Shown: positions 1 through 64,000 of the stretch, in pieces
Numbering within the stretch: the stretch's first letter is position 1
Layout of the letters: the number at the start of each line of letters is the position of its first letter
Origin: Ochromonas danica
Taxonomy: Eukaryota > Sar > Chrysophyceae > Chromulinales > Chromulinaceae
Length of the DNA stretch: 64,000 bases
Assembly: GCA_015146655.1 (NCBI GenBank)
Contig: VKHL01000087.1
Location: 57,642 to 121,641 of the forward strand
Reading direction: 5' to 3'
The notes under the pieces: model-generated
Databases searched by the model: none
What the model saw: the letters and a program-made list of their open reading frames with translations, nothing else
Told to the model about the DNA's origin: nothing
Position numbers and translations under genes: made by a program

Positions 1-1851
1 TCATCACTGTCGAAAGTGTGGTCTATTGATGTGCAGTGAACATTTGAATCACAAAGAAATTCTTCCTCATATAAGCAAGACTCAAAAGCAGAAGATTTGT
101 GATGATTGTTTTTCCGGCAAGTCAACACCTGGAGTAGATGCCCCCGTTCCTGCTGTTGGAGGTTCGGTTTTACCCTCTATCGTTGAATCGAAGAGCGTCG
201 CCGCAGCCTCTCCATCAGCTACTGCTGCGTCCACTGTGAGCGCAAATGACAACGGTGGGCCATTTTTCTGCTTTTTCTTTTTCGGTGCACTAATAGCTTG
301 TTATATGATTTGTTCAGATTCTACGTCGACAACCAGACCTCCAAACGAACCAGGAAAGGTGAATTCCAAGTGGCCACCCCAATCTTCGGCTTCGACTCAA
401 TCGGTCCTTGCCACCAAAGCTGCCTCTCCTACTCCTTTATCATCTTCCCCGACGCCCAAGTCAGCTAGTTCAACTACTCCGGTTGCATCATCTGCTCCTA
501 CTCTAAAGGTCGCTTCTTCAGAGAGTACCGTGGAGAAAGCTGATGTTCCTAAGGTCGTTGCGAAGGTAAACAAGACGTGGCCCCCTCAAACTTCCGCTAG
601 CGCCGCCGGCTCTGTTGGTACTGTTACCCCCAAGGAAAAGACTGAAACAAAGTCCAAACCTGCTTGGCCTCCAGCAGGCGAATCAGCTGCAAAACCAGCT
701 GTTGCGGTTGGTACTCGCCGGGCTCCTTCTCCTCCTCCTCTTCCTGATCTTCCTCCAAACGATGCAAGTGATCTCCCAGAAGGTGCTGCTCCAGCTCTTC
801 CTGGTGCAGCTGGAAGCAGCTCCACTCAAGTGGCAGCCAAGAAGAAGTTTACCAGACGAACGAGTGGTAAGTGCACCGACATGAATGCGGTGATTATACA
901 ATATGCTTATGTGAGAATGCTATAGCCGTTGCATCGAAGCTTGCTGCTAAAACTACCGGTGAAAACAGCGATCTTCCCAAAGAAGCTGCCCCCACAAATG
1001 TTGTTGTCAACAAGCCCGCTGTCTCTGAGCAACTGAAGGACACCAGTGGCTTGCCCAAAACTCCTCCGCCTCCAGTTCCTACTGTCCCTGTGCCAGTATC
1101 CACTGTTGTGCCTGAGTTAAAAGGTTCGGCTATGGTATCATCAAATCCCATCACTCGAAGACCACCACCTCCTCCTCCCCCTCTTCAGTCTGAATCTTCT
1201 TCGGTGTTGCCACCACCACCGCCCCCTCCACCTCTTCCAGCAAGTCGCCCTCTCTCTATCCCTCCACCACCTCCACGTCCTTCCTCCGTTCCACCACCAC
1301 GACCTCCTTCCGTTCCCCCGCCTCGTCCCCCTCCTCCACAGGCTGTTGACGGTACACCATCTGAAGTTGCAAGCAGCTCCAAAGGTGAAGAGATTTTGGT
1401 GGCGGCAAATGATGAATTCCAGAGGTATCGCAAAATGAAAGAGCTCTTGCCTGAAGGGGCAGTGCGCCAAAAGATGACCGCAGACGGATTTTCCCAATCA
1501 GACATTGATAGCTTCCTCTCTGGCAAGGTATCCACCTTACCTCTTCCCGGCCAGCAGCCGCCAGCGCTGGGTATGATGAGCCTACACCCTCCCTCTCAAT
1601 CGACCTCAGGTCCAAGCTCTCCCTTGCCAAGCAAACCTGCTAATCTGCTCGATGAAATCTTAAGCGGGCCAAAGTTAAAGAGTGTTCAAGTGGAAGCGAA
1701 GCCTGCAACCAAGGTAACGGGTGCTGGTGGCATTCTAGGCATGTTGGCACAAGAGATGAGCAAGAGACGAGTTAATATCACGACTGCCGAAGAGGACAGT
1801 GATAGCGACTCATCGGGCTTTTCGGATTCTGACGATTCAGATAGTGATTAA
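1..1851 (+). CDS. FYVE zinc-finger, proline-rich protein (5' truncated)
   Basis: The gene enters from the left edge; the reading frame is open from base 2. Bases 2-120 encode the second half of a FYVE finger: HHCRKCG, then CxxxH and a closing CDDC. FYVE domains bind phosphatidylinositol-3-phosphate on endosomes. A low-complexity Ser/Pro/Ala region follows, with three K-x-WPP motifs near 370, 575 and 660. An intron at 867-925 (gtaagt...ctatag) joins to a poly-proline second exon, a profilin- or SH3-type ligand. Near 1410-1530 lies a segment with GAVRQKMTADG, a motif known from the WASH subunit CCDC53 and from actin-regulating FYVE proteins, and the protein ends in an acidic Ser/Asp tail. Bases 255-317 are probably an in-frame 63-nt intron (gtgggc...ttcag with ctaat before it); if retained they would encode a hydrophobic stretch. 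A role linking endosomes to actin is inferred. Confidence 0.75.
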
Positions 1852-1989
1852 GAAAACAGAAGTTGGTTTATGAGCACAAAGAGTGTTATAATTTTAAAGA
1901 CGGCAGCGGCTAAGTTACAATTTTAAAAGACAGCAGCGGCTAAGGCTAGTTTGGTGAGAGTTTTTCTCAAGGCAAGTTCCAAGATCTTC

Positions 1990-2712
1990 CTAAGGCGATT
2001 CGGATTTGCGTCTCTATAAGCCATGACATACAAGGAGTAGATGTTAATTAAGTAGATGAGAGGGAAGGAGCGAGAGGGGACGAACCTTGCGATCTTCGCG
2101 ATCCTCCTCGCCGTGGTGCTTCTTCTTCTTCTTCTTTTTCTTCTTCTCAGTCTCCTCTCCACCACCAGGAGTCTCCGCACTAAAGACTTGAGGAGTCTCT
2201 ACGGGCTGCACAGGCTTAGGAGGGGGGCTTGCGATGACAGGGACGGGAGCAGGAGCGGAAGCGACGGCAGCGGCAGCAGTCTTGCCTTTGGTGACTTTCG
2301 TCGTCTTCACAGGAGCGGGCGCTACGACCGCAGCAACTTGTGGGACTTCGGTGATAGGAACAACATGCTTCAGCTTGTCAGCACGCTCGGTGTAGTCGTG
2401 TTTCGCTTGGGCATCGAGCTCACTCCACTGCTTGGAGACATAGTTCATCATTTCCTTGTTGTTGATGGCGTTGCCGGTCTCTTTCATTTTCTTGAGGGTG
2501 TCAATCATGAATAAATTGTAGGCTGAAGGGGGACGCTTGGGCTTGTCGCTCTTCTCCTTCTTGTCCTTCTTTTTCTTTTTGTCGTCCTCTTTCGAAGGAC
2601 TTGAAGGAGCATGACCTTCCAGAGCCTTCAAAATGGCAATGTGCTTGTTTAGTAAATTTACTTGATCCTCAAAGATCTGCACCAGAGTGGTGGACACGTC
2701 GTTCAAGCTCAT
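1990..2712 (-). CDS. HMG-box protein with Lys-rich linkers
   Basis: Two exons are predicted, 2712-2086 and 2013-1990 (about 216 residues). The start at 2712 is the first Met before the globular part; the frame is open further upstream but reads like 5' leader. Residues about 1-40 form a helical N-terminus. A lysine-rich block follows, then one HMG box at 2549-2369 (PKRPPSAYNLFM, helix II and III with YVSKQWSEL and a Lys-rich end). The C-terminus is Ala/Pro-rich and closes with a poly-Lys run. The single HMG box suggests a non-sequence-specific chromatin architectural protein of the nucleus. Intron 2085-2014 (72 nt, gttcgt...ttatag) is inferred; if it were retained the protein would end at 2044 after a different short tail. 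Which tail is used is not certain. Confidence 0.75.
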
Positions 2713-3065
2713 AGCGGCAAAATAATTTTTTGAGACGGCTTTCGATGTCTTGCGGCGATGATTTGATTTGATTTGATTTGATGACCTGCAACTCGCTTGC
2801 TCCAAGGCACTTTCAACTTTCCAATAGCCAATTACGACTTTAATCTCCATAGTTGACGGTTTTCTCGCTAACGGTTGTTGCAAAGTTGACGGCAGGAAAG
2901 GGAGTCGTAAATTGAGAGTTAAAAGTCTAATTTCCAGGAAGACAGATCTCTCTTGAAAGGACAAGTCTTCAGCCCCTCTACAGGTAGCACTGCGACAAGT
3001 TGTCCGCGCTGTCCCTTCAGCCCTTCTGACTTGCTTATTTAATTAGCAGAGAGAGAGAGAGAGAG
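2713..3065. other. Divergent intergenic region, HMG-box / TM9SF
   Basis: This 353-nt gap separates two divergently transcribed genes and must hold both promoters. It contains a short run of ttgat repeats at about 2760-2780 and a (GA)n tract at 3051-3066 directly before the TM9SF start codon. I see no convincing TATA box or further gene. Confidence 0.5.
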
Positions 3066-5217
3066 ATGAGTTACAGAGGTGAAGGACGAATTCTGCGAAG
3101 GTTGAGCCTCCTGCTCCTCCTGCTCTACAGTCTCTGCCTCGTGGTCAAAGCCGACGACTTCTCGCACAAGGTAGGACCTCTAAGACATCGATCGTTGAGA
3201 TAAAGCCTGAACTCTTTTGGATATTTAGTACACGGAGAGTGAGCCTGTCTCTCTTTGGGTCAACACCGTCGGCCCGTACCACAACCCGCAGGTCAGCACA
3301 CTAACCGCCTACTGGCCGCTGCCCGTGACTTTGATTTGGCACTCTTCCCCTAGGAAACATACCCGTACTATGCTTTGCCTTTCTGCAAGCCTGAGCATGG
3401 AATTGAAACCTCAAAGCGGCCCTCTGGAATCGGTGAATACCTCGAAGGCAATGAGCTGCGCAACAGTGGCTTCAAGATGCACTACTTGGTCAATGTGGAC
3501 CGAGAAGATGTTTGCGATATGAAGCTTGATGCGGAGAAAGTGGCGGACTTCGAGAAGGCGGTGGATCAGCAGGTGAGTGTTTCTCGTCCCAATCCTCTGT
3601 CTGATGCCTTAACGGTTGACAATAATGCCTTTTAGTACTGGTATGAGCTTTTCCTTGACGATCTGCCGATGTGGGGCATGGTGGGTGAGACGATGCGCGA
3701 CGACACACATGGTCGTATGGAGCGGGTAAGCAGGTCGCCTCCCTGTCTTCTTAAGTTAAACCTGTCTTACGCGTCCCTTTACAACAGCACATTTTCACGC
3801 ACCGCAGCCTTAGCATTGCTTATAACGGAGACCGTATCATTGAAGTTAATTTGACCTCTGAGAACCCCGTGCCCTTGGAGAGTGGTCGTGAGCTGCAGTT
3901 CACCTATTCCGTGCATTGGCACGCCACTGCCAAGCCTTTCGAGGACCGCTTCTCGCGATACCTGGAATATGACTTCTTTGAGCATAAAATCCATTGGTTT
4001 AGTGTGTTCAACTCCTTTATGATGGTGCTCTTTCTCTGTGGCCTGGTTGCTCTCATCCTACTGCGAACTCTCCGCAACGACTTCGCGCGATATGCCAAGG
4101 ACGAGGATCTGGACGTTGAAGGCCTTCAGGTCATTGGAGAGGACTCCGGATGGAAGCAGGTTCATGGCGATGTTTTCCGAGCACCAGATCATTTGGTTCT
4201 ATTCAGTTCTGTGATGGCCACTGGCTGGCAGCTCTCGCTGCTCGTGCTTGCTGTTATTCTCTATGCGATGGCTGGGCCATATCTTCACGGAGCTGTGTAT
4301 GAAGATCGCGGCGAGATGGTTTCAACATTTATTGTGTGCTATGCGCTCTCTTCTGCTGTGGCTGGCTACGTCTCCGGGTCCTACTACAAACAATTCTTCT
4401 CCACTGCAAGACAAGAAGCATCCTCTCAGTGGCAGAATGCAATGTTCTTCACCATTGTTCTGTTCCCAGGCCTCGTGGTCGCAGTCAGCTTTATACTCAA
4501 CCTCATTGCTACGTATTATGATAGTTTGAGCGCCATTCCTCTCTCCGTTGCCATCAAAATGGCTGCAATCTGGTCATTTGTGGCTCTTCCTCTCGCAGTA
4601 GCTGGGACAATGTTTGGCAGACACTGGGGTGGGAAGTACGATCCACCCTGCAGAGTGAATAGCATTCCTCGCCCAATCCCACAGGTGAGCTGGTACGCAT
4701 CACCTCTTTTCACATCCATGCTTGCTGGTATCCTTCCTTTTGGATCGATATTCATTGAGATGTACTTCATCTTCACTGCCTTTTGGTCGTACAAGTTCTA
4801 CTATGTTTACGGCTTCGTGCTTTTGGTCTACGTCATTCTCGCACTTGTGACCATCTGCAGCACTATTGTGGCAGTTTATTTTACCCTAAACAATGAGAAT
4901 TATCACTGGCAATGGCTCTCGTTGGGTTGCGCTGCCTCGTCGGCGTTCTATGTCTTCCTATACGCAGTCTTCTATTTCTTCTACAAGACACAAATGACTG
5001 GTCTTTTACAGGTGGCCTTCTACTTTGGATACATGTAAGTCTTCACCCCGTATTGCGAACTTCGAGTGTTCTTTATCTTTCCTTTATCTCTTCGCTATTT
5101 CATTGGCTGTGTAGGTTTCTCTTCTGCTGTGTTTTGTTCTTCATGTGCAGTGCTTTGGGCATGTGGGGTGCAAGCCTCTTCGTCCACAAGATTTACAGAA
5201 ACGTCAAGATCGACTAA
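3066..5217 (+). CDS. TM9SF3: Transmembrane 9 superfamily protein (nonaspanin, TM9SF3-like)
   Basis: Six exons give a 608-residue protein: 3066-3170, 3229-3291, 3354-3572, 3636-3725, 3788-5034, 5115-5217; all introns are GT-AG and phases agree. A signal peptide (about residues 1-28, Leu-rich) precedes a luminal domain with the hallmark NTVGPYHNPQETY, a conserved Cys in LPFCKPE, and YWYELFLDDLPMWG. The IHWFSVFNSFMM motif introduces the first of nine membrane spans, followed by the cytosolic loop containing GWKQVHGDVFR and later PCRVNSIPRPIP and GSIFIEMYFIF. The C-terminus, KIYRNVKID, is the family's COPI-binding/Golgi-retention type tail. Family members reside in Golgi and endosomes and help sort membrane proteins. 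Length and motifs match TM9SF3/EMP70 proteins throughout, and no part appears missing. Confidence 0.95.
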
Positions 5218-5371
5218 ATGTAGCATGGCGTTTTCATTTGTAGAAAAGCGAAATAGTGTGGATGGAATTGTATACATAGTTTGCAATAACCTTAAGGCTG
5301 CTGGTCTAGAAAGGTGAAGGAGTATTATTAACTTATCAGGCCAGTGGCCTCGACGAAAACATTCCAGGTTG

Positions 5372-8300
5372 CTACTGCATTAGAATCTTGGCCACTGTGA
5401 CCTTGCAATGCTCACTCATGGCCTTGTTGCTGCTCTTCACCGTTATCTTGCAAACATTCATGCCAGCCTTGAATTTCAGCTCGACGTAGAGCAGCAAGCC
5501 AGCAGCAGTCTTGGCCAGGTAATAAGCAGCTCGTTGACCTTCCAGACCAGGGATGTCACGAGTAACTATGAAAGCCAGATCTTTGGCCGTTAATTTTGCC
5601 TTGATTGCTTCTTGGTCGATAGTTGGCAAGTCTATTTCGTAAGAAAGAAGAAAGGGTTCAAGTGGAGGACAGCGAAGGAGGACTTTACTGACGTCGCTCA
5701 CCTTTAATGACTATAGAAACCTCAGAGGATTCGTCCAAACTCTTCCAAGTAGAGGCATAAGAGTTAACATCCAAAGAAGCTCCAGATTGGAAGAGCGCGT
5801 CGAGGTCGACAGGGATGACGAAATAGAAGACTGCGTTAGTGGCGAGATTCTTGATAGCTGCTTGCACACTGAGAGAAGTATCCTGCGCATTGACCATCTG
5901 AGGGTTCAATGTCAGGCCCAAAGAGAAAGGAGAGACACTGTTACCACGACGCAACAAACGAAGTCGTTCAGTTTTCGATCACCAGAAAGGAGTGGCATGC
6001 AAAATGAATGATGGTACCTGTTATTGGCTATTGCCACGGGTAGTGCAATTTGAGGATTGAGAGGGGCCAAGCCGAAAGCATTCTTGTTCAGTTGGATGGC
6101 CAATTGCTGCACGGGAGTGGATGTGGCGTTGCCGATATCCATCTCCAGAACAATTTGTCCGCTTCGCTTGACCATCGCCATAGAAATGAACAGCCCTTTA
6201 CCCACTTCAGGTGAAACAACCGGGGCCTTCTTTACAGAAGAAGCAGTTGCTGCGCTAGAGAAAGGTGTTGGGGCAGAACGGGAAGGAGAGGCAGCGGGAG
6301 CGGGTACAGGGGGAGAATCGTCTAGCAAGTCCAAGAGGTTGGCACTTGCGGAAGCCTTGCTGCTACTGACATTGCTACTGTTTCCACTTCGCTGGGTAGA
6401 ATTGTAGCTATTGTTGTTGGTGGTGTTCGAAGTACCGAATGCGAGATCGTCTTCCGCGCCACCACTGTTGCCCATATCGTCGTCGTCTTCCAAATCCTCT
6501 TCTTCCTCTGATCCACTGCCCACAGGAAGCGACTTCATCACGAAGGCTTCCGCAGGTTTATGATAGATAGACGACAACGTGGAAATCTGTCCGATGAGAT
6601 CGTCGAGCAGAGCAGGGTCAAGCACAAATGTGTCGTCTCCAATCTCTGGGCGAGCAGCGAGGACGACAGCGCGAGCAGCTTCAGGATCGCTCGACAACAA
6701 TCGCCAGTAGATATAGCCTCGATCGCGGAGATCGGGATTGTCACTATGGTCAGTGGCGAGGTTCAGCACCTTCTGTACCATTTCCTGTGCTCGGTCAGGT
6801 TGTTTCAAGAAGAGCTTCACAGTCGCAGTCAGCAGTTGAAGCTGCACGGCAGCAGTCTCTTCAACGAAAGTGTCCAAAAAGACCTCCAAGAGTTCGTCGG
6901 CATTGTCAATGCGCTCAGCATACTCTCCGACGATCCAAACCATCGACGCTTTGGCTTCTGGTTCGTCGAGGTCCTCCAAATTCTCGCATAGCGTGGCAAT
7001 AACTCCTTCGTAGCGATTAGGATATTTGCGGAAGATATCTTTGATGACCACAACCGCCTCCTGCACCACATAGCTCACCTTTGTTTTGATAAGGTCGAGC
7101 AGGACATTGATGCAGCGCTCCGTGGCGCGATCCAGCTTGATAGCGCAGCGGCCAATAGCACGCACAGCGCGACGCACGAAGTCGACGTCCACTTCATTGG
7201 CGTACTCCTTAAGCTCAAGCAGCACTTGATCCACATTCTTCTCCGAGACCAAGCGAATGATGATCTCCAGCTTCTCCATCTTGACATAGATGGGGTCATT
7301 GTACTTGCAGAAGAAGACCTTGATCTCGTGCTCCAAGATACGAGGTCGCTTCAAGACGATGAGGTTGATGTTGCGCAAGGCCACATACTGAATCTCCGGC
7401 TCTGCGTTGAGCAACGTGACCAGTGGAGGGGCCAGCTTCTTGCTGATCGTGCGCACAGTCTCTTGGTTCGTGACCTCGTCCAAGAAGCGCAGAATCACTT
7501 TGACCGCAGACATTACGACTGCAGCATTCGCATGCTGCAAGCGAGGAGTCACACGCTCAATGATTCCTTCCGCCTCTCGCGCATCTTGAGGGGAATAGAG
7601 AGAGAGGGAGTCCAAGATGAAGACTTGGCCCCATTCAGTGCATTCATTGAGAGCAGCCAGGAGTTTTTGAAGCACATTCGCAGAAACACTGAGCACGTCC
7701 TTGCCGGAGTTCTCTGCGATCTCACTCAAAGCGCTGACGGCATTGGCCACGACAGTGGGGTTGGCGTCGGAGATCATGTCCTTGAGGACATCCAAGAAGC
7801 CACGGTCCTCTACGAGGGCAGGGGAAATGTCGTAGAGTTTGGCAACACAGACAGCAGCGGTCTTGCGCACATAGGGATCCTCGTCCTTCAGACAGCGACT
7901 CAAAGGCTCACAGAGATACTCCGTGATCTTCTCCACGCGGATACAGCCCATTGTACGGATAGCCAAGGCACGAATGAGTGGATTCTAATATAACAAATTC
8001 AGCATATCACAATGCAGTATAATGTGAGTCGAAGATGAATCAAGAGTTGAGGAGGTGTGTAGCTACAGCAGCAGCAGCAGCAGCAGAATGTACATATCAT
8101 ATATTATATATATGTATATATCAGATACTATCTTATGGTGCGGGTGGATCACTCACGGGGTCGTTGGCATCTTTGACGAAAGTGTTAACCGCAAGCAGCG
8201 CCAAGTCGGGTTGAGTCTTGGCGTAGTTGATGAGATAGAGATAGACCAGTTTCTTCAGCTCGAGGTTGTCTGTGGTAGTGGTAGACGAGTTAAGTTAAGT

Positions 8301-8685
8301 TAACCAGAGACAGGTTAGGTTAGGGTTAGGTTGTTGTCTATGGTGAGGCAAGAGGAGCTCACCAGTCTGAATGCAATTGATCACATCGGGGAAGAGAGTG
8401 GAGACATCCTTGCCAACCGTCATATTAGCAATGACCTAACAAGAAGCAGCAGCAGCATATCATGGCAAAGCATGGAGGGGAGGAAGGGTAAGAGGAAGGT
8501 AAGGTAAGGGTAAGGTAAGGGTAAGAGTATCATCAATCACACTTCCAGGATGAGGTGAATACCTTCTTGACAGCATCCTTCTTGCGGTCACGTTGAGGAT
8601 TGCGGAGCTCTTCACGCAATTCCATAGTTTCGCCTTTTTTGGCGGTGTTGAAATATTTGGAGTCGGTGCCTCCTGCTTTCTTCAT
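5372..8685 (-). CDS. AP-1/AP-2 complex subunit beta (beta-adaptin)
   Basis: Six exons on the minus strand give 923 residues: 8685-8563, 8435-8363, 8269-8157, 7984-6018, 5937-5702, 5631-5372; every junction keeps frame. The N-terminal alpha-solenoid trunk (about residues 1-590) has the expected [20 protein letters not shown] and DPYVRKTAA repeats. An acidic hinge with GSGSEEEED follows and contains a clathrin-box-like LLDLLDD near 6320-6345. The C-terminal ear consists of the beta-sandwich and platform parts, spread over exons 4 to 6. Beta-adaptin is the large subunit that recruits clathrin to AP coats at the trans-Golgi, endosome or plasma membrane. The sequence does not let me decide between AP-1 and AP-2; many protists share one beta subunit. 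Introns 1 and 2 contain telomere-like G-rich repeats. Confidence 0.95.
8304..8336. repeat. Degenerate GGTTAG repeat in beta-adaptin intron 2
   Basis: The plus strand shows consecutive ggttag/ggttaggg units just inside intron 2, next to a gttaagttaagttaac run at 8289-8304. On the coding strand this is a C/A-rich stretch. It resembles a short interstitial telomere-like tract but is too short for strong claims. Confidence 0.5.
8480..8526. repeat. GGTAAG/GGGTAAG repeat in beta-adaptin intron 1
   Basis: About seven ggtaag-type units run across intron 1 on the plus strand, in phase 5-7 nt. They are similar to, but not identical with, the repeat in intron 2 of the same gene. Confidence 0.5.
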
Positions 8686-9323
8686 TCTCTCCTACAAGTG
8701 GCTGTGGGGGAACAAATAATGGCAAGAGGAGATTTAAGTGGGGCAATCATGGGTGAGTATTGTCGTTTATCGAATAAAGCAGGGCGGTCAGTCCCTTACC
8801 AAGTCAATCAAAATTAAGAAGGCGACGGTCTATCAGCAAACCTACTCGATCAAGAAGATCTCTCGACACCTTTCTCAGTGATGGAGAAGAAGCCAAGTTA
8901 ACCAAACCTTGTCTTACAGAAAACTCGTAGTTGGCAAATATCGATATTTATCAAAGTCAATTTATGCCAAAGTTGATGTGTGGTCACTACCCACAGTATT
9001 AATTCTAAGTTAATTAGTATCACATGGTACATTGTAATAGGAAGCGGGCCCAAGGTCCAAAGAAACTCGTAGTCATAGAATTTCGCAAACCCAGACAAAT
9101 TAAGCATCAGCTTCACCCCAACTCCATTGAATAAATGATGCTTCCCTCTTTAACTAGTCACTTATCGCTCACTGAAACTCTTCTTTCAGTAGACCGATCC
9201 CCAGTCTCTTCGAAACCCATTCGGGTTAACTCTTTCTACACTCGGTAGTTCTGTGTCTACAGAACGGCGTGCACAGGATGAACGATGACGAGCAAATTAA
9301 ATCAAAACGTCTTCCATATTGAG
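8686..9323. other. Intergenic region upstream of beta-adaptin
   Basis: This 638-nt stretch lies between the beta-adaptin start and the 3' end of the EF-hand/E2-like gene. It is AT-rich. Only short open frames without domain signal occur, and no RNA gene is visible. Confidence 0.5.
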
Positions 9324-11353
9324 TCAAGCAGGCTTAAGAAAGCGCTCCGCAATGAGTCTAGCGTGAGAAACAAATGCAGCTGGGTCAACGAGGAAGAGGA
9401 AGAGAAGGGAGAGATGCATCTGCTCGACTCGCGGCAGCAATAAGATGCGGCGCTTCATTTCCTCAGATGTGATGTCATCGAAGTTGATAGTGGGGGCCAC
9501 AGCTTTATTGCTGTCTGGGCCTTTGGTCTCCGATCTGCCGTCAACTGAAGCCTCAGGAAGGTCTTTCTTGGTCTCATGCTCTCCTTTCCTATCTTCCCCC
9601 TCCTCCTGCTGCTGAAGGTCTTCCTCTGCTTTCCCCTTCTCTTCTAACTCCCGCAATTCCGCATTGTTTTTCTTGTTCAGAAGATCCATTTGTTTGCTCC
9701 AATGATCGAAGATGACCATGAACCGGACGGGCAGAAGATCTGGCCGGGGATTGGCAAGCAATTCCATCAGATGTTGCAAGAGATGCGCCAATGACCAATC
9801 GGGACTCCAGACCTCCGACAAGTGAAGAAGTCGGCCTCTTCCATCAAGCTGTATGAGAACATTCAAGGAAACTGTGCGGCGGAGGAAGAGGACATCTGGT
9901 GGGTAATAAGGGTAGCCTTCTAGAAACACTACCTCGCAAGGTATCACAAGGCCAGCATAAGGAGATCCTGCGGGACCTACTAAATCCACATCGCACACCA
10001 CAGGACTGCCTCCAAAACTTGTAACAGTGCACGAACACGGAGGATTGCGACTCAACGCTTCGATCTCCTGTAAGCATTACTCATGAGAGTTGCCATTCAC
10101 AATAAAAGAAGGCATCCACCCACCTCAAATATCTTCAATTGAGCTTTTGCAGCATTGAGTACACGAGCCAAGCCATTGTCTTCCCCAAGAGACAACGTCC
10201 CTCTCTGCACCTTATACACGAGGATGAGAAACTCAACGAAGTCCACCGTACCTCCCCCATCCAGATCATACTCTTCAATTAAAATCTGCGCTTGTTCTAA
10301 TGAAATGCGACTGCCGAGAGAAGAAAATAGAATCTGCAACTCGGCGGCATCAATAGATCCGCCGCCATCGCGGTCGGTCAAAGTGAAGTGATGCTGATAA
10401 AGTAGTAGCTCCGACACCTTAAACTCCTCGCGCAGCCAATGAGGTATACGATAATGGAAGAGGTGGTCCAGTGGGTCAGGCGGTTGAGCATCAGCTTGTC
10501 GAATCTGTCTGACCAGAGAGCAAAGATCGTCGAACGAAGCGAGCATGAACTCTCCACGAAGATTCCAAAACGATTGCGGCAGGCGCTGCTTGTCGTAAGG
10601 AATGCCCACTTCGTTTAAGATCAGACCAATATGGCGGACGCGAATCTTTCCGTTCAGCTCGAGTAGCATTCTCTTGTAAACAACTTCAAGACGAAAGCGC
10701 AAATTGGAATTCAGAAAGTCCTCCTCAGCTTCGTCCTCTAGACACACAATTCCTTCTCTCAGACCACTAAAGTCTTGTTTCTTGTTGTAATCCGAGGTAA
10801 ATTGGCAAGAGCTGTGTGAGCAGGCTGGCAGAGCGCACAGGCAGAAGCTTTGTTTGGAGGGCGGAGGAGTCGCTGCGGGCACAACAATCGGATCTCCGAA
10901 AATGCGCTTCACAGTCTTCAGTAACACATCAAACTCTATGTAGTCGTCCTTATCGTACCCATTGAGCTCTTTTCTCCACGCATCTTTGTCGAATGAAGCA
11001 GAAAATAGTTCCTGAAGGTGTTCAGCGAAGCTCGCGCTCCGAATAGCTGCGACAGGAACGAGCTTTCCCACTGACTCAATTCCAGCAGAGCAACACAAGG
11101 CCCATAAGCTGTCCTTCCAGGTCTTTTTAGTCATCTCATCTGTGGGAGTATTTTGTATCTTGCCAGTGAATATGACAGACCTTTTGTGGTCTGCCAAGCG
11201 ATTGCCATAAGCATTTTCATCCAAGATCTCTCGATCAAGATCGATTACCTTCGGGGCATAAGGTTTTAAAGTATATCGGCTTTCTATATCTTCTTCGTCT
11301 GACCATTCTAATTCATCGAGATCATCACTTCGCATCGCAATCATGTCGACCAT
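9324..11353 (-). CDS. EF-hand protein fused to an E2-like (UBC) fold lacking the catalytic cysteine
   Basis: Two exons, 11353-10124 and 10067-9324, joined in frame across a 56-nt intron, give 657 residues. The first exon begins with an acidic region that I cannot assign. Its second half has two canonical EF-hands, with loops DRDGGGSIDAAE and DLDGGGTVDFVE, so Ca2+ binding is expected. Exon 2 opens with EIEALSRNPPCSCTV and shows the full E2 outline: GSPYAGLV, EGYPYYPPDV, VWSPDWSL and a C-terminal helix. The HPN motif reads SLN, and the position of the active-site Cys (after GRL) is Leu/His, so it should not transfer ubiquitin and is UEV-like. A Glu/Lys-rich coiled coil and a short conserved-looking helix end the protein. 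I know no standard family with this order; regulation of a ubiquitin step by Ca2+ is only inferred. Confidence 0.75.
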
Positions 11354-11686
11354 GCGCGGTTTCGGGTTTCTTCTGAGTTTTTCAGTTTTGGAATTGCAGA
11401 AACGCGCTTTTGCGATCGGAACTTAAGGCAGAGTCGGGCCGATCTTTGACACGCAGGCATCTCAACGGATGCAGCAGCAGAGCAGGTTGAAGCTGTTCAA
11501 TCCTCTCATGCAAGAAGCAACTCCTTCCACTTCTGCTTGACGAGGCTGCCTGCCTGGCTCGCATTCCGCAGCCTCAGCTCAAGTCACAATCTTTATCACA
11601 ACAACCCAACCCCAACCACAATCTCCTTCATTGGTGTCTTCCCGCCAATTAATTTTTAGCTTGTCCTTGTAGCAATAACTTTGATC
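11354..11686. other. Divergent intergenic region, EF-hand/E2-like and eEF3
   Basis: This 333-nt region separates two divergent start codons. The eEF3 side is AT-rich with a ttaatttttag run at about 11649-11659. No gene or clear promoter box is visible. Confidence 0.5.
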
Positions 11687-14600
11687 ATGCAATTTATCAC
11701 GAGCATCACTGAAGTCTTGGAAACCCTTTCCTTAGACAATCACACCTCGATCACTGACGGAGCCGCATTTGCCAATGTTATTGTTTCCAAGGTCAAAGAA
11801 AATCCTAAAGTTCTTCCTCGTTTGGTGCCCAAGCTGGCGGAGCAGGTAAGATACTTTCCTATCATTTTGAGGAAAGATCTTCTAAGTTGAAGTTGCTTTT
11901 CGCGGAGGCTTCCTTGAGCGGAAAGGGCTCTGAGGTCGACGCTGCGGTCGCTGCTTTGAATGCCTTCGAAGCTTTGGCCAACCAAGCCATCGTTCTGGCT
12001 GAGGCTCACTTGTGCGCGCACTTGCCGGTCATGTTGGCTGCTGCCGCCAACAAATTGCCAAAGATCCGTGCTGCTGCCGAGACTGCTGCTCAAGCGGTTG
12101 CCAACAAGATGAATCCCAATGCTGTGCGGGAAATTCTTCCTTATCTGTTTGAGGCCTCCACGGTGGGTCAGGCTTGGCAGACCCGCGCACTTGCTTTGAA
12201 GCTGATCGCTTCATTTGGTGACCATGCTCCTGAGCAACTCGGAAATTCTCTTCCAGAGGTGGGTGGGCATTTATCAATTCAATCTTCGGTCCAACGTTGA
12301 AATGATTTTTCCGATATTGTGCTGTAGGTTGTTCCTCAAGTGACTCTGTCCATGTCCGACACAAAGAAGGAAGTCAACCAGGCGGCTTTCGAAGCTATGA
12401 CTAACTCGTGTAATGTTATTGGAAACAAGGATATTGAACACATGACTGGAAAGATCGTGCGAAGTATTTCTCACCCTGAGGAAGTCCCCGAGATCATGCA
12501 CGCTCTTGCTGGTGTGACCTTCGTGCAGTCTGTCGAAGCTCCTGCTCTCGCCATGGTCGTTCCTCTTCTGATCAGAGGTCTTCGTTCGAAGGTCACTGCT
12601 ACTCGCCGTCAGTCTGCAGTTATTATTGACAATATGAGCAAGCTCGTCGACGACCCCTTGGATGCCGAGCCCTTCTTGCCCACCTTGATGCCAGCTCTCC
12701 AGTTCGCTGCTGATGCTATGTCTGATCCTGAGGCTAGATCTGTAGCTGAGAGAGCTGCTAATCAACTCAACAGACTGCATCACCAATGCGAGGAGGCCAA
12801 ACTCCTCGCTAAGAAGATTGACAAGGAGCAAGTCCTTAACATGTTGAAGGGCCACATCACTGTCTCTGGTTTTGAGGTCGAGCTCAACCATTTGGCTTCT
12901 CTCTGTGTTTCCTTGATGCACATCAAGAAGTTTGAGAAGGATGAGTGGGAGGATATTGTGCCATATATTGCCGCTCTTGCTGGTCAGACTGCTGCGGAGG
13001 GTCTTGTTGGCAAGATCCGTGTTGAGTGCCGCGAAATGGCCAAGCCTTTAACTCCTAAGGACGATGATGATGACGAGGGTGAAGAGCTTTGCAATTGCCA
13101 GTTCACCTTGGCTTATGGTACCAAGATCTTGCTTCATAACACTACTATGCGTCTGAAGCGTGGACACAAGTACGGTTTGTTGGGCGGCAATGAGTCTGGA
13201 AAGACGACTTTGATGAGAGCCATTGCCAACGGGTCCGTTGAGGGCTTTCCTGATCCCAGTTTAGTTCGTACTGTCTTCGTTGAAGCCGATATCTTAGGAG
13301 AATTGTCTCATTTGAGTTGCGTTGACTATATTCTGCAAGATCCTCGCTTGGCTGGTTGCTCTCGTGAGGAAGTCTTGTCTGTCATGGCAAATGTGGGCTT
13401 CACTGACGATGGAAAGGCCAAGCCTCATCATCCTGTCTCCAGTTTGTCCGGTGGATGGAGAATGAAGCTGGCTCTTGCTCGTGCTATGCTTCAGAGAGCA
13501 GATATCCTTCTGCTGGATGAGCCTACCAATCACTTGGATGTCATCAACGTCGCCTGGGTGAAGAACTACATCAACTCTTTGAAGAACGTCACCTGCATCA
13601 TGGTCTCTCATGATTCTGGTTTCCTCAACGACTGCTGCACAGATATCCTTCAGATCGAGAGACTCAAGTTGAAGAAATTCCATGGCAACTTGAACAAGTT
13701 CATTGAACAGAACCCAGATGCTCGTGCTTACTTCAGCATCAAGGAGGCCAAGCTCAAGTTTAAGTTCCCTCAGCCTGGACCTATTGAAGGCATTAAGTCC
13801 AGATCGAAGGCTTTGATGAAAATGAGTCACTGCAACTTCACTTATCCTGGCAACACCACTCCCACTCTCTTCGATATTTCTATTCAAGTTTCGATGGCCT
13901 CTCGAGTTGGTTGTGTCGGTGAGAATGGTGCCGGAAAGTCCACCATGATCAAGCTTCTCACTGGAGAGCTGGTTCCTCAAACTGGTGATGTTTGGAAGCA
14001 TCCAAATGCTCGTGTAGCGTATGTGGCTCAACATGCTTTCCATCATATTGAGAGCCACTTGACCAAGACTGCCAACGAGTATATTCGTTGGAGATATTCC
14101 AACGGCGAAGATAAGGAGTCTTTGGTCAAAGTTAGCATGGTCTTAACAGATGAGGAAGCTCAGTTACAGAAGGAACCCTTCGAAATCCAGTGGATTGACG
14201 AGAACGGAAAGCAGCAAAAGGCCAACAAGGTTGTGGTTGAGTTAGTTGGCAACCGTCGTGAAAATAAGCAAAAAGAGTATGAATATGAGGTGAAGTACAG
14301 AGATGGATCTGAAGGTTATTTAGGATTCAAGACTCTTGTTCGACGTGGTTGGGAGAAGGCCAGCAAGGCGATTGATGCTCGTATCGCTCAGCGATCTGGT
14401 CTTTATGTCAGAACGCTTTCTTCGGCGAACGTTGAAAAGCACTTGGGTGAGTGTGGTCTCTCGCCAGAGTTCGCCACCCACTATCGCATGGCTGCTCTTT
14501 CTGGAGGTCAGAAGGTCAAGGTCGTCTTGGCTGCTGCCATGTGGAATCAGCCTCATATTCTCATCCTTGATGAGCCCACCAACTATTTGGACCGAGAGAG

Positions 14601-14958
14601 TCTTGGTGCGTTGGCTGGAGCCATTCAAGATTACGAAGGTGGTGTAGTCATTATCTCCCACAACAACGAGTTCGTCTCAACATTGTGTCCAGAGGAATGG
14701 GTGATGGACGCTGGCCACCTCACCACTCGCGGTGAAGTGGGATGGATGCTTCGTCAGGATGATAAGATTTCTGATCAACCAGTCATGACTGAAATGATCG
14801 ATGCTCTCGGCAACGTGACCGAAGTGAAAGGTCCTAAGAAGAAGTTGTCCAAGCGCGACGAGAAGGCGGCGCTTAAGATCATTCAGAAGAAGATAAAAGC
14901 TGGACAGGATCTTGATGAAGACGAAGAAGCTCTGGCGATTGAGAATGGTCTGCTCTAA
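11687..14958 (+). CDS. EF3: Translation elongation factor 3 (ABC-F-type ATPase)
   Basis: Three exons, 11687-11845, 11887-12258 and 12328-14958, give 1,053 residues, close to the 1,044 of yeast eEF3. Residues about 1-330 form HEAT repeats. The first ABC domain has Walker A GGNESGKT (about residue 463), signature LSGGW (about 550) and Walker B LLLDEPTNHLD. The second has GENGAGKS (about 708), LSGGQ (about 902) and LILDEPTNYLD. Between Walker A and signature of the second cassette lies the chromodomain-like insertion with KVVVELVGNR and YEVKYRDG that is specific to eEF3. The C-terminus is Lys-rich, as expected for ribosome contact. In fungi eEF3 drives E-site tRNA release during elongation. Outside fungi it occurs in oomycetes, several algae and other protists. 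The first intron is only 41 nt (gtaaga...tctaag), needed because the unspliced frame stops at 11888. Confidence 0.95.
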
Positions 14959-15283
14959 CTCCCAATCATATGTAGATAACCCCGAGAGTCTTAGCAAGTA
15001 ACATCCGTCAATGGTTGCTCTTAGCCAAAGTAAAGTTGTTCTGGTGGGACAATTTTGTGGTGGGTACCATGCTGCGAAGTGGTGCATAATAAACTCGTTA
15101 GTGGAGTTAGTTGAAGGGATGGAATAAGTTAAAAGAGAACACAGCAATGATTGTAGACTTTGATTGATGTGGCAGGTCAGAAAGGTGTTGGAGGTGGTGC
15201 TGGTTAAGGAAGGAGCTAGACAACACTAGACAGACTAATTTATGGTACAAGATGAGGAGGAAGGGAAGTCTATGGTATTGAGA
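14959..15283. other. Convergent intergenic region, eEF3 / MYST acetyltransferase
   Basis: These 325 nt lie between two convergent 3' ends and probably hold both 3' UTRs. No further gene is visible; an overlapping minus-strand open frame is a shadow of the eEF3 end. Confidence 0.5.
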
Positions 15284-16540
15284 CTAAGCTGAACCAGACT
15301 TGGCCCTGCTAGTCTTCTCCGGAGGATGCCAATGCAAACACTCTGACTTGCACAAACGAATGCGATTGGATTCCTGCAGAAAGCTCTCCACCATGGAGTT
15401 GTTCACGGCGATGACGTGCTGGCCCTTCCAGTACTTGATCATATTCAACGAGTGAAGTGTGGACAGAATATCTTCAGTCCGAATCCCTGTCATCTTGCTC
15501 ATCTTCTCGATGCTAATATTACGAAGATTCTCTCGGTCTTGGAAAATGGTCAAGAGCACATAAGCCCAGTAGGATCGGTAGGAAATGCGGCCGAGGTCAG
15601 ACAGCGGCTTCTCTGGAGATCCCACCGTTCCTTCGCGCTTCGTCAGCTCGTAAGAAATAGAAATTAAGAGCTTCCCATATCCCTTTCTTTGATAAGGTGG
15701 GAAGGTGAGGATGCAAGCAAGGTTGTAGTTGTCCTGGGACTGCTTCTCTTTGGAGAAGTAGCCCACGATGTGATGGTGGCCCTGCCCGTCCACCTCGCAG
15801 AGGACATAGAAGAGGAAGGGGTCGACGTCGTAATAGAGTGTCTTGTGGTCTAGAAACAACTTGGAAAGCAGGCAAAGGTTCTGGCAGTATAGTTTGTGTT
15901 CCTTTCCGTCAATCTCGAACATGGAAATGTCATTCTCGCGGTAGATCTGCAGGCCAGGCGGAGACCTCATGTGACACTTCTGCAAGTGGTTGACCAGCGT
16001 GCGCTGCTTCTTCATATACTTGAGACAGAACTCACAGATGTAAAGCTTGTCCTCGCCTGCGTACTCCTCGGGGTAAGGCGAGTAGTACCACGTGTCGATC
16101 TCGTAGCAGCCCAGCACGATGGAGTGGATGTTCTTCACCTTCGTTATCTCCTCGTTCTCCTTCTCCAGAGCCACGAGAAGTGCTTCCTTCTCGTCCTTTT
16201 TGCCGTCTAATGAGGCATCTTCTTGTTTTCGTTTGTTCTTGCGTGCCTTGCCTTCCTGCTGCTCGGCTGAGCCCACCACGACAGTGAGCAGGTCGATGCG
16301 GTCCACAGTCACCCATTCGTCCAGACGACGGTCGAAGTTAGGGTAGTGCACGTAATACTCGAAGTCGTCGTTGGAGAGGTCAGAGTCGGATGCGAGCGAG
16401 TCGGAGGCGCGCCTCTTCTTGAGGGGGCGGATCTCCACGATATCTGCTGGGTGCTGCTGCCCGCTTCTCCACGCAACCATGTATCTCTCACCGATCTCGA
16501 TTGTGCGCCCATGGGCCTTTTTCGCTGGAGCAGCAGCCAT
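15284..16540 (-). CDS. MYST-family histone acetyltransferase (Esa1/Tip60 type)
   Basis: A single exon encodes 418 residues, starting at the Met of [12 protein letters not shown]. An N-terminal chromo-barrel (about residues 15-90, with [16 protein letters not shown]) precedes a charged linker. The MYST domain begins with a C2HC zinc finger (CEFCLKYM...HLQKCH, about 170-195). It then shows [17 protein letters not shown], which contains the lysine that is autoacetylated in the family, the acetyl-CoA loop QRKGYGKLL, and the [10 protein letters not shown] segment carrying the active-site region. The arrangement and size match Esa1/Tip60/MOF, the catalytic subunit of NuA4-type complexes that acetylates histone H4 in the nucleus. 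It is divergent from the NTF2-like gene with only 171 nt between starts, so they share a promoter region. Confidence 0.93.
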
Positions 16541-16711
16541 GCTTTCCACTTCGAGTCCTTTGTTTGGGATTTGATTACAAAGAACGACCGCGGGCAAAAT
16601 TGGCGCAAATATGTTAAAATGGCGCGTGAGGGAAATGGCGCTCCGGCGCTTTGTATTGAAGGAGAACATTCCTGCACATCGTCAGCTGTTCAGTATCTTT
16701 CTTTACCTGCA

Positions 16712-17116
16712 ATGGCTGAGCCTGAGTCTCCAATCTCTATTAGTCCCGTTTTGAATGCGCTCCTCAACGACCAGCATGTGCCACTTGAAGAAGTGTTGAA
16801 TCGCTATTTCAGTCCAGAGTACCGCCAGCGGACCAACGGACATTGGGACAATCGCGAGGAATTCCTTGCCCATGCACGCAAGCTGCGCGAGGTCGTCGCC
16901 TCGGCACATGTGGATGTCTTGGATGAGTTGCACGACGGCAACCGCTACGCAGACCGCCACGTTGTGCATGTGGTTAAACGCGATGGCTCCACTGTCGTGC
17001 AGGAGGTCTATCTCTTCGGTCAGGTCGATGAGAGTGGAAGATTCGTGCGCGTGGAGGAGACCACAATGATGCTGGAAGGAGCTGAGGCTGACCGTAGTAT
17101 CGGTAGTGCCAAATGA
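16712..17116 (+). CDS. SnoaL/NTF2-like fold protein
   Basis: A single-exon frame of 134 residues starts at MAEPESPISISP. The first helices (LNALLNDQHVPLEEVLNRYFSPEYRQRT) and the later strands (VDVLDELHDGNRYADRHVVHVV, and VQEVYLFGQVDESGRFVRVEETTMML) have the pattern of the SnoaL-like/NTF2-like alpha-beta roll. Such proteins are common in bacteria and act as small ligand-binding or isomerase-type proteins; the actual substrate cannot be read from the sequence. The frame is open upstream through the divergent MYST gene, but the first plausible Met after the promoter is the one chosen. Bacterial origin by transfer is possible but untested. Confidence 0.65.
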   Translation: MAEPESPISISPVLNALLNDQHVPLEEVLNRYFSPEYRQRTNGHWDNREEFLAHARKLREVVASAHVDVLDELHDGNRYADRHVVHVVKRDGSTVVQEVYLFGQVDESGRFVRVEETTMMLEGAEADRSIGSAK

Positions 17117-17399
17117 GTTTGAAGGGATTACCCTTCTGTGATAATCTCAAGTTATTGGCGATGTTTGTCCGTATGTACCGTAGGTGATGTGATGAGTAAT
17201 CTAATTAATGAGAAGGCAATCGCAGAAATAGCCGTTTCTAGATTACATGCAGTAGACTATGTTGTTGTTATACACTGTTGCGGCTTGTGTTGGCATTTTT
17301 TTATTTTGACATTTTGTCCCAGAACGGCAAAATGGCGCACATTTAACTTCACGCAACGGGTCTTCAGCAGCAGTTGTTTTCATCAAGTGAGGTGAGGCA

Positions 17400-17705
17400 A
17401 TGGTGTGTGAGTCGTGTCAAAGCAAGCTCTCCAAGGTGATTGTCCCAGACAAGTGGAAAGCTGGCGCGAGGAATGTAGTGGCCGTGGGTGGGGTTAAAGC
17501 CGGAAAGACGAATCGCCTGCTCGCCGCCGCGAAGAAGGACGGCGGCAGTCCCTGGATCCCCGACGAGAGCCGATGTCGTATTTGTCGCTCTAAAGTTCAA
17601 GCTAACCTCCACTACTGCAATGACTGCGCGCACAAAAAGGGGATCTGTGCGATGTGCGGCAAGAAGACTGTGGACACCTCCTCCTATCGGATGACCCTCA
17701 CCTGA
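17400..17705 (+). CDS. CRIPT: CRIPT homologue (cysteine-rich, Zn-binding)
   Basis: One exon encodes 101 residues that match CRIPT along the whole length: MVCESCQSKLSKVIVPDKWK at the start, KDGARN-like KAGARN next, then three further CxxC pairs (CRICRSK, CNDCAHKKG, CAMCGKK) and the C-terminal DTSSYRMTLT. CRIPT was named for binding PDZ domains of PSD-95 in animals; its wide eukaryotic distribution reflects a conserved role that has been linked to the spliceosome. Eight Cys arranged in four CxxC knuckles suggest two zinc sites. It lies 283 nt after the NTF2-like gene on the same strand; the gap contains aaaatggcgc at 17329-17338. Confidence 0.95.
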   Translation: MVCESCQSKLSKVIVPDKWKAGARNVVAVGGVKAGKTNRLLAAAKKDGGSPWIPDESRCRICRSKVQANLHYCNDCAHKKGICAMCGKKTVDTSSYRMTLT

Positions 17706-18292
17706 GTGAGACATAAGGAGGAGGAGGAGGAGCTGGCGGTGGTGCTGTGGGAAGTTTGGAGGATTTTCTATGGTTGCTTATAGTGCGCGAAGCTTGTGAA
17801 TAGTGTGTATACATAGAAAGAGAGGCAGTGAGGCTGCTGAGAAGAGCTTCTGCTGTTCTTGATTGCTTGCCACGGTGTCTCGTGAAAGGCTTTCATTTCA
17901 AATGAGATTAGCTGTGTGCTTTGGTGGTCGGGATAGAGTCAGAGGTCGGGACGACTGACAGTAAAGTTAAGAAGACCATTGTTCCCCCACAGTGTTGAGT
18001 CAATCTGCTCTGTTGCATAAGTGGTTTAGACACGCTCCTGGCACAGTTGAGAGAGAACGTTGAAGAGACCAGCACTGTATGGGTGCATATCATAGGCTAG
18101 AAATACGACAACCATAAAGCACGAACACCAAAGCAAGACAAGGTGTAGTAATTGTTGTGATGCGCGCGGCATCAATTGCGCGTGATGGCAATAATTCTAA
18201 GTGAGGGTTGGGCAAATCAAATCAGATCTCAGCTGATAACTAACTTCCATCTCGATTTGGACTTCTCCTCGAGCGATCTGGGATCTTTCGAA
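17706..18292. other. Intergenic region CRIPT / kinesin
   Basis: This 587-nt gap between two plus-strand genes contains a short GGA-repeat run at about 17718-17732 and otherwise unique sequence. I find no gene with domain signal on either strand. Confidence 0.5.
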
Positions 18293-20673
18293 ATGGCGAT
18301 GGCCAAAACATCGTGGGCCATCGCTACATACTTGCGAATCAGGCCTCTTCCACGAGAAGCTTCACCAAGCATCGAGTACAATGTCCAAAGTGAGCCCTGC
18401 TGATTGCTTTTCCCTTTTCGCCTTCTGTCTGTACTGATCCTCTGTTTGCACTGGGATTGATTCTGCGCCGATGTTGTTGGTGGTGACGCAGATGTCACAC
18501 TGGAGGATGAGAGCAAGCGTGCGGTGGTGGAGCTGACCATTCCCTTTGACGCAGACCCTGGCCTCGTCCACAACAACAGCCTCACGGGAAGCCTGCGCTA
18601 TGAGTTCGACGAGGTCTTCAACCCCAAGACCAGTCAAGATGCTGTCTTCCTCTCTGTGGCCAAGTCGAAGGTGCTCGACGTCATCGAGGGGATCAACTGC
18701 ACAATCTTCGCCTACGGACAGACCGGCTCTGGGTAAGTCGCCGCCTTCACTCCCTCACCTCGCAAGTCACCCTGACAATATCCTTGGTGTTAAAGAAAAA
18801 CATACTCCATCTGTGGGGGGGACACTTATCAGGAGCGAGGCCTCATTCCCAGAACCATCACATTGCTATTTCACACTCTCAAACAGCGATCCGCGGAGTT
18901 GAGGTACAAGTGTGTGGTCTCTTTCACAGAGATCTACAAGGAGACTGTGTATGACCTATTGGACGAGACGAAGCGGTCCACCCCCATTGATGCGTGGAGC
19001 AGTGTTCAGATTTACGAAGCAGAGAATGGGATTGTCTTGAGGAATTTGAATGTCTTCGAGGCGTCCACGGAGCAGGAGGCGCTGCGGCTTTTCTTCCTAG
19101 GGACTGCCAATCGTATCACTTCAAACACAGCTATGAACCTCGTCTCTTCGCGGTCGCATGCTATCTTCACTCTTGTTGTGGAGACTGAGGGCATGAAGGA
19201 CAGCCGCACGGTCTACACTTCCGGCAAAGTGAACCTCGTTGACTTGGCCGGCTCTGAGCGGATGTATAAGATGACTAACACCGCTGAGAGTATTAAAGAA
19301 GCGAAGTCGATCAACCTCTCCCTTCACTTCCTCGAGCAGGTCATTCTTTGTCTGCGGGAGCAAGCCTCGCAGAATCGTGCGGCGGGCCACGTCTTCATTC
19401 CGTATCGCAATTCGGTGCTGACCAACATGCTGCGAGATAGTCTCGGAGGCAATTGCAAGAGCTCGTTTTTGCTCACAATCAGCGCGGAGAAGCAACATTT
19501 CGAAGAGAGTGTCGCCACGTGTCGCTTCGGGCAACGCTGTGGAGAAGTTCGTGTGAATGTGCGTGCCAACAGCGAAATCGGTCTTTCGGATCAACTCAGG
19601 GACATGACTGCGAAGCTCAAAGCTGTTGAAAGACAGCTCATGGCAGCTGAAGAGCAGAACATGGCAGTGGAGACGCTGTTGAAGGAAGAGCGCCTGCAGA
19701 GAGCGGCGCAGACTCAATTGCGCTCTCTCTCTGTCAGTGAGAAGGCCAGCTGCACCAACTGCGTGCAGGAATTACTCAACAGTGCGCGAATTTTCACCGA
19801 GCAGATTGATATCTCTGCCTTTAATCCAGGGAAGAGTGAAGAGATTAAGAGTGCCTCTGAACTCGTGGTGGAGCGATCTCAGGTACTCTGTAGTGTAGTT
19901 CAACACATAGTCTATGCATGCTTCTTGTTCCGCCTTCCATTCTTATTATGACCGTGATTGATTGATTGATTTCGGTAGGATGTGCTGTACAAGGTGGTGG
20001 AGGGTATGGACAAAGCGGTGTTGGTCGAGCTAAGTACCGCGTTGGGAGGGCTGGTGCAGAGCATCTTTATAGAGTTTCAATTAGCGAAGAAGGAGCAAGC
20101 CTTTAGCGAGTTGCAACAGAAACAAAATCAAGCAGCTGAGCAACAACGCAAAGACTATGAGGTCCATCTCACGGACTTGCTGCATGGTCTTGATGACCTG
20201 TCCACACTGCCCCGATTGCCTGACACTGTCGTTCGAGTGCTCAAAGCAGGGGGAATCTTCATCAAGAAAGACCGCATGGGGCGAGACACAGTGCGATGGC
20301 TGGTCATTAGCGATGATCTGAGGTCTCTCTCATGGAGACCTGTCATAGACGGTGGAAGCAGTGCTAACAAGACTCACAGCGCACCCTTCCATGAGTTTCA
20401 ATGGTCAGTGCTTATATTTGATTTGATTTTTAACTTGCCATATTTTAATAAGTTCTCTATTCTATTCGTGTCCATTACTGTGGTAGCTTGGAGGTTGATA
20501 CCAAGACTGAAGGAGAGGTGAGCTTTTGGCTGCGACCTGCTCCTGGTGCTCAGCATGCGAAGCCTTTACATCTTCAATATGCTGATCGACGAGATGGGGC
20601 GCAGCAAGTCACAGCAGCAGATTGGATACGTGCGTTGCATTATTTCATCATGAAGAACCGCGCTGCACTGTAA
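18293..20673 (+). CDS. Kinesin-9 family motor (KIF6/KIF9-like) with C-terminal PH-like domain
   Basis: Five exons, 18293-18389, 18492-18732, 18796-19882, 19979-20403 and 20487-20673, give 678 residues. The motor domain (about 1-345) starts with [10 protein letters not shown]. The P-loop GQTGSGKT is split by intron 2, switch I is [11 protein letters not shown] and switch II is VDLAGSER. The [10 protein letters not shown] and [21 protein letters not shown] segments are typical of kinesin-9, whose members move along axonemal doublets in cilia and flagella. A coiled coil follows (about 385-560). The last 105 residues, beginning [21 protein letters not shown] and ending with DWIRALHYF, read as a pleckstrin-homology-like fold, which could target membrane or a cargo. 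The shorter total length compared with human KIF6/KIF9 and the PH-like tail are unusual. Confidence 0.88.
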
Positions 20674-20797
20674 GAGTCGCATCTCCAGGACCTTATCCTT
20701 CTCTTTGATAATTAGCCTAGTGTATCCTCTGGTTGTAATCACTGTACATAATAATCTAACACTAGCCATTAGTCTACTGTTCAATACTATTTTGCTG

Positions 20798-21856
20798 CTA
20801 TTGAGGATTGCTATGATAGTTGATATCCACACTGTGCTGGGTACCTAGTAGGCTGTTGTATATTTCTTCCTCTTGTTCTTCATTTTCTTCGTGGGGATTG
20901 TCGCGAGTCCGTCTCGCATCACTAAAGAAGATCCTGACCACAGAGTCCTCTGCCGAGCTATGGCGAAGAGAGGCCGAGTCGTACCCGACATATAAGCTAT
21001 CATAGATGTCAAAGTTGCTATACTTTGCTTGTAATTGAGCGAGATAATCTTCCGAGAATGTGCTTTCATCCTCGCTGACAAGATGGTAGTATCTGGTAGA
21101 CCTCCACAGCAGATACAAGATGCAGAGGCTGGGCAGCACCTCTGTTAGGAGGAAGAAGACCATCACCACCCATGATGTACGCTTATGCTCGCCATTAAAG
21201 CTAATTTCCGCGGCTGAATGGGAAAAGACCAAACCGCTGCCAAGCAAAGCTAAATAGGTGGATCTGCCCAGGAAGCAGCACACCAGGATCCAGTTGATCA
21301 CCCTGAAGTTGTCAATGGAACGTGGCAGCAACAACTGAGCTTCGTCTTCAGCATGCAATGAGACAAAGCGATGGCCAAAGAAGCCCACAAGAAGAGCAGT
21401 GAGTGCATCGAGAAAGATCGCGTAAGTCATGTAGAGGCCGTAGACTGTGTTGCCGTGTGTGTCCACGTCATTCATCAAGCACCCTATTGTCAAGTCTAGT
21501 CCCAGAAAGACCGCATTTGAAACGATCCAGATCCGCCAAGGCCACTTTCCGTAATGCCGATTTGCAGAGGCGCTAATGTAAAAGACGGAGAGCAAGGAGA
21601 GAGCCGCGAAAATTAGCCACACGGGCAGATAGTAGCACAGAGTGAAGATGATAGAAGGGGCATAAGAAGGAGTGGTGACTTTTGCCCAAAATATAGCCCT
21701 TAACAAGGCCGCAAAAGTCATAAAGAAAATGATTCCATTTCTGTAGTTGACAATACGATTGCGCTGCCAGAAGATATCAACCAATTGTTTGACCTCCGCG
21801 CAGAAGAGGATGGAGTAAATCATTGTGAGACAAAAAGCAATATAATCCCAGGCCAT
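20798..21856 (-). CDS. Seven-transmembrane THH1/TOM1/TOM3-like protein
   Basis: One exon encodes 352 residues with about seven hydrophobic spans between residues 5 and 265 and a cytosolic acidic tail of about 85 residues. The organisation (two spans, a basic loop with NRHYGKWPWRIW, then further spans) and overall length resemble the THH1/TOM1/TOM3 domain found in plants, oomycetes and animal GPR137-like proteins. Plant TOM1 sits in the vacuolar membrane. GPR137 proteins are lysosomal. The function here is not known. The assignment rests on topology and general pattern, not on a diagnostic motif. It converges with the kinesin gene, 124 nt between stop codons. Confidence 0.6.
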   Translation of the reverse strand: MAWDYIAFCLTMIYSILFCAEVKQLVDIFWQRNRIVNYRNGIIFFMTFAALLRAIFWAKVTTPSYAPSIIFTLCYYLPVWLIFAALSLLSVFYISASANRHYGKWPWRIWIVSNAVFLGLDLTIGCLMNDVDTHGNTVYGLYMTYAIFLDALTALLVGFFGHRFVSLHAEDEAQLLLPRSIDNFRVINWILVCCFLGRSTYLALLGSGLVFSHSAAEISFNGEHKRTSWVVMVFFLLTEVLPSLCILYLLWRSTRYYHLVSEDESTFSEDYLAQLQAKYSNFDIYDSLYVGYDSASLRHSSAEDSVVRIFFSDARRTRDNPHEENEEQEEEIYNSLLGTQHSVDINYHSNPQ

Positions 21857-22450
21857 GGTCTTCTAAATTTCCTCTCCAAGGGAGAAAGGAAGATAAATTA
21901 GATTAGATTACGCTTTGTTTGGGTGATGATGACGATTGCGAGACAGCGAGAGAGAAAGATAGGCCCAACCCTCCCCTGTTCAAACTCCAACTTTCAGACT
22001 TTGAACTTGATCTCTCGACCAGCTGCCACAGTACTGTACTTGTAAAATGTGGCGGGGAAGGGCAGACTGAATTTGCTAACTCTAGTCTAACTCTAACACT
22101 AACTCTAACACTTACACTTACACTTACACTTACACTTACACTAACACTAACACTAACACTAACACTAACACTAACACTAACACTAACACTAACACTAACA
22201 CTAACACTAACACTTACACTAATACTTACACTAACACTAACACTAATATTCCATCATCATCGTCGGATCACGACAGGAAGTCAAAGATGAGGACAGCTAT
22301 CTCTTATACACTTTGTTCTGCCTTTCAATTAATAATGACATGACGGCAGTTATTCATAGTAATTACATTAAGACATTAAGAGAAAGACAATTGTTTTTTG
22401 TAACTCCACACGATGAAACCTAAACAATCTTTTAGAAGTGATACATCTCC
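21857..22450. other. Intergenic region containing a hexamer repeat block
   Basis: This 594-nt region lies upstream of the THH1/TOM1-like start and beyond the 3' end of the charged SANT-like gene. Its central part is the CTAACA/CTTACA repeat listed separately. The long Leu-Thr open frame over the repeat is an artefact of the repeat. Confidence 0.6.
22077..22247. repeat. Tandem hexamer repeat (CTAACA/CTTACA)n
   Basis: About 28 units of a 6-nt repeat occur: first ctaact/ctaaca variants, then a run of cttaca, then a long run of ctaaca, with a few variants at the end. On the other strand this reads TGTTAG/TGTAAG. It is close to, but not the same as, the TTAGGG telomere type. The clustered arrangement of variants suggests local slippage or unequal exchange. 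Confidence 0.9.
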
Positions 22451-24340
22451 CTACCTGTTGCCTTTAGCGGCAACACTGGAGGTCACATTAGCTGCAAGTG
22501 TTTCATCCTCCTGCTTGTGCAGACCGGCGGGACGACTCTTGCGAGTCATGGCCATAATTTGCTTGGCGGTCTTCTTACCTATTGACGAAGTGCCTCCGCC
22601 GTGAGCCGCGAGAGAGCCCGATACGATTGAACTGGGACCTGAAGAAGGGATCGGCATCTCAGATCTGCTGTCTTGCTCCCTTACATTATCAGAGCTGATT
22701 GAATCCAACTCCGCATCATTTGGCGGTGAGGTTTCATCTGCAAGGACTGGATCAGTTGCAGTGAGTGATCCAGTGAGTGAGAAGGAAGGATATTTGTCTC
22801 CACCGTCTTTGTCCAGTGGTAATACAGATTGGTGCTTGTCATTGTCAGTCTGGTCGAGGAATCGCACGGTCAGTCGCGATTCGCTGTCTTCACTTCGTTG
22901 CTCGTCGACATCGTCTTCCTCTTCCTCTTCCTCTTCCTCTTCCTCTTCTGTCTCTTCTGACACAGGGCGGTCATACTCCGCCGCGAGGTATTGCTGGCGT
23001 CTAGCAGCAGCAGTGGGGAGGGAATAGACAGGTAACGAGGTGCCTTGCTCGACAATCACTCCTGCATGGCTCTTCTTGAATTGGCTTCTCTTCGACCTCC
23101 ACGCCAGATTGTCGTCATCGTCCTCTCCGCCTTCTTCTTCTTCCTCTTCTTCCTCGTCCTCTTTCTCGCTTGTCTCACGCGTTTGAGCATCTTTCTTCTG
23201 CGCGGGACTTCTGGATGCAGTGGTTGGACCCATTGGGCGTTTACTGGAAACAGCAGCAGCCGTCTGAGGAGCAGGAGGAGGAGGAGGAGATAAGTTCGTG
23301 GCCGCCCACGTCTCTCCATTGGTTTCCCTTTCCTTTCGCGCACCTGATGGAGGTGTAGGGAGAGGCTTGTCCTGTTGCTCCTGAGGCAGCGCCTCCTCCA
23401 GCGAGTTTGTCTTCGATCGAGAGATGGCCAAGGACTGCACCGAAGCAGAACTAGAGGTCTCATGCTTCTTTTGCCACTGTTTGTTGTTTGCTGCTGCATC
23501 TAAGATGGACAAGACTTCGCGGAGTTCGTTATCCGACGCTGTTTTCACGATCAACAATCAGCACAATCATCGTCATCATCATTGACGTGGCCTACCTTCT
23601 TCTTTCTCCACGGCACGGGCGTCTAATTCTTTTTCCAACTCGCTGAGAAGGATGTCAAAGTCTGATCCCTCCAGCGCGCTGTCCAACAGGACAGGCTGAG
23701 CCATCATCACCTCGACAACGACATTATCATTGCCTCGCGACCACTCGAAGGAGGAAGAAGTCAAACTGTCGCCTAGTGGGTTCTCGCCCACTGCATCCAC
23801 ACTATCAGGTTCGAAGCGCTTCTTTAGCCGCTCGCGCTCTTCGAGGAGCTTCTTTCGCTCTTGTTCGTCTGCTTGTCGCTGTCGCTCAGCTGCCGCGTGG
23901 CGCAGTTTGCGTTCCTGCGAGTCTTGAATGAGAAAACGAGCCTCCTCGCTGAGGATAGCCTCGCTGGGTGACAAAGGGCCACCCAACGAGTCTAGCACGC
24001 GTTGGAAGATGATTTCCTTCCGCTTCTTCATCTTCTCCTCCAAGGCCTCGACATGCCCGACGAGCTGGTCCAGTGTCATTGAAGAGAGATCCTCAGTTGG
24101 CGCGGGGGCGCCCGCGTCAACTCCTTCTTCTTTACCATCATGAACAGCTCTCGAGGGCATAACCACAGGATTGCAAGCAGCAAACTGAATGCGGCAATGA
24201 TCGGCCGTGACCAGGACGTCTTCTCCCTGCCTGAGCAGCAAAGCATTCACTTCTTTTGATACTTCCCCCCAGTCAAAGCAGTGCTTCCTTGCCAGCGTAT
24301 TAAGCTCGGAAAGTAAACTTGGTTCCCAAGTAAAACTCAT
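22451..24340 (-). CDS. Charged low-complexity protein with SANT/Myb-like N-terminus
   Basis: Two exons, 24340-23596 and 23538-22451, joined in frame (57-nt intron), give about 610 residues. Starting at MSFTWEPS, the first about 60 residues have the W...L...DW..VS...CRIQF spacing seen in SANT/Myb-like helical domains. A predicted coiled coil follows (EALEEKMKKRKE and a long Arg/Glu/Gln-rich helix at about residues 120-180). Exon 2 is disordered, rich in Ser, Pro and Glu, with two poly-Glu runs near 22915-22950 and 23125-23165. The C-terminus is basic (KKTAKQIMAMTRKSRP). I do not recognise the family. The frame is open to a Met at 24499, which would add 53 residues but leave only 88 nt to the divergent RAD23 start; I prefer the inner start. 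Confidence 0.6.
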
Positions 24341-24587
24341 CTTGTCATTATTGAAAACTTGACAGTTTTCACGTTGCCCTAATTCCATGGAATCACCTGA
24401 CTCGTCTACTTTCCATGGAAGAGTGAAAAGCAGTTTTTCCTCAGACTTTTTCTGCAGAGGTCGGTCTCTCTGCTGGAGGAAGGGCCAACCAATCATCATC
24501 AGATTAGGGAGCCTGTCTTCGCCTTGGCACTCTTGCTTTGCTCTCTATATTGTGATTAAATCCCATCAATAATTCTATTCTTCCATC

Positions 24588-26099
24588 ATGGTGAGAAGCA
24601 TGGCCTTTCCTAATCCCTCCCTCACCCTCTCTCACCTTCCCCTCTCTTTCCTGCCTTGCTTCCTCTCTGTCCCTCACAGAAAGTTTCCGTCAAAACTCTG
24701 AAAGGAGAGATTTTCCAGATTTCAGCTGAGCCTGAAGATCAGGTGCGTTGTCTGAATTAAATGAGGTGGGAGGAATTATTTCTGATGGCTTTCCTCTTGC
24801 TCTGACAAAACCAGGTGGCCAACCTGAAAGTGAAGATCCAAGAAGCCCGTGACGACCTCGTGGCCGAGCGACAAAAGCTTATTCACTCTGGCAAGGTATT
24901 AAAGGATGAACAGACTGTGCAGGAGTTGGGCTTGTCTGAGTCGGATTTCCTCGTTTGCATGGTGACCAAGGAAGTCAAGGTGAGTATCCCAGTAACAACG
25001 CTCTATGTCCTTAATATTAAAAGCATGCCACCTATCTTTGCAGAAACCTGCCCCTGCCGCTCCTGCTGCTCCTCCGGCAGCAGCTGCTCCAGTGACTGCT
25101 CCAACTCCCGTGACGCCCGCGCCTGTTGCCCCCGCCACTCCAGCTGCACCTGTCGCTCCCAGAGTAGCCCCTCGTCCAGCTGCTGTGCAAGTGTCTCCTG
25201 AGGCTGTGGCGGCTCTCGTGGGTATGGGCTTCCCCGAGACTGAAGTGCGCGCGGCGCTGACTGCTGCCATGAACAACCCTGACCTCGCCTACGAGTTTCT
25301 CTTGACTGGAATTCCGGAAGGTCTGAATGTCCCTCAGGGATTTCCTTCTCCCGGCGTTCCTGCCTCTCCCGTGGCTGCTGGGGCTGAGGGTGCTGTGAGC
25401 ATCGAGTCTCTCCGCCAACATCCACAGTTCAATATGTTGAAGCAGTTGGTGCAGCAGAACCCCGCTGCCCTGTCTCAGGTCTTAGACCTCATTGGAGCGC
25501 AGAACCCTGCTTTGCTGGCTGCTATTCATGCGAACAATGAGGCCTTCATTGCAATGATGAATGAACCCATCACTGAGGCCCCAGCTCAGCCTTCTGCTCC
25601 TGCTCCTGCTCCTCCTGCCTTTGGAGGTGCTAACCCTCTTGGTGACCCTGCTGAAATTATTCAATCTCTTGCTTCATTGCCACCTGCTCAACGTGCACAA
25701 TTCGCTCAGATGATGAATATGTCCCCCGAGCAGCTGGAAGGCTTCATGAATATGGTGGGCTCATTACCTCCGAACGAGTTGCGAAATATCCTTGGAGGCG
25801 TTGGTGCTGGTGCTGGCAGAGCTGATCCTCCTAATGTCATTAGGTAAAGATGTGCATTCTTCACAGATGGATGTGTCTGCTCTGACAATTGCTTTGTTAT
25901 TGTTAGATTGACCGAGGAAGAGATGGCGGCTGTTAATAGATTGGTTGCTCTGGGCTTCTCTCAACAGCAGGCTGCTCAGGCCTACTTGGCATGTGATAAA
26001 AACGAAGCGCTTGCCGCCAACTTGTTGCTAGAAGGTGGGTGGATGGATGATGAAGGCGATGATATGGGTGATTTCGGAGGTGATGATGCTTTCAATTGA
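24588..26099 (+). CDS. RAD23: RAD23 ubiquitin receptor (UBL-UBA-STI1-UBA)
   Basis: Five exons give 407 residues: 24588-24590, 24680-24742, 24815-24979, 25044-25843 and 25907-26099. The first exon is only the ATG; the next begins KVSVKTLKGE, as in RAD23 proteins. The ubiquitin-like domain (residues 1-77) contains QKLIHSGKVLKDEQTV. After an Ala/Pro linker comes UBA1 (ALVGMGFPETEVRAAL...FLLTGIP), the XPC-binding STI1-type domain (LRQHPQFNMLKQLVQQNP) and a C-terminal UBA2 (RLVALGFSQQQAAQAY...NLLLEGG). RAD23 carries ubiquitylated proteins to the proteasome and helps XPC/Rad4 in nucleotide excision repair. Between the XPC-binding domain and UBA2 is an inserted Met-rich segment with AQFAQMMNMSPEQL, which resembles a second STI1-like repeat and is not usual in RAD23. 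Confidence 0.93.
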
Positions 26100-26462
26100 A
26101 GTCCTTGAATGTACAGTATCGTTATAGGAGTAGTTGGCACCTTGACTCTAAGAAATATTGGTCCGATTACATTGTACAGTTTATCAAACTTGCTGCGTCT
26201 CCATATGTAAGTTGATGCAGCATATCTTACCCTATCTCACTTAAATGTGTTTTTGCGCTACACACCCACAACACAAACTGTCCTCCATACAACTCGATTA
26301 TGATATCATTCCATGGAATACAATAATCTGGAAACATGGAAGGAGCTGTGTAATTAAGCAGCTTTTGTGTAATACCTTACAATGATTGCACTCCCATCTC
26401 CCCATTAATTGGCCACCATCCCCTGAAAGGTGCCATTGTGGTTTGGCCCAAAGAACGACTGA
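26100..26462. other. Intergenic region RAD23 / diflavin reductase
   Basis: This 363-nt gap between two plus-strand genes is AT-rich and holds the RAD23 3' UTR and the reductase promoter. No other feature is visible. Confidence 0.5.
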
Positions 26463-28292
26463 ATGATTACCATAGTTTATGCAAGTGAGACAGGCAACTC
26501 GGAAGAGCTGGCTTATGGTCTGCAGGACTCGCTTCTCCAAAGGCAGCTAGGTGCGGTCGTGGCAAACATCAGCGACCTCACCTTCGACGCACTGGCGAAG
26601 GACCAGCTCGTCATCTTCATCATATCCACAAGTGGTGATGGAGAAGTGCCCTCGTCCATGAAAGCCTTCTGGCCCTCTCTGCTGAGGAAGAGTCTCTCCG
26701 CGGCGAGTCTCAACTGCCTGCGCTTCGCGGTGTTCGGGCTGGGCGACAGCTCCTACGAGTTCTACAATGCCGCTGCACGCAAACTCTTTGCTCGTCTCCG
26801 CCAGCTCGGTGGACAGGCTCTGGTCCCTCTTGGGCTGGGAGATGACCAGGCCAAGTTTGGTTATTTGACTGCCTGGACGCCCTGGAGGGAACAGCTCATG
26901 GCTGCGATCGAAAACCTCGTTGGTCAAGGCTTTCTTATTCGAGACTCCTACCTGAAGCGGCTTGCTCCGGGAGAGATCTACACGGTCAGAGTGTTGGATG
27001 CTGCTGGCTCTTCCTCTAGCAAGACACACCGAGCAACCTACTTCGCTGCTCATACTGGCAGGGTTGTTTCGAATGACCGCATGACTGCAGTAGATTGGGA
27101 TCAGGATGTGCGGTTGCTCACATTGTCCCTGGAGGAGGAGGAGGAGGGGGCGGCTGCCTACCGGCCAGGAGACGTGGCGGCGATTTACTACACCACCCCT
27201 GAGGCAGAGGTCACGGAGGCGCTGCATTTGCTTCAGCTTGAGCCAGATGCGATGCTAGATATTGTCTGCCACCACCCACGAGCGGGCAGGCTGGCTAGTG
27301 TGGTCTGCACCGCCGAGGAGGTGTTGAGAGACTACCTGGACATCTCGGCACGACCGCGCAGATCCTTCTTCGCTGCCCTCGCTCCTCTTGCTCAAAGCGA
27401 TGAAGAACGGGCAAAGCTTGAAGAGATCGAGGGAGCGGAAGGCATTGACATCTATTACGACTATTGTCTTCGTGCTCGACGAAGCCACGTGGAGGTGATG
27501 AAAGACTTCAAGTCCCTCAAGCTTTCCCTCGCCGCGCTCTTGCCTGCCCTGCCCCTCATCCAGCCGAGACAATACTCCATCGCCTCTGCTCCTGCCCACC
27601 ATCGCAAGGGGCCGGCGCTTGACCTTTGCGTCGCTCTCGCCACCTACCGCACCAATCGTGGACGCAAGTTGGGCCTGTGCAGTCGCTTCCTCACCACTGC
27701 GCGGCCGGGAGAAGAAGTCGTTTACAATCTCTTGCGTGGCCCATTGAGTGCCAGCCAGCTGTCTTGTGAAGGTGACATGCCTCTGGTGCTTGTGGGGCCG
27801 GGGACGGGCGTGGCCTCCATGCGCGCCGTGCTGCAACAAGTCGCGCTCAACAAGCTTGGACATGAACGATACCATGCGCTCCTCTCGACCCCTGCTGCTA
27901 GTGTCCATGGCTTGCCCAGTGAAGAAGGAGGATTGGTCCAGCTCTTCTTCGGCTGTCGACGCGAACAGAAAGACTTCCTCTTTGGCCAGGAATGGCCCCG
28001 TTACCCTCCACACGTGGCTAAAGTGCATTTCGCTTTCTCACAAGATGGGGAAGGACTGGAGAAGGTGTATGTGCAACATCGCATTCGAGAGGCAGGGGAG
28101 GAGGTCTGGGCGGCGCTAAGGCTGGGCGGCGCGGTCTACATCGCGGGGTCCGCCAAGCTCATGCCTCGAGGAGTCCGCAAAGCCTTGTTGGACGTCCTCG
28201 TTCAGCACGGAGACATGGATGCCAAGGCTGCGGAAGTGTTTCTGCTTCGTCTAGCAGCGCAGAAGAAGTACATCGTGGAGGCGTGGAGTTGA
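26463..28292 (+). CDS. NDOR1: NADPH-dependent diflavin oxidoreductase (Tah18/NDOR1)
   Basis: A single exon encodes 609 residues. The flavodoxin-like FMN domain (about 1-145) has the phosphate loop YASETGNSEE, STSGDGEVP and FGLGDSSYEFYN. The FAD-binding domain has RQYSIASA, and the NADPH module has GPGTGVASMR, FFGCRREQKDF and a C-terminal aromatic residue two before the end (VEAWS). Total length and spacing match Tah18/NDOR1. This enzyme passes electrons from NADPH to Dre2/CIAPIN1 in the cytosolic iron-sulfur assembly pathway. Compared with P450 reductase it lacks an N-terminal membrane anchor, which supports the assignment. The start Met is directly at the beginning of the flavodoxin fold, so the N-terminus is well defined. 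Confidence 0.94.
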   Translation: MITIVYASETGNSEELAYGLQDSLLQRQLGAVVANISDLTFDALAKDQLVIFIISTSGDGEVPSSMKAFWPSLLRKSLSAASLNCLRFAVFGLGDSSYEFYNAAARKLFARLRQLGGQALVPLGLGDDQAKFGYLTAWTPWREQLMAAIENLVGQGFLIRDSYLKRLAPGEIYTVRVLDAAGSSSSKTHRATYFAAHTGRVVSNDRMTAVDWDQDVRLLTLSLEEEEEGAAAYRPGDVAAIYYTTPEAEVTEALHLLQLEPDAMLDIVCHHPRAGRLASVVCTAEEVLRDYLDISARPRRSFFAALAPLAQSDEERAKLEEIEGAEGIDIYYDYCLRARRSHVEVMKDFKSLKLSLAALLPALPLIQPRQYSIASAPAHHRKGPALDLCVALATYRTNRGRKLGLCSRFLTTARPGEEVVYNLLRGPLSASQLSCEGDMPLVLVGPGTGVASMRAVLQQVALNKLGHERYHALLSTPAASVHGLPSEEGGLVQLFFGCRREQKDFLFGQEWPRYPPHVAKVHFAFSQDGEGLEKVYVQHRIREAGEEVWAALRLGGAVYIAGSAKLMPRGVRKALLDVLVQHGDMDAKAAEVFLLRLAAQKKYIVEAWS

Positions 28293-28587
28293 AGTTAAGT
28301 TAATGTGAATGTCCTTAGGACAAAGACTCTTTAATTAGGTTTTCTAATTAATTAAATTATGTTGACATGATGACATTGAAGTGTTCTACACAGGCAGCAG
28401 AGGAGGAAAAGTGGTACGTTAATAGCACAGAGGAGATAAATCATGTACTGTAACATTTCGTCTAGCAGTTTCGTTAAGTTAAGAAAGGTTAAGTTAACGA
28501 AGGGGTCACACACAGACAGGTCATAGTGATCCCTCCAGTGTGAGTGCTATTGGACATAGGCAGTCAGGCAGGCAGGCAGGCAGTCAA

Positions 28588-29424
28588 TCAGGTGACGGGC
28601 TTGAGGTTGACGCGTCGCCCTTCTTCCTTGCGCTTGGTGGGCTGCAAGAGGCGCATCTCCTTCTTCTTCGCGCGACCCAAGCTCACCTTCTTCTTCAAGA
28701 CCAGCTCGCGCGTCTTCTTGCAGACATAGATGAAGTACATGGAGGCGGGGTCCTGCGGGTTGAGCACCTCCTCGGGATGGTCTCGAGGCTTCAGCAAGGC
28801 CTGCACCTCCACCACCCACGGGGTGAAGTGTGCCTCCTCGATATCGTACTGCTCCAGCATGGGCAGACGCTGTTCAGGGGTGCCATGGGAGATGATGATG
28901 AAGACGCCCTCGTCATCCAGCAGTCGCTCCACCTCGAAGAGGTACTGGGCGATGGTGGTGGTGGTGGTCTGGCTGCACAGCAGAGAGTCGAAGAGCGCCT
29001 TGTCCACGATGGCGCCGTACGACCCCTCGGGAAGATCCGTGTCCGTCATGTTGGCGTTGATGAGGTCAATCTCGGGGCAGTCCTTGTAGCGGTACTTGAG
29101 CTGCGCGATGGCCACGCGAGAAATGTCCAGCCCAGTGACTCGCTCGTAGCCGTCGGCCACCAAGTCGCCCACCATGTTCGAGCTGCCGCAGCCCGCAACC
29201 ATTACCTTCCAGGAGAGCGGCACGCTGTCTCTGATGGTGGAGCGGAAGTATTCGTAGGGGTAGTACCACTCGAAGGGCTCGTGCTCGTTGGCGTAGCGCA
29301 TGTCCCAGAACTGCACGCGACCGTATTGGGCGTGATCAGAGACTACATCGTCAAACTCTCCTTCGCCACGCTCAGCAGCGATGAGCTTGCTTGCCTTCAG
29401 CCTCGAAGAGGAGGAAGAGGTCAT
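28588..29424 (-). CDS. Class I SAM methyltransferase, EEF1AKMT4/METTL13-like
   Basis: A single exon encodes 278 residues. QFWDMRYANEHEPFEWYYPYEY is the conserved lead-in of the METTL13/EEF1AKMT4 group (split here only for description at about residues 38-60). The SAM-binding motif I follows as VMVAGCGSSNM, then motif II with GLDISRVAI, and motif post I with DLPEGSYGAIVDKALFDSLL, where the DKALFD acidic/hydrophobic pattern matches the eEF1A lysine methyltransferases. The C-terminal 50 residues are highly basic. Members methylate lysines of elongation factor 1A in the cytosol; that substrate is inferred from the family. It converges with the diflavin reductase gene, with 295 nt between stop codons that contain several gttaagttaa motifs. 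Confidence 0.85.
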   Translation of the reverse strand: MTSSSSSRLKASKLIAAERGEGEFDDVVSDHAQYGRVQFWDMRYANEHEPFEWYYPYEYFRSTIRDSVPLSWKVMVAGCGSSNMVGDLVADGYERVTGLDISRVAIAQLKYRYKDCPEIDLINANMTDTDLPEGSYGAIVDKALFDSLLCSQTTTTTIAQYLFEVERLLDDEGVFIIISHGTPEQRLPMLEQYDIEEAHFTPWVVEVQALLKPRDHPEEVLNPQDPASMYFIYVCKKTRELVLKKKVSLGRAKKKEMRLLQPTKRKEEGRRVNLKPVT

Positions 29425-29637
29425 TAATTCTGCTTCTTTACGTCATAGGCGTTACTATTGTTATGGTGCGTGCGGTTTGATGGCTTAGATTGTTAAGTTA
29501 AATTGTTAAGTTAAGAGGACTCTGTTGTCATCCAATTGGTCTGCTAGCTATCATCATAATAGTGTATAACATATACTATTACTAGTCGCTATTGTCACTA
29601 TTACTATTACTATAGTATAGCTATCCTAGTTGTTGAT

Positions 29638-30518
29638 ATGGAGGTCCAGGTCTGCTCGAATTGTGATGAAGAAGTCGTGACGTGGCGCTGTCTGCACTGC
29701 CCCACAGACTTCTCCTTCCTCTGCGACAACTGCTGCGCCATGCACAAGAAGACCAAAGCCTTCCGCGGCCACTGCCTGCAGCCGTCCTCCTCCTCCTCCG
29801 CCTGCTACCCGCCAGTCTGCAGGAACTGCGAGCAGGCGGAGAGCAAGTTCGTCTGTCTGTCCTGCGGAGAGGACGAGAAGTTCCTCTGCCTGGGCTGCTC
29901 CTTGCTGCACCCGAAGATCAAGCGCTTCCGCGGCCACCTGGTCGTCATGAGCGAAGAGAGGAACAGCAGGAGGAGGAGCAGGAGGAGCCTAGCCTCGCTG
30001 TGGACCTCTTCTGCTAGTGACATGGCGCGCACCTCCTTGTTCTACCTCAAGGAGGTGCTGGAAGACCACTTGCACACCCTCGCCTCCTCCTGCTCCTCCT
30101 GCTCCTCCTTCGACTACTGGCGCAGCGCTGCGGTGGTGGTGGGCCTGCTGGCGGGGTACTACCTGGTGGTCAAGGCGCTCTTTGGCTCCTATGCCCTCGT
30201 GGCCAACACTGTCGTCGCACTCGTGCTGCTCAAGTTCTACCAGCCCTACGCCTCTGCAGGCAAGAAGAAGAAGAAGGAGGAGGAGTTGGTGGAAGTGGTA
30301 GCGCAGGGGAAGAAGAAAGACAAACTCCTCGCCCTGTCCGCTGATCTCCTCGGCCTGCAGAGGGAGAGAGAGGGCCCCCAGAAGAGGAAGGCGAAGGAGG
30401 AGCAGCAGCAGGAGGAGGAGGAGGAGGAGAGGGTATTCGAGGAAGAGTTTGGTTACAAGGCGAAGGGCAAAGCCGCGGCTTTTCGTCCTCGAGGCCGTGC
30501 CTACCGCCCCAGACAGAG

Positions 30519-30598
<80 letters not shown>

Positions 30599-30618
30599 CA
30601 CAACAGACTCAGCAATAG
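29638..30618 (+). CDS. B-box-type zinc-finger membrane protein with C-terminal poly-Gln
   Basis: One exon encodes 326 residues. The N-terminus has two B-box-like zinc knuckle modules (CSNCDEEVVTWRCLHC...CDNCCAMH...H and CRNCEQAESKFVCLSCG...CLGCSLLH...H, about residues 6-50 and 58-102), both with the Cys/His spacing of the B-box. A basic stretch is followed by two hydrophobic segments (about residues 162-182 and 183-203), likely a membrane hairpin. The tail is charged and contains an Arg-rich part and a run of about 26 Gln (30523-30597) encoded purely by CAA, so the length is likely unstable. B-box-plus-membrane architecture suggests a protein-interaction platform on an internal membrane. The role is not known. 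Confidence 0.75.
30520..30598 (+). repeat. (CAA)n microsatellite coding for poly-Gln
   Basis: A pure CAA repeat of about 26 units in the last part of the B-box gene. No interruptions occur inside the run, which is the type most prone to length change. Confidence 0.95.
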
Positions 30619-30680
30619 TGATAGCAATAGTCATAGTCATAATCTCAGCGATAGTCATAGTCATATTGTCGGTCATGTTG

Positions 30681-33600
30681 TCAGTGATGTTGCTCAGACA
30701 AGACAATGAAGAGCGCAGCGACTACTTCCTCCTGGAAGCGCCTAGGCGAAGAAGGAGATGGAGGAGGAGGGGTAGGAGGGGGCAGGACTAGCAGCTGCAG
30801 GGGGCAGTGGCCTCGACTCAGCACGACTCGATTGGCGCGGCTGGGCACGACGTCCGCCTCGCAATGCGGGCAGAACTGCTGCACGGCTAGGCGCAGCTGT
30901 CCGTGTCTCGAGAGCAGGTCTGAGTGCGTGGCCGGGTAGAGAGACAAGCCGCGCGCGAAGAGCGCCTGTGCTGTCTGAGGGTTGAAGATCTGCAGGGCGA
31001 AGGAGGAGGAGGAGGTGGTGGAGGAGGAGGTGGTGGAGGAGGAGGAGGGTGTAGGGAGGTGCAGGAAGACAGTCGCCACGACGTCGTCTCTGCCGGCCAC
31101 GAAGAGCGCGCTGGTCTGATTCGTGCCTAACGAGGAGGAGGAGGAGGTCTGATTCATGGCGAGGGCCAAGACTTTGGAGACTCGCCATCGACTGTCCCCT
31201 CGAGAAGGAGTCAATGCCCAGGCCAATTGCTATGAGAAGAGAGAGATAGACAATCAGACAACAGACAACAGACAGATGAAGAAGAAGGTGAGAGTTGTTA
31301 GAGAGAAGCAGCAGGAGGAGGAGGTGCTAAGCAGCTAACAGGGTAGGAGGAGGAGGAGGAGGTGTAGTTAAGAGGCTAACCTGTGCGAAGGTCTGCAGAA
31401 TGCCTCCGCCAAGGCCTTCCTCGAAGTGCGCGAGAAAGGCGATGCCGTTGGCCAAGTCGAAGAACAGCTGGCTGGCTAGGATGGTCTTGGCGAGGAGGTC
31501 GTAAGCCGCGGGGCGCAGCAGGTGGTCTACCACGAGGTAGTCCAGCTGTCCCCCCTGTCCCCCCGCCAGCACCTCCTGGTCTGCGAGGTAGCGCAGCTGG
31601 CGACGAGCCTCGCGGTACAGCGTGGGTGTCGCTGTGGTCGAGGCGGTGAGGCCGGGAGAGAAGAGGTAGTGCGCGCGGTGCAGGAAGGAGATAGAAGCCG
31701 CGAGGTCGGGGTAGGAGGAGGAGGAGGGTAGCTTGACAATCTCTTGCTCTGCCTCTGCAGGGCGGCGCTGTTGCTCTTGTTGGTGGATCAGGTAGCGCAG
31801 CACCTCTTCGTGTGCACTGCGCACTTCCTCGAAGTACCGCAGAGAGAGGTTGTTCAGAGCAGACCACCCTCCTCCTCCTGCTCCTCCTCCTGCTACCTCT
31901 TCTGAGTTGTGGAGAGGATAGAGCTCTCGAATGGCATCGAGCTGCGCGAGGTCGAAGAGTACTTTGGCTATGGAGGTCTTGAGCAGCGCTGCAGTTCTTC
32001 TCTTGAGTCTAGCAGGTACCGCGCAGGACTTCTTCCCCTCCTCCTCCTCCTGCTGCTGCTTCGCGCTCCGTGCACAACTGCGAGAGCGGTAGGTAGTCTG
32101 TAATTGGTCTGCTGGCAGAGCTGTGGAGGGCAGAACAATCGCCGAGGCCTCCAGAGCAAAGCGCTCCTCCTCCTCCTCCTCCTCCTCTCCTGCCACTGCA
32201 GTGGTAGCATCTTTGGCTTCAGGCGATGTGATAGCAGAAGACAGGGCGAGGGTTTGGGAAAGTCTAGACAGCATGCCTCCTTCCAATCCCTCTATCAGAC
32301 TCGAAGAGGTAGTAGTGGTAGTGGGGGAGGTGGTGGAGGAGGAGGAGGTAGTGGAGAGGGTGGAGAGAATGTCGAGGATGCGCGAGAGCTTTTGCTTCAC
32401 TTCCACTACTCCCTCCTCCTGCTGCTGCTGCTTCTGTTCTACTGCTACCTGGTCAATGGAGGAGGAGGAGGAGGTTTTGTGTAGCAACTGCTTGGCAGCG
32501 CGCAATTCCTCCAGCACCGCCTGCCTCTTCTCCTGCTGCTGCTTCTCCACAGAAGGTAAGGCAGGAGTAGTGACAGTAGTAATAGGAGGAGGAGGAGGAG
32601 AAGTAGTTGTCGTGGTAGTGGTAGCAGGAGGAGGAGAGGTAGTGTGGCGGGGAAGGGTTTGGGCGATGAGCGCGTCGTCGAAGCCCAAGGCTCGCATCAC
32701 CTCCTCCTGCGCCTTGAAACCTGCAGCTACCTCCCCTAATGGAGCAGGAGCAGGAGGAGTGGGTAGCTCTGGATGTGGTAACAGTCTGGCCACGAGGTAG
32801 TCGCCCTCCTCCTCCTCCTGAGAGAGGGCTGCTAGGTGCTGTTGCGCCAAGAAAGCAAGCCAAGAGGGTAGCAGTCGTTTCTCACAGTGACTAGTGGGGG
32901 TAGTAGGAGGTGGAGGAGGAGGTAGGAAGCGCAGGGTAGTGCCCGCGGACAGGAAGGGCCGCAGAGCGACTAGCAGCGCCTCCGCGGAGGAGCAGCTGGA
33001 CAGGTGGAAGACGACCTCCTCGACCCAGCCCTGCTGCTCTCTCTGGTGGCGGAGGAGGAGGAGGAGCAGCTGGTCCAGGCTAGCAGGGCAGGTAGTGGGC
33101 GATGACGTCACTGTGCACTTCTCACTACCTCGCAGAGGAGAGGCGCAAGGCGAGGAGAAGAGGTAGACTGCCCTCCGCCGGTCTGCTAGCAGCTGCTGTA
33201 GCGCTTGTCTTCCTTGGCAATCGTCACTGAACACCACGCAGACACCATTGGAGGAGGAGGAGGAGGAGCAGATGTGTGCTAGCCTCTCCCCATAGAGCAC
33301 AGCGTGCTTCTCTTCTCTTCTGGACTGGAAGTCCCAGAGCGAGCAATCGTCGCAGGCCAAGGTGATGAGATTGGTTTGCAACAAAGTGTTGAGAAGGTGT
33401 AGCACAGCTGACAGATGCTCCTCCTCCTCCTCCTCCTGGTTGACCTTGGATGCTTGGTTGTAAGCTCTATTCTGCGTAAGCAGGCTGTGCAAACTCTCGT
33501 GTTCGTCTGAGAGGTGCATGCAGAGGAAGGCGATAGAAGGGGGAGCTATCAAGTCGATGGCCTGGTCTCCTCCTCCTCCTCCTGCGCCCTGCAGAGACAG

Positions 33601-34972
33601 CGAGTGGAAGACAAGGCGCTGGGGACTCACATGTACCGCGGGGTTAGCGAAGGATGCTTGGAAGATGGACCCCAAGGACCCCAGGCGATCGACTATTCGT
33701 ATTCTACCCGCAGCCTCCTCGCTACCCAACAAGTCCACAGAGAGCACAGGCAGAGGCAGAGGTAGTGAGTCCTCTGCGGCGGTGAGGTAGGAGGTGAGGC
33801 GGAAAGAGGTGCTGAAGAGGTGCAGGAAGAGCTTCTCAGGGACGCCTAGCGCGCGCATGCGCTGCACTGCGTAGTGCGGCAAGGAGGTGTAGGGGGTGCT
33901 GTACCCTGCTGGTAGCCAGCGACGCACCGCCAGCTTTTCCTCAGCTACCCAACCCTCCACCTCCTCGCGTGAGAAGGCAGAGCGGCGTTGAGGCGCAGTG
34001 GCGGAGAGGAAGGCGCGCAGGTCGTCATCGTGCACGAGGTGGTCGCGCTGCAAGAGGTCGAGGTAGGCGTCCACGAGGTACTCCTGCTTCACGGAGAATG
34101 GCGGGAAGGAAGTGTTTTCGCGCATGGACACCATCTCCTCCCACCTCTCGGTCAAGAGGGAGTGCTGGAAGAAGGTGAGGCCGATAGCGCCTACCGGGCT
34201 CAGCACCTCCTTGACACCCCGCAGGTAGTGGCGCCGCGCCGTCTCGTTCGTGAGGTGGTGCAGCGCTCCGTTGGACTCTACGTAGTCGAATAGCAGAGAG
34301 TTCGAGGCTGCGTTGGCCAGGAAGGTGACGTGGTCTTGGTGGATGTAGCGTATCTTCGGGTAGTGGTGGAGTTGGAGGAGGTAGTCTTCGGGCAGGCAGC
34401 TGGCGAGAACGTCACGGATGTAGTGCAGCACCTCTTGACGACTGTGCACGATGTGCAGCTCATAATAATCGAATCCAAGGCGATGGAAGCTACCCACGAG
34501 GTTGAAGACCATCTCGACGTGGAAGTGTTCCAGAAATAGCACTCTACCCCAATACAAACATTAACATTAACATAAGCTACATGGTCAGCGAAGAGAGGAG
34601 AAGAGAAGATGTTACTTGCCTGTAAGGTAGCTGAGGGTTATAGCAGAAGAGCGAAGAGGTGGAGGAGGAGGGAGAACAGGAGTTGTTGGTAGTGGCGTGC
34701 GGGCTGCGGCCTAGGATTGGTCTTCTGTCAGAGGCGTAGATGTGCTGGGCGAGGTCTGCTAGCAGCGCGGCGCCGCGGAAACCTCTCGCCCAGGACCGTC
34801 CCTGTAGCTCTTCGCTCGCAGGCGGTAGTGGCAAGAAGAAGGCGCGGCATTGAAGCTCTCGAGCGATTCTCTGTGTTACTGCTGAGCATGGATGTTGCTC
34901 GTAGCGCCGAGTGAGCAGCAGGAGAAAGGTCTTCTCGTGGCTGCACAACGTCTCCAACGACCATGACACTAT

Positions 34973-35016
<44 letters not shown>

Positions 35017-36455
35017 GAGGTCAACGACAATGATAATGACAATGACAATGGGTAGTTGATCAGATGGTGTAGTATGCTATGCTATGGTGTGGTATAGTAT
35101 GCTATGGTGTGGTATCTCATACCCGAGAGAGGGGACTGGGCGGCGCGGAGGCTTCTGTCCACCAACTGCCACACTGCCTCGCTGTTCTCTGCCTCTACCC
35201 CGCAGCGCTCTCTGCCAGCCTCCAAGCGACGGAGCTGGAGGAGGAGGTAGAGAGCGTCGTATTCAGACAGCGTGCCTGTCGTCTGCGTGGTCTTGAGAGG
35301 CCAGACGGTCGCGATGGCTTGAGGAACGGCGCAGTCCTCCACGTTCAGCATGTTCAGCATGAGCTTGGCCTCCATCTTCAGAGTCACGAGATGCTCTAGC
35401 TCTGCGACGGCCTCAGCCTGTAAACCCTGTGAGAGCAGCACGTGAAGGAGGTGCAGGCTGCACTCGAAGTGCTTGGGGTTGTAGTCGCGGCACATCTTGA
35501 GCCAGTGACTGCTGCGCACGAAGTCCTTCTGGTAGGTGTAGTAGATGGTGCCCAGGGTCAGCATGGCGCCCCATCGCTCCTCCACGAAGTCATGCTCGTA
35601 GACACTCTGCGCGCGCAACTCAAGGAAAGCGATGGCGGCCTGCAGATCCGAGGCGATGGCCTCTCCTCCTGCTCCTCCTGCCTTATGCATGGCTTCTAAG
35701 CGGGCATGATGAGTGATTCCGAGGTAGTAATGCAGGTGCGGGTCATGTCCATAGAGCGGCAGGTCGTTATAGAGCATGCGCAGGTCAAACTCGTATCTCG
35801 CCTGACTCATCGAGTGGCCGTGGCCTACCGTGGCATGCCAGCTGCCCGCCTGCTCGATCTCATGGGCCACCCAGGAGATGATCTTCACCTGGTAGTAGCC
35901 GATGTCCAGGACTTCATGCAAGCTGTAGCGCATGGCCAGCCCAGCGCGATGGCGCAGCAACCAGTCCATGCTCCTCTTCGTCATTCCGTTGCGGTCGAAG
36001 ACTGTGAAGCGGAAGGCATCGGCAGACAAGTCCAGCTCCTCTTTGCGGAGGGTCTGGAGGTCTGGGCGCCAATCAGGGTCCGCGATGAGGACGTGAGAGG
36101 CGTTGGCGAAGTTGTCGTAGGCGGTCTGCAGGGAAAGCGTGCGCGCGGCGCCAAACCCCGTGAAGGTGTAGTTCTTGATCACGTGAGGGATGCGTCGCGG
36201 CGTGAGGATCGTGTGGATCGCTGCACGTGACTTGTCAATGGTCCGGTCATCCAGCAGGAAGACGAAATAGTCCACAGCTTCTGTCCAGAGCGGCAGGTTG
36301 GACCTCAGGTTGACCTCTTCGTCTCTGCAGATCATAGTCATCACCAACGAAGAGGGAGAGGGCGAAGAAGAGGCCCCAAAGGGAAGCGAGCACTCAACGT
36401 AGCAACTGCATAAGAGGAGGAGGATGCAGTGCACTGTGGAGAGGGTGGACTTCAT
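30681..36455 (-). CDS. Very large secreted glycosyltransferase-like protein with simple-sequence-rich C-terminal region
   Basis: Four exons, 36455-35123, 34968-34620, 34543-31381 and 31229-30681, join in frame to about 1,797 residues. Exon 1 starts with a signal peptide (Leu/Cys-rich, about residues 1-22), then a GT-A-like fold: VMTMICRDEEVNLRSNLPLW, an AVDYFVFLLDDRT strand and an ADPDWRP motif in the place of a metal-binding DxD. A helical, TPR-like part follows (TIYYTYQKDFVRSSHWLKMC). The remaining about 1,350 residues show no domain I know. They are rich in poly-Ser, poly-Thr, poly-Pro and poly-Glu from GGA/CTC-type repeats, with globular-looking islands (e.g. VLFLEHFHVEMVFNLVGSFH and a UBA-like EEVMRALGFDDALIAQTL). 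Intron 2 has a GC donor (caggcaagt), needed for the frame. I could not exclude that exons 2-4 belong to a separate gene, but they have no own start. Confidence 0.6.
34973..35014. repeat. (CAA)n microsatellite in an intron
   Basis: About 14 CAA units lie next to the 3' splice site of intron 1 of the large glycosyltransferase-like gene. On the coding strand this is a TTG run forming the polypyrimidine-like lead-in to ttatag. Confidence 0.9.
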
Positions 36456-36681
36456 GGTTATCCATCACAAAGCAAATGGAGGGGTAGAGGGAGAGGGTGG
36501 ATTATTATTGCCTTGCGATGGAGTCCAACGGTTTAACAGTTCAACCACACTTCAACTCTCCGTCGACAATTATAATAATAGGCAAGAACAAAATCAATCA
36601 TTTCAATCATTTACAGAATATACCAAAGCAAGATACAAAAAAGAAAGAGAGAACAAATTTTTCTCATAGGTAAAAAGCAAT

Positions 36682-36759
36682 TGACAGAAGTGGGATTCGA
36701 ACCCACGCCCGAAGACCAGTACCTGAAACTGGCGCCTTAGACCACTCGGCCATTCTGCC
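36682..36759 (-). tRNA. tRNA-Leu (anticodon CAG)
   Basis: Read on the minus strand the acceptor stem GGCAGAA pairs with TTCTGTC (one G-U). The D-arm contains GGCCGAGTGGTCTAAGGC. The anticodon stem CCAGT/ACTGG closes the loop TTCAGGT, giving CAG. The variable arm is about 9 nt, short for the class, and the T-arm is GTGGG TTCGAAT CCCAC. The discriminator base is A, as usual for leucine tRNAs. No intron. It lies in the divergent region between the two glycosyltransferase-like genes, 84 nt before the start of the plus-strand one. Confidence 0.92.
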
Positions 36760-36843
36760 GCTCTGAAACGTTTCGCATTGCATTGAATAAAAGTACTGAT
36801 TGCAGTCACTTCCTCTATTCAATCAGAAATCGCTTCCAAGAAC

Positions 36844-37812
36844 ATGTCGATGTTCAATTGGTGGGCGGTTATTTCTCTCCTATTTTATAGTGTTTGTGGT
36901 GTATATGAACCTGCGGAGTGGTGTCGGAGTCAGCCATCTTTTGTAGTTCAAGCAGCAAGAGAGTGTTTCGTGTCGAACTCCTCGTGGGATGCTGACGTGG
37001 AGATGCGCGCTGCGCAGCGGATGGTGCTGAACTACATTGCCAAGAGAGACTTCCGCGTTGCTAACGGAACTGTGGGACCTTTCATTTACATCCACACGGT
37101 GGTGCTCGACTACGAGGTGGGCGGTCTGCTGATTCTGGACAAACTGCTGCAGGCCATACGAGACGCTGGGCTGGACCGCTTCGCTGTCACTCACGTTGTC
37201 GCCTATGGAAACCTCACTCATGTGCCCTATGTCCTCTCTCAGTATCAGTCAGACATACACTTCATTCCTGAGCTCTCATCGCTAATGAAGTTCAACGAGT
37301 TCCCCACTCTCGCTCTCATGCAAGCACACGCCCAGCGCCTGCCCGCCCAGGCCAAACTGCTCTACTTGCACACTAAAGGCGTAACAGCGATCCAAGATCA
37401 GGCAAGAAGCTATGCTCGGGACGTGATGATAAGCTACAACATCCTGCTGTACCCGCAGGCGGTCTTCGTGCTCAACAAAGGCTACGACTGCACGGGAACG
37501 ATGGCGAACTTTGCTGGGCAATACCCTCTGTTTGTTGGGAATTTCTTCTGGATGACAGCAAGGAGGCTTCAAAAGACAGTGAATGTGACGGATCTGGTGT
37601 GGTGGTGGCGCTATGCCGCGGAGAAGTGGCCGCTGTCCAATGGCGAGCAGTGCCGCGTCTTCTCCCCGCCATTCGATTTCAATCAGTACCTCACCAAACT
37701 CAAACAAGGAATACCAATCCGTCGCTTGTCAGGACTGAGAATAAGCTTGGCCAGTGTATCCCCTCCTTCATGTCCTCTTTCTTCTTCTTCTCACCAGTCT
37801 AGTCCAGTCTAG
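36844..37812 (+). CDS. Secreted glycosyltransferase-like protein (LYLHTKG family)
   Basis: One exon encodes 322 residues. The first 20 residues are a signal peptide or anchor (MSMFNWWAVISLLFYSVCG). The core has IYIHTVVLDYE, the characteristic LLYLHTKGV motif, an YDCTG motif, and PLFVGNFFWMTARRL. These belong to a loosely defined glycosyltransferase-like family found in algae, bacteria and large DNA viruses in which the HTKG motif and the GNFFW motif are conserved. Two N-glycosylation sites (NGT, NVT) agree with a luminal location. The last about 40 residues are Ser/Pro-rich and may be an artefact of a missed intron or a real tail. The donor sugar and acceptor are unknown. Confidence 0.7.
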   Translation: MSMFNWWAVISLLFYSVCGVYEPAEWCRSQPSFVVQAARECFVSNSSWDADVEMRAAQRMVLNYIAKRDFRVANGTVGPFIYIHTVVLDYEVGGLLILDKLLQAIRDAGLDRFAVTHVVAYGNLTHVPYVLSQYQSDIHFIPELSSLMKFNEFPTLALMQAHAQRLPAQAKLLYLHTKGVTAIQDQARSYARDVMISYNILLYPQAVFVLNKGYDCTGTMANFAGQYPLFVGNFFWMTARRLQKTVNVTDLVWWWRYAAEKWPLSNGEQCRVFSPPFDFNQYLTKLKQGIPIRRLSGLRISLASVSPPSCPLSSSSHQSSPV

Positions 37813-38096
37813 TGTAGTGTAGTCTAGCACATAGCATAGTCTAGTGTAGTCTAGTCTTGGTCGAGTGAGGTCAGGTCGTCTGGACTATAAACTAGACTAT
37901 GCTGTATATACCGTACATAGGCACTGTGACTTGGGACTGCTAGCTGCTGGCTGGAACTGCTTTAGATCTTCTTCACGAATATACAGAGCAGCAACAAGTA
38001 GTCTAGCATCTTTCGTAACGTGTAGACTATACTAGTCAGTATATCATATCATGAATACACAGACAGGCAGACTAACAGGCTAGACTTGTTTATAAG

Positions 38097-39569
38097 TTAA
38101 TTAACACATTGATTATCCAAATCTCTCACAGTCCAAGACCAATCTGTTCTGTTGACATTGTAAAGACGATCGCGGTAACTGTCTGGAGCACCTACGAATG
38201 GTGGTTTGTGTGCGCTGTTGTCGAAATAGATGGCCTCGACCATTGATAAGTAGGCCTGATGCTCGGTCAGCTCGTGTTGAGGAAGGGCAAGGAGATCGAC
38301 AATGCGGCGGATGTAGTCGAACTGCCACTTTCCTCCAAGGAAATGATAGTGACTAGCGTAGTGGCCCTCTTGCTTCAACACTGTCTCCCAATCATCCAGA
38401 AGACGTTCTCTCTCAATCGCAGGCGGCAGATGAATCTCTCCCTTGAAAACATGAGCGATGTACAGAGCTTGGTAGTAGAATAGAAGGAAGGGGATGATCA
38501 TGAATGGAAGGCCCAGCAAGGCGAGGGATGGCGCATGCAAAGCAAAGAGTTGATCATGCAATGGCCTCACGCGTTTGCCTTCTTCGACAGCGACAAGATC
38601 CTCTGGAAGGAACGGAATATCATATTGGAAGCCAGTGCAGAAGAGTATGCAATCAATAGAGTCGCGAAGGAGGTACTGGTTGGAGAACACCACCCCCTCG
38701 GGAGTGAAGCGGTCGATAGCAGGTAGCAAAGCCAGGCGGCGTGAGGCTGTCGTCACGAAAGCATTCTGCTGGTCAGTGGCGGCGATGGCGAGGTTTCTGT
38801 CGGAGACGAAGACTGTCGCTCCGAGAGCAGCCAGCTCACGCGCTGTGTCGGTGGCGGATGACCTCGCGCCCACCACAAGCACCGTCTGTCCAGGCCGTGC
38901 GAAGGTCTCCTTCACTTCGTTGTACTGCAAGGAGTGAGCGACTCGTCCTTTGAAGTGCTCTCTCATTCCCGGGGGGTCAGGCAGAGAGGGCACAGTGAAG
39001 TGTCCGTTGCAGATGACAATTCCGTCGAAATGGTCTTCTCGGAGGCTGTCAAGCTGTCCATCCCTGCTGCTCACTCTGACTGTGACTGTGACTGTCCCTT
39101 GACAGGCTCCACTGCCACCACTTCCCGGCCAAAGCGAATCAGACGCTGCAGATCATGTTTTGCTGCGAATCTCTCAAGATAGGTCTGGACGTCGCGATGG
39201 CCCAGATAAGAGCGAGGCTGCTGCTGTGGGTCCTCTACCTCTACCTCTACCTCGATGGGCTCGTCCTTGTTGAAGGCCATCACTTCCTTCGGCAAGTTAG
39301 TGCGCAGTGAGTCATAAATGACTCCGTCGTGCTTGAACTTCCACACGCCTCCAATGTGGTCGTTCTTCTCGAAGATCTCCACTTCGAATCCATACGATGT
39401 CAGCACCTGGCCAGTGATCAGTCCCGCAGCGCCTGCGCCAATCACTCCGATGCGACGGAGAGGGGCAGCGGCAAGAGCATTGAGTGCAGCGGTAGCAGCC
39501 TGATTATGCATGGCGAGGGATGTGGTGGCGAGTACTAGCAGGAAGGAGAAGGACAGGACTGAGAGCATA
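38097..39569 (-). CDS. Flavin-containing monooxygenase with apparent frameshift
   Basis: The N-terminal part starts at 39569 with a hydrophobic leader (MLSVLSFSFLLVLATTSLA). The FAD-binding Rossmann motif GVIGAGAAGLI follows. The frame runs to a TGA at about 39071-39073. The rest of the enzyme is in the next frame: FKGRVAHSLQY matches the FMO signature FxGxxxHxxxY/F, the NADPH site is VVGARSSATDTA, and FCTGFQYDIPF and a C-terminal hydrophobic segment follow to 38097. Continuity across the break is good if the frame changes at 39096-39100 (aaggg): the new frame reads GTVTVTVRVSSRDG, a natural beta strand. No splice pair fits. A sequencing error, a strain-specific null allele or a new pseudogene could explain it. 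FMOs oxidise N- or S-containing small molecules at the ER. Confidence 0.8.
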
Positions 39570-39829
39570 ACCCTCCCAGCAGTCAATAGTCAACACCAAG
39601 CAGTCAACAGCCAGCCTTCACCTTTTCTTCACCTTTTCTGGGGGGTAGGATTAACTTAAGAAGATGAAGTGGTAACGACTTGGGGATTGTTTATGGGCTT
39701 TTCAGTTTCTTCCTCTTTTTTTCAGTCCCTTCTCACTGTACCAACTGCTAACAACAGCAGCAGCAGCGGTAGTCCCCCACCACACACACAGACACGCAGA
39801 CAGACACGGACAGGTAGCCCTGGTAGACG

Positions 39830-40294
39830 ATGAAGAAGGGTGGTAAGGCACAGGAAGTCAAAGAGCCTGAGCCAGAGCCTGTACCCGAAGTGGTCAAAGG
39901 CTCAGGACAGTTCCTCCTTCCTGACAACTCAGTTTATGAAGGCGAATATGAAGAATCAAATGGCGTTAAAGTCAGACATGGACATGGGAAAATGACTGTT
40001 GGTCCTGAGAGTTATGACGGGCAGTGGGAAAAGGATTCAATGCACGGCGAAGGCGAGTATGTCTTTGCCTCTGGAGCGCGATATAAGGGACACTTCCATC
40101 AGGGATTCTTCCACAATTACGGAGAGTACACCTTCCCTGATGGAGCGGTCTATCTGGGGCAGTGGAATCAGAACAGGATGCACGGCGAAGGCACCTACGT
40201 CAACAAAGACAAACAAGAGTTCCCCGGGCAGTTTGTCAATGGCTATTACAACACTGGCAAGTCATACATATCTATTCGTAATCACGGCCGCTAG
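39830..40294 (+). CDS. MORN-repeat protein (MORN2-like)
   Basis: One exon encodes 154 residues. After a charged start (KEPEPEPVPE) come about four to five MORN units: NSVYEGEYEE, ESYDGQWEKDSMHGEGEYVF, ARYKGHFHQGFFHNYGEYTF and AVYLGQWNQNRMHGEGTYV, each with the Y-x-G-x-W/F core. MORN sheets bind lipids or act as spacers at membrane-cytoskeleton contacts; the short form resembles MORN2, found in ciliated cells. A ciliary role would agree with the kinesin-9 gene but is only inferred. The upstream gap contains CA/CAG simple repeats at 39755-39810. Confidence 0.88.
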   Translation: MKKGGKAQEVKEPEPEPVPEVVKGSGQFLLPDNSVYEGEYEESNGVKVRHGHGKMTVGPESYDGQWEKDSMHGEGEYVFASGARYKGHFHQGFFHNYGEYTFPDGAVYLGQWNQNRMHGEGTYVNKDKQEFPGQFVNGYYNTGKSYISIRNHGR

Positions 40295-40546
40295 GTGGCC
40301 TCTTAGCGAGTCTCTAGCGATGAATGATGACAAGATGCTTCATCTCTGCTAAATTAGTCTACTGTACGTATAACTTTGTTGTTGGCACTGTAGTTCCAAC
40401 CTCCAACCTTGTAACCTTGTTCACCGAGAGGTGGACCACTTTAACTCCATCATTAAGCCACTGAAGGGAACTGGAAAACTAATTACTGTAGCTAGCCCAC
40501 TATTTACAAACAGTTCGCTTAGACTCCGCGGGTCGCACTAACAAAG

Positions 40547-42475
40547 CTAGTCGCTGTTTGACAGCCCATATTCCTCGTCATCTGCTTCTGGCAGATGGTT
40601 GTACAGGGAAGAGTTCTTCCCATTCTTTCCATTCTGACGATTGCGCATTTGCACCATTTCCAACTCATCTTCATCGTCATCGTGGAGAGAGCTTTTCGCA
40701 AAGTTTAGCCTCTGGATATGCTTTTGCGTTCCGCCATGTTGAGGCTCATCCAGCTCTTCATCTGGATCTTCTGTGGGAAGTTGAGAAGTGTAGGCAAGAA
40801 GGCGACTGCGATCCGTGGGCTTAAAGAGCACACAGAGGGCGGTCACTATCGCAAAGTTCAACAGTTCCTGAATTGCTAACTGCAACCAACGCAGCTGCCA
40901 TGGCCAATCAATGAGATTTTCATCATCTGCCACGAAGATTAGCGTGACAGTCATGAAGAGCAGAATGAAGACGAGCACGATAATCAAGAGAGAACGATAC
41001 ATGCGCAGCTTCTCTCTTTGTTGGAATTCTGAGAGAATTCGAATTGTCGAAGAAGCAGAAAGATAAATCCAGGACAGAAGAATCGCATTAATGACCACTT
41101 CGAATATAATCAAGCCGTTGCTGCGGAAGTATTGCACGCCTTCCGTGAAGTCTCCTTCGCCTCCCTTCACTTGGTTGTAATAGCTGTTGACATGAATGAA
41201 GTAATACAGCTGATTGGCGGTAGCCGCTGTGAAATAGACGACATGCAACACAATGATTGCCACAATCTCCATGAACAGCAAGCGAGGTCTGCCTATGCCA
41301 TATCCCAAGCAGATAATGAGCAAAACCAAGCGGAGCAGCGTCTGATCGAGGATCTGCATGACGTTCAACAGAATGAGATAGATGGGATAGGGACAGCAGG
41401 TGGGGATTCCTGAGAGAAGCGAACAAAAGTCTCATTACTTCGTGTGTTTTTCTAATAACATAACATGAACAAGATGATTCTTGGCAACAGATAGCTCACC
41501 TGTGAAGTTGATGTAGAAGTAATGGGCAGTCCACAGCACTGCCTCGATAGTCACCATTAACGCCAGACCCATGAGCATGGTATGCACAGGCACTACCTCA
41601 TGCTTGTAGACAAAGTAGTGGACAAGGTAGTAGGCAGTGACAAGCAAGTAGGCAATGCCTCTTATCCCCTCAAAGGGTAGCAAGCCATACGCTTCTGCTG
41701 GTAGATAGCCATAAGTGTTCTTGAATGCTATGGAGCCCTTTATATTGATAGCGGGATCAGCACTGCTCTGAGCAACAGTGGCAGGATAGGAGTAGGAGGA
41801 GTAGGAGGAGCCGTAGTGGATGTCCTCGGGGCAGTAAGCCACGATGACATTGTACCAGCCCTCCTTCACCACCTCGTAGCTCTTGTCCACTCTCACTTGG
41901 AACCTGCAGCTCTTGCCAGCCTCATCGCAGTTCTGATAGGCAGTTCTCACTTTTATCAAGTCGATCTGTCAGAAAAGAAAGAAGAAAGACGGAGGAAGGT
42001 TAGGATAGGGTTAGTAGGCAGTGGTGGGTAATGGGGATAGATACGGTAGCTTACATCCTTCACCCAGGTGTTGGTTTTCAATGCCTTCATATCGGAACTG
42101 CAGACACCAAGCACAGGACGTCGTTGATCATCTTCTTCAGCTCCGAAGATGACGACATTCAGTCTCTGTGAAGTGTTCTTCGTCCCTCTGCACACACAGT
42201 GTTCAAGAACAGCGTTAACTTAACTACCACACAGAGAAGAGAGACAGCTGAGGGATCTCTTACATGGATGCGACATCTAGGTGGAGGTCAATGGAAGACG
42301 AGCCCTTAGGCAGCAGGAAGGGCCCATTCCTAGAGGCGTACATGTAGCCGTCGCTCAGCTGGAAGGAGAGATGGCTCCGGGTCAACTTCTCATCAATATG
42401 ACGTATGAAGCCGCGGATGCCTTTAAAGAAAGAGCAAGCCAGAAAAATCCAACAGAGTCTAGCCATCGTCGTCAT
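40547..42475 (-). CDS. Lung-7TM/GPR107-like membrane receptor
   Basis: Four exons, 42475-42264, 42187-42055, 41965-41500 and 41409-40547, give 557 residues. A signal peptide (about 1-20) precedes a luminal GOLD-like beta domain (with CRFQVRVDKSYEVVKEGWYNVIVAYC). Seven membrane spans follow, starting with LLPFEGIRGIAYLLVTAYYLV, where the family motif of GPR107/108 and plant homologues begins, and ending with WLQLAIQELLNFAIVTALCVLF. The tail is cytosolic and acidic. GPR107-type proteins cycle between Golgi and endosomes and are needed for retrograde transport. All junctions keep frame; intron 2 contains a ggttagg-type run on the plus strand. The Met at 42466 is an alternative start. Confidence 0.88.
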
Positions 42476-42644
42476 CTCCTCAACTCTCTCTTCTCATTCC
42501 TTCTTTCTTGCCTTTCCTGCTGCTGCCCTCGCCTGGCTTTTCCTACCCGTTCTTCAATAAACGCGTTGTAGATTAACTTAAGAGGGGTGGACGTGGATCC
42601 ACTGCGCTAGCACTGTCAGTCTAATCTAATCCGAATAGAATACA

Positions 42645-44225
42645 ATGACTCACCCATCAGTCTTGCTCTGTTGTAATACACACCGTGAGGTTGGTGTTGA
42701 TGGCTTGGTGGCAAAGGCAGTCTCTCTTGGCTTTCCAAGAGATCATGTGTTCAATGTGGCGATCTTCTCTGACCTGCTGCGGGTCTTGAGCCAGGAGGAG
42801 ATACATCACGAAGGGCTGCTCTTTGTGACCACCGAGGAGATGCTGGAAGAGTCTGCGGGACTAGCGAAGGCTCTGTCCAAGCAGTCCTTCGCTCTGGTTG
42901 CTCCGCCTCTCCTCCACGCAGTCTATCTTGCCCAGCGGGACGAACACCTTCTCCACGAGGCCTTCTCATCGCTTCTGTCAGATCATACCCTATCAATATA
43001 TGCTGTGAAGCAGGTGGTTGAGAGCCGAGGAGTGGGTCTGGTGGAGATCAGCTGGCCGTCCTCTTCCTCTTCCATCTCTCCCAAGACATCAACAAGCACC
43101 AAGACACCATCATTGACGACTCAAGCATCATCATTGACCAAGATACCATTGACCTTCTCGGGCAGCTGTCATGCTCGAGTAGGATTAATGGGCAACCCAA
43201 CGGATAACTTCGAGGGCAAGACGATCTCCTTTCTGCTGGGCAACTTCCGAGCGGAGGTGCAGATCACAGAGGAGGGAGCAGGAGGAGGAGGAGGAGGGGC
43301 CTCTGCGATCGACCTCTGTGACCCGTGCATCTTCCCAAGCTGGTCACAGCTCAGCTCTCACTCCAACACTGTGGGATACAGCAATGGCTTGTGTCTGCTG
43401 CAGGCCAGCTGCAAGGTGTTCTATGACTTGGTCTGCAGAGCAGGCTTGCAAGAGGCTCTGAAGCATCGCCCTGGCTTCCGCTTGACCTACCAGACGACCA
43501 TTCCTCGTATGGTTGGTCTCTCGGGCTCCTCGGCTATAGTCGTCGCCACCTTCAGAGCCTTGATGGCTTATTATTCTATCCGCCTGGCAGATTTGAACAT
43601 CGAGCTGTATGAACTGCCCGAATACATATTGAAAGTGGAAAGAGACGAGCTCGGCATATCTGCAGGCCTTCAGGACCGAGTCGTGCAGGTTTACGGCGGA
43701 ATGGTGGCGATGAACTTCGACCCTTCTGTCCCTTTAGATCAGCGCTACGAGCGACTGGACCTCTCTCTTCTGCCACCCATGTATCTTCTGTACAATGTGC
43801 ATGCTGGCGGAGAGTCTGGCAAAGTGCACAGCACTGTGAAGCAACGCTGGGCACAGCGAGAGACAGACCTGGTGAAGCAAGTGAGAGAGATGATCGCGAA
43901 CACAGAGGTGGCTCTGCATTCATTGCGAGAGCATGATTATCAACAGCTTTCTAAGTGCATGGAGACGAATTTCTCTTTTCGTCGGGCGATCTATGGCGAT
44001 GCGGTGGTGGGCGAGAGTAACGTGCGCTTGGCTGACCTCGCAGCGCAGCACGGCCTGGCAGCCAAGTTCACTGGAAGTGGAGGAGCTTTCATCTGCGTTA
44101 GGAAGGACGGTATGGGGTGGTTTAGTGAGGCAGAGGAAGAGCGAATGAGGCCAGCCTTCACTGAGAAGGGCTTCGCTCTGCTGCGAGTGACACTACCAGA
44201 AGAAGAAGAGCAGCCAGGCTGGTAG
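42645..44225 (+). CDS. Glucuronokinase (GHMP kinase)
   Basis: A single exon encodes 526 residues. The kinase part begins near residue 177 with HARVGLMGNPTDNFEGKTIS, the start seen in plant glucuronokinases. The GHMP ATP loop follows as PRMVGLSGSSAIVVA, then LQDRVVQVYGGMVAM, and the third motif as KFTGSGGAFICV. The enzyme phosphorylates D-glucuronate to glucuronate-1-phosphate, leading to UDP-glucuronate. The N-terminal 170 residues (start HPSVLLCCNTHREVGVDG) form an extra region with a Rossmann-like look that I cannot assign; a Ser/Thr-rich linker joins it to the kinase. Together with inositol-3-phosphate synthase at 61 kb it would complete two steps of the inositol oxidation route; the oxygenase itself is not here. 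The gene is 169 nt from the divergent GPR107-like start. Confidence 0.88.
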   Translation: MTHPSVLLCCNTHREVGVDGLVAKAVSLGFPRDHVFNVAIFSDLLRVLSQEEIHHEGLLFVTTEEMLEESAGLAKALSKQSFALVAPPLLHAVYLAQRDEHLLHEAFSSLLSDHTLSIYAVKQVVESRGVGLVEISWPSSSSSISPKTSTSTKTPSLTTQASSLTKIPLTFSGSCHARVGLMGNPTDNFEGKTISFLLGNFRAEVQITEEGAGGGGGGASAIDLCDPCIFPSWSQLSSHSNTVGYSNGLCLLQASCKVFYDLVCRAGLQEALKHRPGFRLTYQTTIPRMVGLSGSSAIVVATFRALMAYYSIRLADLNIELYELPEYILKVERDELGISAGLQDRVVQVYGGMVAMNFDPSVPLDQRYERLDLSLLPPMYLLYNVHAGGESGKVHSTVKQRWAQRETDLVKQVREMIANTEVALHSLREHDYQQLSKCMETNFSFRRAIYGDAVVGESNVRLADLAAQHGLAAKFTGSGGAFICVRKDGMGWFSEAEEERMRPAFTEKGFALLRVTLPEEEEQPGW

Positions 44226-44318
44226 AAGGGGAGGAGGAGGAGGAGGAGGAGGGGAGGAATCTGTTAAGTTAATAAACAAATGTACATGAGAAGGACGGAG
44301 AAGTTAGAGAGCAAATGT

Positions 44319-44648
44319 CTATTTGTTGGAGAACATGTTGACCCAGCCTTTGAGTCCCCAGCCGCCCCCCTTCCCGTCCCTCTCCCCCCCTCGACTACCT
44401 CGATTAAGATAGGTAGTGACCGGGGAGTTGCGAGGGGCTTTAGGAAACTGCTCCAGAATAACATCAAGATAAGGATAAACCGCTTCATCCAGAGCCTCAG
44501 GAGCAAAGTCTGGATCATCTCCCAGATCCTCCGCCACCACCACAATGCCTGACAGCCTTCGCTTGAGATGAAGCACGGGGTTCTCTGTAGACAAGCCAAA
44601 CATAGTCTCTCGAGGCCTCATGGGACTGGGCGTAGCGGACGAAGACAT
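44319..44648 (-). CDS. Small protein of unknown function
   Basis: A single open frame of 109 residues starts at MSSSATPSPMRPRETMFG. The middle part (RLSGIVVVAEDLGDDPDFAPEALDEAVYPYLDVILEQFP) looks like a folded helical/strand segment and its codon use is like its neighbours. The C-terminus is Gly-rich and ends with KGWVNMFSNK. I do not recognise a family. It lies between glucuronokinase and the first AAA ATPase gene. A second exon is not needed but cannot be excluded. Confidence 0.45.
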   Translation of the reverse strand: MSSSATPSPMRPRETMFGLSTENPVLHLKRRLSGIVVVAEDLGDDPDFAPEALDEAVYPYLDVILEQFPKAPRNSPVTTYLNRGSRGGERDGKGGGWGLKGWVNMFSNK

Positions 44649-45016
44649 TTGTCAAGAGTTGAGGGTAGAGGGTTGAGATGTCCGAGACAATGACAATGAC
44701 AATGACAACTAGACTTTGACAAATCTCAATGTTTTCAACCGCCAGATGCCAGATGTCCAAAGTCGTTTCAACCGACCACCCACTAAAACCTGCCCCTTTG
44801 CGACATTTTACTCGCAATTTATGACTTTCTGTTTCAAAATTTCCCTCTGCTCCCAGCCTTCCCCCACTCTCTCTTTCTGTCTCTCTCTGTCTTCGCAGTC
44901 CCTCATTGCCTCCAAACTACCTGCTGGCGTTGATCAGAATCGAATCCATCTCACCACTGCATTGGTGAGTGACTGAGCGAAGACTAGTGTTAACAGTGAA
45001 GAGTCACTAAGAGAAG
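44649..45016. promoter_or_regulatory. Promoter region of AAA ATPase copy 1 (type A)
   Basis: From about 44786 this region is, as far as I can compare, identical with the upstream region of copy 2 (minus strand, 49855 downward to 49624), including a long CT-rich tract. The first about 140 nt are unique to this site and include a (gacaat)n run at 44682-44708. Confidence 0.7.
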
Positions 45017-46462
45017 ATGCAGTACTCCGTCACCGAATTCGATCCTTCTTTGCTGCCCTTCCCAAGTGAGAAGAAGAATGTCGTCGTGATCGACGCTCAC
45101 AATCGCCTGTACCGCCTGCTTCCTCCCTACATCCTGGCCAACCAGGTGGAAGGACGTTTGCCCATGCATACCAAGGTCTTGCCCTCCAAGGCCAGCGGCG
45201 AGTTCTCTCTGGACTGTGAGATGCGCTTTGGTCGCATCGCGTTGCAGATGGGCCACGGACAGTGTTCCTTCCGCTCCTTCGATGGCGAGGTCTTCCACGC
45301 GGTCTACCAGCAGATCGGCAAACCAGTGGGGTCAGACTGTGGGGTGCAGGTCTTGCAGAACCTCATCTTGTTCTCTGACGGTTCCGTGGAGTCTCTGGCG
45401 CGTTTCCTCTCTCGCCTGATTGAGCTGTCAGAGCAGTCAGAAGAGGGTCGCTTCATCTGCTATTCATGGCATGTGGAGCACAGCTATTGGAGGGAGGAGA
45501 CGAAGATTCGCAGCCGTCCTCTCGCCTCCGTGGTGCTTCCCTCGTCGCTGAAGAATCGGCTGGTGACCGACCTGGAGAAGTTCCTTGCGCCTCGCACGAA
45601 AGACTTCTACAATCGCAATGGCATTCCTTACCGTCGCTCCTACCTCTTCTATGGCATTCCTGGCACGGGCAAGACGAGTCTGGTGCAGGCGTTGGCTGGC
45701 CATTTCCATCGCTCGGTCTCTTTCCTGATGCCCACACACCCCAAGATGACGGACGACTCTCTGCGAGAAGCCATTAACCAGATCCCTGATGACACGATCG
45801 TGGTGTTCGAAGACATCGATGCGCTCTTCTCGGCGGATCGAGAGAACCGAGTGTCAGGTTCGGCCTTGACCTTCTCGGGGTTATTGAACGCGTTGGACGG
45901 CATCTCGAATCCCAACGGTCAGGTGTTCGTGTTGACCACCAATCTACGTGACCATCTGGACTCAGCCTTGATTCGCAATGGTCGTGTGGATATGCACATC
46001 GAGTTCACGTATGCACTGCCAGAGCAGATGGAGTTGATGTGGACAAACTTCTACCCCGAGGCAGGCCATCTGGCCGGTGCGTTCTCTGCAGCAGTGACGA
46101 GTTGTTTGGAGAAAGAGAAGATCCAAGTGACCACTGCAGCATTGCAGCACTACTTCGTGACTCAGATGGACGCAACGGCTGAGGAGGCGCTGAGCCATGT
46201 GAGTGAGTTGGTGCGTGATGTGCGACAGAACTCTTCTTCAGCGATGTTGGCTGCGGCCACATTGTCGAGCACAGGCTCGGAGAGGTCGCAGGAGCAGGAG
46301 CAGGCAGAGGTCAAGGAGGGTGAGGGCGGGGTAGAGGCAGAGGTGAAAGGAAGTTCTGGCGGTACACTTGGAGAGGTCGGAGGAGCAAGGGCGGGTAGAG
46401 GCCGAGGTGGGCGAAACATATGGCGAGGCAGAGGTAGAGGTGAAAGGAAGTTCTGGCTGTAA
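45017..46462 (+). CDS. BCS1-type AAA ATPase, copy 1 (altered C-terminus)
   Basis: One exon encodes 481 residues. The AAA module has Walker A YGIPGTGKTS (about residues 212-221), Walker B TIVVFEDIDAL, then the BCS1-type LTFSGLLNALDGIS, the TTN sensor 1 and the RNGRVD Arg-finger motif. The first 170 residues match the BCS1 N-terminal domain in position (SYWREETKIRSRPLASVVL) but the usual N-terminal membrane helix of mitochondrial Bcs1 is missing, so a cytosolic or nuclear location is likely. Up to about base 46364 the gene equals copies 2 and 3 with one difference seen (ggaggg for ggaagg at about 46316-46321). Then a frame-changing duplication of about 97 bp replaces the basic KKKSFFGRRKRR tail by a Gly/Arg-rich tail (GARAGRGRGGRN...). 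The substrate of the ATPase is unknown. Confidence 0.9.
   Translation: MQYSVTEFDPSLLPFPSEKKNVVVIDAHNRLYRLLPPYILANQVEGRLPMHTKVLPSKASGEFSLDCEMRFGRIALQMGHGQCSFRSFDGEVFHAVYQQIGKPVGSDCGVQVLQNLILFSDGSVESLARFLSRLIELSEQSEEGRFICYSWHVEHSYWREETKIRSRPLASVVLPSSLKNRLVTDLEKFLAPRTKDFYNRNGIPYRRSYLFYGIPGTGKTSLVQALAGHFHRSVSFLMPTHPKMTDDSLREAINQIPDDTIVVFEDIDALFSADRENRVSGSALTFSGLLNALDGISNPNGQVFVLTTNLRDHLDSALIRNGRVDMHIEFTYALPEQMELMWTNFYPEAGHLAGAFSAAVTSCLEKEKIQVTTAALQHYFVTQMDATAEEALSHVSELVRDVRQNSSSAMLAAATLSSTGSERSQEQEQAEVKEGEGGVEAEVKGSSGGTLGEVGGARAGRGRGGRNIWRGRGRGERKFWL
46342..46457 (+). repeat. Out-of-frame tandem duplication in AAA ATPase copy 1
   Basis: The 19-mer ggtgaaaggaagttctggc is present at 46342-46360 and again at 46439-46457, an offset of 97 nt, which is one more than a multiple of three. 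The sequence before each copy is also related (ggagaggtcg, aggagca, gggtagagg). The second unit is therefore read in another frame and produces a new tail. Confidence 0.85.
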
Positions 46463-46847
46463 GCAGAAGTCCTTCCTAGTACTAGTCAACCTCTTTGAGT
46501 ATGTCTGCAGCATGATGTTGTTGATGTAAAAACAGGGCTGTGTATTTGTATTGTAAACTTTTCCATATCATATGCTTGCATCGCAGCATGGTATGCTAAC
46601 TTGGTATTGCCTAGAAGTCATCATTGATCGTTCATATTGGATTAATATCACTCACAGTGTTTTAATAGATTTAACACGTTAGCTATCACTCAACATGTTC
46701 CCTAGCTCGATCACAACAGCAACAACAAAGTGCTCACTCTTCAGAACTACACAAATGACTATATAACGACAGTCGCTATTACTGTACATCTACCACAACT
46801 ACCCGACACATCAACGGCTACCTAATCTACTTGTAACTACTACTAGT
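46463..46847. other. Intergenic region downstream of AAA copy 1
   Basis: The first about 125 nt (46491-46600) match the 3' flank of copies 2 and 3 with small indels and substitutions; the rest is unique AT-rich sequence without a gene. Confidence 0.7.
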
Positions 46848-47318
46848 CTAGTGCTTGTTGGGTTTCCTCGCTGACTTCTCGCCGAGGAGAGCATCCCACG
46901 CCATAGCGGTCGACCAAAAGACAGAAACCAAAGTGAGTTTGTGCACCATGGCGGGTGAGTTCCCTTCCAGCAGATAGTGACCGAAGACGACCTGAACTGT
47001 CCAGGCCACAACTTGCAAGGCAACGGACAGGCAGAACACTCCCATCATACTCATAGATCCTCTCAGCTGCCCTGTTATCCATGCAGTGAGGAGATGGAAG
47101 CAAGCAGTAGGATAGGCGGTGTGAGAGTTGGAGAGCAGCACTAAGACTGCTGTCACTGTGGAGAAGAGCCAGTGCCACGGAGGGAAGAGACTGACCAGCA
47201 GAGTCCATCCTAGCCACTCGAAAGGAATTGAAATCGCATGAATCCAAATATTCACCTTGTTTCTATGATAAGACTGGAAGAAAGATAGTTCCTCGACATA
47301 TGTTTCACTCCAATTCAT
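46848..47318 (-). CDS. Mpo1/DUF962-type membrane protein
   Basis: One exon encodes 156 residues with about four membrane spans. The N-terminal FFQSYHRNKVNIWIHAISIP holds the first conserved His pair of the family, and a later VVFGHYLLEGNSPAM gives the second His motif. Yeast Mpo1 is an Fe2+-dependent dioxygenase of the ER that shortens 2-hydroxy fatty acids during phytosphingosine breakdown. The length is close to yeast Mpo1 (174). The end of the protein is basic. It converges with AAA copy 1. Confidence 0.88.
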   Translation of the reverse strand: MNWSETYVEELSFFQSYHRNKVNIWIHAISIPFEWLGWTLLVSLFPPWHWLFSTVTAVLVLLSNSHTAYPTACFHLLTAWITGQLRGSMSMMGVFCLSVALQVVAWTVQVVFGHYLLEGNSPAMVHKLTLVSVFWSTAMAWDALLGEKSARKPNKH

Positions 47319-47411
47319 GACAAAATTCCAATTCCATTTCAGATTGCAGAGACAATATCCTCGAAGCGGACAATGCTTATTATTACTATGTCTTGGCCGA
47401 GAAGAACAACT

Positions 47412-47517
47412 GGCTGTTTGGCTGAGTGGTTAAAGCGATGGACTTGAATCCTTCTTTTGCGAGGGCCACGCAATCCATTGGGCATCGCCCGCGTAGGTTC
47501 GAATCCTGCAGCAGTCG
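47412..47517 (+). tRNA. tRNA-Ser (anticodon TGA) with 24-nt intron
   Basis: Acceptor stem GGCTGTT pairs with AGCAGTC (G-U pairs allowed), discriminator G as normal for serine. D-arm is TGGCTGAGTGGTTAAAGCG. The anticodon stem ATGGA/TCCAT is interrupted by an intron at about 47449-47472 directly after position 37, the canonical place; after removal the loop is CTTGAAA with anticodon TGA. The long variable arm (TGGGCATCGCCCG) and the T-arm GTAGG TTCGAAT CCTGC complete a class II tRNA. A short T-run follows the gene (ttcttttt), suited to RNA polymerase III termination. Confidence 0.93.
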
Positions 47518-47611
47518 TTCTTTTTGCTACCCGCCCTAATTAAAGACTGCCGAGAGGATCAAACAAATAGCGGCTCCTCTTAGGCGCGCATTCTTGTTCT
47601 GGGGCTTGACA

Positions 47612-48009
47612 ATGCTGGAAGTTCCCCGTCATTCTGAAGAAGAAGTTGGCCAGATCTATGTGATAGATTCTTTGAATCACCATCGCGTTGAGGAGACAGG
47701 CGTGGGGCTGCAGTACCTGCTGGAGGAGGTCAGTCAGTGGTCGTGTCTATGTTGTGTCAACTGCTTCGTGTGATATCTTTCTATCCCCTTGGTTATCACA
47801 CAAGGTCATCTGACTGCTACAGTACCGCTTCTCCCTTCCAGCTGATGACCGACCGCTCAGATATTATTCGATGTGATTATGTCATGGCTTGGCTTGAATA
47901 TCCATTTCAATGGAGATCGCCCGTGGCAGATTGTTCAAGGTTGCTCAGTGCAGGACAACACGGGTATCAAAGAGGGATTGCGCAGCGACTGAAGGCTGAG
48001 AAACGATAA
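47612..48009 (+). CDS. Small two-exon protein of unknown function, at the palindrome border
   Basis: Exons 47612-47728 and 47842-48009 join in frame to 94 residues beginning MLEVPRHSEEEVGQIYVID. The intron has good borders (gaggtcagt and cccttccag). I recognise no family. The stop codon lies inside a 13-bp direct repeat that abuts the palindrome (48037). The gene may therefore be the truncated remainder of a longer one, cut when the inverted duplication formed. Expression is not established. Confidence 0.4.
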
Positions 48010-48037
48010 GAAGATCCTTTGATAACGATAAGAAGAT
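48003..48037 (+). repeat. 13-bp direct repeat at the left end of the palindrome
   Basis: acgataagaagat occurs at 48003-48015 and at 48025-48037. The second copy ends exactly where sequence symmetry with the right arm begins. Confidence 0.85.
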
Positions 48038-48159
48038 ACCGCGTTTTAGCACTTTCCCCACCCAGCTATGTAAACAAGCATATGGTATGGAATGATATGG
48101 AATAGTTTACAATACAAATACACAGCCTTGTTTACATCAACATCATGCTGCAGACATAC

Positions 48160-49623
48160 TCAAAGAGGTTGACTAGCACTAATAGTAGTAGTAGAAGACG
48201 ACGAAGGAGGAGGAACAGCCTCTGCCGCCTTGCGCTGAGCCCTGCGCTTCCTCCTTCCGAAGAACGACTTCTTCTTACCGCCAGAACTTCCTTTCACCTC
48301 TGCCTCTACCCCGCCCTCACCTTCCTTGACCTCTGCCTGCTCCTGCTCCTGCGACCTCTCCGAGCCTGTGCTCGACAATGTGGCCGCAGCCAACATCGCT
48401 GAAGAAGAGTTCTGTCGCACATCACGCACCAACTCACTCACATGGCTCAGCGCCTCCTCAGCCGTTGCGTCCATCTGAGTCACGAAGTAGTGCTGCAATG
48501 CTGCAGTGGTCACTTGGATCTTCTCTTTCTCCAAACAACTCGTCACTGCTGCAGAGAACGCACCGGCCAGATGGCCTGCCTCGGGGTAGAAGTTTGTCCA
48601 CATCAACTCCATCTGCTCTGGCAGTGCATACGTGAACTCGATGTGCATATCCACACGACCATTGCGAATCAAGGCTGAGTCCAGATGGTCACGTAGATTG
48701 GTGGTCAACACGAACACCTGACCGTTGGGATTCGAGATGCCGTCCAACGCGTTCAATAACCCCGAGAAGGTCAAGGCCGAACCTGACACTCGGTTCTCTC
48801 GATCCGCCGAGAAGAGCGCATCGATGTCTTCGAACACCACGATCGTGTCATCAGGGATCTGGTTAATGGCTTCTCGCAGAGAGTCGTCCGTCATCTTGGG
48901 GTGTGTGGGCATCAGGAAAGAGACCGAGCGATGGAAATGGCCAGCCAACGCCTGCACCAGACTCGTCTTGCCCGTGCCAGGAATGCCATAGAAGAGGTAG
49001 GAGCGACGGTAAGGAATGCCATTGCGATTGTAGAAGTCTTTCGTGCGAGGCGCAAGGAACTTCTCCAGGTCGGTCACCAGCCGATTCTTCAGCGACGAGG
49101 GAAGCACCACGGAGGCGAGAGGACGGCTGCGAATCTTCGTCTCCTCCCTCCAATAGCTGTGCTCCACATGCCATGAATAGCAGATGAAGCGACCCTCTTC
49201 TGACTGCTCTGACAGCTCAATCAGGCGAGAGAGGAAACGCGCCAGAGACTCCACGGAACCGTCAGAGAACAAGATGAGGTTCTGCAAGACCTGCACCCCA
49301 CAGTCTGACCCCACTGGTTTGCCGATCTGCTGGTAGACCGCGTGGAAGACCTCGCCATCGAAGGAGCGGAAGGAACACTGTCCGTGGCCCATCTGCAACG
49401 CGATGCGACCAAAGCGCATCTCACAGTCCAGAGAGAACTCGCCGCTGGCCTTGGAGGGCAAGACCTTGGTATGCATGGGCAAACGTCCTTCCACCTGGTT
49501 GGCCAGGATGTAGGGAGGAAGCAGGCGGTACAGGCGATTGTGAGCGTCGATCACGACGACATTCTTCTTCTCACTTGGGAAGGGCAGCAAAGAAGGATCG
49601 AATTCGGTGACGGAGTACTGCAT
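48160..49623 (-). CDS. BCS1-type AAA ATPase, copy 2
   Basis: One exon encodes 487 residues identical to copy 3 along their entire translated length. Domain content is as in copy 1 (Walker A YGIPGTGKTS, Walker B FEDIDAL, Arg-finger RNGRVD, no N-terminal membrane helix). The C-terminus KKKSFFGRRKRRAQRKAAE is strongly basic and could act as a nuclear localisation signal, followed by a Ser/Pro-rich end. Its upstream region is of type A, as in copy 1, while its 3' flank equals that of copy 3; it is thus a mosaic of the other two. It is transcribed away from copy 3. Confidence 0.92.
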   Translation of the reverse strand: MQYSVTEFDPSLLPFPSEKKNVVVIDAHNRLYRLLPPYILANQVEGRLPMHTKVLPSKASGEFSLDCEMRFGRIALQMGHGQCSFRSFDGEVFHAVYQQIGKPVGSDCGVQVLQNLILFSDGSVESLARFLSRLIELSEQSEEGRFICYSWHVEHSYWREETKIRSRPLASVVLPSSLKNRLVTDLEKFLAPRTKDFYNRNGIPYRRSYLFYGIPGTGKTSLVQALAGHFHRSVSFLMPTHPKMTDDSLREAINQIPDDTIVVFEDIDALFSADRENRVSGSALTFSGLLNALDGISNPNGQVFVLTTNLRDHLDSALIRNGRVDMHIEFTYALPEQMELMWTNFYPEAGHLAGAFSAAVTSCLEKEKIQVTTAALQHYFVTQMDATAEEALSHVSELVRDVRQNSSSAMLAAATLSSTGSERSQEQEQAEVKEGEGGVEAEVKGSSGGKKKSFFGRRKRRAQRKAAEAVPPPSSSSTTTISASQPL

Positions 49624-50095
49624 CTTCTCTTAGTGACTCTTCACTGTTAACACTAGTCTTCGCTCAGTCACTCACCAATGCAGTGGTGAGATGGATTCGA
49701 TTCTGATCAACGCCAGCAGGTAGTTTGGAGGCAATGAGGGACTGCGAAGACAGAGAGAGACAGAAAGAGAGAGTGGGGGAAGGCTGGGAGCAGAGGGAAA
49801 TTTTGAAACAGAAAGTCATAAATTGCGAGTAAAATGTCGCAAAGGGGCAGGTTTGAGACGAGCATGGCCGTTTTTTGGGTTTCTGGCGCAAAACTGCCCG
49901 CTCTTTGTGACATTTTATTCGCAATTTACGGCTTTCCATTTCAAAAGTTCGCTCTGCTCCCAGCCTTCCCCTTCTCGTCTTCCCGGTCCCTAAAACCACC
50001 TGATGATGTTGATCAGAATCGAATCCATCTCACCACTGCATTGGTGAGTGACTGAGCGAAGACTAGTGTTAACAGTGAAGAGTCACTAAGAGAAG
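49624..50095. promoter_or_regulatory. Shared divergent promoter region of AAA copies 2 and 3
   Basis: The two start codons are 472 nt apart. The proximal about 90 nt on each side (from gatcagaatcgaatccat to the ATG) are symmetrical. Beyond that the left half is type A (CT-rich tract, equal to copy 1) and the right half is type B, alignable but with many changes and a shorter CT tract. Both halves keep a tgcccnctttgygacattttaytcgcaattta-like core (49830-49855 and 49895-49928). This core is a candidate regulatory element. Confidence 0.7.
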
Positions 50096-51559
50096 ATGCA
50101 GTACTCCGTCACCGAATTCGATCCTTCTTTGCTGCCCTTCCCAAGTGAGAAGAAGAATGTCGTCGTGATCGACGCTCACAATCGCCTGTACCGCCTGCTT
50201 CCTCCCTACATCCTGGCCAACCAGGTGGAAGGACGTTTGCCCATGCATACCAAGGTCTTGCCCTCCAAGGCCAGCGGCGAGTTCTCTCTGGACTGTGAGA
50301 TGCGCTTTGGTCGCATCGCGTTGCAGATGGGCCACGGACAGTGTTCCTTCCGCTCCTTCGATGGCGAGGTCTTCCACGCGGTCTACCAGCAGATCGGCAA
50401 ACCAGTGGGGTCAGACTGTGGGGTGCAGGTCTTGCAGAACCTCATCTTGTTCTCTGACGGTTCCGTGGAGTCTCTGGCGCGTTTCCTCTCTCGCCTGATT
50501 GAGCTGTCAGAGCAGTCAGAAGAGGGTCGCTTCATCTGCTATTCATGGCATGTGGAGCACAGCTATTGGAGGGAGGAGACGAAGATTCGCAGCCGTCCTC
50601 TCGCCTCCGTGGTGCTTCCCTCGTCGCTGAAGAATCGGCTGGTGACCGACCTGGAGAAGTTCCTTGCGCCTCGCACGAAAGACTTCTACAATCGCAATGG
50701 CATTCCTTACCGTCGCTCCTACCTCTTCTATGGCATTCCTGGCACGGGCAAGACGAGTCTGGTGCAGGCGTTGGCTGGCCATTTCCATCGCTCGGTCTCT
50801 TTCCTGATGCCCACACACCCCAAGATGACGGACGACTCTCTGCGAGAAGCCATTAACCAGATCCCTGATGACACGATCGTGGTGTTCGAAGACATCGATG
50901 CGCTCTTCTCGGCGGATCGAGAGAACCGAGTGTCAGGTTCGGCCTTGACCTTCTCGGGGTTATTGAACGCGTTGGACGGCATCTCGAATCCCAACGGTCA
51001 GGTGTTCGTGTTGACCACCAATCTACGTGACCATCTGGACTCAGCCTTGATTCGCAATGGTCGTGTGGATATGCACATCGAGTTCACGTATGCACTGCCA
51101 GAGCAGATGGAGTTGATGTGGACAAACTTCTACCCCGAGGCAGGCCATCTGGCCGGTGCGTTCTCTGCAGCAGTGACGAGTTGTTTGGAGAAAGAGAAGA
51201 TCCAAGTGACCACTGCAGCATTGCAGCACTACTTCGTGACTCAGATGGACGCAACGGCTGAGGAGGCGCTGAGCCATGTGAGTGAGTTGGTGCGTGATGT
51301 GCGACAGAACTCTTCTTCAGCGATGTTGGCTGCGGCCACATTGTCGAGCACAGGCTCGGAGAGGTCGCAGGAGCAGGAGCAGGCAGAGGTCAAGGAAGGT
51401 GAGGGCGGGGTAGAGGCAGAGGTGAAAGGAAGTTCTGGCGGTAAGAAGAAGTCGTTCTTCGGAAGGAGGAAGCGCAGGGCTCAGCGCAAGGCGGCAGAGG
51501 CTGTTCCTCCTCCTTCGTCGTCTTCTACTACTACTATTAGTGCTAGTCAACCTCTTTGA
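50096..51559 (+). CDS. BCS1-type AAA ATPase, copy 3
   Basis: A single exon of 487 residues, the same protein as copy 2. The 5' side has the diverged type B promoter, which suggests this is one of the two original loci. Its 3' flank runs without break into the TATA box of the downstream TFIIB-like gene, supporting that this arm is in its native place and the opposite arm is the derived one. BCS1-type AAA proteins act as ring ATPases; mitochondrial Bcs1 translocates the Rieske protein, but the lack of the membrane helix and the basic tail here argue for a different compartment and function. Confidence 0.92.
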   Translation: MQYSVTEFDPSLLPFPSEKKNVVVIDAHNRLYRLLPPYILANQVEGRLPMHTKVLPSKASGEFSLDCEMRFGRIALQMGHGQCSFRSFDGEVFHAVYQQIGKPVGSDCGVQVLQNLILFSDGSVESLARFLSRLIELSEQSEEGRFICYSWHVEHSYWREETKIRSRPLASVVLPSSLKNRLVTDLEKFLAPRTKDFYNRNGIPYRRSYLFYGIPGTGKTSLVQALAGHFHRSVSFLMPTHPKMTDDSLREAINQIPDDTIVVFEDIDALFSADRENRVSGSALTFSGLLNALDGISNPNGQVFVLTTNLRDHLDSALIRNGRVDMHIEFTYALPEQMELMWTNFYPEAGHLAGAFSAAVTSCLEKEKIQVTTAALQHYFVTQMDATAEEALSHVSELVRDVRQNSSSAMLAAATLSSTGSERSQEQEQAEVKEGEGGVEAEVKGSSGGKKKSFFGRRKRRAQRKAAEAVPPPSSSSTTTISASQPL

Positions 51560-51680
51560 GTATGTCTGCAGCATGATGTTGATGTAAACAAGGCTGTGTA
51601 TTTGTATTGTAAACTATTCCATATCATTCCATACCATATGCTTGTTTACATAGCTGGGTGGGGAAAGTGCTAAAACGCGG

Positions 51681-51688
51681 TATAAAAG
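51681..51688 (+). promoter_or_regulatory. TATA box of the TFIIB-like gene
   Basis: TATAAAAG lies 35 nt before the start codon at 51723 and overlaps the right end of the palindrome by two bases. It is the clearest TATA element in the window. Confidence 0.6.
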
Positions 51689-51722
51689 TCGCCTGTTGCG
51701 CTCTGTCAAGTCACAATTCAAT

Positions 51723-53683
51723 ATGGCGGGAAGAGCGCGTCAGCAGCGCAGCGACAAGCTGGAAGATTTGAAGAAAAACATCGTGGCGTCTTATGGCAGC
51801 TGCCTGTTGAAGTCCTTCGAGAGCCGTCCTCTCGAGCGACTGCTGAAGAGCGACAGCCCCGAGCAGCGCGCGCAGAAGATCGCGACCAACAAGGAGATAA
51901 TCGCGGAGCGCGAGGCCATCTACAAGAAGAACGAGGAGGAGATGGTCTACGAGCTCGAGAAGATCATGGCTCGCATTGAGGCCAGCGGCAAGGCTGCTGT
52001 TGTCTCTGGCGGTCGTCCGCCTGGCGAGGGACTGGACGCCCCCACGACTGCCCCGGCGCACGGCAGCCAAATCCACTGCACGCAGTGCGGCAACAAGGTC
52101 TGCCCTCCTCCTCCTCCCCCTCCCCCTCCTACTGCTCCTCTCTTTCTCACGCATCATGGCGTGGCTAATCCCAGGACGAGAACAACTTCTTCACAGACCC
52201 CACCAGCGGGGACGTCATCTGCCTGGGCGAGGACGGCAAAGGCTGCGGCACAGTCGTGGTCGACCACGAAGTGCATTCCGGCGCTGAGAAGCGCAACTTC
52301 GAAGGCGAAGAGGACCGCAACCACTTCGGCCCCGCGCCCAACAAGCTCATGCCTGACGTGGTCAACCTGGAGACGTCGATGCTCACCACGCAGTCCAACG
52401 GCAAGGAGTCCTCGCTGTTCAAGCGACTGGCACAGGCGCAGCAGTCCGTTGAGATGAACTTGTCCACCATTGGACGTGAAGACAGACACACGCGCGAGGG
52501 ATACAAGGCGAAGATGAAGAAAATGGCCTTCCGCCATCTGGAAGAGGTCGGCGGCAATTTGAATCTGCACGACGCCGTCATCAACCGCGCCAAGGAGAAG
52601 TTCGCTGACTTCCGTGACGAGCGAGAGGCCATGCACAACTTCGAAGGAAGCGTCTTGGCGTGTCTGGCGCTGGCTTATGAGGAGCTTTCATCGTCGCTCG
52701 ATCTCGACCGCCTGCCTCGGCCCGCCGCCTTCGTCTCGCCCGACAGCCGCCTGCTGGACAACCTGCCTCCTGTCAAGCGGCTGGCTAGTCGAGAGGAGCA
52801 GCTAGATGACGTGGTGCTGTGCACGGAGGCACAGTCTGGACTGGGCAGATTCTCTTTCGAGGCGGCGAGGCATTGGCTGCAGATCGTCGCCTCTTCTGCC
52901 CCCGCCGCTCTGCGACAACATGCTGAGGGATTCGCGACTCACCTTTCAGACCGCATAGCGAAGGAAGAAGAGGATGGCAAGGGGAAGGAGCGGCGAGGGC
53001 GAGGCCTTGACGACTTGGGCAAAGGCATTTTCGGCGTGACGACTGTCTCGCAGCGAATGAATCGTTACGGCCAGCACGCGACTTCGACTTCCTCCTCGCA
53101 CAACTCCATGACCGCGGGCAAGATCTTGCTGCGGTTCAATCTCGCCCAAGAGGTGCAAACTCACTTCTCCTCTGCAGAAGTCTCGCGAGAAGTGCGCGCA
53201 GAGATCGAGTCGCTCTTCAAAGAGGCAATCTTGCGTCGCACACAATACGACAAGGCGTTGCAAGAACAAGAACATCGCGATGAGGAAGAAAAGAAGCGCT
53301 TGATGACCGAGGAGAACAACGCCGTGCCTGCCAAGAAGCGACGCCTCCAACAAATGCAAAACCAGCTGCAGCAACAACAGCAAAGCTTGTCTGCTTCGGC
53401 TACCACCTCCACCAGTCAGGGGGAGGAGGTGGAGGAGGAGGAGTTGCAGTTGCTAGAAGTCGATCTGGAGGATCTCGTGGGAGGAACGATTCGCACTTTG
53501 GCCAGCAATGCTGCCTCCTCCTCCTTCGCCTTCTCTTCAGAGGCGAAGGCAGTCGAAGAGAGCGCTGCGGAGGGAATCACTGCAGCTGCTGCAATCTCTT
53601 CTGCTGCTCCAGCCGTGCAAGTGAAGGAAGCGCCCGCCGCGGAGACTGTGAAGAAGCCGCGCCGCCGAGTGATCATCGCGTAG
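51723..53683 (+). CDS. Divergent TFIIB-like transcription factor
   Basis: Exons 51723-52097 and 52175-53683 give 627 residues. The first about 110 residues are a charged helical extension (LEDLKKNIVASYGSCLLKSF...). Then the zinc ribbon: IHCTQCGNK, FTDPTSGDVICLG and a final Cys in KGCGTVV; the second metal pair is widely spaced (CxxxxxxxC) compared with the normal CxxC. The B-linker VHSGAEKRNFEGEEDRNHFGP matches the TFIIB/Brf pattern. One cyclin-like repeat is recognisable (HLEEVGGNLNLHDAVINRAKEKF...LACLALAYEEL); the second is poorly conserved. The last about 150 residues are a Gln/Glu-rich coiled coil and an Ala/Ser tail. TFIIB bridges TBP and RNA polymerase II; Brf does so for polymerase III. 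I cannot decide between them, or a lineage-specific paralogue. Confidence 0.7.
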
Positions 53684-53871
53684 TTGGCTAGCCCTCCATT
53701 CGTTAGCTGCTTGTACATAAAACAAAGTCACCGATGCTTCTTCTTCTTCACCTTCATTTGATTAAGCAAGCAAGAAGAGGAGAAGGTTGTTAAGGAGGAG
53801 CTAGAATTACTTCTTACAAGACAACAGGAGGGGGAGGAGGAGGAGGAACGAACACGACTGCCAAGATGAAT

Positions 53872-54932
53872 TTACTTCTTGGTAGCTCTATAGACACCCA
53901 CGACGACGGCATGGTCTCTCTCATAAGGCTCGAGAGTGAGCTGCTCTTGAGGCTTGAGGTTCTCTTCTTGCAGCTTCTTGACCTCGCGGGCGAAGACTGC
54001 CTCGGCGGGGGCGGTCGAGTCGATACAAGAGGCCTTGATGGAGATGACGAAGTGACCGCCTGTCTTTAAGAAATATTGAGCATTGAGAGCGACGATACGC
54101 GCCTGATCAGGCTGAGCAACATCGGCGAAGATGGTGTCGACCATGCCCATCAACATGCGGTACTTGAGAGGGTGGCGCGCATCCTCCACGATTGGGATCA
54201 CATTTGTGCGGGACTTGGCCATGTTGATCAGATCACGACCAGGGCGATGAGAGAATTCCACGGCATAGACGCAGCCAGTGGGGCCAACAATGTCGGAGAC
54301 GTGCGAGACGGTTGTACCCGCGGCACCTCCCAAGTAGAGCACCTTGGACCCAGGGCCCATCCAGATGTGGTCCACACCACCCAAGATAGCGGCGGCGAGC
54401 TTCGAACGGAAAGGATTCCAGACGCGGTACTCCAGCTTGGTGGGGTTGCCGTCGGGGCCTGGAGGACCTTCAACTTGGATGCGCTTCTCGCCGTAGACGT
54501 CTTTGCCGGGAGTCGAGTTGAGAGTCACGAGCGCGTCTTCCTTGCCACGAGCGATGAAGACTCCTTCATGTCGGTGGGCCTCGATCACGACCTTGGCTCC
54601 GCCCTTCATGCCTCCTCGGCCACCACCACGTCCACCACCGCGTCCTCCGCCACGACCGCCACCACGTCCACTGCACAAGACAAAGACAAAGCATTAGATG
54701 AGTGAAGCAAGCAGGCTCATCTCTCAGAGAGGGAGAGAGGCAGGCAGGCAGGCAGGCAGGGAAAGAGAAGCACTCACCCTCCTCTTCCGCCAGCACCGCG
54801 TCCTCCGCCACGACCCGCAGGTCCGCCACGGCCTCCGCCGCCCCGTCCAGGGGGACCTCCTCTACCAGGAGAACCTCCACGACCAGGGGATCCTCCACGA
54901 CCAGGTGATCTACCAAAACCTCTTCCGCTCAT
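53872..54932 (-). CDS. FBL: Fibrillarin (box C/D snoRNP 2'-O-methyltransferase)
   Basis: Exons 54932-54778 and 54670-53872 give 317 residues. The N-terminal GAR domain (Gly/Arg-rich, about residues 1-85) is interrupted by the intron, and its first part has unusual SPGRGG repeats. The methyltransferase domain begins [23 protein letters not shown]. The SAM site [20 protein letters not shown] follows, then [14 protein letters not shown], the catalytic Asp region [14 protein letters not shown] and the C-terminal [19 protein letters not shown]. It methylates pre-rRNA and histone H2A glutamine in the nucleolus. Length and motifs are complete. The promoter side has two ACGCGT boxes (55010-55015, 55029-55034). 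Confidence 0.97.
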
Positions 54933-55216
54933 TCTCTTCCACTTGTTGGTTGTTGTCTTCGCTGTTGCGCTGAGCGTGTGGCCCACGGACTGACTGGTGG
55001 ACGGCCCGCACGCGTTTGGCAAAAAGAAACGCGTTTCTTACCACGCAACACAATAACTTTCCCACACACCACCAACAAAATGTAGCTAGCAAATCAATCA
55101 AAATGTAGTTGAAGTTTAAACTTGCTAAACTGTGGGGCTAAAAAGGAAACAACTATCGGGGTATTACACTCTGCAAATAGTCAGCTCCACACATCATCTC
55201 TCCTAATCCTAGTTAT

Positions 55217-58200
55217 CTACAGTCGCACGGTCAGACCGGATTTCGACTTGTAGTATGTGGAAGAGTTCGTGTTGGCGCCAACCGCTGCACCAGCTAGCAT
55301 TGAAGGAGCAGAGGGAGTGAATCCAGGAGGAGCGGGTGTCGAGCTGTTGACAGGAGCAGGTGCTACCGAGCCCACAGCCAATCCGAAGGGCTGGTAGGCG
55401 CCGCCGAATCCATTGCTAGCAGTGGGAACACTTTTGGCAGCAACACTACTAGAAGAAGAAGCTGCAGGTTCTGAGGCAGCTGAAGGAGCAGAGGAACTAG
55501 AAGACGAAGATCCAGTGAGCAGACTGGCAAGAAGGTCACTAGGCTTGAAGGACACACTCGAAGAGGTAGTTGTCGATGCAACGGGATGTGGGAGGGAAAG
55601 GCCGAGCGGAGGAGCGGAGAGTGTCTCTGAGGAGGAAGCTGCGGTGGCGAGAGGCAGCTGCAACGACGCCAGCACATCTTGCATGGAGAACGTTTGGTTC
55701 ACCAGGGGAGCGGGAGCGGGAAGAGAAGGGACAGAAGCAGCCGGTCGACTCAGAGGAACTAGTCCCGGAGCTGGCACTTGCGCAACCGCTCGCGGAGCCA
55801 CAACTTGAGGTGCCACTGCAGGGGAGACAGTAAGGGGGACATAGGGGAGTTTTGCAGGGCCAACTGGTTGCTGTTGCTGAGCTGCAACGGGAGGGACAGA
55901 TGATGCAGCAGAGACAGCGGGAGGAAGGGCAGCAGGCGGCGTTGGAGGCCGTGGGACAACTTCTTCCTCTTCCTCTTGCTGTGGTGTAGGAGAAGGAGGA
56001 GCGACAGTCGCGGAAGAATCATCAACCACCACAGCAGCTTCTGTAGCAGCTTGTTGGGCGGCCAACTTGCGGCGCAGACGTCGCATGGATGACTTGGAGA
56101 GCTGCTTGTTGACAGCAGGTTGTGAAGGCGCAGAGGACCCACTCGCATTCGCGACAACAACTGCTCCATTCTGCTCCACTTCCTCATCTTCTTGCTCTGA
56201 CTCTTCCTCACTTCCCGGAACATCACTAGCATTCTTGTCATTGCCACTGCCCACGAGATAGGCAGGCTCATAGCCTGCTTCGGAAAGGAAGGATTGAATG
56301 GCATCGATGGCCTCCTGACAGCCGAGAAGAGGGCCGCGCACTTTGATTCGTGCAGCACCACTGCTGCTTGGCTTGGACTTCCCTTTGCTTCCCTCGCCTC
56401 GCCCACCAGGCTTCTCAACTTCTAATCTGACTCCAAACAAACCTTCCCACTCTTTAATTCGAGTGCCTCCACTACCAATAAGAGCGCCAGTCAGACCACC
56501 GCCAGATGTATTTGTGGAACCCCCAGCAGTTGGTAGAATAAGAACTCTTTGCACGGTCAGCTTGGTCACTTCCTCAGAGGCCAAGAAAGCTTCGACGCGC
56601 TTCACTGCAGCCAAGACCTTTTCTTCTTCGCCAAGCAGTCGCACGCCGCTGTTGTCATTGAGCACTTCGATGCTCACTCCGCATTCCTTGCGCAACGCTG
56701 TGATGTGCGCTCCCTGCTTGCCGATGAACAAAGGCACAATGTCAGCGCAAGGGAAGGCTACTTCAGCCTGGCCTCTGCCGCGGGCAAGCACAATCTCGGC
56801 GAGGGCAGCTCCCACCTCCTGTACATCCAGACCAGCACTGCTTCCGGATGCCGAGGGAGTAAGAGTGATTGTTCGCGCATGGCGATCAACAATCAGCTCC
56901 CAATCTCCCTTTGGTTGCTGTTTACCTCCATCTTTCTCTGTCTCATTCTTCTTCACCACCTCGATGTTCTCTTCTGTTTTGGCATCAACATCTTCTTTTA
57001 CAGCCACCTCAGCTTCACCTTCAGCATTGGCATCGCCAGACTGACTTGACGATAGCTTTGCCACCGCCTGAGAGAGAAGCGCTTGTACGTCAGCTTTGCC
57101 AGAACTGGGCGAGACCAGTTGAGACCAAACCACTTCAGTGTTAACTGGAATGACTACATGGGTAGCATTCCAGGAGGCCAAGAGGTGATCGATGAGGTGC
57201 ATTCCGGAATGAAGACCATTCTCCTCATCTCCAGCTATAAACAGAATGCCCTTCAAGAAGTCGACTGTTAATTTCACACCAACAGCACTGAGTGACTGGG
57301 AAAGCAATCGCACGCTAGAAGAGTTGGTTCCCGAGGAGAAGGAAACATCAAGCAAGAAAGAGCGTGGAGCCTCGAGGAAGGCTGTCGAGGATGTAAAGAG
57401 CGTGTGCATCACCTTATACAAGGCTTGGCGTACGACACTCTCCTTTGTTAGGACAGCATTGATCCACTCCATCACCGCAGCAGTGGCAGGTACATTGGAG
57501 TTGATCAGTGCAGAACCTCCCCGCACCGCCTTGACCACTTCCGAAGAGTTCTCATAATGATAGCTGATTGTATCTATACTATCATTAGAGGCACTAGCTT
57601 CCACAGTGATGCGATGCTTCTGCTGGAAAAAGATCAACGGCTTGGGCAGAAGTTGATCGCGAATTCTGTCTGCTAACTTTCGCGCTTGTGCAGGAAGAAC
57701 AGCCAAAGAATATTTGTAGCTAGCCGGGTCAAAGAAAAGCGTGAACAATCTTCGCGCTTCATCCACAGCAAGCAAACTACCCCGCAAAGTCACTTTTGTG
57801 CTCTTAGCGTGCGGTGAGACCAATTGGCAATCGACGAAGAGGTTTGCATTGCGATAGAGATCAAGCGCTTTTCGTGCGAGGCAATCAATCAGCAGATGCA
57901 CTCCAGTAGGCCTTTCTTTGCTTGCACCAGCACCCATCTCACCTCCTTCTTGCGCCTCGTCAGAGTGAGGCACCGCATGTAAACCAGGCTGACCGTGATG
58001 AATCACAAACCGATCGCTGACCCGTGTGTTGTTACAGAAAGAAAGCACCACTTCTCTCGCAGTCTCCAGCGCCCCTGAAGAAGAGCGAGCAGCAGATGTG
58101 CCAGGAGGAACAAAGAGACGCGCCGCGGCTTTTTGGCGCGACACCTCAATGAAAACGCCAGTTTCAGCTTCGAGCTTACGCAACTGTTGCCCAGCACGCC

Positions 58201-60376
58201 CAATGAGTGCGGGGAGTGCCAAAGAGGGCAGAAGAAGCAGCGCTGCGTTGTATGCAGATTGGCCCAAGATGATGCCTCGTATGTGAGCCAGAGCTTGCGT
58301 AACAGAGGCAGTGCGACCTTGCACTGCCAACTTCACTGGAGAAGACTTGGGTCCCTCCTTTACAGAACCAGCAGATGACTTGCGGTCGAGAGTAATGTCA
58401 ACTTCGTGCTGATCCTCTAACACACGAAGCAAAGTCTTGTTGTCATTGCCGCCTGGAGCAGGAGCGTCCGCAACATCAGCATTTGCATTAGCACTGGTGT
58501 TGAGAGGACGGAGGAAGAGATTGAGATCATCCCCTTCAATTTCAAGTGCTTCGGACGAGAGATCTTCAAGATAAGCACGGATGAGACGCTCAGCAGGCTG
58601 GACAAGCGATTGCCTGCCCTTCAACTTGACCTGCCCAGCCTTTCTCAAAGGATAGAGAACAACCCCAGCCGCACCTTCTCCACCAGGAGCAGCAGCAGAA
58701 GATTGAGACAGCTGCTGCCTCATTGTTTGAAAAGAAGCTAACTTGGACATCAGACCAAACTTCCAGTCTTCCACTTTATCGATGGTAGTGGTGTAGTTCT
58801 GATCTAAAAGATCTCCAATTTCCTTCTCAATCATCGCACGCACCTCTTTGTTCTCGGCATGAAGATAAAGCTGCCCATCTACAACATCCAAATGTGCCAC
58901 TTTGTTGTATTTCTCTCGCAAAGCCTTGATCGTGCTTCCGCCTTTCCCCAGCAAGATGGGAAGAGTATCTTCGTCTAGCGCGATGGTCGTTGTGTCACGT
59001 TGGAAGGCAGTAGCAACTTCGCGCAGACGATGTACTGCGGTCTGTACCTTAAAGTTCTGTCCTTTCACCTTCACCTGATAGAGAACAGGTCCCGCTTCGC
59101 TTGCTTTCTCCTTCTCCCCGCCCTCACTGTCGATGCGCACACCAAAATCGCGGGAAATTCCGCGCAATACGTTGGTTGTTCCATCCTCCAGCATGGTAGA
59201 GATGAAAGCACCGAGGAAGACGTGTTTCTCAAAGGACAGCGTCTCCTCGACCTCCTTGTTCTCTTGAATTGAAGCGCGAATTGTCTCTCCAGCTGCATGG
59301 ACATTCGTGCGAACACCCACTATGGATAAGCGCTTCTTCTCTTTGTCAATCTGACAGAGCACGGCATATTCACTTTCAATGCTCTTGATGTGGCTCCCTT
59401 GCTTGCCAATGATGAATGCCAAATGACCTGATTCCAACTCCAAATCCGAACGAATAATATTCCGATTAATGGTCTGAATATCAGCCTTGGCTGCTTCGAC
59501 CTGATTAGTGAGGCCAACAATCCTCAAGTTATTCTTGACAGAAGAGAGATCGATCTTGACGTTGTGCTTCGTCTGCAACTCCTGGACCAGATTGAACTTA
59601 TTGGAGAGCAAGTAAGTCACGCAAGCCTCAGTTACAGAGAGATCCACATTGACTGTATCGCAAAGAACATAGAGATATTCATAGACCTTGACGATATCTT
59701 CAGGGGTACCCAGGATTGTGAGCACTTTCTCTCCATCTCTCTGCTGGAGAGTTGAGAGCGTCAGAGAGACGTTGTAGTTGTCTTCCACATATTTGATGGT
59801 CGATCCACTCTTACCAATAATCTTAGCAGCAGCATGCTCCACCGCCTCTTCAAGCTCGTCAGGTGTCAAAGTTGGATGATGAGGATGGGTTTGTGCAATC
59901 GTGGTGACCAGGTCAGACAACTTGTAGACTCGCTCAGCAATAGCCTGATTGGCGACTTTGACTTTCGCAGCAATTCGCACTTTCTTCAACCCTGCCAGCA
60001 GTTCGTCCATGGCGGTCTCTTTCTCGAGCAACTGAGTGCGCAGCAGATGGAGCTGAGCCTTCATGGCCTCGGCCTCAGCGTTTTGCTTGCTGTAGGCCAA
60101 AGCTGCCTTCTTCTTTTGCTTGAGCTTGTCGAGTTCATAGAGAAAGGTGCGCTCTTCAGCCTTGTTGTGAGAAGTGCGTGTGTACTGCTTCTCCAATGCA
60201 GTGATGGCGGCAGTGAGGCTTTCGACGGTGTCTCGAGGCGCGGGGCCCATCGCCTTCTTCTGAGTCTTGATCTTACCATCAAGAGTGTTGAAAGCTTCGC
60301 GCGCGGCAGTGCGCTCAATGCGGATTGCCTCGAGCCGATCACAGAGAAACTTCTCGATTTCTTCGGGAGTTGCCAT
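55217..60376 (-). CDS. Vigilin-like multi-KH-domain RNA-binding protein
   Basis: A single 5,160-nt exon encodes 1,719 residues. After an N-terminal coiled coil (about 1-125) come many KH domains. Those with a clear G-x-x-G loop are IIGKSGSTIKYVEDNY (about 187), IIGKQGSHIKSIESEY (about 325), LLGKGGSTIKALREKYN (about 480), LIGRAGQQLRKLEAETG (about 725), FIGKQGAHITALRKECG (about 1215) and LIGSGGTRIKEWEGLFG (about 1300). Others between them have lost the GxxG loop, as in vigilin and yeast Scp160. The C-terminal 350 residues are low-complexity Ala/Ser/Pro/Gln-rich. Vigilin/Scp160 binds ribosomes and many mRNAs at the ER. The length is greater than the about 1,270 of human vigilin owing to the tail and long inter-KH regions. 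The absence of introns over 5 kb is notable here. Confidence 0.9.
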   Translation of the reverse strand: MATPEEIEKFLCDRLEAIRIERTAAREAFNTLDGKIKTQKKAMGPAPRDTVESLTAAITALEKQYTRTSHNKAEERTFLYELDKLKQKKKAALAYSKQNAEAEAMKAQLHLLRTQLLEKETAMDELLAGLKKVRIAAKVKVANQAIAERVYKLSDLVTTIAQTHPHHPTLTPDELEEAVEHAAAKIIGKSGSTIKYVEDNYNVSLTLSTLQQRDGEKVLTILGTPEDIVKVYEYLYVLCDTVNVDLSVTEACVTYLLSNKFNLVQELQTKHNVKIDLSSVKNNLRIVGLTNQVEAAKADIQTINRNIIRSDLELESGHLAFIIGKQGSHIKSIESEYAVLCQIDKEKKRLSIVGVRTNVHAAGETIRASIQENKEVEETLSFEKHVFLGAFISTMLEDGTTNVLRGISRDFGVRIDSEGGEKEKASEAGPVLYQVKVKGQNFKVQTAVHRLREVATAFQRDTTTIALDEDTLPILLGKGGSTIKALREKYNKVAHLDVVDGQLYLHAENKEVRAMIEKEIGDLLDQNYTTTIDKVEDWKFGLMSKLASFQTMRQQLSQSSAAAPGGEGAAGVVLYPLRKAGQVKLKGRQSLVQPAERLIRAYLEDLSSEALEIEGDDLNLFLRPLNTSANANADVADAPAPGGNDNKTLLRVLEDQHEVDITLDRKSSAGSVKEGPKSSPVKLAVQGRTASVTQALAHIRGIILGQSAYNAALLLLPSLALPALIGRAGQQLRKLEAETGVFIEVSRQKAAARLFVPPGTSAARSSSGALETAREVVLSFCNNTRVSDRFVIHHGQPGLHAVPHSDEAQEGGEMGAGASKERPTGVHLLIDCLARKALDLYRNANLFVDCQLVSPHAKSTKVTLRGSLLAVDEARRLFTLFFDPASYKYSLAVLPAQARKLADRIRDQLLPKPLIFFQQKHRITVEASASNDSIDTISYHYENSSEVVKAVRGGSALINSNVPATAAVMEWINAVLTKESVVRQALYKVMHTLFTSSTAFLEAPRSFLLDVSFSSGTNSSSVRLLSQSLSAVGVKLTVDFLKGILFIAGDEENGLHSGMHLIDHLLASWNATHVVIPVNTEVVWSQLVSPSSGKADVQALLSQAVAKLSSSQSGDANAEGEAEVAVKEDVDAKTEENIEVVKKNETEKDGGKQQPKGDWELIVDRHARTITLTPSASGSSAGLDVQEVGAALAEIVLARGRGQAEVAFPCADIVPLFIGKQGAHITALRKECGVSIEVLNDNSGVRLLGEEEKVLAAVKRVEAFLASEEVTKLTVQRVLILPTAGGSTNTSGGGLTGALIGSGGTRIKEWEGLFGVRLEVEKPGGRGEGSKGKSKPSSSGAARIKVRGPLLGCQEAIDAIQSFLSEAGYEPAYLVGSGNDKNASDVPGSEEESEQEDEEVEQNGAVVVANASGSSAPSQPAVNKQLSKSSMRRLRRKLAAQQAATEAAVVVDDSSATVAPPSPTPQQEEEEEVVPRPPTPPAALPPAVSAASSVPPVAAQQQQPVGPAKLPYVPLTVSPAVAPQVVAPRAVAQVPAPGLVPLSRPAASVPSLPAPAPLVNQTFSMQDVLASLQLPLATAASSSETLSAPPLGLSLPHPVASTTTSSSVSFKPSDLLASLLTGSSSSSSSAPSAASEPAASSSSSVAAKSVPTASNGFGGAYQPFGLAVGSVAPAPVNSSTPAPPGFTPSAPSMLAGAAVGANTNSSTYYKSKSGLTVRL

Positions 60377-60931
60377 AGAGGAAAATAAATTGGAATGAAC
60401 AAGAGACTAACTTAACTCGACCTAGCAAAATACAACTTAGAATGAGAAGAAATCAAGAGCAAGGGAAGACAGGGTAACTGACAGGAAGGATGACTTTCTC
60501 TCTTTCCTAAGACTATCTGCCACGAGTTAGTTGATCGAGAAGGTCTAGAGGTCACTGACTGACATGGGACACGAAACACGAACAACCAAAGAACGCGTTT
60601 CCTCTACAAACCAGCCTTTTCGCGAGAGGTTGGTGGGAGGGTTGGAGTGGGTAGTGGTTTTCAAAGCCTGAAAATGAGGGTTTGCTAAGAGAGAGGGCAC
60701 AGGTCTGCGGGGCAGGCGGAGAGGTGAAGAGGGGTGGTGGCGGCCACGTGCTCTGCTCTCTTTCCACACGAAAGCCAAGGAGAAGGAAGACTTTAGACTA
60801 ATTCTCGAAAGATCACACATCTCTTGCGCTGCTTTGTGGTGGATTGAGTTGCATCCTCGTCGATCTAGTCAATCTCTTTTGCTTGTTCTTTGTCTTGATC
60901 TATTTTGCCTCCATTTTGAGAAGAAGAAAAG
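60377..60931. other. Divergent intergenic region, vigilin / inositol-3-phosphate synthase
   Basis: These 555 nt hold two divergent promoters. An ACGCGT box lies at 60593-60598. No gene with domain signal is present; short open frames here overlap and have no recognisable content. Confidence 0.5.
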
Positions 60932-62598
60932 ATGTCTGCCTCGACCTTTCAAGTGAACAGTCCCAATGTCCAGTACACTGACAACTATATCCAAGCTCGA
61001 TACAATTACCAGAGCGTGATCGTGGATGGCGAAGTGGCTGTGCCCAAGGAAGAGCAGCTGGTTCTGCGCACCGATCGCCGAGTTCCCAAGACAGGTCTCA
61101 TGCTCGTGGGCTGGGGTGGAAACAACGGCAGCACTGTCACTGCGGGTATCCTGGCCAACAAGCTGGGCTTGAAGTGGATGACCAAAGAAGGCGAGCAGAG
61201 CGCCAATTACTTCGGCTCTCTGACGCAGGCCTCGACCATCAAGATCGGCTACGAGGCCTCCACAGGCCAGCCACACCATTTGCCATTCCACCGCATTGTG
61301 CCTATGGTGAACCCCAACGACCTGGTCATTGGCGGATGGGACATTTCTGCGATGAATCTCGGCGAGGCTATGATTCGTGCTCAGGTTCTGGACTGGTCGC
61401 TGCAGGAACAGCTCCGCCCTCACATGACCTCGTTGGTTCCTCTGCCTTCCATCTACGACCCTGCCTTCATCGCTGGCAACCAGTCTGATCGAGCAGATAA
61501 TGCTATCCAGGAGAAGAATAAGTGGAAGCAGGTCGAGATTCTGCGTGAAGACATTCGTCGCTTTCGTACGGCCAACGGTCTGGACAAGGTCATCGTGCTT
61601 TGGACTGCCACCACAGAGCGCTACACTGAGATACTTCCCGGTGTCAACGACAAGGCTGCCAACCTGTTGGCTGCTATTAAAGAGAGCCACAGCGAGGTCT
61701 CTCCCTCGACTCTCTTCGCAGTCGCCAGCATCTTGGAAGGAGCGGCCTTCATCAACGGCTCTCCTCAGAACACCATGGTTCCCGGTGTCATTGATTTGGC
61801 TGAAGAGAAGAAGGTCTTCATTGTGGGAGATGACTTCAAGTCTGGCCAGACGAAGATGAAGTCTGTCTTGGTGGACTTCTTGGTGAGCGCTGGCATCAAA
61901 CCTGTGAGCATCGTATCGTACAACCATCTCGGCAACAACGATGGCAAGAACCTTTCTGCCCCTGAGCAATTTCGATCGAAAGAGATATCAAAATCAAACG
62001 TGGTTGATGACATGGTCGCTTCAAATCATCTGTTATATAAGCCAGACGAGCACCCCGACCACACGGTCGTCATCAAGTATGTTCCATACGTCAGAGACTC
62101 GAAGCGCGCCATGGACGAGTACATTTCAGAGATCTTCTTGGGAGGTCGTAACACTATCGTGATGCACAATACATGTGAAGACTCCTTGTTGGCTTCTCCT
62201 CTAATCATTGATTTGGCCATTCTGACAGAAGTTTGTCAGCGCATTCAGGTAGGAACCTCTTCGATCTCTGCTTGTGCGCCATTGATCTGAACCCAATGGC
62301 TATTGATTGTGATTGGTACTAGATTAAGCGCGAAGAGGACGGAGACGAGCAGTTCGAACACCTTCATGTCGTTCTGTCGGCATTGTCTTATCTCATGAAA
62401 GCGCCTCTCGTCCCCACTGGCGCTCCTGTCGTGAATGCTCTGGCTGCTCAGAGGTCTTCTCTGGTCAATCTTTTCCGTGCTTGTGTCGGCCTTCCTGCTG
62501 ACAATCATATTGCCTTGGAGCATAAGGTTCCAAGCATGATGAAGCGATTCTCCTCAGGGGATGCTAACCACGAGAATGGCAAGCGCGTTAAGCTTTAG
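60932..62598 (+). CDS. INO1: Inositol-3-phosphate synthase
   Basis: Exons 60932-62248 and 62323-62598 give 530 residues. The NAD-binding loop is [19 protein letters not shown] (about residues 55-73). Further conserved segments are [23 protein letters not shown], the [12 protein letters not shown]-type catalytic lysines ([16 protein letters not shown]), [14 protein letters not shown] and KSNVVDDMV. The C-terminal part resumes after the intron with [15 protein letters not shown]-like [18 protein letters not shown]. The enzyme converts glucose-6-phosphate to 1D-myo-inositol-3-phosphate in the cytosol with NAD as internal cofactor, the committed step of inositol synthesis. Length and motifs are complete. 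The product feeds phosphoinositides and, by oxidation, glucuronate. Confidence 0.97.
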
Positions 62599-62863
62599 TC
62601 TGATGGAGACTTGAAGGTGACTGTGACTGCTATTGCCACAATTGACTGTCCCGCCACCGAACAGCTAGATAGATAGTGCGTTAAACAAGGGATCTCCTAC
62701 GCTAGTAACTCTGCCACAGTTTTGTCGTTCTGATCATGTGATTAAGAGACCATGAACTATTAAAATGAATTACTGATTGGAACATCTAGAAAGCAAAGAC
62801 GATAAGCCCTCGCTCTGTCAACAGAGATAGCAAATGCTGTTGATAACAAATGTTGTCGCCCAC

Positions 62864-63644
62864 CTACTCGACATAGTCGAAGGAAGAATCAATTTTGAGG
62901 AACTTGTCGACTTCCTTGCTAGACATCCCTCTCTTCTTGACCAGGAAGGACTTGATCATGAACAGGTTGTCTGTCCACCGATTGGCCGCCTCTTTGCTCT
63001 TCTCGGCCACTTGGCCGATGCGTCGGATCTCGTCGGGATCGTTGAACTTGACCACTTCCCACTGGCTATCCAACTCCTTCTCCTCATTCACCAAGCGATG
63101 ATATTGATCCAGCAGTTGTCTCCGGTCTTCTTTACATCGCGAGACTTTGACCAGGTCGATCTCTTCTTGCAAGGCTTGAATGGATGTCTGCAACTGGTTC
63201 AGCTGGCCGTGCAGCTGGCCGTTCAGAGTGATTTGGTCTTGTATAGCCTTCTTGGGGAAGGACCAGAAGAAGTTTGCTGCGCCAATCTTGTCAGTGTAGA
63301 CGAGGTTATCGTCGACGAGCGACTGGTTGATCTCTTTGATGGTCTGCTGCACCACTCCCTGAGCCCCAACACACACAGAAGAGAGAGAAAGAGAGAGAGA
63401 GAGAGATGGATAAGACAGATAAGATCGCTAGGAAGGCAGTGCTAAGAGAGGACAGACTGACCTCTCTGCTGCCCAGATGCTCGATCTCCTTCAGATTGAA
63501 AGGCTCTTGTCTGCAGAGGTTGTGAATGTGTTAGGAGGACAAGGCAAGAAGAGGAAGACAAGGGAGGTCTTCTTACTTCTCATGGTAGATGGCCAGTATC
63601 TTCTTTCTCTTGTCATCTGCAGATAAGCCTTTCCTTTTGCTCAT
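62864..63644 (-). CDS. MND1: Mnd1, meiotic recombination coiled-coil protein
   Basis: Exons 63644-63577, 63510-63462 and 63358-62864 give 203 residues, near the 205 of human MND1. The start MSKRKGLSADDKRKKIL and the winged-helix (NLKEIEHLGSREGVVQQTIKEINQSLVDDNLV...IGAANFFWSFP) match the family. A coiled coil (about residues 85-150) and the C-terminal KEAANRWTDNLFMIKSFLVKK follow, with the typical FDY near the end. Mnd1 pairs with Hop2 to help Dmc1/Rad51 in homologous strand invasion at meiosis, so a sexual cycle is likely. The upstream region contains a (GAATT/CAATT)n run. Confidence 0.95.
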
Positions 63645-63833
63645 CTTTGCTAAGGAATGGAAGCCAACAACGACAACGACAACACAATTCAATTCAATTC
63701 AATTCAATCACAATTTGGGTAATCCAATGCAATCAACAATTAGTGATTTAGCTTTAGGGGAATGTTGACTTTAAAGGTCAAATTTGAGAGTTTCAACCTC
63801 TACTTGATCATTCGTTGTTGCTAACTACTTTTA

Positions 63834-63892
<59 letters not shown>

Positions 63893-64000
63893 ACTACACC
63901 AGATGCTTACAGTAGTACAGCATAACTACACCAGATGGCTACACTAGTACAGCATAACTCAGCTACTTCAACCATTACCAAATTAACCACGAAGAGATGG
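63645..64000. other. Intergenic region at the right edge
   Basis: These 356 nt contain the Mnd1 promoter with attca repeats at 63687-63712, a (CAT)n microsatellite, and after it a near-duplicated piece (ctacaccagatg...acagtagtacagcataa) at about 63892-63926 and 63926-63958. No gene is seen before the window ends. Confidence 0.6.
63836..63892. repeat. (CAT)n microsatellite
   Basis: About 18 uninterrupted CAT units between Mnd1 and the right edge. Confidence 0.95.

Follow-up and report, generated by a model that had tools for sequence, protein, structure and literature searches.

The window analysed here, a 64,000-nt stretch of contig C87 (VKHL01000087.1) of Ochromonas danica, contains three copies of a gene for a BCS1-like AAA ATPase in the order C1 (+), C2 (–), and C3 (+), with the middle copy inverted (Table 1). 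The first-pass annotation had described two identical genes in head-to-head orientation; the proteins of C2 and C3 are indeed identical, but the number of copies is three, C1 having been overlooked. A whole-genome DNA search (31,187,593 bases in 337 contigs) recovered C1, C2, and C3 and one weak match, which is the remnant belonging to C1 itself, and the genome thus holds at least three copies of the gene. The end of C1 lies approximately 1.7 kb from the stop codon of C2, and the interval between the two includes 1.46 kb of other sequence, in which an Mpo1-like gene and a tRNA are located. The C-terminus of C1 is its own and appears by eye to be Gly/Arg-rich. Homology of C1 to C2 and C3 stops near position 46571 (blastn matches 44783–46571 to 49857–48092 at 95.9%), whereas the homology between C2 and C3 reaches 48036 and 51683, respectively. 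Behind the shared part of C1, a likely remnant of its older 3′ end matches positions 51355–51457 of C3 at 78% over 109 nt (blastn), and positions 46276–46364 and 46367–46461 within C1 also match each other at 78%.

Table 1. Features of the ATPase locus, in positions of the window.
Feature	Position	Strand	Basis
C1 5′ flank/promoter, same type as that of C2	44786..45016	+	C1 and C2 identical from –231 to ATG
C1, BCS1-like AAA ATPase, 481 aa	45017..46462	+	ORF; PF00004 and PF25426
Likely remnant of the older, diverged 3′ end of C1, downstream of the homogenised tract and out of register	46367..46475	+	78% matches
Left palindrome arm, without mismatch to right arm	48036..49711	–	Arm comparison
C2, BCS1-like AAA ATPase, 487 aa; promoter as in C1, tail and 3′ flank as in C3	48160..49623	–	No private substitution among 1735 ungapped alignment columns
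Asymmetric centre with divergent promoters, of C1 type on the left and C3 type on the right	49712..50007	.	Sequence comparison
Right palindrome arm	50008..51683	+	Arm comparison
C3, BCS1-like AAA ATPase, 487 aa	50096..51559	+	ORF; domain match

The ATPase carries an AAA domain (PF00004, 76.3 bits) and a BCS1-type lid (PF25426, 38.5 bits), both of which are common to mitochondrial BCS1, and mitochondrial BCS1 is also the best PDB match (6sh3, 6uko, and others) for residues 136–398. However, the BCS1_N domain (PF08740) was not found in the whole protein at E ≤ 0.001 or in residues 1–135 at E ≤ 1. The genome's own BCS1 (L008, contig C158), which is 37% identical to the ATPase over 252 aligned positions, has BCS1_N with 139.5 bits. 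Judging from this domain content, the ATPase is BCS1-like and not BCS1, because BCS1_N is undetectable in it and present in the genome's own BCS1. A single-sequence AlphaFold2 model of the ATPase was unusable (mean pLDDT 36.3). A viral origin was also considered and rejected, as a pattern search of IMG/VR returned nine stretches that fit the pattern, none of which was confirmed as a relative.

C2 and C3 form a palindrome with inverted arms of 1691 nt (48036–49726 and 49993–51683), which differ only at positions 49712, 49713, 49716, and 49722. These four mismatches are all non-coding and restricted to the inner ends, leaving an arm stretch of 1676 nt free of mismatches. The palindrome of 3.6 kb proposed in the first-pass annotation is therefore real, and its symmetry midpoint at 49859/49860 is confirmed, but it is not spacer-less, since 296 nt separate the mismatch-free arms. 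Within this centre, two segments of 74 nt, located 58 nt apart, can be paired at 86%. The right arm terminates inside TATAAAAG (51681–51688, located by eye), ahead of the next gene. Across the whole 121.6-kb contig, repeats of ≥100 bp at E ≤ 1e-15 (dust filter on) consist of copies of the ATPase unit only, and the palindrome is thus beyond chance expectation. As identical inverted copies are difficult to assemble, a fold-back chimera or a mis-expanded repeat could be suspected, and the histone palindrome on contig C15 (see below) does reach the end of its contig. However, a fold-back predicts symmetry through the centre, whereas the centre observed here is asymmetric and the promoter of C2 matches that of the third copy, C1, rather than that of C3. 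Moreover, the outer flanks of the palindrome do not repeat and the palindrome ends approximately 12 kb inside the contig, and an assembly artefact is regarded as very unlikely.

Identity between C1 and C2 spans –231 to +1301 relative to the ATG, that between C1 and C3 spans –88 to +1301, and that between C2 and C3 runs from –88 as far as +1588. The block that is invariant across all three copies is thus 1389 nt long, although near-identical repeats merged by the assembler could hide a few true differences in this core. Over 1347 coding nt (315.3 synonymous sites), C2 and C3 do not differ, and C1 differs from both at a single site, at which the residue is unchanged according to the ORF and the alignment. 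Upstream of the block, from –235 to –92, C3 differs from C1 and C2 at 24 of 116 sites and by three indels (79% identity for this flank). C1 and C2 differ from each other at 2 of 144 positions in the same interval, both upstream of –231, where these two copies also diverge, and C2 equals C1 at all 143 nt from –231 to –89. Downstream, the 3′ part of C1 is approximately 71–78% identical to C3 depending on the alignment used (78% by blastn over the 109 nt given above and 76% in another alignment of the tail).

A three-way alignment of the span homologous in all copies (44786–46571 in C1) comprises 1735 ungapped columns, 91 of which are variable. C3 accounts for 24 private sites, all upstream of –88, and C1 for 67, all downstream of +1301 (67 of 231 ungapped columns; an upper figure that is inflated by aligning the repetitive tail of C1), while C2 has none. 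The split of private sites by position is highly significant (Fisher's test, p = 1.7e-22). An invariant run of 1389 columns was not reached in any of 10,000 shuffles (maximum 258), although the shuffle ignores the slower change at protein-constrained coding sites, a point on which the count of synonymous differences is the better guide. That count also bears on the idea that extreme purifying selection on the nucleotide sequence kept the core identical without any conversion. Because one difference was counted over 315.3 synonymous sites, the 88 nt preceding the ATG are unchanged, and unrelated families (tubulin, LHC, and sHSP) show similar identity, such selection is extremely unlikely as the cause.

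The absence of C2-private substitutions, together with C1-type sequence upstream and C3-type sequence downstream, identifies C2 as a clean mosaic of a C1 promoter, the common core, and a C3 tail with its 3′ flank. From this comparison, the “diverged centre” of the palindrome is best read as a C1-type promoter facing a C3-type promoter and not as decay of the palindrome. The earlier suggestion that the centre diverged after formation and thereby stabilises the palindrome is not supported, as two promoter types meet at the centre and one of them also occurs in C1. C3 probably occupies the older position, because its 3′ arm is contiguous with the promoter of the next gene.

Taken together, the three BCS1-like AAA ATPase genes very probably form a local family that undergoes ectopic (interlocus) gene conversion. 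The signature of this process is a sharply bounded stretch of identity embedded in flanks that are a fifth or more apart. Ectopic conversion is favoured over recent duplication alone, since C1 and C3, which are direct copies, also share an identical core between diverged flanks. If the copies were simply too young to have diverged, with no conversion involved, C2 would fit well, since its lack of private substitutions in 1735 ungapped columns indicates that C2 or its last overwriting is young, and recent duplication is possible for C2 alone. As an account of the whole locus it is quite unlikely, given that the 1389 identical nt of C1 and C3 adjoin upstream sequence with 79% and downstream sequence with approximately 71–78% identity, and given two cases elsewhere in the genome, the sHSP pair on contig C89 and the tubulin copy T1, in which identity stops abruptly inside the coding region or at its edge.

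The forward-inverted-forward order of C1, C2, and C3 is also that of the inverted triplications attributed to ODIRA in the available text of two papers (PMC4689423, PMC10766186), and a replication error of this kind, or template switching, could have produced the three copies at once, with conversion being incidental. However, the abstract of the ODIRA model suggests that the copies should represent the same amplicon, whereas the homology of C1 extends to approximately 46571 and that of C2 and C3 to the promoter of the neighbouring gene. In addition, the DNA with the Mpo1-like gene and the tRNA lies between C1 and C2, and the flanks of C1 and C3 are diverged. An inverted triplication is therefore considered unlikely for the locus, although an error of this type could be the origin of C2. 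Similarly, C2 could alternatively have arisen from one template-switching event, which would leave the common core of C1 and C3 unexplained.

Under ectopic conversion, C1 and C3 would be the two older copies, diverged by approximately 20% or more outside the shared block. The 3′ arm of C2 stops at the point where the TATA-like box of the C3 neighbour starts, which suggests that C2 originated from C3 by inverted duplication and was placed head-to-head with it, together with the 3′ flank of C3 up to that box. Break repair templated on another copy may then have overwritten a block of approximately 1.4 kb in all three genes; the block itself is observed, and this repair route would account for it. 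The mosaic state of C2 suggests that it later received a C1-type promoter while keeping its C3-type tail. In C1, the converted sequence seems to stop out of register within repetitive DNA, which may have left the old 3′ remnant and the Gly/Arg-rich tail. The likely effect of this arrangement would be an increased dose of one enzyme core, expressed from promoters of two types and ending in either of two C-terminal tails.

Similar pairs were sought by searching the genome with nine gene families in addition to the ATPase itself and scanning the resulting tables by eye for neighbours with the same score, separate reading frames, and a distance of ≤5 kb. The families were hand-picked with a preference for multi-copy ones, so that recurrence among them does not represent a rate; the scan of a whole contig was confined to C87. 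Same-score neighbours occurred in four of the nine families (LHC, tubulin, histone, and sHSP), with six head-to-head pairs, no tail-to-tail pair, and four direct adjacencies (three in one LHC array and one in tubulin). The ATPase locus adds the head-to-head pair C2–C3, for a total of seven, and the tail-to-tail pair C1–C2. Same-score neighbouring pairs were not seen in the tables for HSP70, EF-Tu-type GTPases, actin, ubiquitin, and mitochondrial carriers. For ubiquitin, the matches include the repeat units of a single polyubiquitin frame and, on contig C22, a direct pair whose scores differ. Histone neighbours on contigs C9 and C46 are arranged head-to-head, but their scores differ as well, and they were left out of the count. 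The LHC search gave 47 matches, some of which are exon pieces.

The DNA of all six head-to-head pairs outside the ATPase locus (LHC, tubulin, histone H3, and three sHSP pairs) was checked, and each contains identical or near-identical tracts. The LHC pair on contig C166 has 1070-nt arms without mismatches and a spacer of 171 nt; the one LHC protein compared, from this pair, has fucoxanthin FCPII chains as its best match. The tubulin genes on contig C80, which appear by eye to be alpha-tubulin, comprise three copies with no differences in 1362 coding nt, and the similarity of T1 to T2 and T3 ends within approximately 10 nt of the coding region, beyond which the flanks show no clear similarity. 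The histone H3 pair on contig C15 has arms of approximately 5.13 kb with one mismatch and one indel, and is less certain because it reaches the contig end. The sHSP pair on contig C43 is identical over 876 nt, starting approximately 130 nt inside the coding region, while the gene starts and the centre are diverged; a third sHSP of this type lies approximately 130 kb from the pair, to which it is 98.4% (641 nt) and 99.8% (472 nt) identical. The pair on contig C89 shares an identical tract of 334 nt between unrelated N-termini and 3′ flanks, and the stop codons are different. The sHSP pair on contig C15 has no differences in 774 coding nt and an ungapped run of 985 nt with three mismatches, and its flanks diverge further out. 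Gene conversion, which the first-pass annotation had raised, is thus supported by the identical C1–C3 core between diverged flanks, by the mosaic C2, and by these replicates elsewhere in the genome. Its view of the palindrome as a device for keeping a gene pair uniform is not sustained: homogenisation does not require a palindrome, because the direct copies C1 and C3, the tubulin copies T1 and T2, and the distant sHSP are equally homogenised.

This kind of system is already known, and its recurrence in one genome is the interesting part. The closest match is found in Drosophila, in which Hsp70Aa/Ab, Hsp70Ba/Bb, and Amy-p/Amy-d are described, in the available text of PMC3924832, as palindromic paralogue pairs under concerted evolution, with the homogeneity of Amy limited to the coding sequence and the flanks evolving independently. 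The ATPase locus shares the closely linked inverted paralogues (the ATGs of C2 and C3 are 472 nt apart) and a coding identity far above that of the flanks, with sharp edges. It differs from the Drosophila pairs, as presented there, by a third, direct copy, a promoter/tail mosaic, and another gene and lineage. In Caenorhabditis elegans, the head-to-head stress genes hsp16-1/hsp16-48 also lie in an inverted arrangement, with 416 unique bp between the modules, for which the original authors favoured conversion according to the available text of PMC3966223; however, what was duplicated in that case is an entire module of two genes. Chlamydomonas HSP22E/HSP22F provides an algal example of the head-to-head layout, with approximately 368 bp between start sites, 93% identity, and differences mostly in the promoter and 5′ UTR, which the authors read as a recent duplication; in contrast to the present locus, the accessible text mentions no third copy (PMC5700999). 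A paper on LHC duplications in Symbiodinium mentions gene conversion in the part available (PMC4351107). Among the titles and abstract openings listed from open-access literature, no paper was found on such pairs in fucoxanthin algae, and no earlier report was found of the ATPase cluster, the mosaic copy, or the recurrence. For BCS1 in stramenopiles, the one paper listed deals with Cdc48.

The recurrence raises the possibility, which we hold tentatively and at somewhat less than even chances, that the alga keeps a class of multi-copy genes (stress, cytoskeletal, light-harvesting, and histone) as head-to-head palindromic pairs, in which the coding regions are continually overwritten by ectopic conversion while the asymmetric promoter centre escapes. 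The pairs would then reflect a genome-wide architecture of copy number plus homogenisation and not isolated cases. The three-copy ATPase locus in itself preserves the edges of conversion tracts very cleanly and thus provides a natural record of them for a protist genome. In phylogenies or datings based on coding sequence alone, old duplicates of this kind would appear new. If the recurrence is genome-wide, O. danica would be a tractable alga for studying the reasons for which inverted gene pairs are retained and the factors that determine where conversion tracts end.

Between the BCS1-like AAA ATPase gene copies C1 and C2 lie an Mpo1-like gene and a tRNA, the latter detected by Rfam and not by ARAGORN, which on inspection by eye looks like an intron-containing tRNA-Ser. 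The gene directly after copy C3, also read by eye, has two exons, and the intron separating them, near 52.1-52.2 kb, is rich in pyrimidines; the gene's start looks like a CxxC zinc ribbon, and a Pfam search with its 3' ORF gave no match. Further right, the multi-KH protein is reminiscent of vigilin.

Features in the window and in multi-copy gene families elsewhere in the genome assembly (G000; C15, C89 and C224 are contigs, L042 and L055 extracted stretches)
Feature	Position	Strand	Remarks
Mpo1-like gene	window 46848-47318	-	PF06127 match
tRNA	window 47412-47517	+	
Gene after C3	window 51723-53683	+	
1719-aa protein gene	window 55217-60376	-	several KH-domain matches (Pfam)
Histone cluster palindrome	G000:C15:293108-304588		arms ~5.13 kb, spacer ~1.2 kb
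LHC (light-harvesting) tandem array	L042 (G000:C224:7001-17000)		4 genes, repeat unit ~2.4 kb
sHSP (small heat-shock protein) pair, inverted identical tract	L055 (G000:C89:53501-57000), 963-1296 and 2014-2347		334 nt, no mismatch

Elsewhere in the genome, the histone arms differ by one mismatch and one indel; this palindrome reaches the contig end, and a 591-nt piece occurs a third time near its centre. The LHC repeat units are >99.9% identical. Around the sHSP tract, the rest of the coding sequence and the flanks are unrelated, and the tract is an unusually clean conversion tract.
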